From the NCBI RefSeq assembly GCF_025996515.1, contig NZ_BLRH01000034.1, positions 868,001-932,000 on the forward strand: 64,000 nucleotides of DNA. The letters are read 5' to 3'. The stretch comes from Rhizohabitans arisaemae. Lineage in GTDB: Bacteria > Actinomycetota > Actinomycetes > Streptosporangiales > Streptosporangiaceae. Below are positions 1-64,000 of this stretch, piece after piece. A program made the position numbers and the translations under genes. Each line of letters starts with the position of its first letter. Positions within the stretch are counted from its first letter, which is position 1. Below the pieces are notes generated by a model that was not told the DNA's origin, ran no database searches, and worked only from the letters and a program-made list of their open reading frames with translations.

Positions 1-576
<576 letters not shown>

Positions 577-700
577 CTAGACAGAAGATCCTGACTTAAG
601 TAACGTCCCCGTTCCCAAGATCTAGAACTTTCTTCCCGACGCGGTTCGCGTGCCTCCCCCGAGCCACCGGACCACCGGCGGGAAAGTGTGAGGGTGGTCG

Positions 701-1372
701 GTGATGCACGACATCGTCGCGCACACGCGCGTCAACGACATTCTTTTAGGTCCTTTGGAAAGACCGGCGCTGCGGTGGTTGGCCGTCAGGATGCCGCCAT
801 GGGTCACCCCGGACCGCTGTACGGCCGTGGGGGTGGGCGGCGCCGCGTTGACAGCCGCCGGGTTCTTCCTGAGCGGTGCCTCCGCGGCCTTCCTCTGGTT
901 GGCCGTACTGGGCGTCCTGCTCAACTGGCTGGGTGACAGCCTCGACGGGAACATCGCACGACTGCGCAAGATCGAGCGTCCCCGGTACGGGTTCTTCATC
1001 GACCATGCGTGCGACGCCGTCTGTCAGGTGCTCATATTTCTGGGCCTGGGACTTTCGCCCTACGTCGACTTCACGATCGCGTCACTGGCCCTCATCGGAT
1101 ACTCCACGCTGGCGATCCTCATGTACATCCGCACCTGCGTGTCCGGCGAGTTCAAGATCTCCTACGGCCGGATGGGGCCGACCGAGGCGCGGGCCGTGCT
1201 CATCCTCCTCACCGTCGCGATGCTCGTCTTCGGACCCGAGCCGTTCGTGCTCGAGGGTGTGTCCTTCACCGGCTACGACGTGGTGGTGGGCGGTGTCGGG
1301 GTCACGACGTTCATCTTCTTCGCCGGCACCGCCTGGACGGAACGAGGCCGGCTGGCGGCGCTGGGCGAGTGA
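701..1372 (+). CDS. CDP-alcohol phosphatidyltransferase family membrane protein
   Basis: Integral membrane enzyme that should move a phosphatidyl group from CDP-diacylglycerol to an alcohol acceptor (223 aa). The family signature DG-x2-AR-x9-G-x3-D-x3-D is complete in DGNIARLRKIERPRYGFFID followed by HACD, about residues 87-110, so an active enzyme is expected. Several hydrophobic segments follow. The acceptor (inositol, glycerol phosphate, serine or other) cannot be read from the sequence. GTG 701 and ATG 704 are adjacent; a GAGG lies about 10 bases upstream. The gene ends 13 bases before an acyltransferase start, so the two probably form one phospholipid-remodelling operon. Confidence 0.88.
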   Translation: MMHDIVAHTRVNDILLGPLERPALRWLAVRMPPWVTPDRCTAVGVGGAALTAAGFFLSGASAAFLWLAVLGVLLNWLGDSLDGNIARLRKIERPRYGFFIDHACDAVCQVLIFLGLGLSPYVDFTIASLALIGYSTLAILMYIRTCVSGEFKISYGRMGPTEARAVLILLTVAMLVFGPEPFVLEGVSFTGYDVVVGGVGVTTFIFFAGTAWTERGRLAALGE

Positions 1373-1385
1373 GGGAAAGGACACC

Positions 1386-2081
1386 GTGAAGATACGTGAG
1401 GCGGGATTCTGGCCGCTTTGCTGGATGGCCTTGCTCAAGGCGACGCTGTCGGTTCTCACCAGACGGCGTTGGGCGGGGTTGGCGAACATCCCCCGGACGG
1501 GTGGCGCCATCGTCGTGGCCGGGCATGTGTCGGAGTTCGACCCGCTCGTGGTCGCGCGCTTCGTGTACGCGGCGGATCGGTGGCCGCGGTTTCTGGCGAA
1601 GTCGAGCCTGTTCGAGCGAAGCGGCCTGCTCGGTGCGTTCATGCGGACCACAGGGCACATCCCGGTGGCCCGGGGCACGGCCACGGCCTCGCAGGCCCTG
1701 GACAGGGCGGTCGAGGGACTCCGGAAGGGGGACCTCGTCATCATCTACCCCGAGGGCGGGATCCCCGCGTCCGGGGAGCCGGGTCCGCGTAAGGGGAAGA
1801 CCGGCGCGGCCAGGCTGTTCCTCGCCACGGGCGCGCCGGTCGTCCCGGTCGTCTCCTGGGGCCCGCAGTGGGTTCTCAACCCACGCGTGGGCGGGCTCCG
1901 CACGGACGTGACCGTGCTGGCCGGGCCGCCGCTCGACCTGGCGAAGTGGGCCGGGGCCGAACCCGGCGACGGCAATCTCCGCGAGATCACCGAAACGATC
2001 ATGAGTGCCCTGTACGACCTGCTGGAGGAGGCCAAGGAGCCGCCGGCCGACCGGAGCCCACCGCGGTGCGTGAAGTGCTGA
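1386..2081 (+). CDS. 1-acyl-glycerol-3-phosphate acyltransferase-like (PlsC family)
   Basis: Predicted membrane-associated acyltransferase of 231 aa. Motif I H-x4-D is present as HVSEFD near residue 48 and motif III as YPEGG near residue 120. GTG 1386 is chosen because GAAAGG sits 5-6 bases upstream and because longer versions would overlap the upstream gene. It probably acylates lysophosphatidate or a related lipid, in keeping with the preceding CDP-alcohol phosphatidyltransferase. The end overlaps the proposed start of the next gene by a few bases, suggesting translational coupling. A second member of this family lies at 45927-46607. Confidence 0.85.
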   Translation: MKIREAGFWPLCWMALLKATLSVLTRRRWAGLANIPRTGGAIVVAGHVSEFDPLVVARFVYAADRWPRFLAKSSLFERSGLLGAFMRTTGHIPVARGTATASQALDRAVEGLRKGDLVIIYPEGGIPASGEPGPRKGKTGAARLFLATGAPVVPVVSWGPQWVLNPRVGGLRTDVTVLAGPPLDLAKWAGAEPGDGNLREITETIMSALYDLLEEAKEPPADRSPPRCVKC

Positions 2082-2980
2082 GTGTGGCGCGATCCGACCC
2101 GGTTGAGGGCCACTCCGCCAAACCAGCCAACGTCGCCTGCCCCGCCGAGCTCTCCCGTCCGGCCGACGACCTCCGGCACGGGCTGATCGCATGCACCGGG
2201 CTGGTGGGCCTGGTGTGCGCGTTCGCCGGAACCGACGACATCGTGGCGCTGCCCATGTACTTCACCGAGTGGAGCAACGCCGCCGTCGTCGTCTTCTACG
2301 GCTTTCGGCGGTGGCGACGGCTCCCCGCCGGGACGTCGGCCGCGATCTGCGCGGCCGTCACCCTGTACATCACCGTCACCGGGCTGGTCTTCCACTTCGT
2401 GCTGGCCGGCGGCGCCAACCCGTTCATCCTGCTGCTCGACGGCGCCGGCAGCGTGCCCAAGGAGACCGGCACCTTCCTGCTGCACTACGTCGTCCCCCTT
2501 ATGGCGGTGGCCAACTGGTTCGCCTTCGAGTCCGGCGGACGCCTGCGGCGCCGGCATGCGGTGGTGTGGCTCGCCAGCCCGGTGGTGTACCTGGCGGTGA
2601 TCCTCATACGAGGGGCCTGCTTCGCCGTCGACCGGTATCCGTACCCCTTTCTCGACGTCACCCGGCTCGGTTACGCCCTGGTCGCCCGAAATTCCGCGGG
2701 CATGGCCGTGTGCTTCTACGCCCTCGGCCTGCTGTACGTGGCCCTCGACCGGGTGCCGGCGAGCGAGTGGCGAACTCGCCCGCAACGACGTCGGAATGCG
2801 GATCGCGCCCCGTGGGCTGAACGTGCGGGTTCAGCCGACTTGGGCGCCGGTGCGCAGAGTGAAGCAGATGCCCGTCCAACGACTCCGCGGCACGTGGCTC
2901 ACCACGACCAGGGCGCCGTCCTGGCCCGCCGACTCCAGCTGCTCGACCCGCCGCACGACCGGCGCGGCCGTCTCCCGTGA
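2075..2980 (+). CDS. Pr6Pr family membrane protein with a foreign C-terminal tail
   Basis: Multi-spanning membrane protein of the Pr6Pr family. Hydrophobic segments start at LIACTGLVGLVC and end at FYALGLLYVALD; HYVVPLMAVANWF and YPYPFLDV are typical family features. The function is unknown. GTG 2075 or GTG 2084 may be the start; neither has a clear ribosome site. The family-like part ends near base 2772 (about 230 residues). The remaining roughly 69 residues are Arg/Ala-rich and are read antisense through a decayed copy of an ABC-F gene end. The original stop was probably lost at this junction, so the natural C-terminus is uncertain. Confidence 0.7.
   Translation: MLSVARSDPVEGHSAKPANVACPAELSRPADDLRHGLIACTGLVGLVCAFAGTDDIVALPMYFTEWSNAAVVVFYGFRRWRRLPAGTSAAICAAVTLYITVTGLVFHFVLAGGANPFILLLDGAGSVPKETGTFLLHYVVPLMAVANWFAFESGGRLRRRHAVVWLASPVVYLAVILIRGACFAVDRYPYPFLDVTRLGYALVARNSAGMAVCFYALGLLYVALDRVPASEWRTRPQRRRNADRAPWAERAGSADLGAGAQSEADARPTTPRHVAHHDQGAVLARRLQLLDPPHDRRGRLP
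2815..2836. other. Perfect 8-bp hairpin at the remnant junction
   Basis: GGCTGAAC and GTTCAGCC flank a 6-base loop. The right arm contains the stop codon region of the decayed ABC-F tail (minus strand). There is no T-run, so a terminator role is unproven. Confidence 0.4.
2831..2951 (-). pseudogene. Decayed 3' end of an ABC-F gene
   Basis: Read on the minus strand, this stretch encodes EQLESAGQDGALVVVSH and then SRWTGICFTLRTGAQVG followed by a stop. The intact ABC-F gene 1 kb away ends with EELESALADYDGALVVVSH, then RRRWTGTHFTLHTGTRVG and stop. Only about the last 40 codons are recognisable, with the spacing between the two blocks shortened. No nucleotide-binding domain remains, so it is a relic of a duplication or of replacement of one copy. 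Confidence 0.75.
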
Positions 2981-3068
2981 CGGATCCTGGGCCTCTTGAG
3001 GCGCTAGCGGGGCGTACCCGCCCACCCCGGGAACAGGCATCGGACACCGAAGCCGAAGAGTTCGGACT

Positions 3069-3105
3069 GTGCACGCATCGGAGATCACCATGCGGGCGAT
3101 GGTGA
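3069..3105 (+). repeat. Short repeat, copy 1 of a leader-like motif
   Basis: GTGCACGCAT-c-GGAGA-t-CAC-c-ATG here is matched at 11677-11714 (GTGCACGCAT-a-GGAGA-c-CAC-g-ATG), with weaker similarity on both sides. Each copy looks like a ribosome site followed by an ATG opening a short frame. It may be the 5' end of a lost gene or a small mobile sequence. The rest of 2981-3269 holds nothing else I can name. Confidence 0.4.
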
Positions 3106-3269
3106 AGCGCTCCCGACCCGGATCTCCCATGCTGAACGGAGAGCGTGTGTCGCATCGCCGCTCCCGTTGACGAAAACCGGTGCGACCACGTCTCTGCGGG
3201 CCCGACGTCTCCGGACGTGTACGGCCCGGCGGAAAGCGTCTGTCCACACCAAGGGATCGGTGAGATTCA

Positions 3270-3587
3270 ATGATGCGCACACGAAGGGCGATAGCCGCCG
3301 TCGCGGTAGCCGTGACCGGTGTCCTGTCGCCAACACTGATCGCGACCCCTGCGTCGGCCCTCGCACCACAGGATCCATGCTACGTAAAGTATGTGGGAAG
3401 CACCTACGCCACGTCGGATTGCGATGGGTACGGCTGGTTTGCAACCGTCATCTGGTGCTGGGTAAACGGCAGCTGGTGGGAAGTTCACGGGGCACCCAAG
3501 CGGGCGGAACACAACGTTGAGGCCAGAACCGACTGCTCCCACAATGGGACGGTCGGCAGGGCAGCTGTGGAGACCTACCCGGGGTAG
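3270..3587 (+). CDS. Small secreted cysteine-containing protein
   Basis: Protein of 105 aa starting MMRTRRAIAAVAVAVTGV, with a clear Sec signal peptide and a likely cut after ATPASA (residue about 30). The mature part is about 75 residues, rich in Trp, Tyr and Gly (YGWFATVIWCWVNGSWWEV), with four cysteines that could form two disulfides. I do not recognise a family. ATG 3270 and ATG 3273 are both possible; GGTGAG lies about 10 bases upstream. The GC content and codon use are less extreme than in the neighbours. It is monocistronic, with an inverted repeat about 100 bases downstream. Confidence 0.7.
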   Translation: MMRTRRAIAAVAVAVTGVLSPTLIATPASALAPQDPCYVKYVGSTYATSDCDGYGWFATVIWCWVNGSWWEVHGAPKRAEHNVEARTDCSHNGTVGRAAVETYPG

Positions 3588-3683
3588 AAATTCTCGCCAA
3601 ACCGCCGGTTGCGGATCCGATCCCTTGCGTTGAACCCACGTGAGAACCGAGTACGCCGATCGCCCGCAACGCCCTAGGTCACA

Positions 3684-3725
3684 ACGAGCCAGGCCCCGCG
3701 CCTCCCGTCGCGAAGCCTGGCTCGT
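3684..3725. terminator. 11-bp inverted repeat between converging genes
   Basis: ACGAGCCAGGC (3684-3694) and GCCTGGCTCGT (3715-3725) are perfect inverted copies with a 20-base loop, placed between the secreted-protein gene and the ABC-F gene that converge here. It could end transcription from both sides. There is no T-run. Confidence 0.45.
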
Positions 3726-3890
3726 CGCAGGATGCGCTCGACAACGATCCGACCCGGCCGGGTATCCGGAACCGGAGGTCGGCCTAGGGCGGTATCCGGA
3801 CGGTCGAAACATCCCGGCGTGGCACAACAAGGCCCCTTCCACGGCGCGGGAACACCGTCCGGATCACGGGTCTCCGAGGAGGATCGGCGT

Positions 3891-5501
3891 TCAGCCGACG
3901 CGCGTGCCGGTGTGCAGGGTGAAGTGGGTGCCCGTCCAGCGACGCCGCAGCAGCCGGTCGTGGCTCACCACGACCAGGGCGCCGTCGTAGTCCGCCAGCG
4001 CCGACTCCAGCTCCTCGACGAGGGCGAGGGAGAGATGGTTGGTCGGCTCGTCCAGTAACAGGACGTCGACCTGCTCGCTGACCAGCCGGGCAAGGGCTAG
4101 GCGCTGCCGCTGCCCGGTGGACAGCGCGCCGACTCGGACGGCGGCCCGGTCACGCTCGAACAGCCCCAGGGAGAGCAGCCGCTCGGCCTGCTCGGCGGCC
4201 GGCCCGGGACGACCTCGGGCGAAGGCGGCCACCAGCGTCTCATCCGGCCGGTCGAACACCGGATCCTGCGCGAGGCAGCCGATCCGGCCGCGTCGGACGA
4301 CCTGCCCGCCGTCCGCGGCCAGGTCGCCGGCGAGAATCCGCAGCAGGGTGCTCTTGCCTGCGCCGTTCAACCCGCTGATCAGCACACGCTCGCCCGCCGA
4401 GACGGTGAGGCTCACCGGGTCGAGCCGGCCTGCCACGGTGACGTCGACGGCGTCGAGCACGGCGCCCCGCAGCGGGGCCGCCCGGAGCACCGGGGCGAAC
4501 CGGAGCGGCTTCGGCGGCGGGGGCACCGGCTCGGCCAAGAGGCGGCGAAGCCGTTCTTCGGCGTTGCGTACCCGGGAGGCGACAGACTGCTGCACCCTCC
4601 CCGCGTCGCGGTCGTAGGCGACCTTGTTGTTGTCCTTCATCGCCCGGTTCGGGGCCACCCGCCGCGCGACGGTGGCGGCGGACTCCCGGAACCGGGCGAC
4701 GTCGTCCTGCCAACGGGCGTGCGCCTGGGCTTGGCGCACGCGGGACGCGGCCTTCTCGGCGAGGTAGCCGGAGTAGCCGTTGCCGTACCGGACCACCTGC
4801 CGGCTGTCCGCGTCCACCTCCAGCAGGCTCGTGGCGACGCGCTCCAGGAAGGTCCGGTCGTGGGAGACCGCCACGGTCGTACCGCGCCGGGTACGCAGGT
4901 AGTCCTCCAGCCAGGTCAGGGCGGAGTCGTCCAGGTGGTTGGTCGGCTCGTCCAGCAGCAGCACCTCCGGCGCGGCGGCCAGGAGCGAGGCCAGGCGCAG
5001 CCGGACCTGTTCGCCGCCGGACAGGCCGCCCGCCAAACGGTCGCGGCGCACGCCGTCCAGACCGAGGCCGTGCAGGGCCTGTTCCAGCCGCGCGTCGGCG
5101 TCGTAGCCGCCGCGGAGTTCGAAGACCGTCAGCAGGTCGCCGTACTCGGCCAAGCCCGATTCGTCGCCACCCGCCATCGCGGCCTCCAGGTGACGCATCC
5201 GGGCCTCGATCGCCCGGAGCTCGCCGAGCGCACGGTCGACGACCTGCCGGACCGTCAGGTACGGCGGCAGCCGCTCGTCCTGGGCGAGGTAGCCGACGCC
5301 GCCTTCGGCGTGGACGACGATCTCCCCCTGGTCTGGCCGTTCCCGACCCGCGAGCAGGCGGAGCAGCGTGCTCTTCCCGGATCCGTTCTCCCCGACGATC
5401 CCGGTGCGCTCACCCGAGGCGAACGAGCAGGTGACCGAGTCGAGGACGGTCCGGCCGTCGTAGGACTTGACGACGTCGAGGGCGGTGATCTGAGTGGGCA
5501 T
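3891..5501 (-). CDS. ABC-F family ATPase, probable ribosome-protection type
   Basis: Soluble ATPase of 536 aa with two ATP-binding cassettes and no membrane segments. Cassette 1 has Walker A GENGSGKST (about 37-45), signature LSGGEQVRL and Walker B LLLDEPTNHLD. Cassette 2 has GLNGAGKST, LSTGQRQRL and LLLDEPTNHLS. An Arg-rich linker with a conserved Lys/Asn stretch separates them, as in ABC-F proteins that act on the ribosome. Many actinomycete members give resistance to macrolides, lincosamides or streptogramins; others are housekeeping, and the sequence alone does not decide. A divergent TetR gene with a palindrome in the shared promoter suggests inducible expression by a drug-like ligand. 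Confidence 0.88.
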   Translation of the reverse strand: MPTQITALDVVKSYDGRTVLDSVTCSFASGERTGIVGENGSGKSTLLRLLAGRERPDQGEIVVHAEGGVGYLAQDERLPPYLTVRQVVDRALGELRAIEARMRHLEAAMAGGDESGLAEYGDLLTVFELRGGYDADARLEQALHGLGLDGVRRDRLAGGLSGGEQVRLRLASLLAAAPEVLLLDEPTNHLDDSALTWLEDYLRTRRGTTVAVSHDRTFLERVATSLLEVDADSRQVVRYGNGYSGYLAEKAASRVRQAQAHARWQDDVARFRESAATVARRVAPNRAMKDNNKVAYDRDAGRVQQSVASRVRNAEERLRRLLAEPVPPPPKPLRFAPVLRAAPLRGAVLDAVDVTVAGRLDPVSLTVSAGERVLISGLNGAGKSTLLRILAGDLAADGGQVVRRGRIGCLAQDPVFDRPDETLVAAFARGRPGPAAEQAERLLSLGLFERDRAAVRVGALSTGQRQRLALARLVSEQVDVLLLDEPTNHLSLALVEELESALADYDGALVVVSHDRLLRRRWTGTHFTLHTGTRVG

Positions 5502-5587
5502 ACGGGCGCTCCCAAGCGTTCGAGGACGGTACGGCCGAAGGCCGCAAGGACGGGTGAACGCTGCGGAAGAGCATCGGACTTCCTCAC

Positions 5588-5609
5588 TAATGCGACAACT
5601 GTTGCGTTA
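5588..5609. promoter_or_regulatory. Probable TetR operator between ABC-F and TetR genes
   Basis: TAATGCGACA-ac-TGTTGCGTTA is an inverted repeat (8 of 10 positions match) about 10 bases before the TetR start and about 90 bases before the ABC-F start. This is the classical position for an operator controlling both genes. Confidence 0.65.
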
Positions 5610-5619
5610 AGATGATGGC

Positions 5620-6294
5620 ATGAGCTCACCGACGCCCGCAAGTCCGAATCCCGCCGCGCCCCCTCAGCCCGGTGCCGACGCGCACGCGGCCGCGGGACGG
5701 CGCCCCGGCGGCCGTACCGCGCGCGTCCGCGCCCAGGTGCTCGCCGCGGTCCGCGACCAGCTGGTGGAGCACGGCTTCGACGAACTCACCGTGGACGCCG
5801 TCGCCGCCCGAGCCGGCGTCCACCGCACCACCGTCTACCGGCGCTGGCGCGACGTGGGCGGCCTGCTCGCCGACGTCCTGGACGCGGCGGGCGGCGACGA
5901 CTGGCGGCCCGCCGACACCGGCTCCCTCGAAGGCGACCTGGCCGCGCTCAACGACGAGGTCTACGCGGCCCTCACCGGAGACCCGCCGATCACCACGGCG
6001 CTGATCGCCGCCTCGTTCCGTTCCGAGGAGGCGGCGCGCGCCTTGACCCGCTTCTGGGAGGACCGCTACGACCGGTGCGAGATCGTGGTCAGGCGTGCCG
6101 TCCGGCGCGGGGAGATCCCCGCCGCGACCGCGGCGCGCAGTCTCCTCATCGCCTCCACCGCGCCGCTCTACCACCAGCTGGTGCTGTTCCGCGTTCCGCC
6201 CGACCCCGGCCTCGCCGGTCAGGCCGCCCACGCCGCCGCCCTCGCCGCCACCGCGGGCGCCTTCGCCGGGAACCCCGCCTCCGGCCCTACCTGA
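5620..6294 (+). CDS. TetR family regulator
   Basis: Protein of 224 aa. The helix-turn-helix lies at about residues 30-80 (VLAAVRDQLVEHGFDELTV, then VAARAGVHRTTVYRRW), after a Pro/Ala-rich disordered N-terminus. The C-terminal half is the variable ligand-binding region, with VLFRVPPDPGLAGQAA near the end. It is divergent from the ABC-F gene and shares a palindromic operator with it, so it probably represses both until a ligand binds. ATG 5620 gives the only reasonable N-terminus; no strong ribosome site is visible. Confidence 0.88.
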   Translation: MSSPTPASPNPAAPPQPGADAHAAAGRRPGGRTARVRAQVLAAVRDQLVEHGFDELTVDAVAARAGVHRTTVYRRWRDVGGLLADVLDAAGGDDWRPADTGSLEGDLAALNDEVYAALTGDPPITTALIAASFRSEEAARALTRFWEDRYDRCEIVVRRAVRRGEIPAATAARSLLIASTAPLYHQLVLFRVPPDPGLAGQAAHAAALAATAGAFAGNPASGPT

Positions 6295-6659
6295 CCCCGC
6301 GCAGGTCCGGAGTCCGGCCGGCGCCTGAAGAGGTCGCGGCCCCCTGACAGCATGCCGGTGACCGCCCCAGGCCGTACCGGACCGGGGTCGCCTTCCCGTG
6401 CCCGGGGCCAGGCGGCCGGGTTCGGGAAAACTCTGAGCCGATCGACGGGATTGCCGTAATGCGCCGGATCCCGCTGCGGGTGGAACCGATCGCTCGAACT
6501 TCTGAAGCGCCTACTCGAAGTACATTTTCGAGGAATTCCCGATGGAATTATCAGATCCCATACGGCGTTCACGGATAAATGGCCGATGTCGCGATCAGAA
6601 ATCAGTTCGAACCGGTTTTCCCGGCCGGTCGCGAACGGAAACCCGCCTAGGAGGAACCC
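6295..6659. other. Gene-free stretch of 365 bases
   Basis: It contains a GGCCGTACCGG element of the kind scattered between genes of this window, then an AT-richer part (about 6480-6600) likely to carry the promoter of the next gene. I see no RNA gene, palindromic operator or gene remnant. Confidence 0.4.
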
Positions 6660-7121
6660 ATGAAACCTTCCCTGGCCAAGGATCTCGCCCACCGTGGGAA
6701 AGGGCGCCTGCTACCGGCGCTCGCAACCGCGGCCGCCCTGTTCACCCTAAGCGTCCCAGCCGCCGACGCCACCTCGCCGGCCGCCGATTCCGCCCGGTCG
6801 TCTCAGCCTCGACCAGCGGTGCACTGGGGCGGGTTTGTCAAGAACATGTGCTTCAAGGATGCCTACAGATTCTCCAACTCCGCACTCAAGGAAACCGGAT
6901 TCCGGGAGTTCGGGCGGCCCAACAATCATACGGTGATCGCCGGAAACGACTCCGTTGTCGTTCAGGTCTCGTATGCACCCTCACGTATTTCGTCACCACA
7001 CACATTCTCGAGCGTCTATTTCGCCGTCACAGCGGTCTCGCCCGATTCCGGGGCCGCCGAGCGCGCCCGCAACAACGTCAGAACGAGGATCGTGAAAAAG
7101 CAGTACTTCGACACCTGCTGA
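6660..7121 (+). CDS. Secreted hypothetical protein
   Basis: Protein of 153 aa with a Sec-type signal (LLPALATAAALFTLSVPAADA, cleavage near residue 38). The mature part is about 115 residues with two cysteines (KNMCFKD and the C-terminal DTC), which could form one disulfide closing the chain. AGGAGG seven bases before ATG 6660 is one of the best ribosome sites in the window. I recognise no family. The gene stands alone and is followed by a perfect 12-bp hairpin. Confidence 0.75.
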   Translation: MKPSLAKDLAHRGKGRLLPALATAAALFTLSVPAADATSPAADSARSSQPRPAVHWGGFVKNMCFKDAYRFSNSALKETGFREFGRPNNHTVIAGNDSVVVQVSYAPSRISSPHTFSSVYFAVTAVSPDSGAAERARNNVRTRIVKKQYFDTC

Positions 7122-7150
7122 CCGTCCTGGGCGGACCGCCCGCAGGATGC

Positions 7151-7178
7151 GGCCGGTGTCCGAGCCCGGACACCGGCC
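7151..7178 (+). terminator. Rho-independent-like hairpin
   Basis: GGCCGGTGTCCG, a 4-base loop, then CGGACACCGGCC: 12 perfect base pairs, 29 bases after the stop of the secreted-protein gene. No T-run, as is common in actinomycetes. Confidence 0.7.
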
Positions 7179-7400
7179 GACCCGGTGGCCCGCATGGCCG
7201 GAGTGGCCTGAGCGGTCTACCGGCTCCAGGAGTCGGCTGAACTGGCACCCGCCGGCGCCCCAAGCCAGGTGGTCGCCCAGCTCCCGCTAGGCCCCCGGCA
7301 CGGTCAGCCGCTTCCCTGACCTGCCCGGACCGGTGTCCACCCTGATCGGGTCGGGGCGGACGCCCCCTCCTGCAGGGGGAAGGTCCCTCACCAAGAGGCG

Positions 7401-7500
7401 AGGTCACCACCGACCTGTACGAGGGGTCGGCCGGGGACCGTCCGGTGGAGCTGTCCACCCGGACGGAGCTGGTCGTGGTGGGCTCCCGCGGCATGGCGGA
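7401..7500 (+). pseudogene. Fragment of a universal stress protein gene
   Basis: Reads EVTTDLYEGSAGDRPVELST, then RTELVVVGSRGM, before similarity stops. The intact gene at 11811-12680 has KVTTDLYEGAAGDRLVELSD, then RAELIVVGSRGMGALARTVL. Only about 33 codons of the first domain survive, without start or ATP-loop end. The rest of 7122-7520 shows the terminator above and no other gene. Confidence 0.75.
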
Positions 7501-7520
7501 GACCGGTCAACCGGGTGTGA

Positions 7521-8126
7521 TCACTCGCCCCGCACGCCGTCGTCCGAGGCGGTCGGCGCAGGCGTCACCGCCGCGGTTTGCAGGCCGTCGAGCATCAAGG
7601 TGAGGAATCGGATCGGCTGGGCGGCCATGGGGGGCGGCAGGTCGGCGATGTGGCAGGCGAAGAGGTTGAGCAGGGAGACCACGTCCTCCGTGCCCACGTC
7701 GGCACGCATCGAGCCTTCGGCCTGGGCACGGCGCACGAGGGCGTCCAGCATCTCCAGCCAGTGGTCGCGCGCCTTGGCGAAGTCGGCCCCTTCCCGGTAC
7801 ACCTCCTCGGGCAGTTGCGCCATCGCCCCCGCCAGGGTGGACCTGTCCGGATCGGCCGCCCAGAGCAGGAATCCACGCAATCCGCTCCACGCATCCGGGC
7901 TGTCCTGCTCCCAGGCGCGCAACGCGTCTATCAGTGCGCCGATGTAGTGGTCTCCGACCGCCGCGATCAGGGCGTTCCTGTCGGGGAACCGGCGGTAGAG
8001 CGTCCCGACGCCGACACCGGCCCGGCGCGCGATGAGTTCCATCGGGGCTCCGAGTCCGCGCTCGGAGATCACGGCGGCGGCAGCCGCGACGATCTTGTCG
8101 AGGTTCCGCCTGGCGTCCGCCCGCAT
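7521..8126 (-). CDS. TetR family regulator, divergent from NmrA-like gene
   Basis: Protein of about 201 aa. The helix-turn-helix lies at about residues 8-55 (NLDKIVAAAAAVISERGL, then IARRAGVGVGTLYRRFPDR). The C-terminal region (WLEMLDALVRRAQAEGSM) resembles the TetR_C domain of regulators beside oxidoreductases. ATG 8126 is preferred over TTG 8132, because AGGGG lies six bases upstream inside the shared palindrome. It probably represses itself and the divergent NAD(P)-binding gene through the 8125-8211 palindrome; the family usually senses small hydrophobic molecules. Confidence 0.87.
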   Translation of the reverse strand: MRADARRNLDKIVAAAAAVISERGLGAPMELIARRAGVGVGTLYRRFPDRNALIAAVGDHYIGALIDALRAWEQDSPDAWSGLRGFLLWAADPDRSTLAGAMAQLPEEVYREGADFAKARDHWLEMLDALVRRAQAEGSMRADVGTEDVVSLLNLFACHIADLPPPMAAQPIRFLTLMLDGLQTAAVTPAPTASDDGVRGE

Positions 8127-8211
8127 CGACAACCCCTAACTGGACGATCTGGTTCCGCTTACTGTACCTTCCTGTAAGCGGAATCCATTCGTCCGGTTAG
8201 GGGTTGTCGAT
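8125..8211. promoter_or_regulatory. 87-bp nested palindrome carrying both start regions
   Basis: Outer arms 8125-8147 and 8189-8211 match at 22 of 23 positions. Inner arms GGTTCCGCTTAC (8151-8162) and GTAAGCGGAATCC (8174-8186) are also inverted, around an 11-base centre. Both divergent genes therefore begin with the same TTGTCGATG and the same AGGGG ribosome site in mirror image. The inner palindrome is the likely TetR operator. Confidence 0.8.
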
Positions 8212-9037
8212 GATCGTGATAACGGGTGCCACGGGCTCCATCGGGAGAGCGCTGGTCCGGCGGCTGCGCGGAGAGGAGGTGACCGCGGTGGTCCGTACCC
8301 CGGCCGACCTGGGCTGCCGGTACGTCCTCGGCGACTTCGAGCGGCCCGAGACGATCGGGAAGGTCCTCTCCCCCGGCGACAGGCTGTTCCTCAACAGCTC
8401 GCTGTGGCCCGGCTTCGTCACGGCACACCGCGCGGTGATCGACCTGGCACGCGAGGCGGGTGTGGCGCAGATCGTCACCGTGTCCGTCCGGGACGCCGCT
8501 CCCGGGCAGCCGCTCGGCGGCGGCCCGCACGGCGAGGTCGACGAGTACCTGCGCGCCTCCGGAATCCCCTGGTCGATCCTGCAGCCCGTCGGTTTCATGC
8601 AGAACCTGCTCGGCGGGATCCGCGACGATCTGATCCACGGCTCCTACGGCCCGGGCGGGGTCGGTTACATCGACACCCGGGACATCGCCGACGTCGCCGC
8701 GGCCCTGCTCACCCGCCCCGTCGGCGAAAGCCGCAACCACATCCTCACCGGGACGGCCGCCCCGACCCACGACGAACTCGCCGCCGAGGCGAGCGCGGCC
8801 CTCGGCCGTACCATCCGCTATGTGGACCTTCCCATCCCGGAGATGGCCGCCCACCTTGAGCGGCACGGGATGTCCGCGGACTTCGCCGGAGAACTCGCCC
8901 GGGGGATGGCCAGGGTCGGAGACGGCCGCTGGTCGAGCACGACCTCGGAGGTCCAGGACATCACCGGTCACCCGCCGCGGTCCCTGGCCGACTTCCTCGC
9001 CGATCACGCGGCCGAGTTCGAGCGGGGTCCCAAGTGA
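8210..9037 (+). CDS. NmrA-like NAD(P)-binding protein (atypical SDR)
   Basis: Cytosolic Rossmann-fold protein of 275 aa. The nucleotide loop GATGSIGRALV is at residues 6-16. The usual SDR Tyr-x3-Lys pair is not evident, as in NmrA/atypical SDRs that act as redox sensors or quinone reductases. The motif PWSILQPVGFMQNLL is typical of this group. ATG 8210 is chosen over TTG 8204 because AGGGG lies at the right distance. It is controlled by the divergent TetR gene through the nested palindrome. A decayed copy of its C-terminus lies at 12786-12885. The substrate is unknown. Confidence 0.85.
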   Translation: MIVITGATGSIGRALVRRLRGEEVTAVVRTPADLGCRYVLGDFERPETIGKVLSPGDRLFLNSSLWPGFVTAHRAVIDLAREAGVAQIVTVSVRDAAPGQPLGGGPHGEVDEYLRASGIPWSILQPVGFMQNLLGGIRDDLIHGSYGPGGVGYIDTRDIADVAAALLTRPVGESRNHILTGTAAPTHDELAAEASAALGRTIRYVDLPIPEMAAHLERHGMSADFAGELARGMARVGDGRWSSTTSEVQDITGHPPRSLADFLADHAAEFERGPK

Positions 9038-9064
9038 CTGGACGCACGCCTCCCGTGCGGGAGA

Positions 9065-9424
9065 TCAACTCCAGCGGGAGGCCGGCTCCTTGAGCATCTC
9101 GGTCATGGAGACGTGGTCGGGGTACATCCGAAGCCACCATTGCGCGAAGGGGCGGCCGTAGGCGGCGAAGGCGGCCTCGTTGATCGCGGTCTCGTCGGAT
9201 GGCGGCGTCAGCGCGAAATGCTCCCCTGAAATCGGTTTCACGGTGCCGGGAGCCGGTCCGGTACCGTGAACAGTCGGCGTCCGGCCACACCAGGGGTTCG
9301 ACGCGCCGGTACGTGACGGCATGGGGCATGGTCGAGCTTGGGAATCAGGCCGATCTTTCTCTTGCCAGAACCACCGCAAGACCGCGACCTGCACAATTGC
9401 CATGAAGTAGATATAGCTGCTCAT
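9065..9424 (-). CDS. Doubtful hypothetical gene or gene remnant
   Basis: An open frame of 119 codons with a protein-like end (EAAFAAYGRPFAQWWLRMYP, then DHVSMTEMLKEPASRW). Its first half is low-complexity and unlike a normal N-terminus (MSSYIYFMAIVQVAV, then a basic stretch). I recognise no family. The real unit may be only the last 50 codons, left from a larger gene whose start was lost. It converges on the NmrA-like gene and diverges from the MetE-like gene. Confidence 0.3.
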   Translation of the reverse strand: MSSYIYFMAIVQVAVLRWFWQEKDRPDSQARPCPMPSRTGASNPWCGRTPTVHGTGPAPGTVKPISGEHFALTPPSDETAINEAAFAAYGRPFAQWWLRMYPDHVSMTEMLKEPASRWS

Positions 9425-9468
9425 TGGGTAATTGATCCCCTACTCATAGTTAACCTACTCTTTCCGGC

Positions 9469-10536
9469 ATGGGTATTCCTACCGAAGCAATCGGAAGCAT
9501 TCCCCGCCCTGCCTCCCTGGTGGCCGCGGTCGCGCGGCACGCCCAAGGGCTGATCGGCGAGGAGGAACTCGCGGACCGGCAGGCCGCCGCGGTCGCCGAC
9601 ACCATCGCCCGCCTGGAGCGGATCGGCAGCCCCGTGCTGGTCGACGGCGAGCAGTCCAAGCCGAGTTTCCTCACCTACCCCCTGGAGGGCCTGGAGAGTC
9701 TCGATCCCGCCGCGGGCCCCGTGATCCCCTTCGCCGACGGGCACACCCGGCAGCTCCCCGCCCTCACCAAGGGGCCGTTCCGCTACCACCGCAGAGCCGA
9801 GACCTATTTGAAGGAGGCGCTCAAACACACGGAACGCCCGGTGAAGCAGGCGGTCATCGCGCCCTCCGCGCTCAGCCTGCTCTATCCCCCGGCCGGTATC
9901 GCGGGCTACCCGCCGAAGGTCTTCTTCGACGATCTGGTGGCGGAGGCCGAAGCCGACATCAGAGGCTGCCTGGAGGCGGGGGCGCACGCGGTGCAGCTCG
10001 ACTTCACCGAGGGCCGGCTCTCGCTCAAACTCGACCCGAGCGGCGGGCTGCTCGACGACCTCGTCGCGCTGAACAACCGGGTGCTGTCCCGTTTCACCGA
10101 GGCCGAACGGGCGCGCATCGGGGTGCACACCTGCCCCGGCGGCGACTGGGACTCGACGCACAGCGCGGACATCGACTATGCGGACCTCCTGCCGAAGCTC
10201 TTCCAGCTGAAGGCGGGCAATTTCTACATTCAGCTTGCCGGTGAACCCGACCCGGAGCGGTCACTGCGGCTCATCGCCGAACACCTCACGCCGGGTTCCC
10301 GGGTTTTCGTCGGAGTGACCGACCCCATCGACCCTGTGGTGGAGACCCCGGAGACGGTTCGCGACCGTGTTCTCGCGGCGGCCCGCCACATCCCGGTGGA
10401 GCAGCTGGGCACCTGTGACGACTGCGGTTTCGCCCCGTTCGCGGACGATACCTCGACCACGCGTGAGACCGCCTTCGCCAAGATCGAGGCCCGGTTGCGC
10501 GGTACGGCGCTGGCAAGCGAAGCGCTCGGGTTCTGA
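9469..10536 (+). CDS. Cobalamin-independent methionine synthase-like (MetE C-terminal domain) protein
   Basis: Protein of 355 aa consisting of one UROD/MetE-type TIM barrel, about half the length of MetE, which has two. The zinc-ligand pattern is present: HTCPGGDWD near residue 225 (His, Cys) and TCDDCGFAPF near residue 320 (Cys). A methyl transfer to a thiol is therefore likely, but the lack of the N-terminal half argues against normal folate-dependent MetE activity. Related single-domain proteins use other methyl donors. ATG 9469 has no ribosome site; the mRNA may be leaderless. A strong hairpin follows the gene. Confidence 0.8.
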   Translation: MGIPTEAIGSIPRPASLVAAVARHAQGLIGEEELADRQAAAVADTIARLERIGSPVLVDGEQSKPSFLTYPLEGLESLDPAAGPVIPFADGHTRQLPALTKGPFRYHRRAETYLKEALKHTERPVKQAVIAPSALSLLYPPAGIAGYPPKVFFDDLVAEAEADIRGCLEAGAHAVQLDFTEGRLSLKLDPSGGLLDDLVALNNRVLSRFTEAERARIGVHTCPGGDWDSTHSADIDYADLLPKLFQLKAGNFYIQLAGEPDPERSLRLIAEHLTPGSRVFVGVTDPIDPVVETPETVRDRVLAAARHIPVEQLGTCDDCGFAPFADDTSTTRETAFAKIEARLRGTALASEALGF

Positions 10537-10544
10537 GACCGCCC

Positions 10545-10580
10545 GCCGCCTCCCACGCCCGGTACGGCCTGGGAGGCGGC
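10545..10580 (+). terminator. Hairpin after the MetE-like gene
   Basis: GCCGCCTCCCA and TGGGAGGCGGC form an 11-bp stem around a 14-base loop that contains the GGTACGGCC element seen in many spacers of this window. It begins nine bases after the stop codon. Confidence 0.65.
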
Positions 10581-10695
10581 CCGCGCCGATCGTGACCCCG
10601 GCGAAGTGGCTTCAAGCGGTGGGAGCCGTGATTCTCAGCAATCCGTCTGACAGGTGATGTGCGTACGCGTAAGCCCGGTCGACGACGGAGCGTTG

Positions 10696-11658
10696 ATGCT
10701 GAGTGTGGTTGACACCCGCGATGTTCCCCTTCTGGAGCGCTTCGACGTGTGGCGGGAGGTGACCAGCTCCATGCTGGCGCCCGTCGACATCCGCAGCCCG
10801 CACGCCGGGGACTTCCTCGCGGAGGCCCTGCTCATCGACCTCGGCGGGCCACTGGTGACCATGGTGACCTGCCCGCCGTACCAGGCGGTTCGGACGGCGC
10901 GGCTGATCCGCAGATCCGACCCCGAGTCGTACCAGCTCTCGATGAACATCAGCAGTCGTTCCCTGCTGTCCCAGGTGCGTCACACAGTGGGACTGCGACC
11001 GCAGGATCTGCTCCTCTACGACACCTCGCGCCCCTTCGAAGGACAGGCGCTCCTCCAGCCCGGAGCGGAATTCGCCACCGGGGTGATGGTGTCCTTCCCC
11101 CGCACGCTGCTGCCGCTGCCGGACAACGCGGTCCGGCGGGCGATCCCCCTGCGCATCCCCGGGGATCACGGTGTCGGGGCGATGCTCTTCGGGTTCGTCC
11201 ACCGGCTCCTGCGCCACGCCCACCAGCTCGGACCGGCCGACCGCGACCGGATGGCGGCCGTCCTGATGGACCTCGTCGCCGCCGCGGTCGCCGGGAGGCT
11301 GGAGGACGACGCGCCCGCCACCAGGCGCCGGCGCGCGATACAACTCGCCGCGCGCCGGTTCATTCGCGAGCACCTGGCCGATCCGGGGCTCACCCCCACG
11401 CTGGTCGCCGAAGCCCTGCACATCTCCCCGCGCTACCTCTACCAGCTGTTTCAAGACCAGCGGACGGGCGTGGCCGCCTGGATCCGGAACAGACGGCTGG
11501 AGCGATGCCACCGAGACCTGTCCGACCCGCTGCTGGCCGACCTCACGGTGGCCGCGATCGCGCAGCGCTGGGGGCTGGCCGACATCGCGCATTTCAGCCG
11601 GGCCTTTCGCGCGAGGTACGGGATCACCCCCACCGAGCACCGGCATCGCCGCGGTTGA
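10696..11658 (+). CDS. AraC family regulator
   Basis: Protein of 320 aa. The N-terminal AraC-binding-like domain starts with the usual LLERFDVWREV (about 10-20). The C-terminal double helix-turn-helix runs from about residue 220: LTPTLVAEALHISPRYLYQL and LTVAAIAQRWGLADIAHFSR, ending with FRARYGITPTEHR. ATG 10696 is chosen because GGAG lies five bases upstream and because family members start at this point; GTG 10654 and ATG 10657 are alternatives. Ligand and targets are unknown; the MetE-like gene just upstream on the same strand is one candidate. It is followed by a strong terminator. Confidence 0.88.
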   Translation: MLSVVDTRDVPLLERFDVWREVTSSMLAPVDIRSPHAGDFLAEALLIDLGGPLVTMVTCPPYQAVRTARLIRRSDPESYQLSMNISSRSLLSQVRHTVGLRPQDLLLYDTSRPFEGQALLQPGAEFATGVMVSFPRTLLPLPDNAVRRAIPLRIPGDHGVGAMLFGFVHRLLRHAHQLGPADRDRMAAVLMDLVAAAVAGRLEDDAPATRRRRAIQLAARRFIREHLADPGLTPTLVAEALHISPRYLYQLFQDQRTGVAAWIRNRRLERCHRDLSDPLLADLTVAAIAQRWGLADIAHFSRAFRARYGITPTEHRHRRG

Positions 11659-11676
11659 AGCCGGAGGACGCGGACG

Positions 11677-11714
11677 GTGCACGCATAGGAGACCACGATG
11701 CAGAAGACGATGAA
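11677..11714 (+). repeat. Short repeat, copy 2 of a leader-like motif
   Basis: GTGCACGCATAGGAGACCAC followed by ATG. It matches 3069-3105 and opens a short frame of about 35 codons that runs through the terminator below. Not expected to be a functional gene. Confidence 0.35.
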
Positions 11715-11725
11715 CAGGCGCCGCC

Positions 11726-11761
11726 GGGCGGAAAGTCCCTTCGATGAGGGACTTTCCGCCC
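11726..11761 (+). terminator. Strong Rho-independent terminator
   Basis: GGGCGGAAAGTCCC and GGGACTTTCCGCCC form a perfect 14-bp stem with an 8-base loop, followed by TTTT. It ends the AraC transcript. Confidence 0.85.
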
Positions 11762-11810
11762 TTTTGTCATATCTCATCCCTGATCGACCATGGACAGGGA
11801 GGTGAGCCCC

Positions 11811-12680
11811 ATGGTCGAGCCCCGAAGGGTCGTCGTCGGGTACGACGGATCGGACTTCTCCATGCAGGCCCTGGAATGGGCGATGGACGAGGCCGAACTC
11901 AGGGAACTCCCGCTCACCGTCGCGCACGCCTGGCACTGGCCGTACGGCACAGCCGACGAGGAGACCAAGGCGCACCTGCGCAAGGCGGCCGACCACGTGC
12001 TCTACCACGGGGGTGAATGTGCCCGCTCCTGCAGCACGATCACCAAAGTCACCACCGACCTGTACGAGGGGGCCGCGGGCGACCGGCTGGTGGAACTCTC
12101 GGACCGGGCCGAGCTGATCGTGGTGGGCTCCCGCGGGATGGGAGCCCTGGCCAGGACCGTCCTGGGGTCGGTGGCCGGATACACCGCGGCCCATGCGAGC
12201 CGCCCGGTCGTCGTCGTACGCGGCCCGGGCCCCATCCCGATCCCCCGGCACCGGGGCTCCGTGGTCATCGGCATGACCGGCCACACCCCGGACGCGGCGG
12301 TCGAATTCGCCTTCGTCGAAGCCGCGCTCCGTCAGCTCCCCCTGGAGGCGATGCACGCCGGATATCCCCCATCCCCCTCCTGGGGCGCCCCCGTACCCCC
12401 GATCCCCGACACCCAGGCCCTCGCCGAGGCGGCCGAGGAAACCGTCCGGGAACGCCTGCGCCCGTGGTGCGCCAGACACCCCACCGTCTCCGCCCGCGCC
12501 TGCTATGTCGTCGCCTCCCCCAAGGACGCGCTGCTGCACGCGTCGAAGGAGGCGAGCCTGCTGGTGGTCGGCGGGGCACGCGGTCACGGAAAGATCGGTT
12601 CGGTCACCCGGGCGGTCCTCCAGCAGAGCCTGTGCCCCGTCGCGGTCGTTCCCGCCGCCGCGGACGAGACAGCCGCTTGA
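11811..12680 (+). CDS. Universal stress protein, two USP domains
   Basis: Cytosolic protein of 289 aa made of two USP domains (about 1-145 and 155-289). The first has the complete ATP motif G-x2-G-x9-G-S in GSRGMGALARTVLGS. The second is degenerate (GARGHGKIGSVTRAVLQQS), lacking the final Gly-Ser spacing, so it may not bind ATP. Tandem USPs of this type in actinobacteria often belong to hypoxia or stress regulons. ATG 11811 is chosen over ATG 11790 because GGAGGTGA ends five bases upstream. A small decayed copy lies at 7401-7500. No partner gene is in the same operon. Confidence 0.9.
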   Translation: MVEPRRVVVGYDGSDFSMQALEWAMDEAELRELPLTVAHAWHWPYGTADEETKAHLRKAADHVLYHGGECARSCSTITKVTTDLYEGAAGDRLVELSDRAELIVVGSRGMGALARTVLGSVAGYTAAHASRPVVVVRGPGPIPIPRHRGSVVIGMTGHTPDAAVEFAFVEAALRQLPLEAMHAGYPPSPSWGAPVPPIPDTQALAEAAEETVRERLRPWCARHPTVSARACYVVASPKDALLHASKEASLLVVGGARGHGKIGSVTRAVLQQSLCPVAVVPAAADETAA

Positions 12681-12785
12681 CGGATCCGATCGCCCCGGGC
12701 TCCGGGTGCGGTCGGCCGCCCGGTCGGGCGAGCAGCCTGAGAGCGGTCCCGACAGCCGGAAGCGGAGAAACCAAGAGGGCCAATC

Positions 12786-12885
12786 AGCACCGCGGAGGTC
12801 CAGGAGATCACCGGTACCCCTCCCCGGACCCTGGCCACCTGTTCACCGATCACGCCGACGAGTTCGCCCGTCAACTCGAACTGTC
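12786..12885 (+). pseudogene. Decayed C-terminal fragment of an NmrA-like gene
   Basis: Reads STAEVQEITGTPPRTLAT and, after a frameshift, FTDHADEFARQLEL. The intact gene at 8210-9037 ends SSTTSEVQDITGHPPRSLAD, then FLADHAAEFERG. Only about 30 codons remain, frame-broken. The rest of the 12681-12925 spacer shows no other feature. Confidence 0.75.
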
Positions 12886-12925
12886 GGATAAATCATGTTG
12901 TGTGCACCCGAAAGCCGGGCCCACC

Positions 12926-13558
12926 ATGTCCGATGTGTACCTTCTTGCGTTTATCGGCGCCTGCATCCTGGTGGCGATGGTCCCCGGGGTCAGCACCGCG
13001 ATCATCCTGCGCCAGACCCTTCGCTCCGGACGGGGCTCGGGCTTCGCGGCCATCCTCGGCAACGAGACCGGCGTCCTGCTGTGGGCGCTGGCCGCGGCCT
13101 TCGGCCTCTCCGCGCTCCTGCTCGCCTCCCAGACCGCCTACGACGCCATGCGGATCGCCGGCGCGCTCGTCCTGGCGTTCATGGGCGCGCAGTCCCTGTG
13201 GCAGGCCCGGACCGCGAGGACCGCGGTCGAGGTGGAGGTGGCGGTGCCCACCGCGGACGGTGCGCGCAAGTCCTACCTCCTCGGCCTCGGCACCTGCCTG
13301 GCCAACCCCAAGGCCGCCGTCTTCGCGCTGTCGTTCCTGCCGCAGTTCGTGCCGCCCGGGCAGAACGTCGTCGCGACGCTGGTGCTGCTGTCGGTGATCT
13401 GGGTCCTGGTGGACACGTTGTGGTACGCCCTGTTCGTCTGGGCGATCGCCAAGGCGAAGGCGATCCTCGGGAAGCCGGCCGTCCGGCGCAGGCTGGAGCG
13501 GATCTCCGGCGTGGTCCTCATCGGCCTCGGCGTGCGGCTGATCCTGGAAGCCCGGTGA
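12926..13558 (+). CDS. LysE/RhtB family amino acid exporter
   Basis: Inner-membrane protein of 210 aa with about six hydrophobic segments. The family signature near the N-terminus is AMVPGVSTAIILRQTLRSGR; GLGTCLANPKAAVFALSFLP is the second conserved block. Members export amino acids or homoserine-type compounds driven by proton motive force; the substrate is not readable. ATG 12926 is used although no clear ribosome site precedes it. The next gene starts 61 bases downstream on the same strand and may be co-transcribed. Confidence 0.87.
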   Translation: MSDVYLLAFIGACILVAMVPGVSTAIILRQTLRSGRGSGFAAILGNETGVLLWALAAAFGLSALLLASQTAYDAMRIAGALVLAFMGAQSLWQARTARTAVEVEVAVPTADGARKSYLLGLGTCLANPKAAVFALSFLPQFVPPGQNVVATLVLLSVIWVLVDTLWYALFVWAIAKAKAILGKPAVRRRLERISGVVLIGLGVRLILEAR

Positions 13559-13619
13559 CCTCCCGCCACCGCGGCGGCGGAGCCCGTACCCTGCTCGTGA
13601 TCCCCGGCTAGGAGGAACG

Positions 13620-14396
13620 TTGACGACACCCTCGAACGACAGGGCGGCCCGGCTCCGGGAACTGCACCGGCCCGGCTCCCCGCTGCTGCTGCCCAACGTC
13701 TGGGACGCCGCGAGCGCGGCGACCGTCGAGGCGGCCGGGTTCCCCGCGCTCGCCACGGCCAGCGCCGCGATCTCCGCCATGCTCGGGTACCCGGACCACG
13801 AGGGCGCTCCGGCCGAGGACATGCTCGCCGCGGCCGGACGGGTCGTCCGCGCGGCTCGGGTGCCGGTGACCGTCGACGCCGAGGCGGGGTACGGCCTTGC
13901 GGCCGCCGAACTCGTCGGACACCTGGCCGCCATCGGCGCGGCCGGATGCAACCTGGAGGACTCCGACCATCGGAGCGGCGGCCTGGCCGCCCTCGACGAC
14001 CAGGCGAGACGGATCGCCGAGGTACGCGCCGCGGCCGTCGGCGCCGGAGTCGACCTGGTGATCAACGCACGGGTCGACGTCTTCCTGGACGCGAAGGAGG
14101 AGACCCCCGGCCTGGTGGCCGAAGCGGTCGAGCGGGGACGGCGCTACCTGGAGGCCGGAGCCGACTGCGTCTACCCGATCATGGCCGTCTCCGAGGACGT
14201 GATCTCCACGCTCGTCGCCGGGCTGCCAGGCCCGGTCAACGTGCTCGCACTCCCCAACGGCCCGTCCCTGTCCCGCCTGGCCGAGCTGGGCGTCGCCCGC
14301 GTCTCCTACGGCCCCCAGCCGTACCGGCGGGCGTTGGGCACCCTGGAGGCCATGGCCGCTCGGATCGCCGCCCACGAAGATCCCTTCGCCTCCTGA
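13620..14396 (+). CDS. Isocitrate lyase/PEP mutase superfamily enzyme
   Basis: Cytosolic TIM-barrel enzyme of 258 aa. Superfamily blocks are present: LPNVWDAASA near residue 25, PVTVDAEAGYG near residue 85 (Mg-binding Asp/Glu), GCNLEDSD near 115 and INARVDVFL near 145. Reactions in the family break or rearrange C-C or P-C bonds next to a carboxylate (2-methylisocitrate lyase, oxaloacetate decarboxylase, PEP mutase). This short form without the KKCGH motif is not a true isocitrate lyase. TTG 13620 is the start because CTAGGAGGA lies at ideal distance. It may form a pair with the LysE exporter upstream. Confidence 0.85.
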   Translation: MTTPSNDRAARLRELHRPGSPLLLPNVWDAASAATVEAAGFPALATASAAISAMLGYPDHEGAPAEDMLAAAGRVVRAARVPVTVDAEAGYGLAAAELVGHLAAIGAAGCNLEDSDHRSGGLAALDDQARRIAEVRAAAVGAGVDLVINARVDVFLDAKEETPGLVAEAVERGRRYLEAGADCVYPIMAVSEDVISTLVAGLPGPVNVLALPNGPSLSRLAELGVARVSYGPQPYRRALGTLEAMAARIAAHEDPFAS

Positions 14397-14475
14397 TCGG
14401 CGAGTGCCGCACCTCGGGGCCGGCCCCGCCCTTCAGCGGCCGGATCCACCACCTGACCTGCGGCGTGGGACGTCC

Positions 14476-14502
14476 CGTCCACCCCGGTTGAGCGGGTGGA
14501 CG
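14476..14502. terminator. Hairpin between converging genes
   Basis: CGTCCACCC and GGGTGGACG form a 9-bp stem around a 9-base loop, placed between the isocitrate-lyase-like gene and the end of the synthetase gene. It could serve both. Confidence 0.5.
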
Positions 14503-14565
14503 AAACGTCTCACGTTGGGCGCCGTCGTGTTCATCGGGCCGCAAGGTCTTCCCTGAGTCCTCGGG

Positions 14566-15795
14566 TCACGCGGGGACCGGGGTGTCCCACAGGTCGAGGC
14601 GGTGGTCGCCGATCAGGTCGCCGATCCTGGCCAGTACCTCGCCGGCGGGGCGGGCCTCCAGGCGGCGGCCGTCGCGCAGACGCAGGGCGACCTGGTCGCC
14701 GGCGGCCTCCTTGGGCCCGATCACCGCCTGGTACGGGACAAGCCTGGCATTCCTGATGCGCGCCCCCAGGCTGCCGTGCTCGGGCCCGGAAAGCTCGGCC
14801 CGCAGCCCCCGGTCGGCGCATCGCCGTACAAACTCCGCAGCCTGCGGCACCTCCGCATCGGAGATGGGGAGTGCCACCAGCTGACGGGGGGCGAGCCAGG
14901 CCGGGAACGCGCCCCCGTACAACTCGATCAGGTGCGCGACGGCCCGTTCCAGGCTGCCGACGACGCTGCGGTGGACCATCACCGGCCGATGCCGGGCGCC
15001 GTCGGCGCCGACGTACTCGAGGCCGAACCGTTCGGGCTGGTGGAAGTCGATCTGCACGGTCGACAGGGTGGCCTCCCGCCCGGCGCCGTCGGCGATCTGC
15101 ACATCGATCTTGGGTCCGTAGAAGGCCGCCTCTCCTTCGGCGGCCTCGTACTCAAGGCCCGAGCGGTCCAGGACGTCGGTCAACATGGCTGCGGCCCGCC
15201 GCCACATCTCCGGCGCGGCCACGTACTTCCCGCCCGGCCCGGGGAGGGAGAGCCGGTAGCGGACCGGCTGGATACCGAGGTCCAGGTAGGCCTGGCGGAT
15301 CAGCGCCAAGGCCCCGACGGCCTCCTCGGCGACCTGGTCCAAGGTGCAGAAGATGTGCGCGTCGTTGAGCTGGATGGCCCGGACCCGGGTCAGCCCGCCG
15401 AGGACGCCGGAGAGCTCGGAGCGGTACATCGCGCCGAGTTCGGCGATCCGCAGCGGCAGTTCCCGGTAGCTGTGCGCGCGAGACCGGTAGATCAGCGCGT
15501 GGTGCGGGCACAGACTCGGCCGCAGGACCACCTGTTCGCCGCCCAGGTCCATCGGGGGGAACATGTCCTCGCTGTAGTGGGACCAGTGCCCGGAGATCTC
15601 GTACAGCTCCCTCTTGCCCAGCACCGGCGAGTAGACGTGCCGGTAACCCGCGCGGCGCTCGGCGTCGCGGATGTACTCCTCCAGGGTGTGCCGCACGATC
15701 GCGCCGTCGGGCAGCCAGTACGGCAGCCCCGCGCCGATCAGCGGGTCGGTGTCGAACAAGCCCAGCTCGCGGCCGAGCCTTCGGTGATCGTGCAT
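14566..15795 (-). CDS. Threonyl-tRNA synthetase, short form without editing domain
   Basis: Class II synthetase of 409 aa containing only the catalytic core (about 1-305) and anticodon-binding domain (about 305-405). The N-terminal TGS and editing domains of full-length ThrRS (about 640 aa) are absent. The catalytic zinc ligands are all present: C96 in LRPSLCPHH, H147 in NDAHIFC and H275 in PVMVHRSVVGS. It should charge tRNA-Thr but cannot clear Ser-tRNA-Thr by itself. It is probably a second, inducible copy, perhaps used in threonine shortage or under a ThrRS inhibitor. ATG 15795 has AGGAG six bases upstream. The upstream leader carries attenuator features. Confidence 0.9.
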   Translation of the reverse strand: MHDHRRLGRELGLFDTDPLIGAGLPYWLPDGAIVRHTLEEYIRDAERRAGYRHVYSPVLGKRELYEISGHWSHYSEDMFPPMDLGGEQVVLRPSLCPHHALIYRSRAHSYRELPLRIAELGAMYRSELSGVLGGLTRVRAIQLNDAHIFCTLDQVAEEAVGALALIRQAYLDLGIQPVRYRLSLPGPGGKYVAAPEMWRRAAAMLTDVLDRSGLEYEAAEGEAAFYGPKIDVQIADGAGREATLSTVQIDFHQPERFGLEYVGADGARHRPVMVHRSVVGSLERAVAHLIELYGGAFPAWLAPRQLVALPISDAEVPQAAEFVRRCADRGLRAELSGPEHGSLGARIRNARLVPYQAVIGPKEAAGDQVALRLRDGRRLEARPAGEVLARIGDLIGDHRLDLWDTPVPA

Positions 15796-15837
15796 CGTGG
15801 TCTCCTCGCGGAAGGTGAGGCGAGTGACCGATGCGCC

Positions 15838-15867
15838 GAAGCCCCGGGGCACCCGCCCCGGGGCTTC
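15838..15867 (-). terminator. Attenuator hairpin upstream of the short ThrRS gene
   Basis: GAAGCCCCGGGGC and GCCCCGGGGCTTC form a perfect, GC-rich 13-bp stem with a 4-base loop, between the leader peptide stop and the synthetase start. No T-run follows. The leader segment GTCCCGG can pair instead with CCGGGGC of the first arm, so an antiterminator is possible. Confidence 0.75.
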
Positions 15868-15881
15868 GACTACGTCAGCTG

Positions 15882-15932
15882 TCAGCGCGCCGGGACACTC
15901 TCCGGCGTCGTCGTCATGGCGGCGCGCTTCAT
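15882..15932 (-). CDS. Threonine leader peptide (predicted)
   Basis: A 16-codon frame, MKRAAMTTTPESVPAR then stop, with three consecutive ACG threonine codons, 86 bases before the short threonyl-tRNA synthetase gene. The RNA of the leader can fold so that GCGCGCCG at its start pairs with CGGCGCGC at its end. A ribosome paused at the Thr codons would block that stem and free GTCCCGG to pair with the terminator arm. This is the design of amino-acid attenuation. There is no ribosome site; a TAGCGT -10 box seven bases before the ATG suggests a leaderless transcript. GTG 15941 is an alternative start. Confidence 0.72.
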   Translation of the reverse strand: MKRAAMTTTPESVPAR

Positions 15933-15939
15933 GCCGACC

Positions 15940-15945
15940 ACGCTA
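15940..15945 (-). promoter_or_regulatory. -10 box of the leader/ThrRS transcript
   Basis: TAGCGT, seven bases before the leader peptide ATG, overlaps the TAG stop of the methyltransferase gene. The same TAnCGT plus 7-base geometry is seen before the response regulator at 63904. No convincing -35 box. Confidence 0.45.
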
Positions 15946-16659
15946 GCAGAAGGAGGGATCCTCCGATGGGCGATCATCGGAGTGGCCGCTCCTGCGAACG
16001 TGTCCCGCCAAGCGCTCATAGCGGGTTACCGCGTAAGGGCGCACCGTATGCTCCTCGACGTGTTCGTCCACCTTGCGGAGCAGAGGGTCGCGGTCGAAGT
16101 GCCGGTAGAGGCCCCGCGATTCGGGCCATTCGTGCACGAGGATCAGGGAGGCGCCGGGGTTCATGAAGGAGCGCAGCCGTCCGGACGCCGCGCGCAGCCG
16201 TGCGCCCCGCCCGACGTAGTAGAGCGTCTCGGCGCAGACGACCAGGTCGAACGTGCCGCCCGGCTCCTGGTTGAGGAAGTCGAGCGCCGCGAACCTCGCC
16301 TTTCCCACACGCCGGTCGCCGGCCGTGGCGCACGGCACGGCCGACGCCCGCCGGACCGCCCGCGCCGAGACGTCCACGCCGAGCACCTCCGCCTCTGGGT
16401 ACGCGCCGGCGACCCGGTGGGTGAAGCTCCCCTCGCTGCACCCCACGTCGAGGATCCTGTCGTACGGGCGTTCGGGGACGGACTTCAGCGTGACCTCGTA
16501 TTTGGTGATCTCGTAGGGGTCGACGGCGTACCGCCACGGGTCGGGGTTGCGGTGAAACCACTCGAAGTAGCTCCGGAGGAATCTCCCCTGGCCGGCCGGG
16601 GAGAGCAGGGACACCGTACGGAAGAACGTCCTGTGCAGGAACGCGGGGAGATCGGACAT
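15943..16659 (-). CDS. SAM-dependent methyltransferase, NodS-like
   Basis: Protein of 238 aa with a class I methyltransferase fold. Motif I is LDVGCSEGSFT near residue 68, the acidic loop is VLGVDVSARAV, and motif II is FDLVVCAETLYYVG. The lead-in NPDPWRYAVDPYEITKYEVT is typical of NodS-like enzymes, which methylate amino groups of sugars or small molecules; the substrate here is unknown. ATG 16659 is chosen to remove a Pro/Arg-rich extension. Its TAG stop overlaps the proposed promoter of the ThrRS leader, so it is upstream of, but not necessarily in, that operon. Confidence 0.83.
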   Translation of the reverse strand: MSDLPAFLHRTFFRTVSLLSPAGQGRFLRSYFEWFHRNPDPWRYAVDPYEITKYEVTLKSVPERPYDRILDVGCSEGSFTHRVAGAYPEAEVLGVDVSARAVRRASAVPCATAGDRRVGKARFAALDFLNQEPGGTFDLVVCAETLYYVGRGARLRAASGRLRSFMNPGASLILVHEWPESRGLYRHFDRDPLLRKVDEHVEEHTVRPYAVTRYERLAGHVRRSGHSDDRPSEDPSFC

Positions 16660-16822
16660 GACTTCAGCCTGCGGCCGGGCACGAACCCGATCTTCGCCCG
16701 CCGGAACGATCCTCCGCCGGGGTCCCGGGTACCGGTCCGCCGGCCGACGGGCCCGCGGTACCGGTCCGGCCACGGCCGGGACCGAGGTCACGCGTGGTCC
16801 CGCCCAGGACCGCGGTACCGGG

Positions 16823-17491
16823 TCAGCGTCCCCGCTCCCCCGGTCTCACCAAGCCGACCTCGTAGGCGATGATCACCGCTTGGGCCCGGTCGCGGACGCC
16901 GAGTTTGGCGAACAGATCGCTCACCCGGTTCTTCACCGTGGACAGGGAGAGCCCGACCTCGTCGGCGATCTGCCGGTTGGACAGGCCCCGCGCGATGAGC
17001 GTGAGCACCTCGCGCTCCCGGGCGGTGAGGTTCTCCAGTCCCTCGGGGACCGGCACGGGCTGGGAGCGCGCCGGCCGGACGAAGGTCCCGATGAGCCCGA
17101 CCAGCAGCCGGGGCGCCACCGCCGCGTCCCCCCGGTGCACGATCCTGACGCCTTCGACGAGCTCCTCCGGCGACACGTCCTTGGGCAGGAACCCCGACGC
17201 CCCGGCCCGGAGCGCGGCCACGACGTACTCCTCCAGGTCGAACGTGCTCAGGGCCAGCACCTTGGTGTCCGGCAGCTCCGCGACGATCCGCTCGGTGGCC
17301 GCGACCCCGTCCATGCCCGGCATGTGCAGGTCCATCAGGACGACGTCGGGCCGCAGCTCGTGGCTCCGCCGTACGGCCTCGTGCCCGTCGGCGGCCTCAC
17401 CCACGGCGGTCAGCCCCGGCTCGGTGCCGAGCAGCATGCGAAACCCGGCGCGTACCAGCACGTGGTCGTCGACGAGCAGGACTTTGATCAC
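16823..17491 (-). CDS. NarL/LuxR family response regulator
   Basis: Protein of 222 aa. The receiver domain (about 1-120) has acidic residues in LLVDDHVLV, phospho-acceptor Asp in VVLMDLHMPGMDG and Lys in FLPKDVSPEEL. The C-terminal LuxR-type helix-turn-helix is LTAREREVLTLIARGLSNRQ followed by IADEVGLSLSTVKNRV. GTG 17491 overlaps the kinase stop by four bases (GTGA), so the two are translationally coupled as one two-component system. The targets are unknown. Confidence 0.93.
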   Translation of the reverse strand: MIKVLLVDDHVLVRAGFRMLLGTEPGLTAVGEAADGHEAVRRSHELRPDVVLMDLHMPGMDGVAATERIVAELPDTKVLALSTFDLEEYVVAALRAGASGFLPKDVSPEELVEGVRIVHRGDAAVAPRLLVGLIGTFVRPARSQPVPVPEGLENLTAREREVLTLIARGLSNRQIADEVGLSLSTVKNRVSDLFAKLGVRDRAQAVIIAYEVGLVRPGERGR

Positions 17492-18645
17492 GACGCCTCC
17501 TCCGTCGGGATACGGGCGAACACCCGGAATCCCCCTTCCGGTCCGGGCCCCGCCCGCAGCTCCCCGCCGCACAGGGCCACCCGTTCGGCCATGCCCGCGA
17601 GCCCGAGCCCCAGGCCTCCGTCGCCCGCCTCCGGCCGGGTACGGCCCTCGTCGAGCACCTCGAGTTCGATCATGCCGGGCAGGTAGGCGAGCCGCACCCG
17701 GGAGGCGGCCCCGCCGGCGTGCTTGCGGGTGTTGGTGAGGGCCTCCTGCACGATCCGGTAGACCGCGTGGTCCACGGTCGTGGCCAGCCCGGCCACCTCA
17801 CCCGTGACCTCGATCGCCGCGTTGCCCGACTCCTCCACCAGCGCGGGCAGCCCCTCGACGCCGACACCCGCCTGGCTTTCCGCGGGTTCCCCGTCCGTGC
17901 GCAGCACATCGAGCATCTGCCGCATCTCGGCCATGGCCCGCCGAGCGGTGTCCTCACCGGTGAGCAGCGTCTCCTGAGCCCGTGCCGGATCGCTCGGGAT
18001 CGTCCGCCGGGCCACCCCCATGTAGAGATTGATCACACTGACATGATGGGCCACCACGTCGTGCAGCTCGCGCGCGATGCGCCGGCGCTCCAGCCGTACC
18101 GCCTCTGCGGCGATCTCCCGCCGTTCCCTGGCCGCGTCCTCCTCGGCCTGCCACCTGACCCGTTCCGCCTCCGCCTCCCTGCGCTCGGCCAGTTCCCTGC
18201 GGAGCCGCATGACGTACCCGGCGGTCAGCGGTGCCGCCGCGGACAGCACGACGACGAGTCCGGAGCCGGACCAGCCCGACTCCGGCAGGCTCGGAAGCAC
18301 CACGAGGTCGCCGAGCGCGACGCACAGCAGGGCGGCGAAGGCGACGGGCAACGGGGTGTGGCGGCCCACGCCGTACAGCGCGATGATCATCACACTGACG
18401 GGGCGGTCGCCTGGGCTCATCCAGGGACTCACCACGAACAGCGCCCCCGCGAGCACCGCCGTCAGGACGGGCCGCCGCCGGATGAACACCAGGGCGGCCC
18501 CGATGATCGCGACAAGGACGACCCCGGGGGTCGCCGGACCCTCCCCCGAACGGTAATTCCACTCCATCTCCAGCACCAGCAGGGCCAGCGCGACATCCCG
18601 CACCAGGGGATGCCGCACCCACCGGCGCACCGCCGCACGTGACAT
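17488..18645 (-). CDS. NarL-type sensor histidine kinase
   Basis: Membrane sensor kinase of 385 aa. The N-terminal half has four to six hydrophobic segments (VALALLVLEMEW to LTAGYVMRL) with almost no outside domain, so it probably senses a membrane event. A coiled Arg/Glu-rich stretch follows (ERREAEAERVRWQAEEDAAR). The HisKA_3 phospho-acceptor box is RRIARELHDVVAHHVSVI (His near residue 215), and the ATPase domain contains QEALTNTRKHA and GGLGLGLAGMAERV. It pairs with the overlapping response regulator. ATG 18645 is chosen to avoid a non-conserved N-terminal extension. Confidence 0.92.
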   Translation of the reverse strand: MSRAAVRRWVRHPLVRDVALALLVLEMEWNYRSGEGPATPGVVLVAIIGAALVFIRRRPVLTAVLAGALFVVSPWMSPGDRPVSVMIIALYGVGRHTPLPVAFAALLCVALGDLVVLPSLPESGWSGSGLVVVLSAAAPLTAGYVMRLRRELAERREAEAERVRWQAEEDAARERREIAAEAVRLERRRIARELHDVVAHHVSVINLYMGVARRTIPSDPARAQETLLTGEDTARRAMAEMRQMLDVLRTDGEPAESQAGVGVEGLPALVEESGNAAIEVTGEVAGLATTVDHAVYRIVQEALTNTRKHAGGAASRVRLAYLPGMIELEVLDEGRTRPEAGDGGLGLGLAGMAERVALCGGELRAGPGPEGGFRVFARIPTEEAS

Positions 18646-18710
18646 AGGCCCCAATTCACCACAGTGCCCGCCCGCAGGGCAATCCGATTCGGCCCTCGAC
18701 GGGGCGAACG

Positions 18711-19073
18711 TCAATCCGGTTCGGGTCCGTGCGTCCCCCACCCGGAGACGACGAGGTCACCGCCGAAGACCAGCACCTCGCACGAGGACTGTCCCGTCTG
18801 TTTGCGGTAGTGGATGACGACGGAGCCGACGCCGACGTAGACCCCGAGCAGCTGGAAGCGGAGCTGCGGATTGAGCCGCAGGCCCTCGGCCCAGTACGCG
18901 CGCAACGCCTCCTTGCCGCGGATCGTCCCGTCCGAACCGGCGATCAGCCGCGCCGCGATCGGCGAGCGGAACACCACGTCGTCCGCGTAGTGCCGCATGA
19001 TGCGATCGAGGTCCCGGGAGTTCCAGCCGGCCACCCACTCCTCGGCGAACCCCTGCGCGCGATCAAGATTCAT
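18711..19073 (-). CDS. SnoaL/NTF2-like protein
   Basis: Small cytosolic protein of 120 aa with the NTF2-like fold. It opens with FAEEWVAGWNSRDLDRIMRH, then YADDVVFRSP, and ends with a beta-rich part (VIHYRKQTGQSSCEVLVFG), as in proteins annotated nuclear transport factor 2 family. Some act on polyketides or steroids, others are scaffolds; no function can be assigned. ATG 19073 is preferred over TTG 19085. It stands between the two-component system and a divergent phosphotransferase gene. Confidence 0.78.
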   Translation of the reverse strand: MNLDRAQGFAEEWVAGWNSRDLDRIMRHYADDVVFRSPIAARLIAGSDGTIRGKEALRAYWAEGLRLNPQLRFQLLGVYVGVGSVVIHYRKQTGQSSCEVLVFGGDLVVSGWGTHGPEPD

Positions 19074-19306
19074 GGCCCCATTCAAGCATGATCAGAGTGA
19101 CCGCCGGACCGGCGGACCCAGGCGGGACGGGGGCGGGAGACCTCCCCGGTACGGCCTCCGCCCGCGGGCCCGCGCGAGGGGACGGGGCTGTTTCTCCTCG
19201 CAGCGGTCACGCCGCCCGATGCTCCCCGCAGGTACGGCGACGGCGCCACCTGGGGCCGTACCCGCCCGCTCTGAAGGCTCGGTACAGGCGGTCGGCCGGA
19301 AAACCG

Positions 19307-20212
19307 ATGGAGGACGAACACCGGGATTCGCAGACTGGGCCTGTGATCGACATTACCGCCGACCTTGTCCGTGCCCTGGTCTCCGAGCAGTTTCCCGAGT
19401 GGGGCGACCTTCCGGTCGAACCGGTCGCCCGGCAGGGCTGGGACAACCGGACCTTCCGGCTCGGCGATCGGCTGACGGTACGGCTGCCCAGCGCCGAAGG
19501 CTACGTCGCCGCCGTCGAGAAGGAAGACCTGTGCCTGCCGGTCCTGGCCAGGCACCTGCCGCTGCCCGTACCGGAGACGGTGGCGACCGGGCGGCCGGGA
19601 GCCGGTTACCCGTTTCCGTGGTCGGTGCGACGCTGGCTCCCCGGAGACCCCGTCGGGGCGGTGGCCGACCGAGCCGGGTTCGCCCGTGATCTCGGGGGTT
19701 TCCTGACGGCGCTCCGGGCGATCCCCACCCGAGGGGGTCCGGCCGGCGGGCGGCACTCCTTCTTCCGCGGCTGCCACCCCGGCGTCTACGGCGACGAGGT
19801 CGAACACGCCCTCGGCAGGCTCGGGGACGCCGTCGACGCCGACGCCTGCCGGGCGGTCTGGGCGAACGCCCTCACCTCGGCCTGGGCGTCGCCGCCGACG
19901 TGGTTCCACGGCGACGTCGCCGTCGGAAACCTCCTCTTCGCCGAAGGCCGGCTCTCGGCGGTCATCGACTTCGGCACCTGCGGGGTCGGGGACCCGGCCT
20001 GCGACCTCGTCATCGCCTGGACCTATTTCACCGGGGACGAGCGGAGTGTCTTCCGGGAAGCCGTCGGCCTCCCCGAAGACACCTGGCGGCGCGCACGCGG
20101 CTGGGCGCTGTGGAAGGCGCTCATCACCGTGGCCGACCTGCCGGAATTCGACCCCGAAGGTCCCCAGGTCCGGATTCTCCACCACGTCCTCGCCGATCCG
20201 GTCGCCGGATGA
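19307..20212 (+). CDS. Aminoglycoside phosphotransferase (APH) family protein
   Basis: Protein-kinase-fold phosphotransferase of 301 aa. The catalytic loop is HGDVAVGNLLF (H-G-D-x4-N), the metal-binding Asp is in VIDFGTCGVGDPACDL, and the N-terminal ATP region includes GWDNRTFRLGDRLTVRL. Members phosphorylate aminoglycosides, macrolides or ordinary metabolites; this branch (LRAIPTRGGPAGGRHSFFRG) is chromosomal and its substrate is unknown, so resistance should not be assumed. ATG 19307 and GTG 19343 are both possible. The gene is convergent with a DHFR-like gene, only 10 bases away. Confidence 0.85.
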   Translation: MEDEHRDSQTGPVIDITADLVRALVSEQFPEWGDLPVEPVARQGWDNRTFRLGDRLTVRLPSAEGYVAAVEKEDLCLPVLARHLPLPVPETVATGRPGAGYPFPWSVRRWLPGDPVGAVADRAGFARDLGGFLTALRAIPTRGGPAGGRHSFFRGCHPGVYGDEVEHALGRLGDAVDADACRAVWANALTSAWASPPTWFHGDVAVGNLLFAEGRLSAVIDFGTCGVGDPACDLVIAWTYFTGDERSVFREAVGLPEDTWRRARGWALWKALITVADLPEFDPEGPQVRILHHVLADPVAG

Positions 20213-20222
20213 CCCAGCCCTG

Positions 20223-20810
20223 TCATCGCCGGGAGAACCAGGTGACGACGACGCCGTTCGTGAACGACTCCCGCTCCGTCACCGTGAAGAGGGCCGGGTC
20301 GAACTTCATGTCGAACACCGGGACGCCGCCTCCCGCCACCACCGGATAGCTCTTGACGACAAGCTTGTCGATCTCGGGGAAGACCGCGCCCGCGAGCCGC
20401 CCCCCGCCGCAGAGCCAGATGTCCTTGCCCTCTTCCCGCTTGAGGGTCCGGACCAGGGTGAGCGGGTCGCCGGGGACCACCGTCACCTCCGGATCGGGAC
20501 TGGGCCCGAGCGTGCTCGACACCACGTACTGCCGCAGGTGCGCGTACGGGCTGGTGATGCCCGCGTCCAGTGCGGGACGGTAGGTGCCGAGCCCCATCAC
20601 CACGGTGTCGAAGGACTGATTGGGCACGTCCGCCAAGCCGTGCGACGCACGCGCGAAGGTGGGAAGGGTCTCGGGGTAGCGCCGGTTCATCCACGCGCTG
20701 TAGACGGCGGCCTGTTCCTCGCCGCCCAGCGGGAAGAAGTCGAACTCCCCGCCGGGACCGGCGATCCGGCCGTCGATCGTGACGCCGATGTAGTAGACGA
20801 GCTCTCGCAC
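20223..20810 (-). CDS. Dihydrofolate reductase family (RibD C-terminal domain) protein
   Basis: Protein of 195 aa related to the RibD C-terminal reductase domain. It starts YYIGVTIDGRIAGPGGEFDF and contains VVMGLGTYRP and IWLCGGGRLAGAVF, the NADPH-binding blocks. Such proteins are often called dihydrofolate reductases but probably reduce other pterin- or pyrimidine-like compounds. GTG 20810 has GGAG four bases upstream. The promoter region carries a 13-bp inverted repeat. Next to it lies a wrecked ECF42 sigma factor gene, a frequent neighbour type of this family. Confidence 0.85.
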   Translation of the reverse strand: MRELVYYIGVTIDGRIAGPGGEFDFFPLGGEEQAAVYSAWMNRRYPETLPTFARASHGLADVPNQSFDTVVMGLGTYRPALDAGITSPYAHLRQYVVSSTLGPSPDPEVTVVPGDPLTLVRTLKREEGKDIWLCGGGRLAGAVFPEIDKLVVKSYPVVAGGGVPVFDMKFDPALFTVTERESFTNGVVVTWFSRR

Positions 20811-20817
20811 ATCACTC

Positions 20818-20865
20818 CATTTGTAGTACTTTAATCGAGTCGGTTAGACCGTAGTACTACAAATG
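20818..20865. promoter_or_regulatory. 13-bp inverted repeat, probable operator
   Basis: CATTTGTAGTACT (20818-20830) and AGTACTACAAATG (20853-20865) are perfect inverted copies with 22 bases between them. Each arm holds TGTAGTA or TACTACA, the half-site seen in BlaI/MecI-type operators. It overlaps the promoter of the DHFR-like gene. No such regulator gene is adjacent. Confidence 0.55.
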
Positions 20866-20879
20866 AAGTGGTGTCAAGC

Positions 20880-21292
20880 GCTCCCAGGTGGCGCTCACCC
20901 TGCGCGCCGTCGGCGGGCTCACCACCGCCGAGGGGGCGCGGGCGTTCCTGGCCCCCGAGGCCCACGATGACGCCGCGGATCAGCCGTGCCAAGCAGCGGA
21001 TCAAGGCGGCGGGCGCGTCGTTCGCGATACCGCCTGCACAGGAGCGGGCCGAACGGCTCGGCGCGGTCCCGCACGTGCTCTACCTGATCTTCAACGAGGG
21101 CTACACCGCCGGATCCGGACCAGACCTGCACCGCGCCGAGCTCACCGGGGAGGCGATCCGGCTCACCCGGATGTTCCACCGGTCCCTGCCGGGTGACGGG
21201 GAGGTCGCCGGGCTTCTCGCGCTGATGCTGCTGACCGACGCCCGCCGCGCGGCCCGCACCACCCCGGACGGCGCCCTGGTCCCGCTCGCGGG
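20880..21292 (+). pseudogene. Broken ECF42-type sigma factor gene
   Basis: Contains QVALTLRAVGGLTTAEGARAFL and, in another frame, ISRAKQRIKAAG, then LGAVPHVLYLIFNEGYTAGS and GLLALMLLTDARRAARTTPD, hallmark blocks of ECF42/DUF6596 sigma factors. A single extra C near 20961-20963 (GAGGCCCACGATG instead of GAGGCCACGATG) breaks the frame. Region 2 (N-terminus) and the TPR-like C-terminus are missing. The remaining bases to 21356 show nothing. Confidence 0.85.
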
Positions 21293-21356
21293 CTCCACAC
21301 GGCTCGCCGCCGCAGGCGGAGCCAGGCCGGCCGCGGGCACTTCACACCGACGGTCG

Positions 21357-22139
21357 TCAGCCTTCCGACGGAGGCGACGCCTCCCAGGAGACGACCCACG
21401 TCCGCTTCCCGATCCGCACCGCCGCCTGGGGAGCCGAGCCCAGTGCCTCCCGGAGCGCCGTCGCCTCTTGCCCGCGGTACTCCACCACCCACGGGACGTC
21501 GGTCGGAAGGCCCGGGTCGGGGACGCTTTCAGGCCACTGCGCCTTCGGTAGTTCGTCGATCGCGTTCCTGTCCTCGTACAGCCGCACCGCGATCGGCGCG
21601 GTGAGGTCCGGCTCACCGGTGTCCCGGACCCGGCGGGTCAGCTCCCGGAGGCGGTCGACGGCGGTGACGATCGGCTTGTCCTGCTCCGTCGGCGTCCCGT
21701 TCAGCCGGACCCGGTGGACCTTCTTGCCGTCGGGATTCACCACGGTGATCTCGGCGGCGGGTTCGTGGCTCCCGGTGAAACGATCGATCGTGCCCTCCCG
21801 CCCCGCCAGCAGGGCGACGAGATCGGTTCGCAGCCCGTTCAGCTCGGCCGCGGGCAGCCGGACCGCGACCAGTTCCCTGCCGCGCCAGGTGACGGCCCGC
21901 CCGTCGGCGCCGACGGTCAGCCGGTCGTACTCGCCGCCGCACCCGTCCCCGTTCCCGCATCTGGAGAACCGGATCACCACGGTGGCCGGCGTCACGGTCA
22001 CCGGGGCGGTCCCGGAGATCCCGACGGTCGGACCGGCCCCGGCGTTTCCCGGCGGTCGGGCGGGCGGACCGGGGTCGGCGGGCCGGGAGCAGCCGACCAG
22101 CAGCAGAAGGAGGGCGATGGCCGCAAAGCGTTGGATCAT
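21357..22139 (-). CDS. Lipoprotein of unknown function
   Basis: Protein of 260 aa. ATG 22139 gives a lipoprotein signal MIQRFAAIALLLLLVGC with the lipobox Cys at residue 17, followed by a Pro/Gly-rich linker. The mature part (VTPATVVIRFSRCGNGDGCG, then DRLTVGADGRAVTWRG and later WVVEYRGQEATALREALGS) is beta-rich and resembles lipid-anchored outside-facing domains of actinomycetes with no known function. It should be anchored to the outer face of the cytoplasmic membrane. It is transcribed alone. Confidence 0.75.
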   Translation of the reverse strand: MIQRFAAIALLLLLVGCSRPADPGPPARPPGNAGAGPTVGISGTAPVTVTPATVVIRFSRCGNGDGCGGEYDRLTVGADGRAVTWRGRELVAVRLPAAELNGLRTDLVALLAGREGTIDRFTGSHEPAAEITVVNPDGKKVHRVRLNGTPTEQDKPIVTAVDRLRELTRRVRDTGEPDLTAPIAVRLYEDRNAIDELPKAQWPESVPDPGLPTDVPWVVEYRGQEATALREALGSAPQAAVRIGKRTWVVSWEASPPSEG

Positions 22140-22294
22140 GGCTTTGGAACAGGCCGACCGTACCCGCAATTCCCCCCTTATTCCGCCGGGCACGCGAAAA
22201 GGGCGGTCCAGAAACCCCGTAAGGGACCTGCAGAGCTGGTCGGAGCCCTTGTGGTTACCGAGGACTTACGGCTTCGCCGACCGTGGGCGGACAC

Positions 22295-22331
22295 GGGCCG
22301 GGCGACCCCCGTTCAGGGAGTCGCCCGGCCC
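22295..22331 (-). terminator. Terminator of the SDR-MFS-SnoaL operon
   Basis: GGGCCGGGCGAC and GTCGCCCGGCCC form a perfect 12-bp stem with a 13-base loop, 14 bases past the stop of the SnoaL-like gene. Confidence 0.75.
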
Positions 22332-22344
22332 GGCCCCGTCCTGG

Positions 22345-22758
22345 TCAGGCGTCCAGCACCCCGGTGTTCTGGCAGGCGACCAGGAGCCACCGCCCGTCCT
22401 CCTTGGCCATGACGTAGAGGGGGGTGTTCGGGTTGCCCACCGGCTCACCATCCGGAGTCCGGTACTGCGCCACTGCCTTGACGGCGGCCACATCGGGGCG
22501 GATGAACAGGATGTGCACCGGCTCGTAGGTGACCGTCGTGTCCCGCATCGCGCCGGGCAGGACCTTCCGGGTGAATTCCGCGATCTCATCGCGCCCGGTG
22601 AGTCGCTTGCCGTGGGCGGTCGTCCAGATCGCGTCGGACCGGAACAGGCCGATGAACTCTTCGGGGAGCTCGTTCCGCTGGAAGTGTTCGATGGCCGCGA
22701 CAACCTGCTTGATCGCGTCGATCTCGGCCTGGCGAGCGGTGTCCATGTAGATCATCAT
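22345..22758 (-). CDS. SgcJ/EcaC-type SnoaL-like protein
   Basis: Protein of about 137 aa of the NTF2-like SgcJ/EcaC family: IDAIKQVVAAIEHFQRNELP, then FIGLFRSDAIWTTAHGKRLT and GRDEIAEFTRKVLPG, with a C-terminal strand DGRWLLVACQNTGV. Family members occur in natural product clusters and in stress operons; no reaction is assured. The start may be ATG 22758, 22755 or 22746; AAGGA just upstream fits the later ones best. It lies eight bases after the MFS gene and is the last gene of a three-gene operon. Confidence 0.82.
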   Translation of the reverse strand: MMIYMDTARQAEIDAIKQVVAAIEHFQRNELPEEFIGLFRSDAIWTTAHGKRLTGRDEIAEFTRKVLPGAMRDTTVTYEPVHILFIRPDVAAVKAVAQYRTPDGEPVGNPNTPLYVMAKEDGRWLLVACQNTGVLDA

Positions 22759-22766
22759 TCCTTGTG

Positions 22767-23969
22767 CTAGTTGGAGCGGGCGGCGGAGCGGGTGTTCCAG
22801 ACCGCCAGAGAGGTGAGAGCGCTGAGCGCGGCGCCGAACCAGAGGACGGCGGCCAGGACCACGTTGTCGGCGATGAGGCCGCCGAACAGGGCCCCGAGCG
22901 CGATGGCCAGGTTGAACATGGAGGTGTTGAGGGCGGTGGCGGCCTCGGTGGAGTCCGGTGCGGCCTTGATGATCCATGTTTGCACGCCCACCGGGACGCC
23001 GCCGAAGGCCAGGCCCCAGAGGACCAGCAGGGCCACGCCGCCGACCGGGTGGCCGCCGACCAGCGGGAAGAGGGCCAGAACCGCGGCGAGCAGGACGCTG
23101 ATGCCGATGATGGTCTTGCGGATGTCGCGTCCGGCGATCGCACCGGTGATGAAGTTGCCGAGGATGCCGGCGCCACCGAAGGCGAAGAGGGCCGGACCGA
23201 TCATGCTCTGGTCGACGCCGGAGATGCCCTGCAGGATCGGACTGACGAAGGTGAAGGCGGCGAAGTGGCCGCTCACCAGCAGGAACGTCGCCAGGACACC
23301 GGCTCGGACGACAGGGTTGGCGAACTGCTCGGCCAGCGTGCGCAGCCGTACCGGCTCGGTGGCCGGCATCTTCGGCAGCAGCAGGAGCAGGGCGACGACC
23401 ACCAGGAGCCCGAGTCCGCCGAGGAGCCCGAAGGCGATGCGCCAGTCGGTGAGTTCGCCGATCAGGGTTCCCGCCGGTATCCCGAGGACGTTGGCGGCCG
23501 TGGCACCGCCGAAGGCGATGGCCGTGGCCTGCGGGATGTACCGCTCGGGCACCATGCGGACGGCGATGCCGGCGGCGAGCGCCCAGAACCCGCCGATCGC
23601 GATCCCGACCAGGAACCGCGAAGCCAGGAGCACCGCGAAGTTCGGCGCGACGGCGGACAACACGTTGGACGCGACCATCAGGGCGATCAAACCCAGCAGG
23701 ACGACACGGCGGTCCAAGCGCCTGATCACGACCGGCAGGATCGGCGCGGCGGCGGAGGCGACCAGGCCGGGCACGGTCACCATCAGTCCCGCCGCCCCCT
23801 CGGACACCCCCAGTGCCCCGCTGACCGAGGTCAGCAGGCCCACGGGCAACTGTTCGGCGGTCACCATGGAGAAGGTCCCCACCGCGACGGCCGCGACGGC
23901 GAACCACCTCCGCAACGGCACCCGGTCAACGGGGGAGGCAACGGCGACCGGTTCTCCGGTACGCGTCAT
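22767..23969 (-). CDS. MFS transporter, DHA1 drug-efflux type
   Basis: Inner-membrane exporter of 400 aa with about 12 hydrophobic segments. The motif-A-like loop is VIRRLDRRVVLLGLIALMV, and RFLVGIAIGGFWALAAGIAV is typical of the AraJ/YdhP group of drug:H+ antiporters. ATG 23969 follows GAGGAG at about eight bases; longer versions lack a good ribosome site. It is co-transcribed with an SDR gene upstream and a SnoaL-like gene downstream, and faces a divergent LysR gene, which probably regulates it. The substrate is unknown. Confidence 0.88.
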   Translation of the reverse strand: MTRTGEPVAVASPVDRVPLRRWFAVAAVAVGTFSMVTAEQLPVGLLTSVSGALGVSEGAAGLMVTVPGLVASAAAPILPVVIRRLDRRVVLLGLIALMVASNVLSAVAPNFAVLLASRFLVGIAIGGFWALAAGIAVRMVPERYIPQATAIAFGGATAANVLGIPAGTLIGELTDWRIAFGLLGGLGLLVVVALLLLLPKMPATEPVRLRTLAEQFANPVVRAGVLATFLLVSGHFAAFTFVSPILQGISGVDQSMIGPALFAFGGAGILGNFITGAIAGRDIRKTIIGISVLLAAVLALFPLVGGHPVGGVALLVLWGLAFGGVPVGVQTWIIKAAPDSTEAATALNTSMFNLAIALGALFGGLIADNVVLAAVLWFGAALSALTSLAVWNTRSAARSN

Positions 23970-24015
23970 GTCGATCACTCCTCGATAAATCGAAAAAAGG
24001 GGGATATTCGGTTGG

Positions 24016-24762
24016 TCAGAGGAGGCCGCCGTCGGCCCTGATCGTCTGACCGGAGACCCAGTCGGCGGTGTCACCGGCCAGCCAGCCGACCACCTGGGCG
24101 ATGTCCTCGGGCTGTCCGGCTCGGCCACGCGGACTCCGGGTCCGCGGTTCCGCCGGGTTCGCACCGGAGCGACAGGAGCCGGTCACCGGGCCGGGGGCGA
24201 CCGCGTTGACGGTGATCTCCCGTACGGCCAGTTCCTGGGCGGCCACCGGCACGAGCCGTTCCACCGCGGCCTTCGCCGCCGCGTACAGGCCGTACCGGCC
24301 GGGCATGGCCGAGGCGAGCGCGCTGGTCACCACCACGTACCGGCCGTGGTCCGCCAGATGCCGGGCGGATGCGCGCAGCGTGTTGAACACGCTGCGCGTG
24401 TTCAGGTCGATCAGCAGGTCGAAGTCCTCGTCGGTGTGCTGCGTCAGCGCCTTCCGCAGGACGGTCCCCACCGCGTGGACCACGATGTCGATCCTGCCGT
24501 GCCGGACGACCACCCCTTCGAACAGGGTGTTCACGTCGGCGGACCGGGTCGCGTCCGAGCGGACGGCCTCCGCGGTCACGCCGTACCCGTCCAAGGTCGA
24601 TAGGGTCCGCGCCGCGGCCTCCTCGCCGTGGGCGTAGCTGATCGTCACGGCGGCTCCGCGCATCGCGAGAAGCTCGGCGCAGGCCGCTCCCTGGCCTCGG
24701 CTGCCTCCGACCACCAAGGCGACCTTGCCCTCAAGATCGCGTGTTGGGTACGCAGGAGTCAT
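24016..24762 (-). CDS. SDR family oxidoreductase
   Basis: Classical short-chain dehydrogenase of 248 aa. The NAD(P) loop is VVGGSRGQG (Gly replaces the usual Thr of TGxxxGxG). The catalytic set is present: S in VVVTSALAS, and Y-x3-K in YGLYAAAKAAVE. It ends with DTADWVSGQTIRADGGLL as usual. The loop after APGPVTG (SCRSGANPAEPRTRSPRG) differs from the common form and may reflect an old frameshift pair; the frame is open. It is the first gene of the operon with the MFS exporter, divergent from LysR. Confidence 0.87.
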   Translation of the reverse strand: MTPAYPTRDLEGKVALVVGGSRGQGAACAELLAMRGAAVTISYAHGEEAAARTLSTLDGYGVTAEAVRSDATRSADVNTLFEGVVVRHGRIDIVVHAVGTVLRKALTQHTDEDFDLLIDLNTRSVFNTLRASARHLADHGRYVVVTSALASAMPGRYGLYAAAKAAVERLVPVAAQELAVREITVNAVAPGPVTGSCRSGANPAEPRTRSPRGRAGQPEDIAQVVGWLAGDTADWVSGQTIRADGGLL

Positions 24763-24912
24763 CGGGAACGTCCCTTTCGTGGAGCGGGTGGAGTGGCTTC
24801 AGCCTCCTCCGCCCGACACCATGATCGGAAACAGAAGTTCCCGGTGACCGCCACCGGGGTTTTCGGTTGCCGCCGGAAATAGCCGCTCATGTACGGTGAT
24901 GTCGTGATCGAC

Positions 24913-25812
24913 ATGGACATCCGGCAACTGCAGGCGTTCCTCATGGTGGCCCAGGAGCTGAACATCACCCGCGCCTCGGCCCGGCTGCACATCAGCCAGC
25001 AGACGCTGTCGACCCAGATCCAGCAGCTCGAACGGGCCATGGGCGCAACGCTCCTGGTCCGTACGTCGCGAGGCGTCCTGCTCACCCCCGCGGGCTGCGA
25101 ACTGGAACGCGGCGGAACGGCCGTGGTCTCCGACCTCGCCGAACTCACCGAGCGGGTACGGGCCGCGGACCGGGGCCGGCTCGGACGGCTCCGGCTGGCC
25201 TGCTGCCCCTACGCCACGGCGCTGTTCGCCACCGAGGTCGCGGACGCGATGGAAGCCGCGGTGCCCGGCCTCGAGGTCGACCTGACCAGCGTGTCCACCC
25301 CGCCGGAAGAACTCGCGCTCCTCCTCGCCGGCGAGGCCGACGCCGCGTTCATGTGGCTGCCGGTGGGAGACGCCCGCCTGAGCCACGCCTCCGTACGCAG
25401 CGACCGGCGCGCCGTCGCCCTGTCACCGGGACACCGGCTCGCGGACCGGGAGTCGGTGACCCTGGCCGATCTGGCCGGCGAACCGGTCATCCGCCCGGAC
25501 ATCTTCCTGTCCGAGGAGAACCTGTGCCACTGGCTGGCCGACCCCCGGCCGGACGGCACCCCGGCCCCGCGCGGTCCCGCCGTACGCAAAGTCGAGGACT
25601 GCCTGATGACGGTCGCCCGCGGCAAGGGGATCTGGCTGGCCCCCGAGCCGCTCAGCCACTGGGTTCCCGTAACGAACGTCCGCTGGCTGCCGGTCTCCGA
25701 CGCGGACCCTTCCGAACTCGGGCTCGTCTGGACCGACCGCGCCCCCGAACAGCTGATCGCGAGAATGATCGCCGAGGTCCGCACGGTGACCGGCTGGACC
25801 GAAAGCCGCTGA
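24913..25812 (+). CDS. LysR family regulator
   Basis: Protein of 299 aa starting MDIRQLQAFLMVAQELNIT, with the LysR helix-turn-helix ASARLHISQQTLSTQIQQLE at about 18-37. A periplasmic-binding-protein-like effector domain follows (about 90-295). ATG 24913 gives the standard LysR start; ATG 24889 or GTG 24904 would add up to eight residues. The divergent position to the SDR-MFS-SnoaL operon, 150 bases apart, predicts that it controls that operon in response to a small ligand. Confidence 0.88.
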   Translation: MDIRQLQAFLMVAQELNITRASARLHISQQTLSTQIQQLERAMGATLLVRTSRGVLLTPAGCELERGGTAVVSDLAELTERVRAADRGRLGRLRLACCPYATALFATEVADAMEAAVPGLEVDLTSVSTPPEELALLLAGEADAAFMWLPVGDARLSHASVRSDRRAVALSPGHRLADRESVTLADLAGEPVIRPDIFLSEENLCHWLADPRPDGTPAPRGPAVRKVEDCLMTVARGKGIWLAPEPLSHWVPVTNVRWLPVSDADPSELGLVWTDRAPEQLIARMIAEVRTVTGWTESR

Positions 25813-25824
25813 ACCGAGGCGCCC

Positions 25825-28026
25825 TCAGCCGGTCCGGGCCGCCTTGCGTGCCGCGGACAGCACGTCTTCCTCGCCGAGCAGCACCTGAGCCGTCGCCGGC
25901 CCGAGCGGCACGAAACTGTCCAGGCTGTTGACCCGGCTGAGGGCCCCGGGGAAACCGCCGTCGACGAGCGCCGCCACCACGGCCTCGGAGACCCCGCCCC
26001 CGGCCCGGGTCTCGTCCACCACCAGCACCCGCGAAACCCCCGAGACCGCCGCGAGCAGGCTCTCGACCGGCAGCGGGGACAGCCACTGCAGATCCACCAC
26101 CCGGACCTCGATCCCGTCCCGGGCGAGGACCCGCGCGGCCCGCAGACTCATCGGCACCCCGTTGCCGAAGGTCACCATGGCCAGGTCGGCGCCGTCCCGC
26201 ACCGTGCGGACCCGGCCCAGCGGGGCCTGCCCGGCCGCCCAATCCGGCGGCGCGGCGTAGGGGGCCAGCCAGCCGCCGTCGCCCTCGTCGTGCAGGTCAC
26301 GCCGGTGGTAGAGCGCGATCGGCTCCAGGAAGACGCAGACCCGACCCTCCTGTTCGGCCAGGGCCAGGCATTGCCGCAGAAGCGCCGGGGCGCTTGCCGG
26401 GTGGGAGGCCACCGCCAGCGCCAGGCCGGGGATGTCGCGGAGCACCGCCACCGAGTTGTCGTTGTGGAAATGCCCGCCGAACCCCTTCTGGTAGGCCAGG
26501 CCGGCGATCCGCACCACCATCCCGTTCTGGTACCGGCCCGCCGAGAAGAACCGGAGCGAGGCGGCCTCCCCGCGCAGCTGGTCCTCGGCGTTGTGCAGGT
26601 AGGCCAGGTACTGGATCTCCGGGATGGGCAGGGCCCCGGTCAGCGCGCTCCCCAGCGCGATCCCCAGGATCGTCTGCTCGTCCAGCAGGGTGTCGAACAC
26701 GCGGGTCGCGCCGAACGCCTTCCGCAGACCGCGGGTGACGCCGTAGACGCCGCCCTTGCGCGCCACGTCCTCGCCGAACACCAGGGCTTGCGGCCAGGTG
26801 AGCATCGCGTCGTGCAGGGCCGCGTTGACGGACTGGGCGAGGGTCAGCGGCCCACGCGCCTCGGGTGGCCTGCCGCCGAACACCGGTGCCCGGCCGGCGC
26901 CGGGGCGGGTGGCCGCGGCGCTCACCTCCGGCAGGCGGCGCTCGGTCAGCGGGGCGACGACGGCCTGCGGGCTGTCCAGCCGCCTGACCCGGCCGACCAG
27001 CTCCCGCGCCTGCCCCATCACCTGCTCGCGCGTCGCCTCGTACCGGGCGAGCGTCTCGGCCGGGCTCAGCACACCGCGGCGGGCCAGCAGCGCCGCCGTC
27101 GCCAGGATCGGGTCGCGGTCGTAGTCGGCGAGGATCTCGCCGCGGGTCCGGTAGGCCGCCTCCGCGTCGGACCCGGCGTGCCCCATGAAACGGACGGTCC
27201 GCAGGTGCAGCACCGCCGGACGGCGCGACTCCCGGACCCCGGCGGCCACCTCGGCCGCACCGGCCAGCAGGCCCGCCGGGTCGGTCCCGTCCACCGCCGT
27301 GTACTCGACGCCGGGCAGCGACGACAGCGCCCGGCGGGTCCAGCCGCGGGGGGAGCGGACGCTGATCCCGATCCCGTTGTCCTCGCACACCAGCAGCAGC
27401 GGCAGCGGCAGACCCTGATGCGCGCAGTAGCCGGCCGCGTTCATCGCGCCGGCGGCCGTGGAGTGGTTGGCCGAGGCGTCGCCGAAACTGCACACCACCA
27501 CCGAGTCGGCGGGGACGTCGCCGGTCGGCAGGCCCCGGCCCAGCGCGAACGCCATGCCGAGGGCCCGGGGCAGGTGGGAGGAGATGGTGGAGGTCTGCGG
27601 CACGATGTTCAGCCCGCGGTGGCCGAACACCTTGTGCCGGCCACCGGAGATGGGGTCCCGGCGGGAGGCCGTCGCCGAGTGCAGCACGTCCGCGACCGGG
27701 CTGGAGCCGGGCACCTGACCGGCCCGGGCCGCGTAGAAGCCGCCGGACCGGTAGTGCAGCAACGCCGGATCGGTGGGACGCAGGGCCAGCGCGACGGCGG
27801 CGTTGCTCTCGTGACCGCTGGAGCCGATCGTGTAGAAACCCTCCTGCCGCGACTGCAGCCAGCGCAACGCGAAGTCCAGGTGGCGGCTCTGCAGCTGCGC
27901 GTCCAGATACGCGAGCAGCAGCCCGGGGTCCGCGCCGGACGCGGCGGCGCCGGGGGTCTCGGGGAGGGGCTCGCCTTCGGACCACTCGGTGAGACGTCGC
28001 ACCAGATGGTCGTCGATCGACTCCAC
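25825..28026 (-). CDS. 2-oxoacid dehydrogenase E1, alpha and beta fused
   Basis: Thiamine-diphosphate enzyme of 733 aa. The alpha part (about 1-400) has SSGHESNAAVALALRPTD, the ThDP/Mg motif GDASANHSTAAGAMNAAG and CEDNGIGISVRSPRGW. The beta part (from about 415) has LVFGEDVARKGGVYGVTRGL, the Glu-containing EIQYLAYLHNAEDQL and VDLQWLSPLPVESLL. It decarboxylates a branched-chain or related 2-oxoacid, normally passing the acyl group to an E2 lipoyl protein. No E2 or E3 gene lies nearby, so it must borrow them or work differently. GTG 28026 has AAAGGA six bases upstream. It ends the minus-strand operon with two ABC permease genes. Confidence 0.88.
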   Translation of the reverse strand: MESIDDHLVRRLTEWSEGEPLPETPGAAASGADPGLLLAYLDAQLQSRHLDFALRWLQSRQEGFYTIGSSGHESNAAVALALRPTDPALLHYRSGGFYAARAGQVPGSSPVADVLHSATASRRDPISGGRHKVFGHRGLNIVPQTSTISSHLPRALGMAFALGRGLPTGDVPADSVVVCSFGDASANHSTAAGAMNAAGYCAHQGLPLPLLLVCEDNGIGISVRSPRGWTRRALSSLPGVEYTAVDGTDPAGLLAGAAEVAAGVRESRRPAVLHLRTVRFMGHAGSDAEAAYRTRGEILADYDRDPILATAALLARRGVLSPAETLARYEATREQVMGQARELVGRVRRLDSPQAVVAPLTERRLPEVSAAATRPGAGRAPVFGGRPPEARGPLTLAQSVNAALHDAMLTWPQALVFGEDVARKGGVYGVTRGLRKAFGATRVFDTLLDEQTILGIALGSALTGALPIPEIQYLAYLHNAEDQLRGEAASLRFFSAGRYQNGMVVRIAGLAYQKGFGGHFHNDNSVAVLRDIPGLALAVASHPASAPALLRQCLALAEQEGRVCVFLEPIALYHRRDLHDEGDGGWLAPYAAPPDWAAGQAPLGRVRTVRDGADLAMVTFGNGVPMSLRAARVLARDGIEVRVVDLQWLSPLPVESLLAAVSGVSRVLVVDETRAGGGVSEAVVAALVDGGFPGALSRVNSLDSFVPLGPATAQVLLGEEDVLSAARKAARTG

Positions 28027-28043
28027 TGTCTTTCCTTTCGGGC

Positions 28044-28928
28044 CTAGCGGCCGGACCGGCCGCGCAACCGCGGGTCCAGCGCGTCGCGGAGGGTGTCGCC
28101 CAGCAGATTGAACCCGAGGACGGTGATCATGATGCAGATCCCGGGAACCAGCGACGGCCACAGCGACAGTTCCATGAACGCCTTGCCCGAGGAGAGCATC
28201 GACCCCCACGACGGCTGCGGCGGCTGCACCCCGAGACCCAGATACCCCAGCGACGCCTCGATGAGGATCGCGTAGGCCAGGCTCGTGGTGAACTGCACCG
28301 CGATGGGGGCGACCGAGTTCGGCAGCACGTACTTGAAGATGATGCGGGCGCTGCTCAACCCGACCGCGTGCGCCGACTCCACGTACGGCTCCTTGCTGAC
28401 CGACAGGGCGGTGCCGCGCACGATCCGGGCGAAGCTCGGGATGAAGACGATGACCAGCGCCAGGATGAGGTTCTCCGTCCCCGGACCCCGCGCGGCGACC
28501 ACGGCCAAGGCCAGCAGCAGCGTCGGGAAGGAGAAGAGCACGTCCATCACCGGGGTGATCACGCCGTCGAGGACTCCCCGGTAGAACCCGGCCAGCAGGC
28601 CGAGCACGACCCCGATCACCCCGGCGCAGGTCACCACGATCAGGCTGACGGTCAGCGACGTCCGCGCCCCGTAGAGGGCACGGCTGAGCAGGTCCCGCCC
28701 CGCCTCGTCGGCGCCCAGCGGGAAGACGCCGCCCGGGGTCTCCAGCCGCCGACTGGACATGGCGGTGGGGTCGTAGGGGGCGATCAGCGGGGCGAGTACG
28801 GCCGCCAGCGTCATGACGACCACGATGACCATGCCGACCGCGCCGATGCGGTCCTTCAGGATCACGCGGAGCAGGCGCAGGCCGTCGCGGCGCGCGGCCG
28901 GCGGCGCGGGAGCGGGTTCAGTGACCAC
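28044..28928 (-). CDS. Dipeptide/oligopeptide ABC permease (DppC type)
   Basis: Inner-membrane permease of 294 aa. After a Pro/Ala-rich N-terminus and a first membrane segment come the DppC hallmarks: PHLGADEAGRDLLSR-like FPLGADEAGRDLLSRALYGA, the EAA-type loop EPYVESAHAVGLSSARIIFK, and the end NLLGDTLRDALDPRL. It partners the DppB gene, overlapping its end by 11 bases. GTG 28928 is the start. Only 17 bases separate it from the E1 gene, so transport and catabolism are co-expressed. Confidence 0.92.
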   Translation of the reverse strand: MVTEPAPAPPAARRDGLRLLRVILKDRIGAVGMVIVVVMTLAAVLAPLIAPYDPTAMSSRRLETPGGVFPLGADEAGRDLLSRALYGARTSLTVSLIVVTCAGVIGVVLGLLAGFYRGVLDGVITPVMDVLFSFPTLLLALAVVAARGPGTENLILALVIVFIPSFARIVRGTALSVSKEPYVESAHAVGLSSARIIFKYVLPNSVAPIAVQFTTSLAYAILIEASLGYLGLGVQPPQPSWGSMLSSGKAFMELSLWPSLVPGICIMITVLGFNLLGDTLRDALDPRLRGRSGR

Positions 28929-29859
28929 TGCGGAGCCTCGGATCCAGGTAGACGTAGATGAGGTCGACGAGAAGGTTGACCACGACGTAGAAGAAGGCGA
29001 GGAACAGCAGGGTGCCCTGGACCACGGGGTAGTCCCGCTGGCTGATCCCGCGGATCACCATGGTGCCGAGGCCCGGCCAGGAGAAGACCTGCTCCACCAC
29101 GACGGTGCCGCCGAGCAGTGCCCCGGCCTGGATGCCGAGGACGGTGACCACGGGGATCAGGGAGTTGCGCAGCGCGTGCCGTACGACGACGACGTGCTCG
29201 CCCAGCCCTTTGGCGCGGGCGGTGCGCACGTAGTCCTGGTTGAGGACTTCGAGCATGCTGGACCGGGTCATGCGCATGCTGATCGCGGCCAGGCTGGCGC
29301 CCAGGGTGACGGCCGGAAGGATGAGGTAGCGCAGGTCGGCGAGGCCGCCGTCCCCCGATCCCTGGGAGGGGAGCCAGCCCAGGGTGACCGAGAAGACGTA
29401 CACGAGCAGGATGCCGAGCCAGAAGTTGGGCAGCGACAGGCCGACCAGTGAGATCAGGCGGGAGGCCGCGTCCAGGACGCCGTTGCGCTTGGTGGCGCTG
29501 ACCACGCCGAACGGGATCGAGATGAGGATCGAGACCACCAGCGCGGAGACGGCCAGCAGCAGGGTGGCGGGGAAGCGGTCCGCGATCTCGGACAGCACCG
29601 GCTGGCCGCTGCGCATCGAGGTACCGAGGTCGCCTTGGAGCAGGCCGCCGAACCAGTGCAGGAACTGTTCGTGGATCGGCATGTCGAGTCCGAAGTAGCG
29701 GCGCATCTCGGCTTCGACCTGGGGGTCGGCGAAGTCCTCCCCCATGATCGAGCTGATGACGTCACCGGGGATCATCCGGATCACGAAGAACGAGATGACT
29801 GAGATGCCGAGTAGTACCGGCACGACCGAGACCAGGCGGATCAGCATGATGCGCAGCAA
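28918..29859 (-). CDS. Dipeptide/oligopeptide ABC permease (DppB type)
   Basis: Inner-membrane permease of 313 aa starting with the typical IRLVSVVPVLLGISVISFFV and RMIPGD. The EAA loop is NQDYVRTARAKGLGEHVVVV, and the C-terminus LVDLIYVYLDPRLRSGH is normal. TTG 29859 is the start because AGGAG lies seven bases upstream; ATG 29847 is an alternative. It is the first gene of the permease-permease-E1 operon. No extracellular binding protein gene is present on either side. Confidence 0.92.
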   Translation of the reverse strand: MLRIMLIRLVSVVPVLLGISVISFFVIRMIPGDVISSIMGEDFADPQVEAEMRRYFGLDMPIHEQFLHWFGGLLQGDLGTSMRSGQPVLSEIADRFPATLLLAVSALVVSILISIPFGVVSATKRNGVLDAASRLISLVGLSLPNFWLGILLVYVFSVTLGWLPSQGSGDGGLADLRYLILPAVTLGASLAAISMRMTRSSMLEVLNQDYVRTARAKGLGEHVVVVRHALRNSLIPVVTVLGIQAGALLGGTVVVEQVFSWPGLGTMVIRGISQRDYPVVQGTLLFLAFFYVVVNLLVDLIYVYLDPRLRSGH

Positions 29860-29911
29860 CGGTCAGCTCCTTGGTGCAGGGGGTGGTTCTAGCCGACCCT
29901 GTGCCGGGCGT

Positions 29912-30403
29912 TCAGCTCAGGTCGGCCGGTGCGTCGTCGATCGCGATGTCCCGGGCCCACTCGTGGGCCCGCTTGGCGACCCGCAGCACCATGACGGTCC
30001 GGCTCTCCATCAGCCCGTCCAGGTTGCCCAGACGCTCCGTCCAGAACGTGCGCATCTCGTTGCTGGACGCGAAGTAGCCGACCGCGACGATGTCGAATTG
30101 CCCGGTCACGTGGTAGACGTAGGAGATTTCCGGCATGGCGACGAGCTGCTCGATGAGCTGCTCGGTGGCGCCGGGGGCACTCTGAATCTCGAACAGGGTG
30201 TGGACGGGACGCCCCATGAACGGGGCGCTGGGGATCGCGGCGAAGTGCAGCTGGCCTTCGGCCACGAGTCTCTCCACCCGCCGCCGCACCGAACCCTCCG
30301 ACAGCCCCACTTTGGCCGCCAGCGCCACGTTGGTCTGGCGCGGGTCCCGGACCAGCTCGCGAATGATGCTGCGATCTTTCTCGATCGAGCTCTTCGACGC
30401 CAT
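29912..30403 (-). CDS. Lrp/AsnC family regulator
   Basis: Protein of 163 aa. The N-terminal helix-turn-helix is IIRELVRDPRQTNVALAAKV, then GLSEGSVRRRVERLV. The C-terminal AsnC/RAM ligand-binding domain is VHTLFEIQSAP to TVMVLRVAKRA. Regulators of this family sense amino acids or their 2-oxoacids. It sits between the minus-strand permease/E1 operon and the plus-strand ATPase/dehydrogenase operon, so it is the obvious candidate to control both halves. ATG 30403 avoids a non-conserved N-terminal extension. Confidence 0.9.
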   Translation of the reverse strand: MASKSSIEKDRSIIRELVRDPRQTNVALAAKVGLSEGSVRRRVERLVAEGQLHFAAIPSAPFMGRPVHTLFEIQSAPGATEQLIEQLVAMPEISYVYHVTGQFDIVAVGYFASSNEMRTFWTERLGNLDGLMESRTVMVLRVAKRAHEWARDIAIDDAPADLS

Positions 30404-30528
30404 GATGCTCCATTTCAGAGAAGTGTCGGTATTCGGCGCTTCGGTGAGCCTAGACGACGATGATCGGATATGCAACACTCCCGATTGACGAATAGCGACG
30501 CTTGTGCGTGTTATCTGCAGGGGGTTCG

Positions 30529-31575
30529 ATGGCCTTGCTCGACGTGCGGGACCTGCGTACCGAGTTCCGCGCCGCGCGGGGGTCTGTGACGGCTGTCGAC
30601 GGAGTGTCGTTCAGCGTCGACGCAGGCGAGATGGTGGCGCTGGTCGGCGAATCCGGGTGCGGGAAGTCGGCCACCGCCCAGTCGATCATGGGACTGGTGG
30701 TGCCCCCGGCCGGCCGGGTCACCGGCGGCCAGGTGCTCTTCCAAGGACAGGACCTGCTCACGATGAAACCCCGTGAGCTGCGCGCCGTCCGAGGCAAGGG
30801 CATCGCCATGATCTTCCAGGACCCCATGACCTCGCTGAATCCGGTGCTCACCATCGGCAAGCAGCTCACCGAATCCCTCCGGCTGCACCTGGGGCTGGGC
30901 AACCGGGCGGCCCGGGCCCGGGCGGTCGAACTCCTGGAGACGGTGCGCATCCCCGCCCCGGAGACCCGCCTGGGCTCCTACCCCCACCAGTTCTCCGGCG
31001 GCATGCGCCAGCGCGTCATGATCGCGATGGCCCTCTCCTGCGAGCCGCGGCTGATCCTGGCCGACGAGATCACCACCGCGCTCGACGTCACCATCCAGGC
31101 GCAGATCCTCGAACTCCTGCGCGACCTGGCCGGGGAGACCGGCACCGCGGTGCTGTTCATCACCCACGACCTCGGCGTCGTCGCCGGGATGGCCGAGCGG
31201 GTCAACGTCATGTACGCGGGCCAGATCGTCGAGCGCGCCGACACCGTCGATCTCTTCCACCGGCCGCAGATGCCCTACACCTGGGGACTGCTCGGCTCCG
31301 TCCCGCGACTGGATCAGGCGCGCGGCGGCAGACTCCGCCCGATCGCCGGGCAGCCGCCCGAGCTGTCCGACATGCCGCCCGGCTGCCGGTTCTCGCCCCG
31401 ATGCGTCCACGCCCAGGACGTCTGCCGCCGATCCCCGCCGACGCTGACACCGGTACGGGGGGCCGACGACGACCCGAGCAGGCTCACCCGGTGCTGGGGC
31501 ATGCAGGCCGTACCCGAAGGCGGCTGGCTGTCCCTGGACGACCGGTACGCCGACCAGCCGACCGAGGAGAAGTGA
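30529..31575 (+). CDS. Dipeptide ABC ATP-binding protein (DppD type)
   Basis: Cytosolic ATPase of 348 aa: Walker [13 protein letters not shown], signature [12 protein letters not shown], Walker B region [14 protein letters not shown], and the C-terminal oligopeptide-ABC extension with cysteines ([14 protein letters not shown]). In Walker B the usual DEPTTALD is DEITTALD, a Pro to Ile change next to the catalytic Glu; the Glu itself is kept. ATG 30529 follows AGGGGG. It starts the plus-strand half of the catabolic island and overlaps the next ATPase gene by one base (TGATG). Confidence 0.93.
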
Positions 31576-32630
31576 TGTCCGAGCCGACCTCCGCCGCCGC
31601 GGGCGCCGTGGCCGTGGCGCCCCCGCAGGACCGCCCCGTCCTCCTGCGGGTACGCGACCTGGCCGTCGACTTCAAGGTCCCGGTCAAAGGGTCGCTGCGG
31701 GCGGCCCGCCTGCGCGCCGTGGCCGGCGTGGACCTCGACGTCCACCGGGGGGAGATCCTCGGCGTGGTCGGCGAGTCGGGGTGCGGCAAGTCCACCACCG
31801 GCCGGGCGATCCTGCAGCTCCTCAAACCGAGTGAGGGTACGGTCGCCTTCGACGGGGTCGAGCTCACCACGCTCGCCCGCGGCCGGATGCGGGCGATGCG
31901 CCGCCGCATGCAGATGATCTTCCAGGATCCCTACGCGTCGCTGAACCCCCGGATGACGATCGGGGAGCTCATCGAGGAGCCCCTCCTGGTGCACTCCGAC
32001 GCGACGGCCCGGGAACGCCGGGCCAAGGCGCTGGAGACCATGCGCCTGGTCGGGGTCAGCCCGCACTGGCACGAGCGCTACCCGCACGAGCTCTCCGGCG
32101 GGCAGCGCCAGCGCGTCGGCATCGCCCGGGCGCTCGTCAGCAACCCCGAGTTCATCGTCGCCGACGAGCCGGTGTCCGCCCTGGACGTCTCCATCCAGGC
32201 GCAGATCGTCAACCTGCTGGAGTCGCTCCAGGAGGAACTCGGCCTCACCATGATGTTCATCGGGCACGACCTGGCCGTGGTGCGCCACCTGTGCGACCGC
32301 ATCGCGGTCATGTACCTCGGCACCGTCGTGGAGATCGGCGACTGCGAAAGCCTCTACACCCGGCCGCGGCACCCCTACACCCAGGCGCTGCTCTCGGCCG
32401 TACCGATCCCCGACCCGCTGGTCGAAGCCGAGCGACGGCGCCGGATCCTCAAAGGCGACGTGCCGAGCCCCCTCAACCCGCCCACCGGCTGCCGGTTCCG
32501 CACCCGGTGCTGGAAAGCCCAGGAGATCTGCGGGACGCAGGTGCCGGCGCTGACCGCCGAGAGCACCGGCCACCAGGTCGCCTGCCACTTCCCCGAAGAA
32601 CCCGGCCCGGAGTCGCCGGCCGGCACGTGA
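31575..32630 (+). CDS. Dipeptide ABC ATP-binding protein (DppF type)
   Basis: Cytosolic ATPase of 351 aa with Walker [13 protein letters not shown], signature LSGGQRQRVGIA and Walker B FIVADEPVSALDVS, plus the oligopeptide-ABC C-terminal cysteine region CRFRTRCWKAQEIC. It pairs with the preceding DppD-type ATPase and the two permeases on the other strand to form a complete inner-membrane importer, apart from the missing binding protein. ATG 31575 overlaps the stop of the previous gene (TGATG). Confidence 0.93.
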   Translation: MSEPTSAAAGAVAVAPPQDRPVLLRVRDLAVDFKVPVKGSLRAARLRAVAGVDLDVHRGEILGVVGESGCGKSTTGRAILQLLKPSEGTVAFDGVELTTLARGRMRAMRRRMQMIFQDPYASLNPRMTIGELIEEPLLVHSDATARERRAKALETMRLVGVSPHWHERYPHELSGGQRQRVGIARALVSNPEFIVADEPVSALDVSIQAQIVNLLESLQEELGLTMMFIGHDLAVVRHLCDRIAVMYLGTVVEIGDCESLYTRPRHPYTQALLSAVPIPDPLVEAERRRRILKGDVPSPLNPPTGCRFRTRCWKAQEICGTQVPALTAESTGHQVACHFPEEPGPESPAGT

Positions 32631-32638
32631 GGACCTCG

Positions 32639-34090
32639 ATGACGACACACTCCCCGCCCGTCCCCTGTCATCTCAACCTCGTCGACGGCCGCTGGGTCGA
32701 CGGCGAGCGGCGCCCCAACCTCAACCCCGCCCGTCCCGGGGAGACCGTCGCCGAGTACGCGGCCGCGGACCGGGCCGTCGTCAAGGAGGCCGTCGACGCG
32801 GCCGGCCGGGCCCGGCCCGGCTGGGCCTCGACCCCGGTCGGGGAGCGCATGCGGCTCCTGGACCGGATCGGCGCGACGATCCTGCGCCGGGTCGAGGAGC
32901 TGGCCGTCCTCCTCTCCCGCGAGGAGGGCAAACTGCTGGCCGAGGCGCGGGGCGAGGTGACCCGCGCCGGCCAGACGTTCCGCTACTACGCCCATCAGCT
33001 GCTCCAGCCCGAGGGGGAGATCTACGCCAGCACCCGCGAACGCGCCTCCGCCGAGGTACGCCGCCGGCCCCTCGGCGTCGTCGGCGTCATCACGCCGTGG
33101 AACTATCCGTGGGCCATCCCCGCCTGGAAGGTCGCGCCCGCGCTGGCCTACGGCAACACCGTGGTGCTGAAGCCGGCCGAGCTGGTCACCGCCTCAGCCG
33201 GGGAGATGGCCAGGATCATCACCGACGCCGGCGTCCCGCCGGGCGTGTTCAACCTGGTGATGGGGGACGGCCCGACGGCCGGCGAGGAGCTGCTCACCTC
33301 GGACGGGATCGACGGCGTCTCCTTCACCGGCGGAACCGCCACCGGGCGGCACGTCGCCCGGCGGTGCGTCGAGTACGGCAACAAGCGGTTCCAGCTGGAG
33401 ATGGGCGGCAAGAACCCCCTCGTCGTCCTGGACGACGCCGACCTGGAGGTCGCCGTACGCTGCGCCCTGGACGGCGGCTTCTTCAGCACCGGGCAGCGCT
33501 GCACCGCCTCCAGCCGACTGGTCGTCCAGTCCGGGATCCACGACCGGTTCGTCGACGCGCTCACCAAGGCCACCCGGGCGCTGCGGGTCGGCGACCCGCT
33601 GGACGAGCGGAGCCAGCTCGGCCCGGTGGCCTCCCCCGACCAGCTCGCCCGGAACCTGGAGTACGTCGAGATCGGCCGCAGGGAGGGCGCGACCGCCGTC
33701 GCGGGGGGAGACCACACGGCCGAGGAGGGGCAGTTCATGCGCCCCACCCTGTTCGTCGGGGCGCGCAACGACATGCGGCTCGCCCGGGAGGAGATCTTCG
33801 GTCCGGTGAGCTGCGTCATCAAGGTCGACGACTTCGACGAGGCGGTCGCCGTGGCGGGCGACACCCGCTACGGGCTCTCCTCGGGGATCGTCACCACCTC
33901 CCTGTCCGCCGCGGAACGGTTCAAGCGGCTGTCCAGGTCCGGCATCGTCACCGTCAACCTCCCCACCGCCGGAACCGAACTGCACCTGCCCTTCGGCGGC
34001 ACCGGGGAATCCAACCACGGGCCGCGTGAGCAGGGCGCCTACGCCCGCGACTTCTACACCGTCCCCGTCACCTGCTACACGGGATGGTGA
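32639..34090 (+). CDS. NAD(P)-dependent aldehyde dehydrogenase
   Basis: Cytosolic enzyme of 483 aa. Active-site residues are present: Asn155 in TPWNYPWA, Glu254 in LEMGGKN and Cys288 in GQRCTAS. The blocks PFGGTGESNHGPREQG and the overall length fit the group containing 2,5-dioxopentanoate (alpha-ketoglutarate semialdehyde) and related dehydrogenases. It oxidises an aldehyde to an acid; the context (peptide-type importer, 2-oxoacid E1, 2-hydroxyacid dehydrogenase, Lrp) suggests an amino-acid-derived aldehyde. ATG 32639 is eight bases past the ATPase gene. Confidence 0.9.
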   Translation: MTTHSPPVPCHLNLVDGRWVDGERRPNLNPARPGETVAEYAAADRAVVKEAVDAAGRARPGWASTPVGERMRLLDRIGATILRRVEELAVLLSREEGKLLAEARGEVTRAGQTFRYYAHQLLQPEGEIYASTRERASAEVRRRPLGVVGVITPWNYPWAIPAWKVAPALAYGNTVVLKPAELVTASAGEMARIITDAGVPPGVFNLVMGDGPTAGEELLTSDGIDGVSFTGGTATGRHVARRCVEYGNKRFQLEMGGKNPLVVLDDADLEVAVRCALDGGFFSTGQRCTASSRLVVQSGIHDRFVDALTKATRALRVGDPLDERSQLGPVASPDQLARNLEYVEIGRREGATAVAGGDHTAEEGQFMRPTLFVGARNDMRLAREEIFGPVSCVIKVDDFDEAVAVAGDTRYGLSSGIVTTSLSAAERFKRLSRSGIVTVNLPTAGTELHLPFGGTGESNHGPREQGAYARDFYTVPVTCYTGW

Positions 34091-34097
34091 ACACCCC

Positions 34098-35030
34098 ATG
34101 ACCCCGACGATCCTGCTCACCGAACCGATCGCCGAAGCCGGCCTGGCCCTGCTGCGCGCCGCGGGACGGGTGCACGTCGCCGGAACCACCGACCCGGTGG
34201 CGCTCCGGCCCCTGCTCGCCGAGGCCGACGCCCTCGTCGTCCGCTCCTCCCCGGTCACCGCCGAGATGCTGGAATCCGCGCCGCGGCTGAAGGTCGTCGG
34301 GCGGCACGGGGCCGGGCTGGACCGCATCGACCTGGCGGCGGCCGGCCGCCTGGGCATCCGGGTCGTCGGCACCCCGGGCGCGAACGCCGAGTCGGTGGCC
34401 GAGTTCGTGATCCTGGCCGCGCTCGCCCTGGCCCGGCAGGCGCCGCGCGCCACCGCCTCGCTGTCCGGGGGGCTGTTCGGCCCGGAGCGCTCCCTGCCCG
34501 CGGCGGTCGTCGCCGCCGGGCTGACCGGGACCATGCTCGACGGGCGCACGCTGGGGCTGGTGGGGCTGGGCGCCATCGGCCGCGGGGTCGCCTCCCGGGC
34601 GCGGGGCCTGGGTATGACCGTGGTCGGTCACGACATCGCGGTGACCGAACCGCCGGACGGCGTCCGGCTCGTCTCCCTGGACGAACTGCTGGGCGAGAGC
34701 GACGTGGTCAGCCTGCACGTCCCCCGGACGGAGCGGACCACGGGCTTGATCGGGGCCGCCGCGCTCGGCCGGATGCGTCCCGGAAGCCTGCTGGTCAACA
34801 CGGCGCGGGCCGAGATCGTCGACACCCCCGCCGTGCTGGCCGCGCTGGACTCCGGCCGTCTGCGGGGATACGCGGTGGACGTGTACCAGCCCGAGCCGCC
34901 CGATCCCCGCGATCCGCTCCTGCACCATCCTCAGGTCTTCGCCACCCCGCACATGGCCGCCATGACCGGCGACGCGCTGGACGCCATGGCCGTCGCCGTC
35001 GCGCGCGGCGTGCTCGAACACCTTCACTGA
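34098..35030 (+). CDS. D-2-hydroxyacid dehydrogenase (SerA-like)
   Basis: NAD-dependent enzyme of 310 aa. Catalytic Arg is in SLLVNTARAEIVDT, Glu in VDVYQPEPP and His in FATPHMAAMTG; the NAD loop is GLVGLGAIGRGVA. The lead-in VVGRHGAGLDRIDLAAAGRL is typical. It interconverts a 2-hydroxyacid and a 2-oxoacid, which would connect directly to the 2-oxoacid dehydrogenase E1 encoded in the same island. ATG 34098 lies seven bases after the aldehyde dehydrogenase stop and it is the last gene of the operon. Confidence 0.9.
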   Translation: MTPTILLTEPIAEAGLALLRAAGRVHVAGTTDPVALRPLLAEADALVVRSSPVTAEMLESAPRLKVVGRHGAGLDRIDLAAAGRLGIRVVGTPGANAESVAEFVILAALALARQAPRATASLSGGLFGPERSLPAAVVAAGLTGTMLDGRTLGLVGLGAIGRGVASRARGLGMTVVGHDIAVTEPPDGVRLVSLDELLGESDVVSLHVPRTERTTGLIGAAALGRMRPGSLLVNTARAEIVDTPAVLAALDSGRLRGYAVDVYQPEPPDPRDPLLHHPQVFATPHMAAMTGDALDAMAVAVARGVLEHLH

Positions 35031-35265
35031 CCCGTCGCCGGCCGTCCCCGGGTCCGGGCCGGCCGGCCGGGTGGATCACGTTCGTGTACGGGCTCCGCCC
35101 GGTAAGGCTGCTTCGCCACTCGGCCGAGGCGGGGTACGGGCCGCGCCGCGGCGATCAGTGAGGCCGCCTCCGGCCGTACCCGTGCCGCGAATCCCGCGAT
35201 GTGTGCCGTGCGGGACGGACGATCGGGAACCGGCGACGGCCCCCGGACAGTCCTTCTATGTGGAT

Positions 35266-35874
35266 ATGTCGCTACGCGCCCGAATACGTGATGGAGACCC
35301 CTCGGCCTTCGAGGAGCTCTTCGACGCCTACGCCGGATCCGTCTACGGATACGCCTTCCGCCACTGCGCGGACCGGACCGAGGCCGAGGACATCACCTCC
35401 ATGACGTTCCTGGAGGTGTGGCGGCTACGCGGGCGGATCGACCCCGACGGCGGTTCGCTCCGGCCGTGGCTGCTCGGCATCGCCGTCAACGTCGCCCGCA
35501 ACACCCGGCGCGCCGCCCGCCGATACCAGGACGCCCTCGCCCGGATGCCCCGGGAGGACCGCGTCCCCGATTTCGCCGACGACGTGGCCGGCCGCATCGA
35601 CGACGCCGAACGGATCGCCGCCGTCAGGCGGGCCTACGCCGCGCTGCGCCGTCCGGAACAGGAGGTCCTCGCCCTCGTCCTCTGGTCCGGCCTCGACTAC
35701 GCCGAGACCGCCGAGGCGCTCGGCGTCCCCGTGGGCACCGTGAAATCCCGGCTCTCCCGGGCGCGGGGAAAACTGGAGAAACTCGCCGCCCACCGGGAAC
35801 CGGCGGCACCGTCCCGACAGGAAAGAGGTGACCGCGACACCGCGGTCCGGTCCGCCAAGGAGGCCTGCCGATGA
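35266..35874 (+). CDS. ECF RNA polymerase sigma factor
   Basis: Sigma-70 family protein of 202 aa with only regions 2 and 4. Region 2 is DPSAFEELFDAYAGSVYGYAF, then EAEDITSMTFLEVW. Region 4 is LALVLWSGLDYAETAEALGV, then PVGTVKSRLSRARGKL. ATG 35266 fits the family N-terminus (MSLRARIRDGDPSAF). The following gene starts inside its stop codon (ATGA), so the downstream membrane protein is made together with it and probably acts as its partner. Promoter targets are unknown. Confidence 0.9.
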   Translation: MSLRARIRDGDPSAFEELFDAYAGSVYGYAFRHCADRTEAEDITSMTFLEVWRLRGRIDPDGGSLRPWLLGIAVNVARNTRRAARRYQDALARMPREDRVPDFADDVAGRIDDAERIAAVRRAYAALRRPEQEVLALVLWSGLDYAETAEALGVPVGTVKSRLSRARGKLEKLAAHREPAAPSRQERGDRDTAVRSAKEACR

Positions 35875-36503
35875 ACGCAGACGAGCGAGACGAGCACACC
35901 CGGCTGCTGCCGCATCCGGTGGTGCCGCCCCTGACACCGGACCGGCACCGGCAGCTCAAGGAGTTCATGATGACCGAGATCCGCAACGAAGCCCGGCCCA
36001 CCGGATGGCGGCGCCTCCGGCCCGCCGTGGTCGTCCCGGCCCTGGCCGCCGCGGCGGCCGCGGCGGTCGCCGTACCGCTGCTCCTCGGCGGCACCGCGGC
36101 GCACGCCGTGGCCGAGCAGGCCGACGGCACCTTCCGGATCACCATCAACGAGGCCAACGACCCCAAGGGACTGCAGGAGGAGTTGCGGGAGGCGGGACTC
36201 AACGCCGTCGTGGACTACGTCCCGCAGGGCAAGCGGTGCAGCCCCCAGCCCCGGAGCACCGGTTACCTGCCCAACGAGGAGGCGGACCTCGTCAGCATCG
36301 CCACGGACGGGAACGAACCCGCCTACATCGTCGACCCAAGCGTCGTCAAGCCCGGCCAGACCGCGGTCCTGGAGTTCAACGTGACGACCGCCGGAGAGAA
36401 CACGATGGCCAGTGTCTTCGGGCGTGTCTCCACCGGACCGGTGGCCGAATGCGAGCTCGTCGACAGCGACGAGGCCCCGCTCGGCCCCCTGCCCACCGGC
36501 TGA
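35871..36503 (+). CDS. Membrane-anchored partner of the ECF sigma factor
   Basis: Protein of 210 aa. A short cytosolic N-terminus (residues 1-45: LTPDRHRQLKEFMMTEIRN) precedes one membrane segment, PAVVVPALAAAAAAAVAVPL (about 45-65), and an outside beta-rich domain (FRITINEANDPKGLQEELRE, ending VAECELVDSDEAP). The position, four bases overlapping the ECF gene, and the topology suggest an anti-sigma-like or sensor role, but no zinc-binding HxxxCxxC motif is present. I recognise no exact family. Confidence 0.75.
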   Translation: MNADERDEHTRLLPHPVVPPLTPDRHRQLKEFMMTEIRNEARPTGWRRLRPAVVVPALAAAAAAAVAVPLLLGGTAAHAVAEQADGTFRITINEANDPKGLQEELREAGLNAVVDYVPQGKRCSPQPRSTGYLPNEEADLVSIATDGNEPAYIVDPSVVKPGQTAVLEFNVTTAGENTMASVFGRVSTGPVAECELVDSDEAPLGPLPTG

Positions 36504-36607
36504 TCGACGGACCGGCCACACCACCCCGATTCCGGGCCCACGGAGGCGCGGAACCCGTACGGAGGCCGGGTTCACCCTGACGGAGGCCGCGATTCGGCCC
36601 CGCGTCC

Positions 36608-36650
36608 GCAGGCCGTACCCGCTTCGAAACCTCAGGTGGGTACGGCCTGC
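36608..36650. terminator. 13-bp hairpin between converging genes
   Basis: GCAGGCCGTACCC and GGGTACGGCCTGC are perfect inverted copies around a 17-base loop. Both arms are made of the GGCCGTACC element frequent in spacers of this window. It probably ends transcripts from both sides. Confidence 0.6.
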
Positions 36651-36791
36651 GGGACGACTCGTCCGGCTCAGCAGGACTGTCCGTGGACGGGGACGCCGGA
36701 TCGCGGGGCACCTGTACTTCAGCCGTAGCCGCCGATCGGCCGTACCATCCGAGCGTGAGCGGAGCCGTCCCGGGACGTACGCCGGCGGGGG

Positions 36792-37238
36792 TCAGCACTC
36801 GACGGAGGGCGGAGACCCTTCCTGGGCGATGCGGAGCAGGGCGAGCAACTGGGCCCGCTGGTCGGCGTCGAGGACCGAGACGACCGGCGCCCCGTCGAAC
36901 AGGCGGCCCAGCAGCCGGTCCCGGATGTCCAGCCCGGTGTCGGTGAGGGTGAGCCGTTTCGCCCGGCGGTCCTCGGGGTCGGGCTCCCTGCGGACGTACC
37001 CGCACTCCTCCAGCAGATCGGCGATCCCCGTCACGTGGGAGGGTTCGCAACCGAGCTGCCCGGCCAGCTCCCCCATCCGCTGGGGGGCCGGCAGCAGCAC
37101 GAGCGTCTGCGCCTGCGGGATGGTGAGCCCGAACTCGGCCGCGGTCCGCTCGAAGTGGAGGCGCAGCGCGGACTCCACGGCGAGCAGCCGTTCCACGATC
37201 TCCTGGCCCTCCGGATCCGGCCATTCGACACGCACCAC
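36792..37238 (-). CDS. MarR family regulator
   Basis: Protein of about 148 aa with the winged helix RMGELAGQLGCEPSHVTGIA, DLLEECGYVRREPDPEDRR and the wing AKRLTLTDTG. GTG 37238 is chosen because AGGGGAG lies seven bases upstream; GTG 37256 would add six residues. It is divergent from a TPR-protein gene. MarR proteins usually repress themselves and a neighbour and respond to aromatic ligands or oxidants; the target here is open. Confidence 0.85.
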   Translation of the reverse strand: MVRVEWPDPEGQEIVERLLAVESALRLHFERTAAEFGLTIPQAQTLVLLPAPQRMGELAGQLGCEPSHVTGIADLLEECGYVRREPDPEDRRAKRLTLTDTGLDIRDRLLGRLFDGAPVVSVLDADQRAQLLALLRIAQEGSPPSVEC

Positions 37239-37391
37239 GACACGGCTCCCCTGCACAGCGCTGTTTGACTTATTGAACTATCCCACGGCCCGGCTGATTC
37301 CACGACGCCTCCGGGAACGCACCGGAATACTTCGGGCGTCCCGCTGGTTGTCGGGTGACGATTCCACCCACGGCACCGCGAAGGGGTGACC

Positions 37392-37739
37392 ATGACCACG
37401 ACGACCGAGACCCTGGCCGAGCGCTACCGGCGTGGCCGCACCTACTTCGAGGCGCGTGACTACATCACGGCCGCGACGCTCCTTTCCGGCGTCGTCGAGG
37501 AGGCCCCGGACCACACCGGCGCCCGGCTGCTGCTCGCCCGCGCCTACTACCACTCCGCCCAGCTCAGGCGGGCCGAGGCCGAACTCCGCGTCGTCGTCGA
37601 CCGGGACCCGGCCGACGCCTACGCGCACCTGCTGCTCGGCCGCACCCTGCAGCGGCAGAGCCGCCCCGGCGACGCCGTACGGCACCTGCGCCTCGCCGCC
37701 GCCCTCTCCCCCGACCCGGCGTACCAGGATTTCGCGTAG
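37392..37739 (+). CDS. TPR repeat protein
   Basis: Small protein of 115 aa made almost entirely of tetratricopeptide repeats: RYRRGRTYFEARDYITAATL, then GARLLLARAYYHSAQLRRAE and AYAHLLLGRTLQRQSRPGDA. TPRs bind other proteins; no catalytic part is present. ATG 37392 follows AAGGGGTGA. It is divergent from the MarR gene and followed by a perfect 14-bp terminator stem. The partner protein is unknown. Confidence 0.85.
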   Translation: MTTTTETLAERYRRGRTYFEARDYITAATLLSGVVEEAPDHTGARLLLARAYYHSAQLRRAEAELRVVVDRDPADAYAHLLLGRTLQRQSRPGDAVRHLRLAAALSPDPAYQDFA

Positions 37740-37782
37740 CGGGTATCCGGGGTTCGGCCCACAGGTGCGCGACGACAACCGG

Positions 37783-37816
37783 GCGACGGCTCGGGCGAGC
37801 ACGCCCGAGCCGTCGC
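37783..37816 (+). terminator. Terminator after the TPR gene
   Basis: GCGACGGCTCGGGC and GCCCGAGCCGTCGC form a perfect 14-bp stem with a 6-base loop, 43 bases after the stop codon. Confidence 0.8.
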
Positions 37817-37865
37817 GGGACGTGCGGCAGGCGGTCTTCCCCGATCAGGCCGCGGTTCGAAGGCC

Positions 37866-37981
37866 TCACCCGGGAAGCCGGCTCAGCGCCTCCATGGCCT
37901 CCCGTTCGATGCGCGCGAGTTCACGAAGGATCGTGCCCGCCTGCGTGAGGTACGGCGTGTGGCCGGTCTCGCCGATCAGGG
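37866..37981 (-). pseudogene. Possible fragment of a LysR-type regulator
   Basis: An open stretch ending at a stop reads ALIGETGHTPYLTQAGTILR, then ELARIEREAMEALSRLPG. The LTxAG pattern followed by a helix resembles the end of a LysR DNA-binding domain. No start codon in frame and no other part of a regulator is present. The following 37982-38104 is AT-richer and holds a 7-bp hairpin at 38057-38073 but no gene. Confidence 0.35.
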
Positions 37982-38104
37982 CCTAGTGCTTTTGCTTGTG
38001 CGCGGGGTTACAACCAACCCAGCACCTTTACAAAGTATGGTAGGATGATCTTCGTCGTTTCGGGCTCCGAAACCCGCCCGCAAGCCACTCCGCCCTACTC
38101 CCCG

Positions 38105-38926
38105 TCAGCCCGGGGCCATCCGGCTGAGGTGCTCCCACTCGTGGTAGAGCTCGGCCTGGGCTTTCCCCATCTCGTGGACGACGTCGTAGGACGCGCTCCC
38201 CACGATCAGCCGACGGGGCGGGTCGGGCAGCGCGGCCAGCTCCATGACGACCGGCGCGGCCGTGCTCGGGTCCGGGCCGGCTTCGTCTCCCCACATCTCC
38301 TCCATCTTCCGGCGCAGCGGCTCGTAGTCCGGGTGCGGCGTGGTCGCCGTGGTACCCGCCGTGAACAGACCGGTGTTGTAGCCGCCCATCTGCACGATCG
38401 TGACCTTGACACCGAACGACTCGACCTCCATGGCCAGCGCCTCGCCGACCGAGTCGAGCGCGGCCTTGCCCGCGCAGTAGAACCCGACCGTGGCCATGCC
38501 CCCGCCGGAGCCCATCGAGGTGACCTGCAGGATGCGCCCGCCGCCCTGGGCCCGCAGATGGGGCACGACGGCCTGGGACACCCAGACCGCGCCGAAGAAG
38601 TTGACGTCCAGGTGCGCCCTGATCTGGTCCTCGGTCGCCTCCTCCACCATGCCGTACAGGAACCCGCCGGCGTTGTTGACCACGACGTCGAGCCGGCCGA
38701 ATGCGGCGACCGCCTTGTCCACGGCCGCGAACACGGCGTTGCGGTCGGCGACGTCCAGTGGCAGCCGTACAAGACGATCCTGATGTTTGTCGGCCAGGTC
38801 CTCGAGCGGTTCGACGTTGCGAGCGGCGGCCACGACCCGGTCACCGGCGTCGAGAGCGGCCTCGGTGAACGCCCGGCCGAGGCCCCGGGAAGCACCGGTG
38901 ATGAACCATACTCTGGCGGTCGTCAC
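38105..38926 (-). CDS. SDR family oxidoreductase
   Basis: Classical SDR of 273 aa: NAD(P) loop TGASRGLGRAF at about 10-20, NNAG in VVVNNAGGF, catalytic Ser in VTSMGSGGG and Tyr-x3-Lys in FYCAGKAAL. The last 70 residues (DEAGPDPSTAAPVVMELAAL) form the extension usual in SDRs annotated as NADP-dependent oxidoreductases. The start is GTG 38926. It is divergent from a TetR gene, with palindromic operators between, so TetR control is likely. The substrate is unknown. Confidence 0.88.
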   Translation of the reverse strand: MTTARVWFITGASRGLGRAFTEAALDAGDRVVAAARNVEPLEDLADKHQDRLVRLPLDVADRNAVFAAVDKAVAAFGRLDVVVNNAGGFLYGMVEEATEDQIRAHLDVNFFGAVWVSQAVVPHLRAQGGGRILQVTSMGSGGGMATVGFYCAGKAALDSVGEALAMEVESFGVKVTIVQMGGYNTGLFTAGTTATTPHPDYEPLRRKMEEMWGDEAGPDPSTAAPVVMELAALPDPPRRLIVGSASYDVVHEMGKAQAELYHEWEHLSRMAPG

Positions 38927-38949
38927 AGGACCCCACCCCCTTCTGTGAA

Positions 38950-39023
38950 ACGAGACGTCTCGTCTCGTGTTGCACCTATCCTGGATGCCGCATTCGGGTC
39001 TGTCAAGACGAACCGTTCCGTCT
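38950..39023. promoter_or_regulatory. Two palindromic TetR operators
   Basis: ACGAGACGTCTCGT (38950-38963) is a perfect 14-bp palindrome; AGACGAACCGTTCCGTCT (39006-39023) is a related imperfect one. Both share the GACG...CGTC arms, lie in the shared SDR/TetR promoter region, and are 55 bases apart. Confidence 0.7.
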
Positions 39024-39045
39024 CGTTATCCGATAGCCTGAGCGC

Positions 39046-39645
39046 ATGCCCGATAGCAGGAAGCCGGACCCCGCCCGCCGCAGCGAACGGTCACGGCAGG
39101 CGATCCTCGACGCCGCCCGCGAGCTGGTCTGCGAGGTGGGGTACGCGAAAGTGACCATCGAGTCCATCGCCGCACGCGCGGGCGTGGGCAAACAGACGAT
39201 TTACCGGTGGTGGCCGTCCAAGGGTGCCGTGATCTTCGATTCCTTTCTGGCCCTCAGCGTGAACGCCGAGGACCAGGGGATCTCCCTGCCCGACACCGGA
39301 GACATCGAGGCGGACCTCAAGCTCGTGCTCCGCGCGACCGTGGCCGAGTTCGCCGATCCGGACTTCGAGGCACCGATCCGGGCGCTCAACTCCGAGATCG
39401 TCAACGACCCCGACCTGGCGACCCAGTACCGGGAGAGACTGGCCGCACCGGTGACCGAGGCCAAGAAGGCCCGGTTGCGCAGTGCCCAGCGAGCCGGCCA
39501 GCTCGCGGCGGACGCCGACCTCGATCTCCTCCTCGACGTGCTCTACGCCCCCGTCTTCCAGCGATGGCTCCACCGCTCGGGACCGCTCACGCCCGAGTTC
39601 GCCGACGCGCTCGTCGACGTCACCCTCAAGGCGTTCCGTCCCTGA
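39046..39645 (+). CDS. TetR family regulator
   Basis: Protein of 199 aa with helix-turn-helix RQAILDAARELVCEVGYAKV, then IAARAGVGKQTIYRWWPSKG at about 45-64. The C-terminal domain (TetR_C_33-like: YRERLAAPVTEAKKARLRSA) forms the ligand pocket and dimer face. It is divergent from the SDR gene. Two GACG/CGTC palindromes between them are the probable operators. A -10 region may be TTATCCGATAGCCT just before ATG 39046. Confidence 0.9.
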   Translation: MPDSRKPDPARRSERSRQAILDAARELVCEVGYAKVTIESIAARAGVGKQTIYRWWPSKGAVIFDSFLALSVNAEDQGISLPDTGDIEADLKLVLRATVAEFADPDFEAPIRALNSEIVNDPDLATQYRERLAAPVTEAKKARLRSAQRAGQLAADADLDLLLDVLYAPVFQRWLHRSGPLTPEFADALVDVTLKAFRP

Positions 39646-39939
39646 TCATCTCTCCGCAGGGGCCATCGAGACCCCGGACGACCATGCGGTACGGGCTGCG
39701 CCGGACCCTGGAGGCCGGTGCGGGATAGGCCCGGCTCAGCCCATACCGCACCGTGCCGTCGGCGGCCTGCCCGGCGTGGAGAATCCCCCGGTTTGCGTTG
39801 AGGTCGTCGCCGGTGCGCCGTGCCGAGAACGGGCCGCGCCGCCTTCAGGCCGTACCCGGCCAGGCGCAGGAGCCGCCGTAAGGCCGTACCCCTCCGGCGT
39901 CATCCGGAACCCGCCGATCGTCTCCGGGCGCGCGGCCCG
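39646..39939. other. Spacer rich in GTACGG elements
   Basis: 294 bases without a gene. GGTACGGGCTG near 39690, CAGCCCATACC near 39737 and two AGGCCGTACCC near 39846 and 39880 are inverted or direct copies of the short element scattered in this window's spacers. The first two could pair over a 40-base loop. No other signal. Confidence 0.45.
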
Positions 39940-40671
39940 TCACTCGTACGGCTCCTCCGGAGCGGGGATACGCTCCATGTCGCGGACGGTGAGCTCAGGC
40001 GCGTCCGGTCGCTCGTCGGCCCCCAGGACGACCCAGGAGCCGACCACCGTCACCCAGGTGTCGACGGGTGGCCGCTTGACGTTCTTCACCACGACCTTCC
40101 ACGCCCGCGCGTCGGCCGCGCAGCAGTTCATCTGCATGCGGGTGAGATACCAGCCGCCCTTCTTGCGGGGCACGACGAAGCCGGTGAGCTCGACGTCCCA
40201 GCCGCTCAGCGACTTGTTCAACCAGGCCCGCCGGACGAACTCGCTCACCGGCATCGGCACCGGATTGCCGTCGTCGACCAGCGGCAGGTAGTCGTCCGCC
40301 TCCCAGGCGGCCGGGGCCGGCGGGGTCGGCTCACGCTCGGCCGCGAACGAGCCGAGGGCGGGCGGCGCGACCAGGAAGATCGCCAGCACCGGCAGGACGA
40401 GCAGCCACGCCACCCGTGACCCCCCTCCCCCGTGCTCGTCCCCGTCGCAGCAGTTCCCCTCGCCGCCGTGGTGCCCGCCGTCGGCCGTGTCTGTCGACCA
40501 GGATCGAACGAGGCCCACGACCCCCACGACGAGCAGGCAGAGCCCCGCGGCGATCAGGAAGAAGCGGAAGGAGGGCTTCACGTAGTTGAGATAGGACGAG
40601 GAGAACACGGAGATCCACAGCAGGGTTCCGCCGATCAGCGAGACCAGGAGGTTCCGCGCCAACGGTGTCAC
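39940..40671 (-). CDS. TIGR03943 family membrane protein
   Basis: Protein of 243 aa of the YcgQ-like (DUF1980) family. Two membrane segments near the N-terminus (LVSLIGGTLLWISVF and FFLIAAGLCLLVVGVVGLV) are followed by a His/Cys/Asp-rich loop, HHGGEGNCCDGDEHGGGG, a third hydrophobic segment and a C-terminal domain with LTRMQMNCCAADA. The His/Cys loop looks metal-binding. GTG 40671 overlaps the permease stop by four bases, so the two form a coupled pair. In other bacteria such pairs are linked to metal homeostasis; the substrate is unproven. Confidence 0.85.
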   Translation of the reverse strand: MTPLARNLLVSLIGGTLLWISVFSSSYLNYVKPSFRFFLIAAGLCLLVVGVVGLVRSWSTDTADGGHHGGEGNCCDGDEHGGGGSRVAWLLVLPVLAIFLVAPPALGSFAAEREPTPPAPAAWEADDYLPLVDDGNPVPMPVSEFVRRAWLNKSLSGWDVELTGFVVPRKKGGWYLTRMQMNCCAADARAWKVVVKNVKRPPVDTWVTVVGSWVVLGADERPDAPELTVRDMERIPAPEEPYE

Positions 40672-41720
40672 AGCAGCCACGCTCCCACGAGTACGCTCAC
40701 GCCGACCGCGAGCACGAAGGTCAACGGCACGAAGCGGACCGCGAAGCGGCGGCCGAAGGTCCCGGCCTGCAAGGCGATCAGCTTCAGGTCCACCATGGGA
40801 CCGACGACCATGAAGGTCAGCTGGGCCGTCGGCGAGAACGCCGACATGCTCGCGGCGACGAACGCGTCGGCCTCCGAGCAGATCGACAGCAGGACGGCGA
40901 GGAACGCCAGCACCAGTACCGACAGCCACGGGGAGTCGGCGACCGCGTTCGTCCACTCGGCGGGCAGGGCCACGTTCAGCGTCGCCGCGGCGAGCCCCCC
41001 GATCACCAGGAAGCCGCCCGCGCCGAGCAGGTCGTGCACCATCGTCTCCCGGAACACCGTCCACCTGCGCCCTGGCTCCACCGGCCGCCGTACCGGGATG
41101 CGCATCCAGGCCGTCCGCCCGAACCGAGCCCACACCCAGCCCACCAGCACCGCCACCGCCAGCGACGCGACGAACCGGGCGGCGACCATCTCCGGCCGCC
41201 CAGGGAACGCCACCGCGGTGGCGACCAGCACGATCGGATTGATCGCCGGGGAGGAGAGCAGGAAGGCCAGCGCCGCGGCCGGGGCCACCCCGCGGGACAT
41301 CAGGCCCCCCGCGACCGGGACGGAGGCGCATTCACAGCCCGGCAGCACCGCCCCGGCCAGCCCGGCGACCGGGACCGCCGCCGCCGGATGCCGGGGCAGG
41401 GCACGGGTCCAGAACCCGGCGGGGACGAAGGCGGTGATCGCCCCCGACAGGGCCACCCCGAACACCAGGAACGGCATCGCCTGCACACAGATCGCCACGA
41501 AGACCGTCGCCCAGGTCTGAAAGCCGGGCAGCCGGATGCCGGGGGCGAGCCACAGCCGCCCGACGATCAGCACCGCCACGATCGCCGCGAACAGCCAGAG
41601 CATCCGCACCCGCGCCGAACCCGCCCGATCCGTTCCCCACGACGGGGGCGGAAGCAGATCGTCCCGTCCGGACGGCCAATCGGACGTGGTTTTGTTAGAC
41701 ACGGGGCAGCATCCTGGCAC
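40668..41720 (-). CDS. Predicted permease (DUF318/YcgR family)
   Basis: Inner-membrane protein of up to 350 aa with about eight hydrophobic segments. The conserved block LAGAVLPGCECASVPVAGGL has two closely spaced cysteines, and LLSSPAINPIVLVATAVAF is the second hallmark. It pairs with the overlapping TIGR03943 gene. Members may move a metal chaperone or a metal complex. GTG 41720 is the longest start; GTG 41702 (VSNKTTSDWP) is equally possible. No Zur- or CsoR-like operator is seen in the 41721-41967 spacer. Confidence 0.85.
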   Translation of the reverse strand: MPGCCPVSNKTTSDWPSGRDDLLPPPSWGTDRAGSARVRMLWLFAAIVAVLIVGRLWLAPGIRLPGFQTWATVFVAICVQAMPFLVFGVALSGAITAFVPAGFWTRALPRHPAAAVPVAGLAGAVLPGCECASVPVAGGLMSRGVAPAAALAFLLSSPAINPIVLVATAVAFPGRPEMVAARFVASLAVAVLVGWVWARFGRTAWMRIPVRRPVEPGRRWTVFRETMVHDLLGAGGFLVIGGLAAATLNVALPAEWTNAVADSPWLSVLVLAFLAVLLSICSEADAFVAASMSAFSPTAQLTFMVVGPMVDLKLIALQAGTFGRRFAVRFVPLTFVLAVGVSVLVGAWLL

Positions 41721-41967
41721 GCCCCCACGATCGAGACCATCGGAACAGAAGGTTCACCTCTGGACGATCACCCTCGCCTCAAGGCTCATCACACCGAGTT
41801 TCGACGGAGGCATGCCGCAGAACCACGCGCAGACGACGGCACCCACTGGACGGAGTGAGTACTCGCCCGCGTCGGGCACATCCCGGGTACGGCTTGCGAT
41901 CCGGCATGCTTGAGGCGGGGCGTCCGGCGGGTGCGCCGGAACCGTGGCCGGGGTGGGAAGGTGTGAC

Positions 41968-42510
41968 ATGAAGTGGACCGTGCACGGCCGGCGTTCGATC
42001 TACGCGAGCGACTGGGTCAGTCTCGACTTCGTGGACGTCGAGCTTCCGGACGGGCAGCGGTTCGAGCAGCACGTGGTGCGGATGGCGCGACCGGTGGCGG
42101 GCACGGCGGTCCTGGACGAGGCGGACCGGGTGCTGCTGATGTGGCGGCATCGGCACGTGACCGACACCTGGGGCTGGGAGATCCCGATGGGGCGGGTGGA
42201 GGAGGGCGAGGACCCGGCGCAGGCCGCCGCCCGGGAGGTCGAGGAGGAGACCGGCTGGCGTCCCGGGCCGCTCCGTCCGCTCGTGGTGTCCCAGCCGTCC
42301 AACGGTTCGATCAAGAGTGTGCACCATCTGTTCCTCGCCGAGCACGCGGAACACATCGGCCCGCCCGTGGACGTCACCGAGGCCGAGCGGATCGAGTGGA
42401 TTCCGCTCTCGGCGGTCTTCGGGCTCATCTCCGCCGGTGAGATCGTGAGTGGGCCGACACTGATCGCGCTGCTCTATCTGCTCGCCCGGCCGGTTCACGG
42501 TACCCGATGA
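41968..42510 (+). CDS. NUDIX hydrolase
   Basis: Protein of 180 aa. The complete Nudix box GRVEEGEDPAQAAAREVEEE, followed by TGW, lies at about residues 75-97 and carries the metal-binding Glu residues. The layout resembles ADP-ribose pyrophosphatase-type enzymes (WGWEIPMGRVEEGED), which cleave nucleoside diphosphates linked to another group. ATG 41968 follows a GGGAAGGTG stretch. A TetR gene follows 52 bases later on the same strand but has its own promoter. Confidence 0.9.
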   Translation: MKWTVHGRRSIYASDWVSLDFVDVELPDGQRFEQHVVRMARPVAGTAVLDEADRVLLMWRHRHVTDTWGWEIPMGRVEEGEDPAQAAAREVEEETGWRPGPLRPLVVSQPSNGSIKSVHHLFLAEHAEHIGPPVDVTEAERIEWIPLSAVFGLISAGEIVSGPTLIALLYLLARPVHGTR

Positions 42511-42516
42511 ACCCGA

Positions 42517-42536
42517 TATAGTACTATGGACATAGT
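42517..42536 (+). promoter_or_regulatory. Promoter with overlapping operator before TetR gene
   Basis: TATAGT (42517-42522) can serve as a -10 box. Directly after it, ACTATG-ga-CATAGT (42523-42536) is a perfect 6+6 palindrome. This predicts autorepression by the TetR protein encoded 27 bases downstream. Confidence 0.55.
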
Positions 42537-42562
42537 GGTATCGGCCCGGGAGTGAGATCACC

Positions 42563-43150
42563 ATGCGCCAGAACCCGGTACGGCGGGCAGCCCTCCTCGA
42601 CGCGGCCATCGAGGTCCTCGCCCGGGAGGGTGCACGGGGTCTGACCTTCCGCGCCGTGGACGTCGAGGCGAAAGTGCCGGGCGGCACCGCCTCCAACTAC
42701 TTCACCGGCCGCGACGACCTGCTCACCCAGGTCGGCCACCGCTTCTACGAGCGGCTCGGGCCCGAACCCGACGTGATGGCCGCCGCGCTGGAGGGGCCGC
42801 GCGACCGTGACCGGGTGATCGAGCTCATGCACGACCTGGTGGACCGGGTCAGCCGTTTCCGCTCCGGCTACCTGGCCCTGCTGGAGCTGCGCCTGGAGTC
42901 CACCCGCCGCCCCGAGCTGCGCCGCCTGCTCACCGAACGCATCCGCGCCGACGTGGACGCCAACATCGCCCACCACGCCGAATCCGGCCTGCCCGGCGAC
43001 GCGACCACCGTGGTCTCGCTGTATCTGGCGTTGAACTGGCTGATCCTGGAACGGCTCACGCTGCCCGACGTCTTTCCCGAGGACCGGATCCACGACATCG
43101 TCACCGACCTGGTGGAACGGATCCTGCCCGGCCCCCGCCGCCCCGCCTGA
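42563..43150 (+). CDS. TetR family regulator
   Basis: Protein of 195 aa. Its helix-turn-helix is RRAALLDAAIEVLAREGARG, then AVDVEAKVPGGTASNYFTGR, a less common recognition helix (GTASNYF). The C-terminal part, DRVSRFRSGYLALLELRLES, forms the ligand domain. The 6+6 palindrome on its promoter suggests autoregulation. No divergent or obvious downstream target gene exists, so its regulon may be elsewhere or may include the NUDIX gene. Confidence 0.88.
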   Translation: MRQNPVRRAALLDAAIEVLAREGARGLTFRAVDVEAKVPGGTASNYFTGRDDLLTQVGHRFYERLGPEPDVMAAALEGPRDRDRVIELMHDLVDRVSRFRSGYLALLELRLESTRRPELRRLLTERIRADVDANIAHHAESGLPGDATTVVSLYLALNWLILERLTLPDVFPEDRIHDIVTDLVERILPGPRRPA

Positions 43151-43297
43151 CCACCGGAAGCCCGGGAGGGCGGGCACCGGCTCGACGCAGGTGTTCATTC
43201 GTTCCACGGCCGTGAACCGCTCGCGGCGCCGTACCGGATCCTCGGTCGTGGCCGGTGCTCCCGGTGGGGAGTCCGTCCGCCGGCGGCGTTCCGCCCC

Positions 43298-43738
43298 CTA
43301 TGTCACCCCGCTTGCCTTCGGGCCGGGGTGCGGAGGCCGGAGCGCGAGGAGAAGCAGCCCCAGGGGAAGCAGCACGCCGACCAGCAGCACGACCGTCTGG
43401 GCGACGGCGTCGCCCGGCGGCAGCGCATCGGTGTGCGTCGCGTGGAAGACGAAGTGCGGCAGGTTGAACGCCAGGTTGGCCAGCGGCGCGACCTGGGTCA
43501 GCCGCCGGTCCATCGTGAACACCGCGGCGCCGTACACCACGGCCAGCGCCAGATGCAGGGCGCCCTGATCCCGGAGCAGATGCTCGTTGTACGGCGGCAG
43601 CGCCGCCACCCAGGCGTGCGCCGGCGTCGGAAGGTTGTCGTAGAAGTGCCGCGGAAAAAGAAGCTGCCACAGGCCGAGCACCGTCTCAACCAGCATGAAC
43701 ACGGCAAGCCCGAAGCGCAGCAGGCGACGGCGGCTCAT
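43298..43738 (-). CDS. Small membrane protein in the ECF41 operon
   Basis: Protein of 146 aa with four hydrophobic segments: LLRFGLAVFMLVETVLGLW, ALHLALAVVYGAAVF, VAPLANLAFNLPHFVFHATH and AQTVVLLVGVLLPLGLLLLA. The FYDNLP and HWVxxLPPYNEHLLRD-like blocks (WVAALPPYNEHLLRDQGALH) place it among uncharacterised actinomycete membrane proteins. ATG 43738 overlaps the upstream gene's stop by four bases (ATGA), so it is the third gene of a coupled ECF41 - NmrA-like - membrane protein operon. Confidence 0.78.
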   Translation of the reverse strand: MSRRRLLRFGLAVFMLVETVLGLWQLLFPRHFYDNLPTPAHAWVAALPPYNEHLLRDQGALHLALAVVYGAAVFTMDRRLTQVAPLANLAFNLPHFVFHATHTDALPPGDAVAQTVVLLVGVLLPLGLLLLALRPPHPGPKASGVT

Positions 43739-44469
43739 GACGCGTCTCCGGTGAGGAACTCCGCGAAGGTCCGCCTGCCCACCGCCCGATCTGGGGCCAG
43801 GTGGACGCCGCGCCGGAAGGCGGAGGCGACCCTCCCGGGCACCCGGACGGGCACGACGGACCGTCGCGGTCCACGCACCCGCAGGTAGTCGCGCGCCAGG
43901 TCGGCCAGAGGACGGATCTGCGGACCGCCCAGGTCGGGCACGCGACCGGCCGGCGGGCGGCCGGTCAGTTCCGCCAGCCACCCGGCCACCTCGGCGGAGT
44001 CGATCGGCTGAAACGCGGTGCCGGCGGGCACCGGGACGAAGGGCAACCGGGCCAAGCCGCCCAGAACCCGGGCCACCAGGTCGTGGAACTGGGTGGTGCG
44101 CACGATCGTGTGGGGTGGACCGGCGGACTCGATCATCCGCTCGCAGGCGTGCTTCTCCCGGTAGTACCGGAACGGGTGCCGGTCCACGCCGACGATGGAG
44201 ATGTAGATCAGGTGTGTGTCGCGACCGGCCGCCGCGAGGAGGTTGCGGGTGCGGGTCGGATCGCTCCCGCGTACACCCGTGGCGCAGTGGACGATCACGC
44301 CCGCCCCGTCGGCCGCCTCCGCGAGCCCCGAGCCGTCGTTCAGATCGCCGACCGTGCGGCCGGGGCCCGGCCGCCTGCTGAGCACCCGCACCCGGGCGGG
44401 GTCGAGCAGCGGAACGAGGTGCCGCCCCAGCGTGCCGGTTCCCCCGGTGACAAGAATGATGTCGTTCAT
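43735..44469 (-). CDS. NmrA-like NAD(P)-binding protein
   Basis: Atypical SDR of 244 aa with nucleotide loop VTGGTGTLGRHLV (residues 7-19) and the block YYREKHACERMIE typical of NmrA/epimerase-like proteins. It probably reduces or senses a small molecule. Genes of this kind (the E of carboxymuconolactone decarboxylase, oxidoreductase, epimerase) accompany ECF41 sigma factors and are their usual targets. It overlaps the sigma gene by four bases at its start and the membrane-protein gene by four at its end. Confidence 0.86.
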   Translation of the reverse strand: MNDIILVTGGTGTLGRHLVPLLDPARVRVLSRRPGPGRTVGDLNDGSGLAEAADGAGVIVHCATGVRGSDPTRTRNLLAAAGRDTHLIYISIVGVDRHPFRYYREKHACERMIESAGPPHTIVRTTQFHDLVARVLGGLARLPFVPVPAGTAFQPIDSAEVAGWLAELTGRPPAGRVPDLGGPQIRPLADLARDYLRVRGPRRSVVPVRVPGRVASAFRRGVHLAPDRAVGRRTFAEFLTGDAS

Positions 44470-45356
44470 GCGTCTTCAGACCGGATAGCCGGTCCGGAAT
44501 GTGACAGCTGTCGCGCCGCGAATCGCAACTTTTCCGGATTGAGGATGGTGCGGAGTGCCGTGATGCGGTCCCCCTCGACCTCAAAGGTGACCACGGCCCA
44601 CAGCACGCCGTCCCGGTAGGCCACGAGCGCGGGCGCACCGTTGATCTCCGCCGTCCCGAGCTCACCGCCCGCCGCCTTGGCGACCACGCGGAACACGGCC
44701 CGGACCAGCCGGTCCCGGCCGACCACGGGCCGCCGCGCGGCAAAGGCCTTCCCCCCGCCGTCGGACCAGGCGACGACGTCGTCGGCGAGCAGATCGTGCA
44801 GGCCCTGCAGGTCGCCGTGCCGCACCGCCGCGAGGAAGCGTTCGACGATCACCCGCTGGTGCTTCGGATCGACCTCGAACCGCCGCCGGTCCTCCCCGAT
44901 CCGGCTCCTGGCCCTGCGGTGCAGCTGCCGTGAGTGGGCCTCGGAGACGTCCATGAGCTCGCCGATCTCCCGATGCGTGTAGCCGAACGCCTCACGCAGC
45001 ACGAACACGGCTCGTTCCGCCGGGCTCAGCCGCTCCAGCAGGAGAAGCACGCCCGCGCTGACCGACTCCCGCTGCTCCACCGCGTCGAGGGGACCACCGG
45101 TTCCACCGGTGACGACCGGCTCGGGAAACCACGGCCCCACGTACCGCTCGCGGCGTGCCCGGGCCGAGGTCAGCCGGTTCAGGCAGAGGTTGGTCACGAC
45201 CTTGGTGAGCCAGGCCCGCGGCGAGACGATCTCCTCGGCCGCGTGCCAGCGCAGGTAGGCGTCCTGGACCGCGTCCTCGGCCTCCGCCACCTCACCGAGC
45301 AGCTGGTAGGCCAGCGCGAACAGGCGGGGACGAAATTCCGCGAAATCGTCGTCCAT
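44466..45356 (-). CDS. ECF41 group RNA polymerase sigma factor
   Basis: Protein of 296 aa. Sigma region 2 is FRPRLFALAYQLLGEVAEAE, then DAVQDAYLRWHA; region 4 is FVLREAFGYTHREIGELMDV. A C-terminal SnoaL-like domain follows (about 180-290: RFLAAVRHGDLQGLHDLLAD to EGDRITALRTILNPEKL). This architecture defines ECF41, where the fused domain replaces an anti-sigma factor. Upstream of the following gene, inside the 3' end of this one, lies a TGTCACA promoter-like element. Confidence 0.92.
   Translation of the reverse strand: MDDDFAEFRPRLFALAYQLLGEVAEAEDAVQDAYLRWHAAEEIVSPRAWLTKVVTNLCLNRLTSARARRERYVGPWFPEPVVTGGTGGPLDAVEQRESVSAGVLLLLERLSPAERAVFVLREAFGYTHREIGELMDVSEAHSRQLHRRARSRIGEDRRRFEVDPKHQRVIVERFLAAVRHGDLQGLHDLLADDVVAWSDGGGKAFAARRPVVGRDRLVRAVFRVVAKAAGGELGTAEINGAPALVAYRDGVLWAVVTFEVEGDRITALRTILNPEKLRFAARQLSHSGPAIRSEDA
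44480..44506 (-). promoter_or_regulatory. Possible ECF41-dependent promoter
   Basis: TGTCACA (44506-44500), a 16-base spacer, then CGGTC; start codon of the NmrA-like gene 11 bases on. ECF41 promoters are described as TGTCACA with a CGTC -10 element, so one base is off. It lies within the sigma gene's last codons. Confidence 0.45.
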
Positions 45357-45926
45357 CCCTCACGTCTACCACCCACCGGCTCCGAGCGGCTCCGACCATC
45401 CGAAGCCGGTACGGGCCCGCAGCCACCTCTGTTCCAGGTGATCGTTGTGGTGTGTGCCCACCCCGAGGCGCCCACACCACAACGATCACCGGCCCCACAC
45501 CCCGTCGGTGTGGCACTCGGGTTGGTCGAGCGCCGGACGGCCGTGGAGAGAGCCGCGGTCCTCGCGCCGACCCCGGCCGGCGAGCGCTCCTGAGGGAGTT
45601 CGTGTAGACCGCGGCCGGTGGAAGGCGGGCACCTCGGCGTCGTCGTTCAGGCCGGTCAACGAATCGCGCCGGGCCGTCCACGAGGTGACGCGCGGCACCT
45701 CCGGCGGGCGCCGTGCAACCACCTTGCCGGCCTCTACCGGTCACTTCGGTTCCCGGCGGACCGGCGGCGACCTGGACGTATGCCGCGCGCAGAGTGGGTT
45801 CCCGAACGGCGTCCCAGCTAGCCGCGAATGTGCCTATTGTGGAGACACTTTCGCGCAAGCACCGTCCCACCGCCGTTTCATGCAGGCCGGTGTCTCGGTG
45901 GCGAAGCCGTACGGAGAAGGGACCAC
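45357..45926. other. 570-base spacer with a large inverted repeat
   Basis: Divergent promoter region between the ECF41 operon and the acyltransferase gene. Apart from the 18-bp inverted repeat listed separately, it shows no gene, no operator I recognise and no remnant of a neighbour. Reading frames across it are low-complexity and Arg-rich and are not credible. Confidence 0.5.
45437..45490. repeat. 18-bp perfect inverted repeat
   Basis: GGTGATCGTTGTGGTGTG (45437-45454) and its exact inverse CACACCACAACGATCACC (45473-45490) flank an 18-base centre. It lies about 80 bases upstream of the ECF41 start. It could be an operator, a terminator for an unseen transcript, or the ends of a lost small element. 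Confidence 0.7.
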
Positions 45927-46607
45927 ATGAACGCCGAAGGCTTGGTGTACCCGCTGTTCAAGCACGTGCTCCTCGGTCCGGCGATGCGGGCCGCCTTCCG
46001 GCCCCAGGTCAGCGGTCTGCACCACGTACCACGCCGCGGACCGGTGATCCTGGCGGCCAACCACCTGGCGATCTGCGACTCCTTCATTCTGGGGCTGATC
46101 GTCCCGCGGCAGGTGTTCTTCGTCGGCAAGCAGGAGTACTTCACCCGGCCGGGACGTACCGGCCGGGTCACGGCGACCCTCTTCCGCTCGCTCGGCGCGA
46201 TCGGAGTCGACCGGTCCGGTGGCCGGGCCGCCCTCGCCGCGCTGAACGAGTGCGCCCGGGTGCTGGAGCGCGGCGACGTGTTCGCCATCCACCCCGAAGG
46301 CACCCGCTCCCCCGACGGACGGCTCTACCGAGGCCACACCGGCGTGGCCCGGCTGGCGTTACGCACCGGCGCACCCGTGGTCCCGGTGTCGTTGGAGGGC
46401 ACCGACCGCGCCCAGCCGCGCGGTGCCACCGTTCCCCGGCCGACGCGGATCACCGTGAAGATCGGCCCGCCGCTGCGGTTCGCCGACCGAGGCCGACACT
46501 CCCACCGCGATGTCACCCGTACGGTGACCGACGAGATCATGCAGGCGATTCAGAAGCTGTCCGGTCAGCAGTACGTCGACGAGTACGCGTCAAGGAGCGA
46601 GCCGTAA
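45927..46607 (+). CDS. 1-acylglycerol-3-phosphate acyltransferase-like (PlsC family)
   Basis: Membrane-associated acyltransferase of 226 aa with motif I NHLAICD (H-x4-D, near residue 45) and motif III HPEGTRSPDG near residue 115; TGVARLALRTGAPVVPVSLE is the typical fourth block. It should acylate lysophosphatidate. ATG 45927 has AAGGGA six bases upstream. It is the second PlsC-like gene of the window; the other sits beside a CDP-alcohol phosphatidyltransferase, while this one stands alone. Confidence 0.88.
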   Translation: MNAEGLVYPLFKHVLLGPAMRAAFRPQVSGLHHVPRRGPVILAANHLAICDSFILGLIVPRQVFFVGKQEYFTRPGRTGRVTATLFRSLGAIGVDRSGGRAALAALNECARVLERGDVFAIHPEGTRSPDGRLYRGHTGVARLALRTGAPVVPVSLEGTDRAQPRGATVPRPTRITVKIGPPLRFADRGRHSHRDVTRTVTDEIMQAIQKLSGQQYVDEYASRSEP

Positions 46608-46648
46608 CCCCCCTGCGGCGAAGGGATCCACACGGCACCGTACGGGCT

Positions 46649-46668
46649 GCCGCCGCCGTTCCGGCGGC
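46649..46668. terminator. Hairpin between converging genes
   Basis: GCCGCCG and CGGCGGC flank a 6-base loop between the acyltransferase and CPBP genes. A CCGTACGGGCTG element lies just before it. Confidence 0.45.
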
Positions 46669-46683
46669 GAACGGCTTCACGGG

Positions 46684-47541
46684 TCAGATGTCGCCGAGGA
46701 GCATGTCGATGTAGACCAGGTTGACGACGCCGTGCGTGAAGATCACAACCCAGATGTTGCGGTAGCGCGCCCACAGATAGGCCTGCATCAGGCCGAACAC
46801 GCCCTGGAAGGCGACGATCGAAGCGAGCCCGAGAGCGGGACCGAGCGCGTGCAGCCGGGTGGAGTGCATCACGGCGAACAGGAGCGAGGCGGCGAGGATC
46901 GCGGGCCATCGGCCGTACAACCGCTCCAGCCGGGTCTGCAGCCAACCCCGATAGAAGACCTCCTCCAGGATCCCCGCGGTCAGAAACGTGACCAAGGAGA
47001 GAACGGCGAGGGTGACCGGGTCGGGCAGCTTCGCGGTGAGCGGCGGGGAGAGCGGCCCGATCTCGGAGATGACGAACCAGACGGCCACCGCCGGGATCGG
47101 CGCCAGCCAGGTGACCGGGGTGGGGAAGGTCCTCGCCTTGGGACCGTCCTTGCGGAGCAGCCGGAACGCGATCAGCGGGACGGCAAGCAGGAAGAGCAAC
47201 TTGAACAGGACGTACAGGTCTCCTCCGCCGACTGAAACCAGCGCGAAGACCACCACCGGGAAAAGGATCGCCATCGCGACGAGTACCTGTGTCTCCCGGA
47301 CAAGCCAGGGTCGCGCCAGATCGGCCAGCGGCTCCGGTGGCGTCCGGCGCGGTGCGACCAGCAGCGTGAGCACCATCGCGGCACCGGTGGGCAGGACGGC
47401 CACCCAGAGGGAGACGTCGGGCGCGCCCTCGTCGGCGGAGAACGGGAACGCGGTGTTGCCGGTGAGCAGCAGCCAGGCGTAGGCGACGACGAAGACGGAG
47501 ACCCCGGCAACCATTTGGATCACGTAACCGGGGCGTAGCAC
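46684..47541 (-). CDS. CPBP family intramembrane metalloprotease
   Basis: Inner-membrane protein of about 285 aa with eight hydrophobic segments. The active-site motifs are present: EEVFYRGWL (EExxxR), FAVMH (FxxxH) and FTHGVVN (HxxxN). Related enzymes cleave prenylated or leader-type peptides or process bacteriocin-like peptides inside the membrane. The start is uncertain: GTG 47541 follows TGGGGAT, while GTG 47565 and TTG 47604 extend it. It lies just downstream of the carbonic-anhydrase-like array and 7 kb from the cysteine-rich peptide gene, but no direct link is visible. Confidence 0.82.
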   Translation of the reverse strand: MLRPGYVIQMVAGVSVFVVAYAWLLLTGNTAFPFSADEGAPDVSLWVAVLPTGAAMVLTLLVAPRRTPPEPLADLARPWLVRETQVLVAMAILFPVVVFALVSVGGGDLYVLFKLLFLLAVPLIAFRLLRKDGPKARTFPTPVTWLAPIPAVAVWFVISEIGPLSPPLTAKLPDPVTLAVLSLVTFLTAGILEEVFYRGWLQTRLERLYGRWPAILAASLLFAVMHSTRLHALGPALGLASIVAFQGVFGLMQAYLWARYRNIWVVIFTHGVVNLVYIDMLLGDI

Positions 47542-47717
47542 AGTGGATTTATCCCCATTTATCACAGCAGACAATTCTGCACCATTATGCGATCTTCCCC
47601 ACAACCGGAGACCTCACCCGTTTTCCATGCCACCAATACGGACAGAATGCAATAAATGATACAAGGGCGTATTTATATCCGAAATACGAACATAGGCAAT
47701 TCTCCGCAGACACGGGC

Positions 47718-47747
47718 GATCCCGCCGCCAGGTACAGCGACGGGATC
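47718..47747 (-). terminator. Array terminator hairpin, unit 1
   Basis: GATCCCGCCGC and GCGACGGGATC, one mismatch, downstream of the first carbonic-anhydrase-like gene. Related to the hairpins after units 2-5. The spacer 47542-47717 is AT-rich and otherwise empty. Confidence 0.65.
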
Positions 47748-47773
47748 AGAGGTCGGCCGATTTCAGCCGATGA

Positions 47774-48592
47774 TCACGGCCAAGGCTTCTTGTAGATCGT
47801 CGCTAAAGGAGGACTCTCAGTCGGACTGTTACCGCCGACCGAGGAGAACACGTTCTGGTAGGCGGATATGTGAGCCGGATGGAGAGGGCGGCCGACCAAG
47901 GGGTCAAAGATCACCCAGTGGACCGGCCCCGGGTAGGGCGAGGTGACCAGCGAACCCTCATACCGGTACGACGTCGTGGTATTGGTCGGCAGCAGGTTCG
48001 CAAGATTGATGTCGAGGCGGTTCACCGACCCCGCGCACTCGGCGGGCGTGTTGTACAGCAGCTCGTCGTACTCGCTCCACCCGACGGCGGGGTAGAGGTA
48101 GACCGTGACCACCACGTACTTGGGCCTCGGCGAGGGGGCGCCGGCGTTGTAGTGGACCAGCTGCGCCTCGATCGGCTTGTAGATGCCGTTGAACCTGTGC
48201 GCAGCAGGCGTGTAGAAACGAACGCTTTCAAATGTGTAGGTGACGTTGGTAGGACCGGGGGGATCCAAGAAGGTGGCTGTGATCGTCGGCCTGGTCCCGC
48301 CCGGGGCCACCACGGCCCGGACGTCTTCCTCACGATCCTGGGTGCTGCACGAAGTCGGCAACGCGCCTTTGGAGTGATACTCCAGCTTCATCGTCTGCGA
48401 ACCGACGACAAAGTAGTTGGAGAAATCGATCGCCGGCTTCAAGGTGCCGTCCGCCGGACTGGTGGTCACGATCGGCACCGGGCTCCGCGCGTAGCTAAAG
48501 ACACCGGCATAGCTTGCCGCGTACAGCGAAGCCGTGATGAGGACGAGAGTCGCCACGCACCCCGAGAGAAGCAGAATGAGACGTTTGCGCAT
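47774..48592 (-). CDS. Alpha-carbonic-anhydrase-like secreted protein, catalytic residues lost (unit 1)
   Basis: Protein of 272 aa with an N-terminal export signal (MRKRLILLLSGCVATLVLIT, then ASLYAASYAG). The fold markers RSPVPIV, FNGIYKPIEAQLVHYN and YRYEGSLVTSPYPGPVHWVIF align with alpha-carbonic anhydrases. The zinc-ligand positions are changed: the HFH pair is R125-F-Y127 and the third His is Q144. The catalytic Glu of the AEH motif is A131 and the Thr gatekeeper is V216. It cannot bind zinc as the family does and is probably a binding or regulatory paralogue, if it folds. It is the most downstream copy of the array and the frame is intact. Confidence 0.85.
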   Translation of the reverse strand: MRKRLILLLSGCVATLVLITASLYAASYAGVFSYARSPVPIVTTSPADGTLKPAIDFSNYFVVGSQTMKLEYHSKGALPTSCSTQDREEDVRAVVAPGGTRPTITATFLDPPGPTNVTYTFESVRFYTPAAHRFNGIYKPIEAQLVHYNAGAPSPRPKYVVVTVYLYPAVGWSEYDELLYNTPAECAGSVNRLDINLANLLPTNTTTSYRYEGSLVTSPYPGPVHWVIFDPLVGRPLHPAHISAYQNVFSSVGGNSPTESPPLATIYKKPWP

Positions 48593-48790
48593 GCGGAGGC
48601 CTTTCTCGAACGGCCGAAACCGACTGCGTCACGCACACGACAAACGAAGATCTCCACCCGCATTCAGCCCGGCACCATCAGAAGGACACCCATTACGTAA
48701 GAACCAAACAGTGGCCAAATCAAGCGTTTTATCATGTTCAAAACGACCAAAACGACCAAAGATCTTAATAGAGAACAATCAGACAAGATG
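48593..48790 (-). promoter_or_regulatory. Conserved 5' block and promoter region, unit 1
   Basis: About 130 bases before the start codon resemble the same region of units 2-4, including AAAGGCCTC before the ATG and GGTGTCCTTCTGAT. Farther up lies the AT-rich box ATGATAAAACGCTTGATT followed upstream by GGTCGTTTTGGTCGTTTT. A long untranslated leader is likely. Confidence 0.55.
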
Positions 48791-48929
48791 CACCGGCCCG
48801 GGCGCCACACTTCACCAGAGATCGAATACACGAACTTGTCACGAGGCTTGCCAGGCCGACAGAGACAGCACACACCGGCGATAGGACAGAGGAATCGCGT
48901 CTGGCCGAGTACGGATTCCCGGACACGGG

Positions 48930-48965
48930 TGATCCCGCCGCCAGGTGCGGAAGGCGGCGGGATCA
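48930..48965 (-). terminator. Array terminator hairpin, unit 2
   Basis: TGATCCCGCCGCC and GGCGGCGGGATCA form a perfect 13-bp stem around a 10-base loop, 26 bases past the stop of unit 2. Confidence 0.8.
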
Positions 48966-48990
48966 GAGGTCAGACAGACTCAGCCGACCG

Positions 48991-49812
48991 TCACGGATAG
49001 GGCTTCTTGTAGATCGTCGTCGGAGGCTGTTCCGCTCGCCAGTTACCGCCGACCCCGGAGAACACGTTCTCGTAAGCGGTGATGTGACCCGACTGGAGGG
49101 TGCGCCCGACCGATGGGTCGAAGATCACCCAGTGGACCGGGCCGGGGTAGGGCGCGCTGCTCCCAGTGGTCAGCGAACCCTCATACCGGTACGAGGTCGT
49201 GGTACTGGTCGGCAGCAGGTTCGCCAGGTTGATGTCGAGGCGGTTCACCGACCCCGCGCACTCGGCGGGCGTGTTGAACAGCAGCTCGTCGTACTCGCTC
49301 CACCCGGCGGCGGGACGAAGGTAGACCGTGACCACCACGTACTGAGGCCTGCCTGCGCCGGCTGAGGCGTTGAAGTGAACCAGATGCGCCTCGATCGGCT
49401 CGTAGACGCCGGGGGCGCTATTGAACCTGTGTTCGGCATGGGTGTGGAAGTGAACGTTGTCAAAGGGGTAGTCGACGTCGGTGGAGGGTGAGCCCGGGAA
49501 GGTAACCCTGATGTACGGCTTGGTCCCGCCTAAGGGCACCTCGGCCCGGACGTCTTCCTCACGATGCCGCGTGTTGTTGCATGTTCCCTTGGAGTTGTAC
49601 CTCAGCGTCATCGTCTGCGAGCCGACGGAGGAGTAGTTGGAGAAATTGATCGCCGGCTTCGAGGTGCCGTCGGTCGCGCTGGCGGTCATGATCGGCACCG
49701 GGCTCTGCACGTAGGTGAAGATGCCGGCGTAGCTCGCCGCGTACAGCGAACCTGTGACGAGGAGGATAAACGCCACAGACGCCGAGAGAAGGAGAACGAG
49801 ACGTTTGCGCAT
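48991..49812 (-). CDS. Alpha-carbonic anhydrase-like secreted protein (unit 2)
   Basis: Protein of 273 aa with an export signal ending YAASYAG. Zinc-ligand histidines are present as H121 and H123 in NVHFHTHAEH and H143 in PIEAHLVHFN; catalytic Glu is E127 and the Thr gatekeeper T215 in GSLTTGSSAPYPG, which carries a short insertion after the usual TT. It should hydrate CO2 outside the membrane if the rest of the pocket is normal. The sequence SPVPIMTASATDGTSKPAI takes the place of the family's N-terminal SPI region. It is nearly identical in its last two thirds to unit 4, a sign of recent duplication or gene conversion. Confidence 0.85.
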   Translation of the reverse strand: MRKRLVLLLSASVAFILLVTGSLYAASYAGIFTYVQSPVPIMTASATDGTSKPAINFSNYSSVGSQTMTLRYNSKGTCNNTRHREEDVRAEVPLGGTKPYIRVTFPGSPSTDVDYPFDNVHFHTHAEHRFNSAPGVYEPIEAHLVHFNASAGAGRPQYVVVTVYLRPAAGWSEYDELLFNTPAECAGSVNRLDINLANLLPTSTTTSYRYEGSLTTGSSAPYPGPVHWVIFDPSVGRTLQSGHITAYENVFSGVGGNWRAEQPPTTIYKKPYP

Positions 49813-50010
49813 GCGGAGGCCTTTCTCGAACGACCGAAACCGAATGCGTCACACGCGCGCGACAAAAACGAAGATCTCCACCCGCATTCGGCCCGGCACT
49901 ATCAGAAGGACACCAAAACAGTAAATACACAACAATAGCCTAATCAAGCTTTTTGCCATGACCAAAACGAACAAAACGACCATATACCCAATGCACACTT
50001 ATACAAATAT
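49813..50010 (-). promoter_or_regulatory. Conserved 5' block and promoter region, unit 2
   Basis: Matches units 1, 3 and 4: AAAGGCCTC before the start, CGGGTGGAGATCTTCGTTT in the leader, GGTGTCCTTCTGATAGTGC, then GGTCATGGCAAAAAGCTTGA with TGTTCGTTTTGGTC just upstream of it. In this copy the box reads GGCAAAAAG instead of GATAAAAAG. Confidence 0.55.
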
Positions 50011-50167
50011 ACAAAAGCGGACAAGATAGGAAAATTAACGGAAGGCCACATCGACACGATCTTCCAATCCGGCAAACGAAGATCGAATTTATGCACCGAC
50101 ATCGGATGAAGATCCAGGAAATCATTCCAGCCCGCGCCGATCCAGACAATTCATCGCGAAAATGGGT

Positions 50168-50256
50168 GATCCCGCCGCCGAGTACTAAAGGTGACGGGAT
50201 CGGCAGTTGGCCGCGGCTCGACCGAGAGGCTGACGGCCGAGGCTTCTTGTAGATCG
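50168..50256 (-). pseudogene. Relic of a sixth carbonic-anhydrase-like unit
   Basis: A GATCCCGCC...GACGGGATC hairpin (50168-50201) is followed, at the distance seen in intact units, by GGCTTCTTGTAGATCG (50241-50256), which on the minus strand encodes the usual C-terminal IYKKP. Nothing else of the gene remains before the 5' block of unit 2 on one side and the unit 3 terminator on the other. Confidence 0.7.
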
Positions 50257-50364
50257 ATCTTCTCCGCAGTAAAGCTCATCCACGGGATCGCACAGATACC
50301 CCGCTGATCGATCCGAGGAATTCTGCCCCGGAAATCCGTCGGATGACCGCCTCGCGGACATGGG

Positions 50365-50400
50365 TGATCCCGCCGCCAGGTGCGGAGGGCGACGGGATCA
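50365..50400 (-). terminator. Array terminator hairpin, unit 3
   Basis: TGATCCCGCCGCC (50365-50377) pairs with GGCGACGGGATCA (50388-50400), one mismatch. Confidence 0.75.
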
Positions 50401-50425
50401 CAGGTCAGACGGATTCAGCCGGCCG

Positions 50426-51238
50426 TCACGGCCAGGGCTTCTTGTAGAGGGTATGGGCCGCACCGGTCACCGGTTTGGCGTTGCCGTTGGCGAGCCCGGA
50501 CCAGATACCGATGTAGTCGTCCCGGTAGCCCGACTGGATGGTGCGTCCGGCTGACGGTGGGAAAATCACGAAGGCGACCGGCCCCGAGTAGGGCGATGTG
50601 GTCAGCGAACCCTCATATCGGTAGGTGACTGCGCTGGCGGATATGTCGACAGGCAGCAGATTCCTTGGGTTCACGTCAAGCCTGTCCTCCGCAGGCTGGC
50701 ACTCGTTCAACGGAGGTGTGACGACCGGCGGATCGCTGATGATCTTGTCGTAATCGGTCCATCCACCGGCACCGGTGGAGTAGATGTAGACCACGATCAC
50801 CACATACTTGGGCGTGGCGGAGTTGTTGATGTGAACGAGGTGCGCCTCGATCGGCTCATAGGTCCCGTTGAAGCTGTGCTCGGCCGGCGCGTGGAAATGA
50901 ACGTTGTTCAGGTTGTAGGTGGTCCCCCCATAAGTAATCGACTGCGTGCTGGTGGTCACCTCGCCGCGCATGTCCTCTTCGGCGTCCCGGGTGCTGCACG
51001 AAGCCGGCAACGCACCCTTGGAGTGGTAGCTCATCCGGACGGTCTCGGTCGCGGCGTTGACGTAGCTGTAGGTGATCGCCGGCTGAGCATTGCCGTTCAC
51101 CGCGTTCGCGGTCACGATCGCCACCGGACTCGACGCGTACATGAAGGCGTTGGCGGAGCTCCCGGCGTAAACGGAACCCGCGATGAGAAGGAGGATGACC
51201 GCTGCAGATCTTGAGAGGCGAGTAAGACGCGAGTGCAT
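50426..51238 (-). CDS. Alpha-carbonic anhydrase-like secreted protein (unit 3)
   Basis: Protein of 270 aa with export signal (SAAVILLLIAGSVYAGSSAN). Zinc ligands H114 and H116 in NVHFHAPAEH and H133 in PIEAHLVHIN, catalytic E120 and T213 in GSLTTSPYSGPV are present. This copy differs most from units 1, 2 and 4 in its C-terminal half: a longer loop SDPPVVTPPLNECQPAEDRL and the ending ANGNAKPVTGAAHTLYKKPWP-like tail (GNAKPVTGAAHTLYKKPW). The loop and tail resemble unit 5, so it is intermediate between the two types. Expected outside the membrane. Confidence 0.85.
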   Translation of the reverse strand: MHSRLTRLSRSAAVILLLIAGSVYAGSSANAFMYASSPVAIVTANAVNGNAQPAITYSYVNAATETVRMSYHSKGALPASCSTRDAEEDMRGEVTTSTQSITYGGTTYNLNNVHFHAPAEHSFNGTYEPIEAHLVHINNSATPKYVVIVVYIYSTGAGGWTDYDKIISDPPVVTPPLNECQPAEDRLDVNPRNLLPVDISASAVTYRYEGSLTTSPYSGPVAFVIFPPSAGRTIQSGYRDDYIGIWSGLANGNAKPVTGAAHTLYKKPWP

Positions 51239-51440
51239 GCGGAGGCCTTTCTCGAACGGCCGAACCCGACTGCGTTATGCGCGCGCGAACAAACGAAGAT
51301 CCCCAGCCGCATCCGGACCGGCACTATCAGAAGGACACCCAAAACACTAATTATATACCAATAGACCAATCAAGCTTTTTATCATGACCAAAACGAACAT
51401 AATGACCAAAGATCTCAATAGTGACTTAGGTAAATACAAA
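51239..51440 (-). promoter_or_regulatory. Conserved 5' block and promoter region, unit 3
   Basis: Same order of elements as unit 1: AAAGGCCTC, leader with GGGGATCTTCGTTTG, GGTGTCCTTCTGATAGTGCC, and the AT-rich box GGTCATGATAAAAAGCTTGA. Farther upstream GAGATCTTTGGTCATTATG matches unit 1 (AGATCTTTGGTCG). Confidence 0.55.
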
Positions 51441-51589
51441 GAAGGGGACAAGTCACACCAATTGCCCACAAACCAAAACATGACCTCCCCAATCTTTCTA
51501 ATGAAGATCGAATTGCCGCACAGGCTCTGACAAAGATCAAAGAAGCGTTCCGCTCTTGCCGCTTCGGATGACACTCCCTGGACATGGGT

Positions 51590-51620
51590 GATCCCGCCGC
51601 CAGGGGGAGGCGGCGGGATC
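51590..51620 (-). terminator. Array terminator hairpin, unit 4
   Basis: GATCCCGCCGCC (51590-51601) and GGCGGCGGGATC (51609-51620): perfect 12-bp stem, 7-base loop. Confidence 0.8.
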
Positions 51621-51649
51621 GGTGATCAGACGGCTTCAGGCAGCCGCTA

Positions 51650-52453
51650 CTACCAGGGCTTCTTGTAGATCGTCGTCGGAGACTGTTCCGCTCGCCAGTT
51701 ACCGCCGACCCCGGAGAACACGTTCTCGTAAGCGGTGATGTGACTCGACTGGAGGGTGCGCCCGACCGAGGGATCGAAGATCACCCAGGCGACCGGGCCG
51801 GGGTAGGGCGAGCTGCTCCCAGTGGTCAGCGAACCCTCATACCGGTACGAGGTCGTGGTACTGGTCGGCAGCAGGTTCGCGGGGTTGATGTCGAGGCGGT
51901 TCACCGCCGGATCGCACTCGGCGGGCGTGTTGAACAGCAGCTCGTCGTACTCGCTCCACCCGGCGGCGGGACGAAGGTAGACCGTGACCACCACGTACTG
52001 AGGCCTGCCTGCGCCGGCTGAGGCGTTGAAGTGAACCAGATGCGCCTCGATCGGCTCATAGGTCCCGTTGAACTTGTGCTCGGCATGCGTGTGGAAGTGC
52101 ACGTTGCTCAAGGGGTAGGTGACGTTGGTGGGGCCCGGGAAGGTAACCGTGATCGTCGGACTGGTCCCACCCGAGGCCACCGAGGCCCGGACGTCTTCCT
52201 CACGATCCCGCGTGGTGTTGCATGTTCCCTTGGAGTTATACCGCAGCGACATCGTCTGGTTGCCGACGGAGGAGTAGTTGGAGAAATCGATGGCCGGCTG
52301 CGAGTTGCCGTTCACCGCGCTGGCGGTCGCGATCGGCACCGGGCTCTGCACGAAGGTGAAGACACCGGCGTAGCTCGCGGCGTACAGCGAGCCGGTGATC
52401 AGGAGAAGGGTCGCCACACATCCGGAGAGAAGAAGAACGAGACGTCTGCGCAT
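51650..52453 (-). CDS. Alpha-carbonic anhydrase-like secreted protein (unit 4)
   Basis: Protein of 267 aa starting MRRRLVLLLSGCVATLLLIT, with export signal. Zinc ligands H119, H121 (NVHFHTHAEH) and H138 (PIEAHLVHFN) and catalytic E125 are present; GSLTTGSSSPYPGPVAWVIF carries the same TT insertion as unit 2. ATG 52453 is preferred over GTG 52468, because GAAAGG lies about eight bases upstream and the other copies start here. Much of the sequence (AGAGRPQYVVVTVYLRPAAG, GWSEYDELLFNTPAEC) is identical to unit 2. Confidence 0.85.
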   Translation of the reverse strand: MRRRLVLLLSGCVATLLLITGSLYAASYAGVFTFVQSPVPIATASAVNGNSQPAIDFSNYSSVGNQTMSLRYNSKGTCNTTRDREEDVRASVASGGTSPTITVTFPGPTNVTYPLSNVHFHTHAEHKFNGTYEPIEAHLVHFNASAGAGRPQYVVVTVYLRPAAGWSEYDELLFNTPAECDPAVNRLDINPANLLPTSTTTSYRYEGSLTTGSSSPYPGPVAWVIFDPSVGRTLQSSHITAYENVFSGVGGNWRAEQSPTTIYKKPW

Positions 52454-52640
52454 ACAGATGCCTTTCACGAACAGCCGACACCGACTGCGTCAAGCGCGCG
52501 CAATTGGCAAAAAGAAGATCTTCACCCACATTCGGCTCGGCTGCGATGGGAACGACATTTTTGACATTACGTACACACCAGAAGTCAAATCAAGCTTTTT
52601 ATCATGACCAAAATAAACAAAAATACTACTATATGTATCG
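52454..52640 (-). promoter_or_regulatory. Conserved 5' region, unit 4
   Basis: More diverged than in units 1-3 near the gene (GTGAAAGGCATCTGT instead of GAGAAAGGCCTCCGC), but the upstream box GGTCATGATAAAAAGCTTGA is fully kept, showing that this box is under selection. The stretch above it to 52760 is AT-rich and empty. Confidence 0.55.
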
Positions 52641-52816
52641 GTCACGAAATTTCGGACATAGCAGCCAACCCGTCACACCATGAACAGGGTGAACGCTATT
52701 AATCAGCTACTAAGACCGTAAAACCGGAAAATGACGCACCAAATCACCCGCAGACCCGGATGGAACTGCGGTGAGCAGGCGAAACATGCACCCAGGGCGC
52801 CCGAGCACAGCACAAA

Positions 52817-52853
52817 GATCCCGCCACCCCGACGGGGCTGGGGTGGCGGGATC
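52817..52853 (-). terminator. Array terminator hairpin, unit 5
   Basis: GATCCCGCCACCCC and GGGGTGGCGGGATC, perfect 14-bp stem, followed on the transcript by TTTGTG. Confidence 0.85.
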
Positions 52854-52880
52854 GGCGGTTGCGGGATCAGCCCGCGCGGC

Positions 52881-53738
52881 TCATGGCGTCCGATAAGTGG
52901 TGAACTTCTGGCCCTGCACGAGCGGCCTGGCGTTTCCGTTGGGGAACGCCGACCAGATGTGCCGGAGGACGGCGGAGTGCTCCGCCCCGATGGGGAGCGG
53001 CCTCTCGAACACCACCCAGTGCACCGGCCGATGGTAGGAAGGCGGTGAACCGGAGGGGGTGGTGAGCGAGCCGGTGTAACGGTAGGTGACGGCGGTCTCC
53101 AGATCGGGAGGCAGCAGCCGCCACAGGTCGACTCCCTCGCGAACATCGCCGCCGTCGAGTTTCCGGCACTCGTCTCCACCGGTTTCCGGCTCCAGAACCG
53201 CGGGGTAGGAGACAAGCCGGCCGTAGGGGTCGTCGGCCAAGCGCAGGGTTCGGCTGGGGGTCAGGAAGACCGCCACCACCACCGGGTTCGGGTCGCCGGG
53301 CCTGATGTGGACGAAGTGCGCCTCCATCGCCGCGGACCCCGCCTCCGATTTGAACCTGTGCTCGGCGCCTGCGTGGAAGTGGATGTGGTCGAGCGTGTAC
53401 TCGCGTCCCCCGAAGGTGACGAAGGACCTCGTCCGGTTCACCGGATCGGCCCAAAGCTCGGGAAGGAGCGGGATCGCGCGAATGTCCTCGGCGGCCTCGC
53501 GCGTCTTACACGAACCCTGGCTCTGATACTCCATCCGCATCCGGGACCGGGTGCTGGCGTTGTAGTGAAACGCGATCGCCGGCCGCGGCCCGCCGCCCAC
53601 CGGCGTGACGTCGTCGAGTTCGACCGGGCTGAACACCGGGGGATCGGCGGCGGCACCTCCACCGAACGCCAGGGAAGACGCCACCACGAGCAGAGCGGCC
53701 ACCGCCGATCGGGAGCACCGCACAACACCGGATCGCAT
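52881..53738 (-). CDS. Alpha-carbonic anhydrase-like secreted protein, diverged (unit 5)
   Basis: Protein of 285 aa with a clear Sec signal (SAVAALLVVASSLAFGGGAA, cleavage near residue 31). Zinc ligands H120, H122 (HIHFHAGAEH) and H141 (AMEAHFVHIR) and catalytic E126 are present; GSLTTPSGSPPSYHRPVHWV is the gatekeeper region. It is the most upstream and most diverged copy, with ordinary high-GC codon use and a different promoter, so it may be the ancestor from which the tandem copies arose. ATG 53738 is used; AAAGG precedes it as in the other units. Confidence 0.85.
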   Translation of the reverse strand: MRSGVVRCSRSAVAALLVVASSLAFGGGAAADPPVFSPVELDDVTPVGGGPRPAIAFHYNASTRSRMRMEYQSQGSCKTREAAEDIRAIPLLPELWADPVNRTRSFVTFGGREYTLDHIHFHAGAEHRFKSEAGSAAMEAHFVHIRPGDPNPVVVAVFLTPSRTLRLADDPYGRLVSYPAVLEPETGGDECRKLDGGDVREGVDLWRLLPPDLETAVTYRYTGSLTTPSGSPPSYHRPVHWVVFERPLPIGAEHSAVLRHIWSAFPNGNARPLVQGQKFTTYRTP

Positions 53739-54495
53739 AAACGGGCCTTTCGCTAACGGCCGTCACCGAATGCGTCCTGCACGGCAGGAAACTCCAGCCC
53801 TTCACCCGCATCCGGATCGGACGATGGGACCGACACCCACGACAGTAAATACAGTTTCCGCGCCAAGCAAGGAGATGCACAATGCACCAAATCACCGAAA
53901 CAACCAGATGATCACGATAATCGACACGCAAATCATGGCATCAGATCGGAGGTATTATCGCACCTTTCCCCCACCAAACCCGAATCTCCTGACGGGTCCG
54001 ATCCAGGGAAATAGACGACATGACGCACCCAGCTCTCATGACGATTACCGAAATCCTGGTGGATTACTGCATGACCCGCGAAATGGGCCTCCGCCGTGAA
54101 AGGGAAAACGGCGTTCACGCTCACCCACCGGTGACAAGAACACCCGGAACCCGGTACCTCTGAAGCCGGCAGACCATCGCCGGTTTGCGTGAACTCCCGC
54201 GATCCGCCTCTGCGGTCGCCCTTCTGACAGATCGGAGGGGTGACGGAGACCGTCTCCCAGCCCGATTTCCGCGGCCGGTCGGGACACGGTCCCACCGGAC
54301 CCCGGGGCGGCCGGGCGCCGACACGCGCCGAACGGGCTCGGCGGGCCGACAAGATCGGGATATGGTCGTCACTGCCCATTCCCCCCGGTGACCTGGGGCG
54401 ACACCTCTCCTGGTTCTTTGGGCCCGCACAGCAGGGGACCGGCGGGGCGCCGTGTCCCGGCCATCGGAGCCACACGCTTCGCAATCGGAAAGGGA
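53739..54495. other. 757-base gene-free stretch
   Basis: The first 130 bases are the weakly conserved 5' region of unit 5 (AAAGGCCC near the start, GCATTCGGTGACG). 53830-54060 is AT-rich. From 54060 on the base composition returns to high GC and probably includes the promoter of the next gene. Frames in it are not credible and no RNA gene is recognised. Confidence 0.45.
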
Positions 54496-55437
54496 ATGGG
54501 CTTGAAGAGGTACCTGTTGTTTGACGGCGGCTGCCGGCTCTGCACATCCGTCGCCCGGGGGGTGGAGGAGGACGCCGGGCACTGGCTCCAGGCGCGGAGC
54601 CTGCACGATCCGGAGATGGCGGCGCTCCTCGGCGAACACCGCCCGAGTTCACGGACCCGCCCGGCTCTGGTGACGGACGACGGATCCCGCGTCCGGGTCT
54701 GGACGGGATTGGCGATGTCGATACGGCTCGCCGCCGGGGTCGGCCCGCGCCGCGCGGCCAGGATCGTCCGCCGGATCGCCCGGATGCCCGCGGCCGAGGG
54801 CGAGGGGACGTCCCGCCGTTCGGCGCTGCGCGCCACGGGTGCCGGGGCCCTGGCCCTGCTCGGGCTCACGTTCGGCTCGGGCACTGCGGCCGCGGTGACC
54901 GGGGACGGCGACGGGGGTCCGATCCTGATGGGCGAGGCGCTCTCGGCCGCGGTGGAGGCGGCGCAGGGGTCGCCGGAGGTGCGGAGCGCGCTGACCCGGG
55001 TCGCCGGACTGGGGTACGGGGCGGAGCCCGCCGAAGCGGTGGCTTTCACCACGGGGACCGGCTCCACGATCGTGGTGCTCTTCTTCCCGCTGGTAAGCGA
55101 CCCACTCAATCAAGCCGCCGTGATATCTCATGAATTCGGTCCTGAAATCACCAATAAGACACTCGTCGAGTTCGTTGCCGCCAACCCCGACGCGTGGAAA
55201 AGCGGGGTTCTCAAACCCGGGGACATCACGGTCGCGAAGGCGAGACCCGGGGAGCTCGCGCCGGCCGGAGCGGGTGAATACATCTCCTGTCTGGTCTTCT
55301 GCGTCGGGGTGAGTTGCGCGGGACCCGCGTCCCGATGCCGCGGTCTGATCTTTATGTGGGCCGTCCTGGCCTGCATGGTCGCCGTCTGCGGATCAAAAGT
55401 CCGGGTTTGTCATGGCTCATGTAAGGGTGCGTGGTAA
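54496..55437 (+). CDS. DCC thiol-disulfide domain fused to a twin-arginine segment and a cysteine-rich C-terminus
   Basis: Protein of 313 aa with three parts. Residues 1-100 are a DCC-type (DUF393) thioredoxin-like domain with FDGGCRLCTSVARGVEE (C13, C16) and IRLAAGVGPRRAARIVRRIA. Residues 104-133 contain SRRSALRATGAGALALLGLT then FGSGTAAA, a twin-arginine plus hydrophobic segment that looks like a Tat signal placed inside the chain. After a 130-residue middle part, residues 263-313 hold eight cysteines (265, 269, 274, 281, 293, 298, 305, 309) around a hydrophobic stretch LIFMWAVLACMVAV. The last part resembles precursors of halocin-C8-like or other disulfide-rich peptides in layout only. ATG 54496 follows GGAAAGGGA. 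Confidence 0.75.
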   Translation: MGLKRYLLFDGGCRLCTSVARGVEEDAGHWLQARSLHDPEMAALLGEHRPSSRTRPALVTDDGSRVRVWTGLAMSIRLAAGVGPRRAARIVRRIARMPAAEGEGTSRRSALRATGAGALALLGLTFGSGTAAAVTGDGDGGPILMGEALSAAVEAAQGSPEVRSALTRVAGLGYGAEPAEAVAFTTGTGSTIVVLFFPLVSDPLNQAAVISHEFGPEITNKTLVEFVAANPDAWKSGVLKPGDITVAKARPGELAPAGAGEYISCLVFCVGVSCAGPASRCRGLIFMWAVLACMVAVCGSKVRVCHGSCKGAW

Positions 55438-55530
55438 CCCGGTTCCCGAGAATTGATTTCACCGCGGCATTCCGGCGATGAAGGGGTAGGCTAATTCATC
55501 GTCGGAATGCCGCACACGGAGGCCGCGAAG

Positions 55531-56223
55531 GTGAACGACGGTCCGATCTCCCGCGTCCAGCACGCGCTCAGGGAAACGCTCGATCAGGCGACATTTGATT
55601 TCGAGTGGTTTGTCGGCACCCGCGAAGGGGTCTCCATCGGGGGAGCCGGCACCGGCTACTGCGACCTCTCCGTCCCCCTGGTCGCCACCGAACTCGTCCT
55701 GGACGTCCTGCCCGACGCGGACGGCGACATCGTGACCGTGCGGGGGTTCTTCGCCGGGGAATCCCTCTACCAGCGGGTCGGCGGGGACGACCCGGAATGG
55801 GTGGAGCTCGAGGTGCACGGCGTCGGGGTGACCCCGGTGGCCGCGGTCCACTGGCTGACCGGCGTGGTCGACGCGCGCCCGACCGGGCCGGACTCCTTCG
55901 CCGTGGAGATCGACCTCGACCGCGCCGTGCGCTACTCCCCCGCCGAGCTGCGGGACACGATCCGGCTCGGCCTGGAGGAGAACCACGCCGGGCTCTCCCG
56001 TCTCCGGGTCCCGGCCGCTCTCTCCCTGGGGGAGACCGGGCTGGTCGCGAAGCTGGACGTCGAGATACCCGGTCTGCAGGACCCGGACCCCGGGCTGTCC
56101 CTGCCGCCGCGCCTGGTCACCCTGGAGCTGCGCCCCACCGGCCGGCGGCACATCGAGCTCCCCGTCGCCGACACCCGCATGCGCGTCCAGGACTTCATCG
56201 ACGACCTGCTGCGCGACGACTAG
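55531..56223 (+). CDS. Hypothetical protein
   Basis: Soluble protein of 230 aa, acidic and beta-rich, without signal peptide or membrane segment: FDFEWFVGTREGVSIGGAGT, then LDVLPDADGDIVTVRGFFAG and a regular end LPVADTRMRVQDFIDDLLRD. I recognise no family or motif. GTG 55531 is chosen because GGAGG lies nine bases upstream; ATG 55507 would add eight residues. It follows the cysteine-rich peptide gene by 93 bases on the same strand and could be co-transcribed, which would make it a candidate immunity or maturation partner; this is speculation from position only. Confidence 0.7.
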   Translation: MNDGPISRVQHALRETLDQATFDFEWFVGTREGVSIGGAGTGYCDLSVPLVATELVLDVLPDADGDIVTVRGFFAGESLYQRVGGDDPEWVELEVHGVGVTPVAAVHWLTGVVDARPTGPDSFAVEIDLDRAVRYSPAELRDTIRLGLEENHAGLSRLRVPAALSLGETGLVAKLDVEIPGLQDPDPGLSLPPRLVTLELRPTGRRHIELPVADTRMRVQDFIDDLLRDD

Positions 56224-56342
56224 CCGGTCCCCCTGAGCCGGGAACCCGTCACCGGCCCGCGGCATCCGCCGTACGGAGTCCGCTCGTGGCACGCGTACGG
56301 CCGCGGCGCGGCTGAAGGGGTCCCGTCCCGAAAACCGGGACC

Positions 56343-56360
56343 TATACCCACCCGGGTATA
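56343..56360. promoter_or_regulatory. CsoR-like operator with -10 box
   Basis: TATACCC-accc-GGGTATA is a perfect 7+7 palindrome with a 4-base centre, the shape of operators of CsoR/CstR-type copper or persulfide sensors (ATACCC-n4-GGGTAT). GGTATAAG at its right end can serve as a -10 box for the gene starting at 56419. Confidence 0.6.
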
Positions 56361-56418
56361 AGACCGGCCGATAGGATCACGAGGAAGGACACCTAAGGAC
56401 CTTTGGGAGACTGCCACC

Positions 56419-57375
56419 GTGTCATCTTTGACCTACGCCGACGTGACGACCGCCGCGACCCGGATCGCCGGGCACATCCGCCCCGTCACGGTCGTCGAGG
56501 TCGACCCCGGGGTCTTCGGCAAGGCGCAGGTCTGGCTCGCCTGTGAGTACATGCAGCACTCGGGCTCGTACAAGGCCCGCGGCGCGGCCAACTTCACCGC
56601 CGTGCACACCGAATCCGGCGTCCCCGAGGCGGGGATCGTCATCGCCTCCGGCGGCAACGCCGGGCTCGCCTGCGCCTGGGCGGCCAGGCGGCACGGCGTC
56701 CCGGCGACCGTCTTCCTGCCCGAGACGGCACCCGCGGTGAAGGTCGAGCGGCTCCGCTTCTACGGTGGGCGGGTCCGCCAGGTCGGCACCGAGTACGCCC
56801 ACGCGGCCGAGGCCGCCCGGCTGTACTCCGAGTCGACCGGCGCGATCCGATCCCACGCCTACGACCACCCGCTGATCGCCGCCGGGGCCGGGACCCTCCT
56901 CCCCGAGATCCTGGGCGAGATCGGCGGAAACCTGGACACGGTGGTCGTCGCGGTCGGCGGGGGTGGCCTGCTCACAGGGACGGCGATCGCGGCCGAGAAG
57001 CACCGGGTGCGGGTCGTCGCGGTGGAGCCGGAGAACTGCCGGGCGTTGCACGCCGCGCTGGCGGCGGGCCGGACGGTGGACGTCCCCGTCGACTCGGTCG
57101 CCGCGGACTCGCTCGGGGCCCGCCGGGTCTCCGAGGACGCGCTGCACTGGGCGGGGCGGGTCGGGGCCCGTTCGCTCCTCGTCACGGACGAGGCGATCGT
57201 CCGCGCCCGCCGGGCCCTGTGGGACCGCCGCAGGATCGTGGTCGAACACGGTGCGGCCACCGCCTACGCCGCGCTCCTGGACCGGGTTTACGTCCCCGAA
57301 CCGGGTGAGCGGGTCGCGATCGTCCTCTCCGGCGCGAACACCGACCCCTCCGACCTCGTCCACGACCCGGCCTGA
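56419..57375 (+). CDS. PLP-dependent threonine/serine dehydratase-like enzyme
   Basis: Fold-type II PLP enzyme of 318 aa. The PLP lysine is in HSGSYKARGAANF (K52), the cofactor phosphate loop is VAVGGGGLLTG near residue 180, and ASGGNAGLACAWAARRHGVP is the substrate loop. It resembles threonine ammonia-lyase catalytic domains without the regulatory C-terminus, and may act on serine or threonine or a related hydroxyamino acid. GTG 56419 lies after GGGAG. A CsoR-like palindrome in its promoter suggests an unusual trigger such as copper or persulfide, which would fit a sulfur or Fe-S stress role, but this is inference. Confidence 0.85.
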   Translation: MSSLTYADVTTAATRIAGHIRPVTVVEVDPGVFGKAQVWLACEYMQHSGSYKARGAANFTAVHTESGVPEAGIVIASGGNAGLACAWAARRHGVPATVFLPETAPAVKVERLRFYGGRVRQVGTEYAHAAEAARLYSESTGAIRSHAYDHPLIAAGAGTLLPEILGEIGGNLDTVVVAVGGGGLLTGTAIAAEKHRVRVVAVEPENCRALHAALAAGRTVDVPVDSVAADSLGARRVSEDALHWAGRVGARSLLVTDEAIVRARRALWDRRRIVVEHGAATAYAALLDRVYVPEPGERVAIVLSGANTDPSDLVHDPA

Positions 57376-57645
57376 CGAGACACCGCCGAGCCTGGCTCGA
57401 CGGCCGCCAGGTGAGGTACGGCCTCAAGCGCGCCTGACCGCGATCCGCCGTACAGGAGCCGGATCGCCGTCAGGGTGGGCTGCCGCGGCCCGGTCCGAGG
57501 GTGGGTGCGGCCGCTCCCCGCTTCGGCGATCCAACGTCCGTGACACATCGTGAGAAATCCGATTTCACCAGGCGGAAGACCGGCGGAGTCAGCGAGACGG
57601 CCACCGGACACCTCCGCCCAACGGTCCCGCCGCTGACGGTGGCGG

Positions 57646-58155
57646 TCAGTAGTACCCCTTGGTGCCGTCGAGGAGCTCCCGGACCACGTCCAGGTGACCG
57701 GCGTGCCTGGCGGTCTCCTCGATCATGTGAAGCAGGATCCACCGCAGGCTGCCGGCGGCGGACTCGAAGTCCGGGTGGCGGCCCGTCTCGTCCAGGGAGT
57801 GGGCCGCGACGATCTCGTTCGAGACGGCGCACTGCCGGTCGTAGTCATCGAGCAGCCTGGCGATCGGGACTCCGTCGACCATCATGTCGGCGTCTTCCAC
57901 CGTGTCGAACTGAGGTCCGTCGGCGGGCCCGCCGAGGAACATCACCTCGAACCAGGTCCTCTCCACCCAGCGGAGGTGGGAGACGAGGCCCGCCACGGTC
58001 ATGAGCGGCGAGGACGGCAGTACCCGGCGGTGCGCGTCGGCGTCCGACAGGCCGTCGCACTTCCAGCGCACGACGGCTCGCTGCATGTCGAGCCAGCCGA
58101 TGAGCTGGGTGCGCTCGTCGGCCGTACCGGGAGGGCGTGTTCGAGAAAGGACCAT
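57646..58155 (-). CDS. DinB/DUF664 family protein
   Basis: Four-helix-bundle protein of 169 aa: RTQLIGWLDMQRAVVRWKCD, the block LVSHLRWVERTWFEVMFLGG (metal-binding His/Trp region) and a C-terminal WILLHMIEETARHAGHLDVV. His residues in SHLRW, LLHMIEE and RHAGH form the likely metal site. Relatives are mycothiol- or bacillithiol-dependent transferases and detoxification enzymes, often functionally unproven. ATG 58155. The 57376-57645 spacer contains GGTACGGCC and CCGTAC elements and nothing else. Confidence 0.86.
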   Translation of the reverse strand: MVLSRTRPPGTADERTQLIGWLDMQRAVVRWKCDGLSDADAHRRVLPSSPLMTVAGLVSHLRWVERTWFEVMFLGGPADGPQFDTVEDADMMVDGVPIARLLDDYDRQCAVSNEIVAAHSLDETGRHPDFESAAGSLRWILLHMIEETARHAGHLDVVRELLDGTKGYY

Positions 58156-58259
58156 GGACCCCGAAACTACCCGCGTGACCTCGCAAAGTCATCGGGATTT
58201 CCGCCGGCCGAACCGTTCACGGCGGCCGCGCACCGGACTCCGGGCGACACCGGCCCCGT

Positions 58260-58577
58260 TCACACCGATGCGGTACGGGCGGCACGCCGCGAGGTTCCGG
58301 CCGGGAGCGGTGCCGCGGCGAGATCGCCCAGGATCCCGGCGACGCCGTCGAGCCCGTGCGGGGCGAGGGAGTAGCAGATGGTCGTCCCGTCGCGCCGGGT
58401 CGTCACCAGCCCGGCCTCGCGGAGCACTTTGAGGTGCGCGGAGACGGTCGGCTGGCTGACGTCGAACACCTCGGTGAAGTCGCAGGCGCAGATGTCGGGT
58501 TCGACGGCGAGCCTGCGCAGGATGCCGAGGCGTACCGGGTGTGCCAGCGCCTTGAGCACATCGATCTCCGTGGCCAT
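58260..58577 (-). CDS. ArsR/SmtB family regulator
   Basis: Winged-helix repressor of 105 aa: DVLKALAHPVRLGILRRLAV, recognition helix DVSQPTVSAHLKVLREAGLV and wing RRDGTTICYSLAPHG. The sequence EPDICACDFTEVF has the CxC metal or thiol site of ArsR-type sensors placed just before the recognition helix, so it may respond to arsenite, a heavy metal or an oxidant. It is divergent from the questin-oxidase-like gene, and a perfect 17-bp inverted repeat between them is the likely operator. ATG 58577. Confidence 0.9.
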   Translation of the reverse strand: MATEIDVLKALAHPVRLGILRRLAVEPDICACDFTEVFDVSQPTVSAHLKVLREAGLVTTRRDGTTICYSLAPHGLDGVAGILGDLAAAPLPAGTSRRAARTASV

Positions 58578-58591
58578 ATGGACAATATAGA

Positions 58592-58633
58592 GCCTTCTCT
58601 CTATATAGTGAGATTCCTATATAGAGAGAAGGC
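58592..58633. promoter_or_regulatory. 17-bp perfect inverted repeat, probable ArsR operator
   Basis: GCCTTCTCTCTATATAG (58592-58608) and CTATATAGAGAGAAGGC (58617-58633) are exact inverted copies around TGAGATTC. The right arm contains AGAAGG, the ribosome site of the gene at 58637. Each arm has CTATATAG, itself palindromic, and could include -10 boxes for both directions. Confidence 0.8.
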
Positions 58634-58636
58634 GAT

Positions 58637-59659
58637 ATGGATCTCCTCGACGAGGCGTTGGAACGCCTGCACCGGACCGGGCCCGAGTTCGCCGGCGGCC
58701 TGTCCAACCACGGACCCATGGCGGTCGAGGCCCTGGTCCGGCTCGGCCACGGAGGCGCGATCCCCCGGTGGGTGGACGGCTACCTCAAACAGCTCGACGA
58801 ACTGCCCGGGACCGACCGGCGGATCACCGAGACGGATTGGCGCCAGGCGCTCGGCGAGCTCCGCCGGGTCGGGGACTGGACCGAGCTCTTCACCCGCCTC
58901 CTGGCCGAGGAGCCGTGGCGGGACGTCCTGGCCCGCTGGTGGCCCCGCCTCACCCCGGGCCTGGCCGCCGGGGCGACCCACGGGGTGATCCGCACCTCCC
59001 ACGCGGTACGGGCGATCGCCGAGACCGAGACCCCGCAGCGCCGTACCGAACTCGCCCACGCCCTCGCCTACTGGGCCGCGGCCTACCAGCCGCTTCCCGG
59101 CGAGCCGCGCAGCTCCGGGCAGCTCGCCCTCCCCGAGGCGCTGGCCGCACTCCCGATCCTCACCGTCCCGCCCGCCCCCGGCTTGATCTCGACTCAGCTC
59201 GGCGACCTCGACGGCCTGCCCGGATTCCCCGGAGCGGTGCGGGCGCTCCGCCCGCCCGGCGACGTCCCCGAGGCCCTGGCGGAACTCGCCGACGCCTTCA
59301 CCCGGATCTTCCTCACCCACGGCAGGGACGCGCCCGTCCGCTTCCTGCACGCGGTGACCGCCCCCGTGGCCACCGCCTCCGCGCTGCCGTACCTGCCGCA
59401 GTCGCTCTGGCGACCCACCTACGACGCGCTCTGGCAGCTCGGCGCCGGACTCTACGGCGCCTTCGCGGGCGAGGCCCGGGTGGAAGCCCTGCCCACCGGA
59501 GCACCCCCGGCGGCCGAAGAGCTCACCGCACGGGCCGTCGCCACCGGTGAAGAACACGCGATCAAGATGACCGAGGCCTGCCTGCGCCTGTACGCCCGCA
59601 CCCCCGACCCCCTCCACCTGCACGCGGCGGCCCGAGCGGTGGAACTGCTCGCCCCCTGA
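58637..59659 (+). CDS. Questin oxidase-like (DUF4243) protein
   Basis: Protein of 340 aa starting MDLLDEALERLHRTGPEFAG followed by GLSNHGPMAVEALVRLG, the family hallmark. Related proteins (AgnL/GedK-type) cleave an anthraquinone ring by Baeyer-Villiger-type oxidation in fungi; bacterial members are uncharacterised. Further blocks are HGVIRTSHAVRAIAETETPQ and RFLHAVTAPVATASALPYLP; His residues in these are likely catalytic. ATG 58637 uses AGAAGG inside the inverted repeat. Control by the divergent ArsR-type sensor with a CxC site suggests induction by a metal, oxidant or quinone-like compound. Confidence 0.85.
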   Translation: MDLLDEALERLHRTGPEFAGGLSNHGPMAVEALVRLGHGGAIPRWVDGYLKQLDELPGTDRRITETDWRQALGELRRVGDWTELFTRLLAEEPWRDVLARWWPRLTPGLAAGATHGVIRTSHAVRAIAETETPQRRTELAHALAYWAAAYQPLPGEPRSSGQLALPEALAALPILTVPPAPGLISTQLGDLDGLPGFPGAVRALRPPGDVPEALAELADAFTRIFLTHGRDAPVRFLHAVTAPVATASALPYLPQSLWRPTYDALWQLGAGLYGAFAGEARVEALPTGAPPAAEELTARAVATGEEHAIKMTEACLRLYARTPDPLHLHAAARAVELLAP

Positions 59660-59695
59660 CTGGCCGCCGCGCACGCCGTTCCGGCGGAGGCGGGG

Positions 59696-60157
59696 TCAGG
59701 TGCCGCAGTTGCCGTACCCTCGGCTGCCCTCACCCCAGACGGTGGAGCCCGGGCTGTGGATGCCGCCCCAGAAGGCGACGCACCTGCCGCGGGCGTAGGC
59801 GGCGACGTTCGCGTAGTACTTGTACTCCTTGGAGTCCAGTTCGCCGGCGCCGTTCTGAATGAGCAAGTTGGCGGTGACCTTACTGGGCACCCCCACGTAC
59901 TTCGACTTGATCGTGGTGACGCAGTTGTACCCGGAGGCGCGGTTGTAGAGGAGGTAGACGTATCCGAAGACCTCGCCGTTGAAGACCGATCGGACCGCCC
60001 GGACACCGTCGTCGACGACGGCGAACCCCGGCCCGCAGATCGCTTGCGGGGTGTACGGCGCGGCGTTCGCCGCACCGGCCGGTCCGGCGGTGAGCGCCGC
60101 CGCCGTCAACGCGCCCACCATGAGAACCTTGCCGAACATCCCCACTCTCACACCCAT
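59696..60157 (-). CDS. Spore-associated-protein-A-like secreted protein
   Basis: Protein of 153 aa with a Sec signal (VLMVGALTAAALTAGPAGAA, cleavage near ANAAP) and the SapA-type body: CGPGFAVVDDG, VYLLYNRASGYNCVTTIKSK, EYKYYANVAAYARGRCVAFW, ending GYGNCGT. The cysteines match those of spore-associated protein A of Streptomyces. It is expected on the outside of spores or aerial hyphae. ATG 60157 follows an AGGAAGGG stretch; a longer version back to 60319 adds an unlikely N-terminus. It faces a divergent SARP gene, with 206 bases between. Confidence 0.85.
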   Translation of the reverse strand: MGVRVGMFGKVLMVGALTAAALTAGPAGAANAAPYTPQAICGPGFAVVDDGVRAVRSVFNGEVFGYVYLLYNRASGYNCVTTIKSKYVGVPSKVTANLLIQNGAGELDSKEYKYYANVAAYARGRCVAFWGGIHSPGSTVWGEGSRGYGNCGT

Positions 60158-60363
60158 GGCCTGTGCCCTTCCTGTCGAAGGCGGCGACACGCCGCCGTGC
60201 TTGGATGCAGCCTGCACTCGAGGGGTGCACGATCCCTGTACGGCGCGGCTCGGGGAGCACAGGAAGAGTGCAGCCGCAGGCAGGCGGCGGGCGATCGTGA
60301 AACCGGGACGGGGTTTCACCTGAATAGGAAAGTTTATTTACTACTCTGTGAAATACTCCGCAG

Positions 60364-61680
60364 GTGGACTTCCTCGTGCTCGGCGCTCTCACGATCACGC
60401 ACAACGGGCGATCCACCGCCCCCAAAGCGGCCAAGGACCGCGCGTTCCTCGGGGAACTCCTCGCCCACCCCGGTGAACCGATCTCCTCCGAGCACCTCGC
60501 CGACGTGCTCTGGCCCGACCGTCTCCCCGCCGATCCGGCCAACGCGGTCCAGGTCCGCGCCTCACGGCTCCGCGCGCTCCTGCGCTCCGTCGCCGGTGAG
60601 CAGGGGGAACAGGCGCTACGCACCCGATCCGGCGGCTACGAGCTGGACCTCACCCACGCCGACACGGACCTGGGCCGTCTCCAGGAGGCGATGTGCGCCG
60701 CGGAGGCGGCGGCGACCGACGAGCAGGCCGCCTCACTGCTCGCCGGCGGGCTCGCGCTGCGGCGCGGCGAACCGTTCTCCGACGTTTCCGCCACTCCGTG
60801 CGTGCAGACCCAGGCGACGCATGCGCAGGAGGTCCACCTGGCGGCGATCGAACGCTACGCGGACCTGGTCCTCTCCGGGCAGCCGCGACCGGCCACACTG
60901 ATCGCGGACCTGACCGCGCTCGCGACCCGCCATCCGCTGCGCGAACCCCTCCACCACCGGCTGATGCGGCTGCTGCGCGCGGCGGGCAGACCGGCCGAGG
61001 CCCTCACCGTCTACGAGCGGCTGCGCACCACGCTCCGGGACGAACTCGGCACCGACCCCGGCCCCGAACTCCGCGCCCTCCATCAGGAGATCCTGGCCGC
61101 CGGGACCGCCGACGAGACCCAGGAACCCGCTCCCGTCCCCCCATCCGGGACGACCGGTGGGAATACGGTCCCCGCCGGGCCGCTCCGCCGGCTCCGGCGA
61201 GGACCACGGTGGCGGACGGCCGCCGTCGCGGCGGTCTGCCTGCTCGGTCTGGGCGCCGCCACCCCGCTGCTGTCCCGTGAGGGGAACCCGTCCGCGCCGC
61301 GGCCGCCCGAGCCCGTCCTCCCCGTCCCCGGCGACCGGTCCCGGTTGGACGCCGACGTCACCTATCCCGACGGCAGTCCCGTCAAGGTCGGCGAAAGGTT
61401 CACCAAGGCGTGGAAGCTCTCCAACATCGGCACGGTGCCCTGGCGTGACCGGCACCTTTACCGCCAGTACCCCTGGGAGGGGGAGGATCTGTGCCGGACA
61501 CCGCGCAGCGTCCCGATTCCCGACACCGACCCCGGTGAAGCGGTGCTGGTCAGCGTCCCCGTCCAGGCTCCCGGGCAGCCGGGGATGTGCAAGGTGTACT
61601 GGAAGATGGTCGACGTGCACGGCAACCAGTTCTTCCCGCATCTCAGCGGGATCTTCTTCGACGTCCGCGTCGTGCCCTGA
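60364..61680 (+). CDS. Membrane-anchored SARP regulator with outside Ig-like domain
   Basis: Protein of 438 aa. Residues 1-95 form the OmpR-type winged helix of SARP/AfsR regulators (LGALTITHNGRSTAPKAAKD, ISSEHLADVLWPDRLPADPA). Residues 100-246 are the BTAD domain (IADLTALATRHPLREPLHHR, YERLRTTLRDELGTDPGPEL). After a Pro-rich linker, a membrane segment RTAAVAAVCLLGLGAATPLL lies at 284-303. An NBR1-type Ig-like domain (about 326-438: FTKAWKLSNIGTVPWRDRHL, FFDVRVV) would be outside. It looks like a one-piece sensor-regulator. GTG 60364 is the start. It is divergent from the SapA-like gene, a possible target. Confidence 0.88.
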   Translation: MDFLVLGALTITHNGRSTAPKAAKDRAFLGELLAHPGEPISSEHLADVLWPDRLPADPANAVQVRASRLRALLRSVAGEQGEQALRTRSGGYELDLTHADTDLGRLQEAMCAAEAAATDEQAASLLAGGLALRRGEPFSDVSATPCVQTQATHAQEVHLAAIERYADLVLSGQPRPATLIADLTALATRHPLREPLHHRLMRLLRAAGRPAEALTVYERLRTTLRDELGTDPGPELRALHQEILAAGTADETQEPAPVPPSGTTGGNTVPAGPLRRLRRGPRWRTAAVAAVCLLGLGAATPLLSREGNPSAPRPPEPVLPVPGDRSRLDADVTYPDGSPVKVGERFTKAWKLSNIGTVPWRDRHLYRQYPWEGEDLCRTPRSVPIPDTDPGEAVLVSVPVQAPGQPGMCKVYWKMVDVHGNQFFPHLSGIFFDVRVVP

Positions 61681-61857
61681 GCCGGGCGCACGCCGTACGG
61701 GCTCCGCCCGCCCGATCGGCGGACCCTGATCGCGAACGCCTTCGCCGCCGCGCGCCGTACCGGACGCCGTCCGGTGGGAAGCGGTGAGGCGCCCGCCGCA
61801 TGCGTCGCGCGATATCGTCGAGCCGAACGTCCCCCGACAGGTTGTGGAGGAACCGAG

Positions 61858-62142
61858 GTGGATCGGCTGCGCCGCGTCGCCCGGGTGCTGGTCGCCCTGG
61901 CCGCCGCGGGCTATCTCCTCTACTGGTCGATGTTCCTCGCGGTCTGGTCCGGCGCGGCGTCCCGCTCCCCCGGCTGGGCGTCGCTCGGGCGGAGTCTTCC
62001 GACGCTGACGATCTCGCTGGTGGTGGGGCTGGCGGCGCTGGTGGTGTATCGATGGCTGCTGGACCTGCGGGTCCGCTCCCGGTGGCTCTGGCTCGCCTTC
62101 GTCTTCCCGCTCTGGCAGGCGGCCGAACGTCTCTGGGGATGA
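61858..62142 (+). CDS. Small membrane protein
   Basis: Protein of 94 aa with two hydrophobic segments: VARVLVALAAAGYLLYWSMF and ISLVVGLAALVVYRWLLDL, ending with a Trp-rich SRWLWLAFVFPLWQAAERLW. I recognise no family. GTG 61858 is chosen because GGAGGA lies six bases upstream; ATG-like alternatives farther up have no support. No membrane partner gene is adjacent. Confidence 0.72.
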   Translation: MDRLRRVARVLVALAAAGYLLYWSMFLAVWSGAASRSPGWASLGRSLPTLTISLVVGLAALVVYRWLLDLRVRSRWLWLAFVFPLWQAAERLWG

Positions 62143-62378
62143 CGCCGGGTCACGGCCCCCAGGCCGTACTCTCCGCCTTCGGCGACTTCTCCGCGACCGG
62201 GTTGTCCGCCGGGGCCGGGAAGGCCCCGGTCTCAGCGGGCGAGCGATGTGCTCACCCGGTCCTCCTCATGCTCCCGGTGCCTGGAAGTCCGGCGCCTGTG
62301 AGGGGGTCGCACCGCGGTCGGCAGGTTCCGGACCGCTCCGCGGGGAGTCGCCGAAGGCGGGCTTGACGCGATGACGGA
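62143..62378. other. Spacer between small genes
   Basis: 236 bases with one AGGCCGTAC element and a GC-rich stretch, holding no recognisable gene, remnant or operator. Both neighbours converge here, so it probably contains their ends. Confidence 0.4.
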
Positions 62379-62543
62379 CTACTTGCCCACTCCGTCCGCG
62401 TGGGTGTGCGCCTCGTCGTCGCGGGAGGAGTCGTTCACCACTCCGAGATCCTCACGCAGCCGATCGAGATCGATGGTGGGGCTGCTGTATTTGAGTTCGC
62501 GAGCCACCTTCGCCTGCTTTGCCTTCGCTCGCCCTCGTCCCAC
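62379..62543 (-). CDS. DUF3073 family small protein
   Basis: Protein of 54 aa starting VGRGRAKAKQAKVARELKYS, the almost invariant opening of actinobacterial DUF3073 proteins, then SSPTIDLDRLREDLGV. The function is unknown; the family is basic at the N-terminus and acidic at the C-terminus and conserved across actinobacteria. GTG 62543 is preferred because GGAG precedes it and because homologues start at this Met/Val-Gly-Arg-Gly. It is slightly shorter than usual at the C-terminal end. Confidence 0.85.
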   Translation of the reverse strand: MGRGRAKAKQAKVARELKYSSPTIDLDRLREDLGVVNDSSRDDEAHTHADGVGK

Positions 62544-62807
62544 GGGCTCCACTCCCTCACGTTGGCCGAGTCCGGCCACTCCCTGCTGGTACCACAACTG
62601 TCGCGATATCTCTCATCGCCGACATGTCTTCCCGGTGCAGCCGGCTCGCGCCGATCGGGCATGCCGATCGCGGACTCGGCCCCACCGAGCGGTTCTCCAT
62701 CTTACCCAAGTACGAGAGGATTTGAAGAATTTTTCAATTCACCATATCTTGACATGCAACCACCTGCCAAGAACGCAATCGAAGCACCACGTGGGGTGAG
62801 CAGAGAT

Positions 62808-62990
62808 ATGAGTGAGTTCGCGGCCGAGCTCCAGGCCGGCATCGACGAGACGGGCGCCCGCATCCGGAGTGCCCGCCGGATCGGCGACGACTACACGGCG
62901 GACAACCTGCTCGGGCGGCTGGAGAATCTGCTCCGAATCGCCGAACAGCACGGCATCGAGGTACACGGTACGCCCGACGGCGGCGCCTGA
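62808..62990 (+). CDS. Small helical protein upstream of ArsR gene
   Basis: Protein of 60 aa: MSEFAAELQAGIDETGARIR, then SARRIGDDYTADNLLGRLEN and LLRIAEQHGIEVHGTPDGGA. Predicted to be two amphipathic helices, without signal or metal motif. I recognise no family. The next ArsR gene starts two bases after its stop codon, so they are likely co-translated, and the small protein may be a partner of that regulator. GTGAG upstream is a weak ribosome site. Confidence 0.6.
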   Translation: MSEFAAELQAGIDETGARIRSARRIGDDYTADNLLGRLENLLRIAEQHGIEVHGTPDGGA

Positions 62991-62992
62991 TC

Positions 62993-63328
62993 ATGCCGGT
63001 CCCGCTCTACCACGCCAAAGCGGAGTTCTTCCGTACGCTCGGGCACCCCGTCCGCATCCGTGTGCTGGAGCTGCTCCAAGACGGGCCCCGGCCGGTCCGC
63101 GACCTCCTCGGCGAGATCGAGATCGAGGCGTCCAGCCTCTCCCAGCAGCTGGCGGTCCTGCGCCGCGCACAGATCGTGACCGCCGTCCGCGAAGGCGGAA
63201 CCGTGGTCTACACGCTCTCCACCCCCGACGTGGCCGATCTGCTCGCCACGGCCCGGCGGATCCTCACCCAGCTCCTCGCCGGCCAGGGTGAACTGCTCGC
63301 CGAACTCCGCGCGGAACCCCGGCGGTGA
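62993..63328 (+). CDS. ArsR/SmtB family regulator
   Basis: Winged-helix repressor of 111 aa: AEFFRTLGHPVRIRVLELLQ, recognition helix IEASSLSQQLAVLRRAQIVT and wing REGGTVVYTLSTPD. Unlike the ArsR at 58260 it lacks the CxC sensor site, so it may respond to another signal, or to none by itself. It directly follows a 60-residue protein gene. ATG 62993. No divergent target or palindromic operator was identified nearby. Confidence 0.87.
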   Translation: MPVPLYHAKAEFFRTLGHPVRIRVLELLQDGPRPVRDLLGEIEIEASSLSQQLAVLRRAQIVTAVREGGTVVYTLSTPDVADLLATARRILTQLLAGQGELLAELRAEPRR

Positions 63329-63336
63329 GCCTCCCC

Positions 63337-63801
63337 CTAGTCGCGTTCGACTTTGGTCGTCCCGACCGCGACGCCCTTCGAACAGGTGATCTCCAGAGTC
63401 ACCTGGACGTCCTCCGATTCGAACTCGATCGACGCCTTGGCGTCGGGCCCCTGCTTCACGTCGTCGATTCCGAAGCCCTGAGCCGGACTCCACGACCGCA
63501 GCGTCGCCTCCCCGCCCCGGCAGGCCGCGACGACCGAACCCCCCGGTGTGGTGAACGCCTTCACGCTCGCGGCGGTGTCCGGCCTCCCGGACGACGGCGG
63601 GGCCGGGGTGGCCCGAGGGGGTGTGGCGCCGCCGGGTGTCGCCCCCGCCAGAGCCGCCTTGACCTGCTCGGGGCTCATGGGTGAGACCACGTGCTGGGAC
63701 AGGCCCGCCCCCAGCAGGGAGATCGCCCAGGTGCTGATCACAGTGACCAGGACCGCGACGGCCACCCAGGCGAGCACGGCGAGAAGAGAGCGGCGGTTCA
63801 C
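63337..63801 (-). CDS. Membrane-anchored hypothetical protein
   Basis: Protein of 154 aa. One N-terminal membrane segment (LLAVLAWVAVAVLVTVISTW) is followed by a Pro/Ala-rich linker and an outside domain with two cysteines (VVAACRGGEATLRSWSPAQG, LEITCSKGVAVGTTKVERD). Proteins of this shape are common in actinomycetes next to two-component systems and are of unknown function. The gene is divergent from the response regulator gene at 63904. ATG 63801. Confidence 0.75.
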   Translation of the reverse strand: MNRRSLLAVLAWVAVAVLVTVISTWAISLLGAGLSQHVVSPMSPEQVKAALAGATPGGATPPRATPAPPSSGRPDTAASVKAFTTPGGSVVAACRGGEATLRSWSPAQGFGIDDVKQGPDAKASIEFESEDVQVTLEITCSKGVAVGTTKVERD

Positions 63802-63890
63802 CCCGCCAGGATGTCAGGCCGAGCGATAACGCCTTCCTAAACGCGGGCTAAACGACGGTCTCACCTGCTGGAGCACACCGGTTTTGTGGC

Positions 63891-63896
63891 TAACGT
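63891..63896 (+). promoter_or_regulatory. -10 box of a leaderless transcript
   Basis: TAACGT seven bases before GTG 63904; the same geometry as TAGCGT before the threonine leader peptide. No ribosome site is present, so a leaderless mRNA is inferred. Confidence 0.5.
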
Positions 63897-63903
63897 AATC
63901 CCC

Positions 63904-64000
63904 GTGGCCCAACTCCTACTCATCGAGGACGACCCCGCGGTCCGATCCGCGCTGATACGCGCCCTCACCGAACGCGGTCACGCCCTCACCTCCGCGGCCA
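63904..64000 (+). CDS. Response regulator, 5' part only
   Basis: The first 32 codons read VAQLLLIEDDPAVRSALIRA, then LTERGHALTSAA, the start of a receiver domain with the acidic pair of an OmpR-type response regulator. The rest lies outside the window. GTG 63904 is the start, apparently leaderless. Confidence 0.85.
   Translation, partial: MAQLLLIEDDPAVRSALIRALTERGHALTSAA

What the first reader, a model, noticed from the sequence alone, without database searches (positions are those of the whole stretch)
15838..15945. Classical threonine attenuator in front of a second threonyl-tRNA synthetase gene
Seen: a 16-codon leader frame with ACG-ACG-ACG, an RNA stem enclosing those codons (GCGCGCCG with CGGCGCGC), a 13-bp GC-rich terminator between leader and gene, and an alternative pairing GTCCCGG/CCGGGGC that would open the terminator. 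Known: this is the logic of amino-acid attenuation of trp/his/thr leaders. Inference: low charged tRNA-Thr induces the short synthetase. The leader appears leaderless itself, with a -10 box on the stop codon of the gene before. I know of no description of attenuation of a synthetase gene of this type.
Basis: partly seen in the sequence, partly recalled or inferred. Interest (0 to 1): 0.82.

Follow-up and report, generated by a model that had tools for sequence, protein, structure and literature searches.

The report
Threonine-sensing switch before spare ThrRS gene
An RNA switch in front of a spare threonyl-tRNA synthetase gene senses whether ribosomes stall on the threonine codon ACG, and the gene behind it is written almost without that codon, so the cell should still be able to make the enzyme when the tRNA reading ACG runs out of threonine.

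Summary
On the minus strand, leader MKRAAMTTTPESVPAR* (ACG x3), an enclosing stem, a 13-16 bp hairpin without U-tract and a leaderless -10 precede a 409-aa editing-domain-less ThrRS. It is deeply conserved: of 395 actinomycete genomes 62 carry this short ThrRS, and all with intact upstream sequence carry the Thr leader.

Two features appear new. (1) Downstream element A covaries both with the hairpin loop and with the thrS Shine-Dalgarno region, suggesting a translational layer. (2) Leader and gene use opposite Thr codons: the leader almost only ACG, 81 short thrS genes 797 ACC and 3 ACG (flanking genes 33% ACG, ribosomal genes 31%; other amino acids unbiased). Three housekeeping thrS genes bearing such a leader also have 0/69 ACG.

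Best reading: ribosome-mediated attenuation sensing charging of ACG-decoding tRNA-Thr, driving a gene encoded to be translatable during that shortage. All evidence is computational; nothing was tested in cells.

The parts
15940..15945 (-). -10 box TAGCGT, overlapping the upstream TAG stop; leader starts at or near its own ATG (leaderless)
   Evidence: TAnnnT 6-7 nt upstream of the leader ATG in 128 of 133 orthologues; S. lividans thrL start mapped as leaderless (PMC8079986)
15882..15932 (-). leader ORF thrL, MKRAAMTTTPESVPAR*
15906..15914 (-). regulatory codons ACG ACG ACG
   Evidence: ACG at codons 2 and 3 in 133/133 orthologues, codon 1 in 126/133
15920..15927 (-). P1, 5' arm of leader stem (pairs with P2)
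   Evidence: 98-99% of cells paired, nearly invariant, so no covariation information
15902..15907 (-). P1' CGCCGG, second local partner of P2 (CCGGCG)
   Evidence: 99.8% paired, invariant
15885..15896 (-). P2 GTCCCGGCGCGC, pairs with P1/P1' (OFF) or with T5 (antiterminator, ON)
   Evidence: RNA kept although the reading frame shifts in L031, L109, L119
15855..15870 (-). T5, 5' arm of terminator-like hairpin
15835..15850 (-). T3, 3' arm of terminator-like hairpin; no U-tract follows
   Evidence: T5:T3 helices have compensatory changes; terminator scan negative
15850..15857 (-). loop element Lp GGCGGGTG, complementary to A
   Evidence: Loop:A covariation, 20 both-side-changed cells vs 6.3 +- 1.9 shuffled
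15819..15829 (-). element A GGTCACTCGCC, pairs with Lp or with the Shine-Dalgarno region
15799..15809 (-). Shine-Dalgarno region GCGAGGAGACC of thrS, sequestered by A in the predicted OFF state
   Evidence: A:SD duplex -17.8 own vs -14.9 swapped between species, 0 of 200 swaps as low
14566..15795 (-). short (second) threonyl-tRNA synthetase gene, 409 aa, class II core plus anticodon-binding domain, no TGS or editing domain; Thr codons 8 ACC, 0 ACG
   Evidence: TIGR00418 435 bits over cut-off, Pfam tRNA-synt_2b and HGTP_anticodon; codons

Best explanation
A ribosome-mediated attenuator controls the spare ThrRS by sensing how fast ACG codons are read. When the ACG-decoding tRNA-Thr is poorly charged, the leading ribosome stalls on ACG-ACG-ACG, masks P1/P1', and leaves P2 free to capture T5 before T3 is made; the terminator-like hairpin is avoided and its loop element Lp can pair with A, which would otherwise bind the Shine-Dalgarno (SD) region. 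When Thr-tRNA is plentiful the ribosome runs to the stop codon, P2 is covered or re-pairs with P1, T5:T3 forms, and A closes the SD. The gene is nearly free of ACG and poor in Thr, so it should stay translatable in the condition that switches it on. Shown: conservation, covariation of T5:T3, Lp:A and A:SD, stall-dependent P2:T5 in folding calculations, opposite codon use. Inferred: direction of regulation, transcription versus translation level, and that ACG is the codon that starves first.
For: Leader with Thr run in every short thrS having intact upstream sequence except L039; 59/62 short-ThrRS genomes hit by the RNA model at E <= 2.6e-6 directly upstream, of the other three two have truncated contigs and one a divergent TTTP leader. 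P2:T5 probability in 51 sequences 0.83-0.86 with the ribosome at the codon before Thr1, Thr1 or Thr2, 0.49 at Thr3, 0.01 or less beyond, 0.18 with free RNA (0.88). Covariation: OFF structure 12 pairs changed on both sides vs 5.3 shuffled; Loop:A 20 cells vs 6.3; both duplexes better within than between species. Natural frameshifts keep the RNA block and lose the VPAR peptide. Codon partition: short thrS 3 ACG of 800 ACC+ACG vs 1349 of 4084 in flanking genes, Fisher p about 1e-118, other four-fold families unbiased; ribosomal-protein region of the same genome 31% ACG; leader-bearing housekeeping thrS 0/69 vs 75/368 without leader. The genome has tRNA-Thr GGU, UGU and CGU genes.
Against: No U-tract and no consensus terminator. 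P2:T5 is invariant, so covariation neither supports nor rejects it. At equilibrium T5:T3 is far more stable than P2:T5, so the switch must be kinetic; predicted SD accessibility rises only from 0.27 to 0.33 when T5 is held. P2:T5 is also likely for stalls at earlier codons (0.52-0.86). Two housekeeping thrS genes without a Thr leader are also ACG-poor (L180 0/29, L178 1/30), so ACG avoidance is not unique to attenuated genes. Homologous genes are not independent, so p-values overstate. No expression or charging data.
Confidence: 0.72

Rival explanations
1. Purely classical transcription attenuation: the hairpin is a U-poor intrinsic terminator and the A:SD and Loop:A pairings have no regulatory role.
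For: P1:P2, P2:T5, T5:T3 geometry fits trp/his/thr leaders; Nocardia-type orthologues L079 and L108 have 5-6 U after the hairpin.
Against: Loop:A and A:SD covary; in 121 of 133 sequences the longest T run at the hairpin end is 2 or less; terminator scan negative.
Confidence: 0.3
2. Purely translational attenuation: the hairpin does not terminate; the stalled ribosome only changes access to the thrS Shine-Dalgarno region.
For: No U-tract; covarying SD-sequestering arm and competing loop; Actinobacteria have a related precedent in the leuA LEU element, whose base stem involves the SD (PMC1262725).
Against: At equilibrium T5:T3 wins and SD access hardly changes, and P2:T5 would have to last far longer than RNA polymerase transit.
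Confidence: 0.25
3. The spare ThrRS is mainly an antibiotic-stress isoenzyme: WblC/WhiB7 drives the promoter and the leader adds a ThrRS-inhibitor sensor (borrelidin-like drugs starve the ACG codons). This is compatible with the attenuation mechanism and concerns its purpose.
For: S. coelicolor thrS2, alaS2 and trpS are WblC-activated (PMC7157823); a GAAA box sits about 31-36 nt upstream of the -10 in 84 of 133 orthologues; the short enzymes carry Gln at the E. coli L489 position, a borrelidin-resistance site (PMC4389257).
Against: No GAAAWY box in the window; the own housekeeping ThrRS already carries Ala at the G463 position (FYAPK), itself a borrelidin/obafluorin resistance change in E. coli ThrRS (PMC11252418), so a resistant spare is not obviously needed; no drug data.
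Confidence: 0.25
4. ThrRS protein itself represses by binding the leader, as in E. coli thrS autoregulation.
For: The regulated gene is a ThrRS; structured leader near the start codon.
Against: It does not explain the Thr-codon leader ORF conserved with ACG in frame, nor the stall geometry. Operator mimicry was not tested.
Confidence: 0.04

Closest known systems
thrL leader of Streptomyces lividans TK24 (SLIV_19412 / thrS SLIV_19410; PMC8079986)
   Same: Homologous leader (MKR...TTP..VPAR*), leaderless start mapped by RNA-seq, one hairpin without U-tract, before a thrS. A Streptomyces genome with the same leader (one mismatch to the back-translated pattern) has it before a 415-aa short ThrRS with the whole hairpin/A/SD architecture (L147).
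   Different: Described there in a table row and short paragraph; two Thr codons instead of three; no alternative structures, SD pairing, distribution or codon partition reported in the passages read.
Predicted trpS and leuS attenuators of Streptomyces; ilvB, trp and leuA leaders (PMC1262725)
   Same: Leader peptide with cognate codons and alternative hairpins before aminoacyl-tRNA synthetase genes; the LEU element also pairs with the SD.
   Different: That survey states no conserved structures for threonine genes; its trp, ilvB and leuS hairpins have poly-U; in LEU the Leu codon run itself pairs with the SD.
E. coli thrABC leader attenuator
   Same: Thr codon run controlling a terminator through ribosome stalling (established knowledge).
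   Different: Controls biosynthesis, has a U-tract terminator, and uses ACC (eight ACC codons, PMC1183508) rather than ACG.
Anabaena T2 ThrRS (PMC4787780)
   Same: Second ThrRS with impaired editing, induced under stress.
   Different: Zur-regulated zinc response; T2 has a degenerate editing domain, whereas here the domain is absent.
T-box leaders
   Same: tRNA-charging control of synthetase genes.
   Different: No Rfam match at gathering threshold in the window; sensing here is via a translated ORF.

Membership tests
Ribosome-mediated amino-acid attenuator | Short translated leader ORF with a run of codons for the cognate amino acid | tested here: met
   ORF conserved with in-frame Thr run
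Ribosome-mediated amino-acid attenuator | Mutually exclusive pause/antiterminator/terminator helices | tested here: met
   P1:P2, P2:T5, T5:T3 in the window and 97% paired P2:T5 in 51 sequences, though P2:T5 shows no covariation
Ribosome-mediated amino-acid attenuator | Stall at regulatory codons favours antiterminator, passage does not | tested here: met
   folding calculation only; earlier stalls also favour it
Ribosome-mediated amino-acid attenuator | Intrinsic terminator with U-tract | tested here: not met
   no U-tract in the window and in most orthologues; two orthologues (L079, L108) have 5-6 U. Hence: works like an attenuator, not filed as a canonical U-tract one
Ribosome-mediated amino-acid attenuator | Expression responds to starvation for the amino acid | not testable with these tools
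   needs reporter or RNA-seq under Thr limitation
S. lividans thrL family | Homologous leader upstream of thrS | tested here: met
WblC/WhiB7 regulon | GAAAWY box upstream of -35 | tested here: not met
   absent in the window, GAAA box present in 84 of 133 orthologues
T-box riboswitch | Match to T-box covariance model | tested here: not met
   0 Rfam matches at gathering score
E. coli thrS-type autoregulation | Operator mimicking tRNA-Thr and bound by ThrRS | not tested
   binding assay needed

The most novel reading that the evidence does not exclude
An isoacceptor-specific rescue circuit: the leader reports specifically on charging of the ACG-decoding tRNA-Thr (CGU/UGU), and the spare ThrRS gene has been purged of ACG so that it can be translated when exactly that tRNA pool is empty, perhaps because the spare enzyme is specialised for recharging it or because the stress hits that tRNA. 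The RNA integrates this signal at two levels through a three-partner switch (hairpin loop, element A, Shine-Dalgarno).
Probability: 0.25. Interest if true: 0.8.

Novelty: new variant of a known kind. Interest (0 to 1): 0.62.

Why it matters
Selective-charging theory (Elf and Ehrenberg; discussed in PMC1183508) predicts that attenuator leaders use codons whose tRNA loses charging first; by the same logic genes needed in starvation should use codons whose tRNA stays charged. Here one locus shows both sides in extreme form (leader almost only ACG, gene 0.4% ACG), over many genera, and in three housekeeping thrS genes that carry the same kind of leader. That makes the prediction directly testable in Streptomyces, and gives a mechanism for how a WblC-linked, editing-free spare ThrRS could be switched on when threonylation fails.

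Tried and rejected
Rfam scan of the window: no family. A conserved leader peptide as the functional product: rejected for the C-terminus, since L031, L109 and L119 keep the RNA block in another frame. General high-expression codon bias as the cause of ACG avoidance: rejected, since ribosomal-protein and EF-Tu/EF-G genes of the same genome use 31% ACG and other four-fold families in short thrS match the flanking genes. Other genes under the leader: none found; the motif in the own genome occurs once, and strong R1 model matches in 395 genomes lie before short thrS, except an orphan leader (G235) and a long thrS (G242). Zinc (T2-like) control: only the literature was read, no Zur box was sought. 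Borrelidin resistance: undecided, both enzymes carry resistance-like substitutions. The first run of the duplex test contained one placeholder value and was repeated cleanly. The first parse of the G242 long thrS codons was wrong and was replaced.

Full report
Observation. On the minus strand, upstream of a 409-aa second ThrRS (14566-15795), lies a 16-codon leader ORF MKRAAMTTTPESVPAR* (15932-15882) with three ACG codons, an enclosing stem, a 13-16 bp GC hairpin (15870-15835) and an alternative pairing of GTCCCGG with CCGGGGC. The region folds with z = -4.05. The -10 TAGCGT overlaps the stop of the methyltransferase gene before it and is 7 nt from the leader ATG.

Gene. The protein meets the thrS equivalog cut-off and has only the class II core and anticodon-binding domains, without TGS or editing domain. 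The genome also has a full-length ThrRS at 43% identity.

Distribution. The 80 best orthologues in named genomes (Streptomyces, Kitasatospora, Streptacidiphilus, Microbispora, Sphaerisporangium, Nocardia, Saccharopolyspora, Crossiella, Catenulispora and others) nearly all show M[KQ]RA..TTTP[ED]xVPAR. In an evenly drawn sample of 395 actinomycete genomes, 62 have the short ThrRS (55-100% identity, clearly separated from long ThrRS at 47% or less). A covariance model finds the leader directly upstream in 59 of the 62 at E <= 2.6e-6; two others have truncated contigs and one has a divergent TTTP leader. Of the 142 upstream sequences inspected, L039 is the only one with intact upstream sequence and no leader; L010, L133 and L146 are cut by contig ends.

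What is conserved. In 133 leaders ACG is invariant at Thr codons 2 and 3 and 126/133 at codon 1; the block ACGACGACGCCGGAnnnGTCCCGGCGCGCTGA is almost fixed. L031, L109 and L119 keep this RNA block but shift its frame, so the C-terminal VPAR peptide is a by-product of RNA constraint. TAnnnT lies 6-7 nt before the ATG in 128/133, matching the leaderless thrL start mapped in S. lividans.

Structure. On alignment A1 (51 sequences) the hairpin base and the A:SD helix contain compensatory changes (12 pairs changed on both sides versus 5.3 in shuffles). Element A is also complementary to the thrS Shine-Dalgarno region: duplex energies are better within a species than between species for Loop:A (-12.9 versus -11.4) and A:SD (-17.8 versus -14.9), with none of 200 swaps as good, while the control Loop:SD shows no effect. 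P2:T5 is 97% paired but invariant, so it cannot be tested by covariation.

Stall geometry. Folding the RNA made before T3 exists, with a ribosome footprint placed codon by codon, gives mean P2:T5 probability 0.86, 0.84 and 0.83 for ribosomes at the codon before Thr1, at Thr1 and at Thr2, 0.49 at Thr3, 0.01 or less once the ribosome passes to Pro or beyond, and 0.18 for free RNA (one search gives 0.88 for Thr2 with the upstream RNA removed). Stalls further upstream also favour P2:T5 (0.52-0.63), so the calculation shows the boundary at the Thr run rather than exclusivity. The footprint size was assumed. SD accessibility changes little at equilibrium (0.27 to 0.33), so the translational layer, if real, must be kinetic.

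Codon partition. In 81 short thrS genes Thr codons are ACC 797, ACT 15, ACG 3, ACA 2. In 192 flanking genes of the same loci the ACG share is 0.33. Ala, Pro, Ser, Val, Leu, Arg and Gly show nearly the same G-ending share in short thrS and in flanking genes, so the effect is specific to Thr. Ribosomal-protein, EF-Tu and EF-G genes of the window's genome use 31% ACG and the window's genes 29%, so it is not expression bias. Thr content is 2.5% against 6.6%. The three divergent short genes have 14 ACC and 0 ACG. The genome has tRNA-Thr genes with anticodons GGU, UGU and CGU (not all 59 tRNA matches were read).

Housekeeping thrS. Three genomes without a short copy (G242, G355, G378) have a Thr leader (TTTPG...) with a hairpin before the long thrS. 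These three genes have 0/69 ACG; 14 long thrS genes without a leader have 75/368 (Fisher p 9e-7). Caveats: the three are close relatives, and two genes without a leader (L180, L178) are also ACG-poor.

Prior art. S. lividans thrL was listed in 2021 (PMC8079986). A Streptomyces genome with a near-identical leader has it before a 415-aa short ThrRS, so it is the same element. S. coelicolor thrS2 belongs to the WblC regulon together with alaS2 and trpS (PMC7157823); consistently a GAAA box stands about 31-36 nt upstream of the -10 in 84 of 133 orthologues, though not in the window. Classical attenuators before trpS and leuS were predicted in 2005, with threonine genes explicitly negative (PMC1262725). 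I found no description of the Loop:A:SD switch or of the codon partition in the papers searched; that is absence of evidence within an open-access library only.

Conclusion. An attenuator sensing Thr-tRNA at ACG codons is the best explanation (0.72). Whether output is at transcription, translation or both is open. The unexpected part is that the regulated gene has lost the codon its own leader senses.

Noticed in passing
G235:C18:79-214 (L152): Orphan Thr leader (MQRAANTTTPERVPAR*) with hairpin and SD but no short thrS behind it in a genome that lacks the short gene; looks like a recent gene loss.
   Followed up: partly
G242:C55 (L151), G355:C1 (L173/L174), G378:C17 (L156/L175): Thr attenuator leaders in front of the housekeeping long thrS in genomes without the short copy.
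   Followed up: yes
upstream of leader in Streptomyces orthologues, e.g. L147:1455-1460: WblC/WhiB7-type GAAAWY box at fixed distance upstream of the -10; missing in the window.
   Followed up: partly
L002 (own long ThrRS): The housekeeping ThrRS of this genome has FYAPK, i.e. Ala at the position of E. coli Gly463, a change that gives borrelidin and obafluorin resistance in E. coli ThrRS.
   Followed up: no
window 12893-13558 and 13629-14396 (+): LysE-type transporter (below-cut-off match to homoserine/threonine efflux family) and a PEP-mutase-like gene lie next to the short thrS on the opposite strand.
   Followed up: no
L228:165-239 (G000:C34:564366-564438): ARAGORN calls a tRNA with a four-base anticodon (cttc) beside a tRNA-Pro; weak Rfam tRNA score, possibly a degenerate or unusual tRNA.
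   Followed up: no
L189, L190, L191: The most divergent short ThrRS genes contain only 4-5 Thr codons in about 410 (1.0-1.2%), all ACC.
   Followed up: partly
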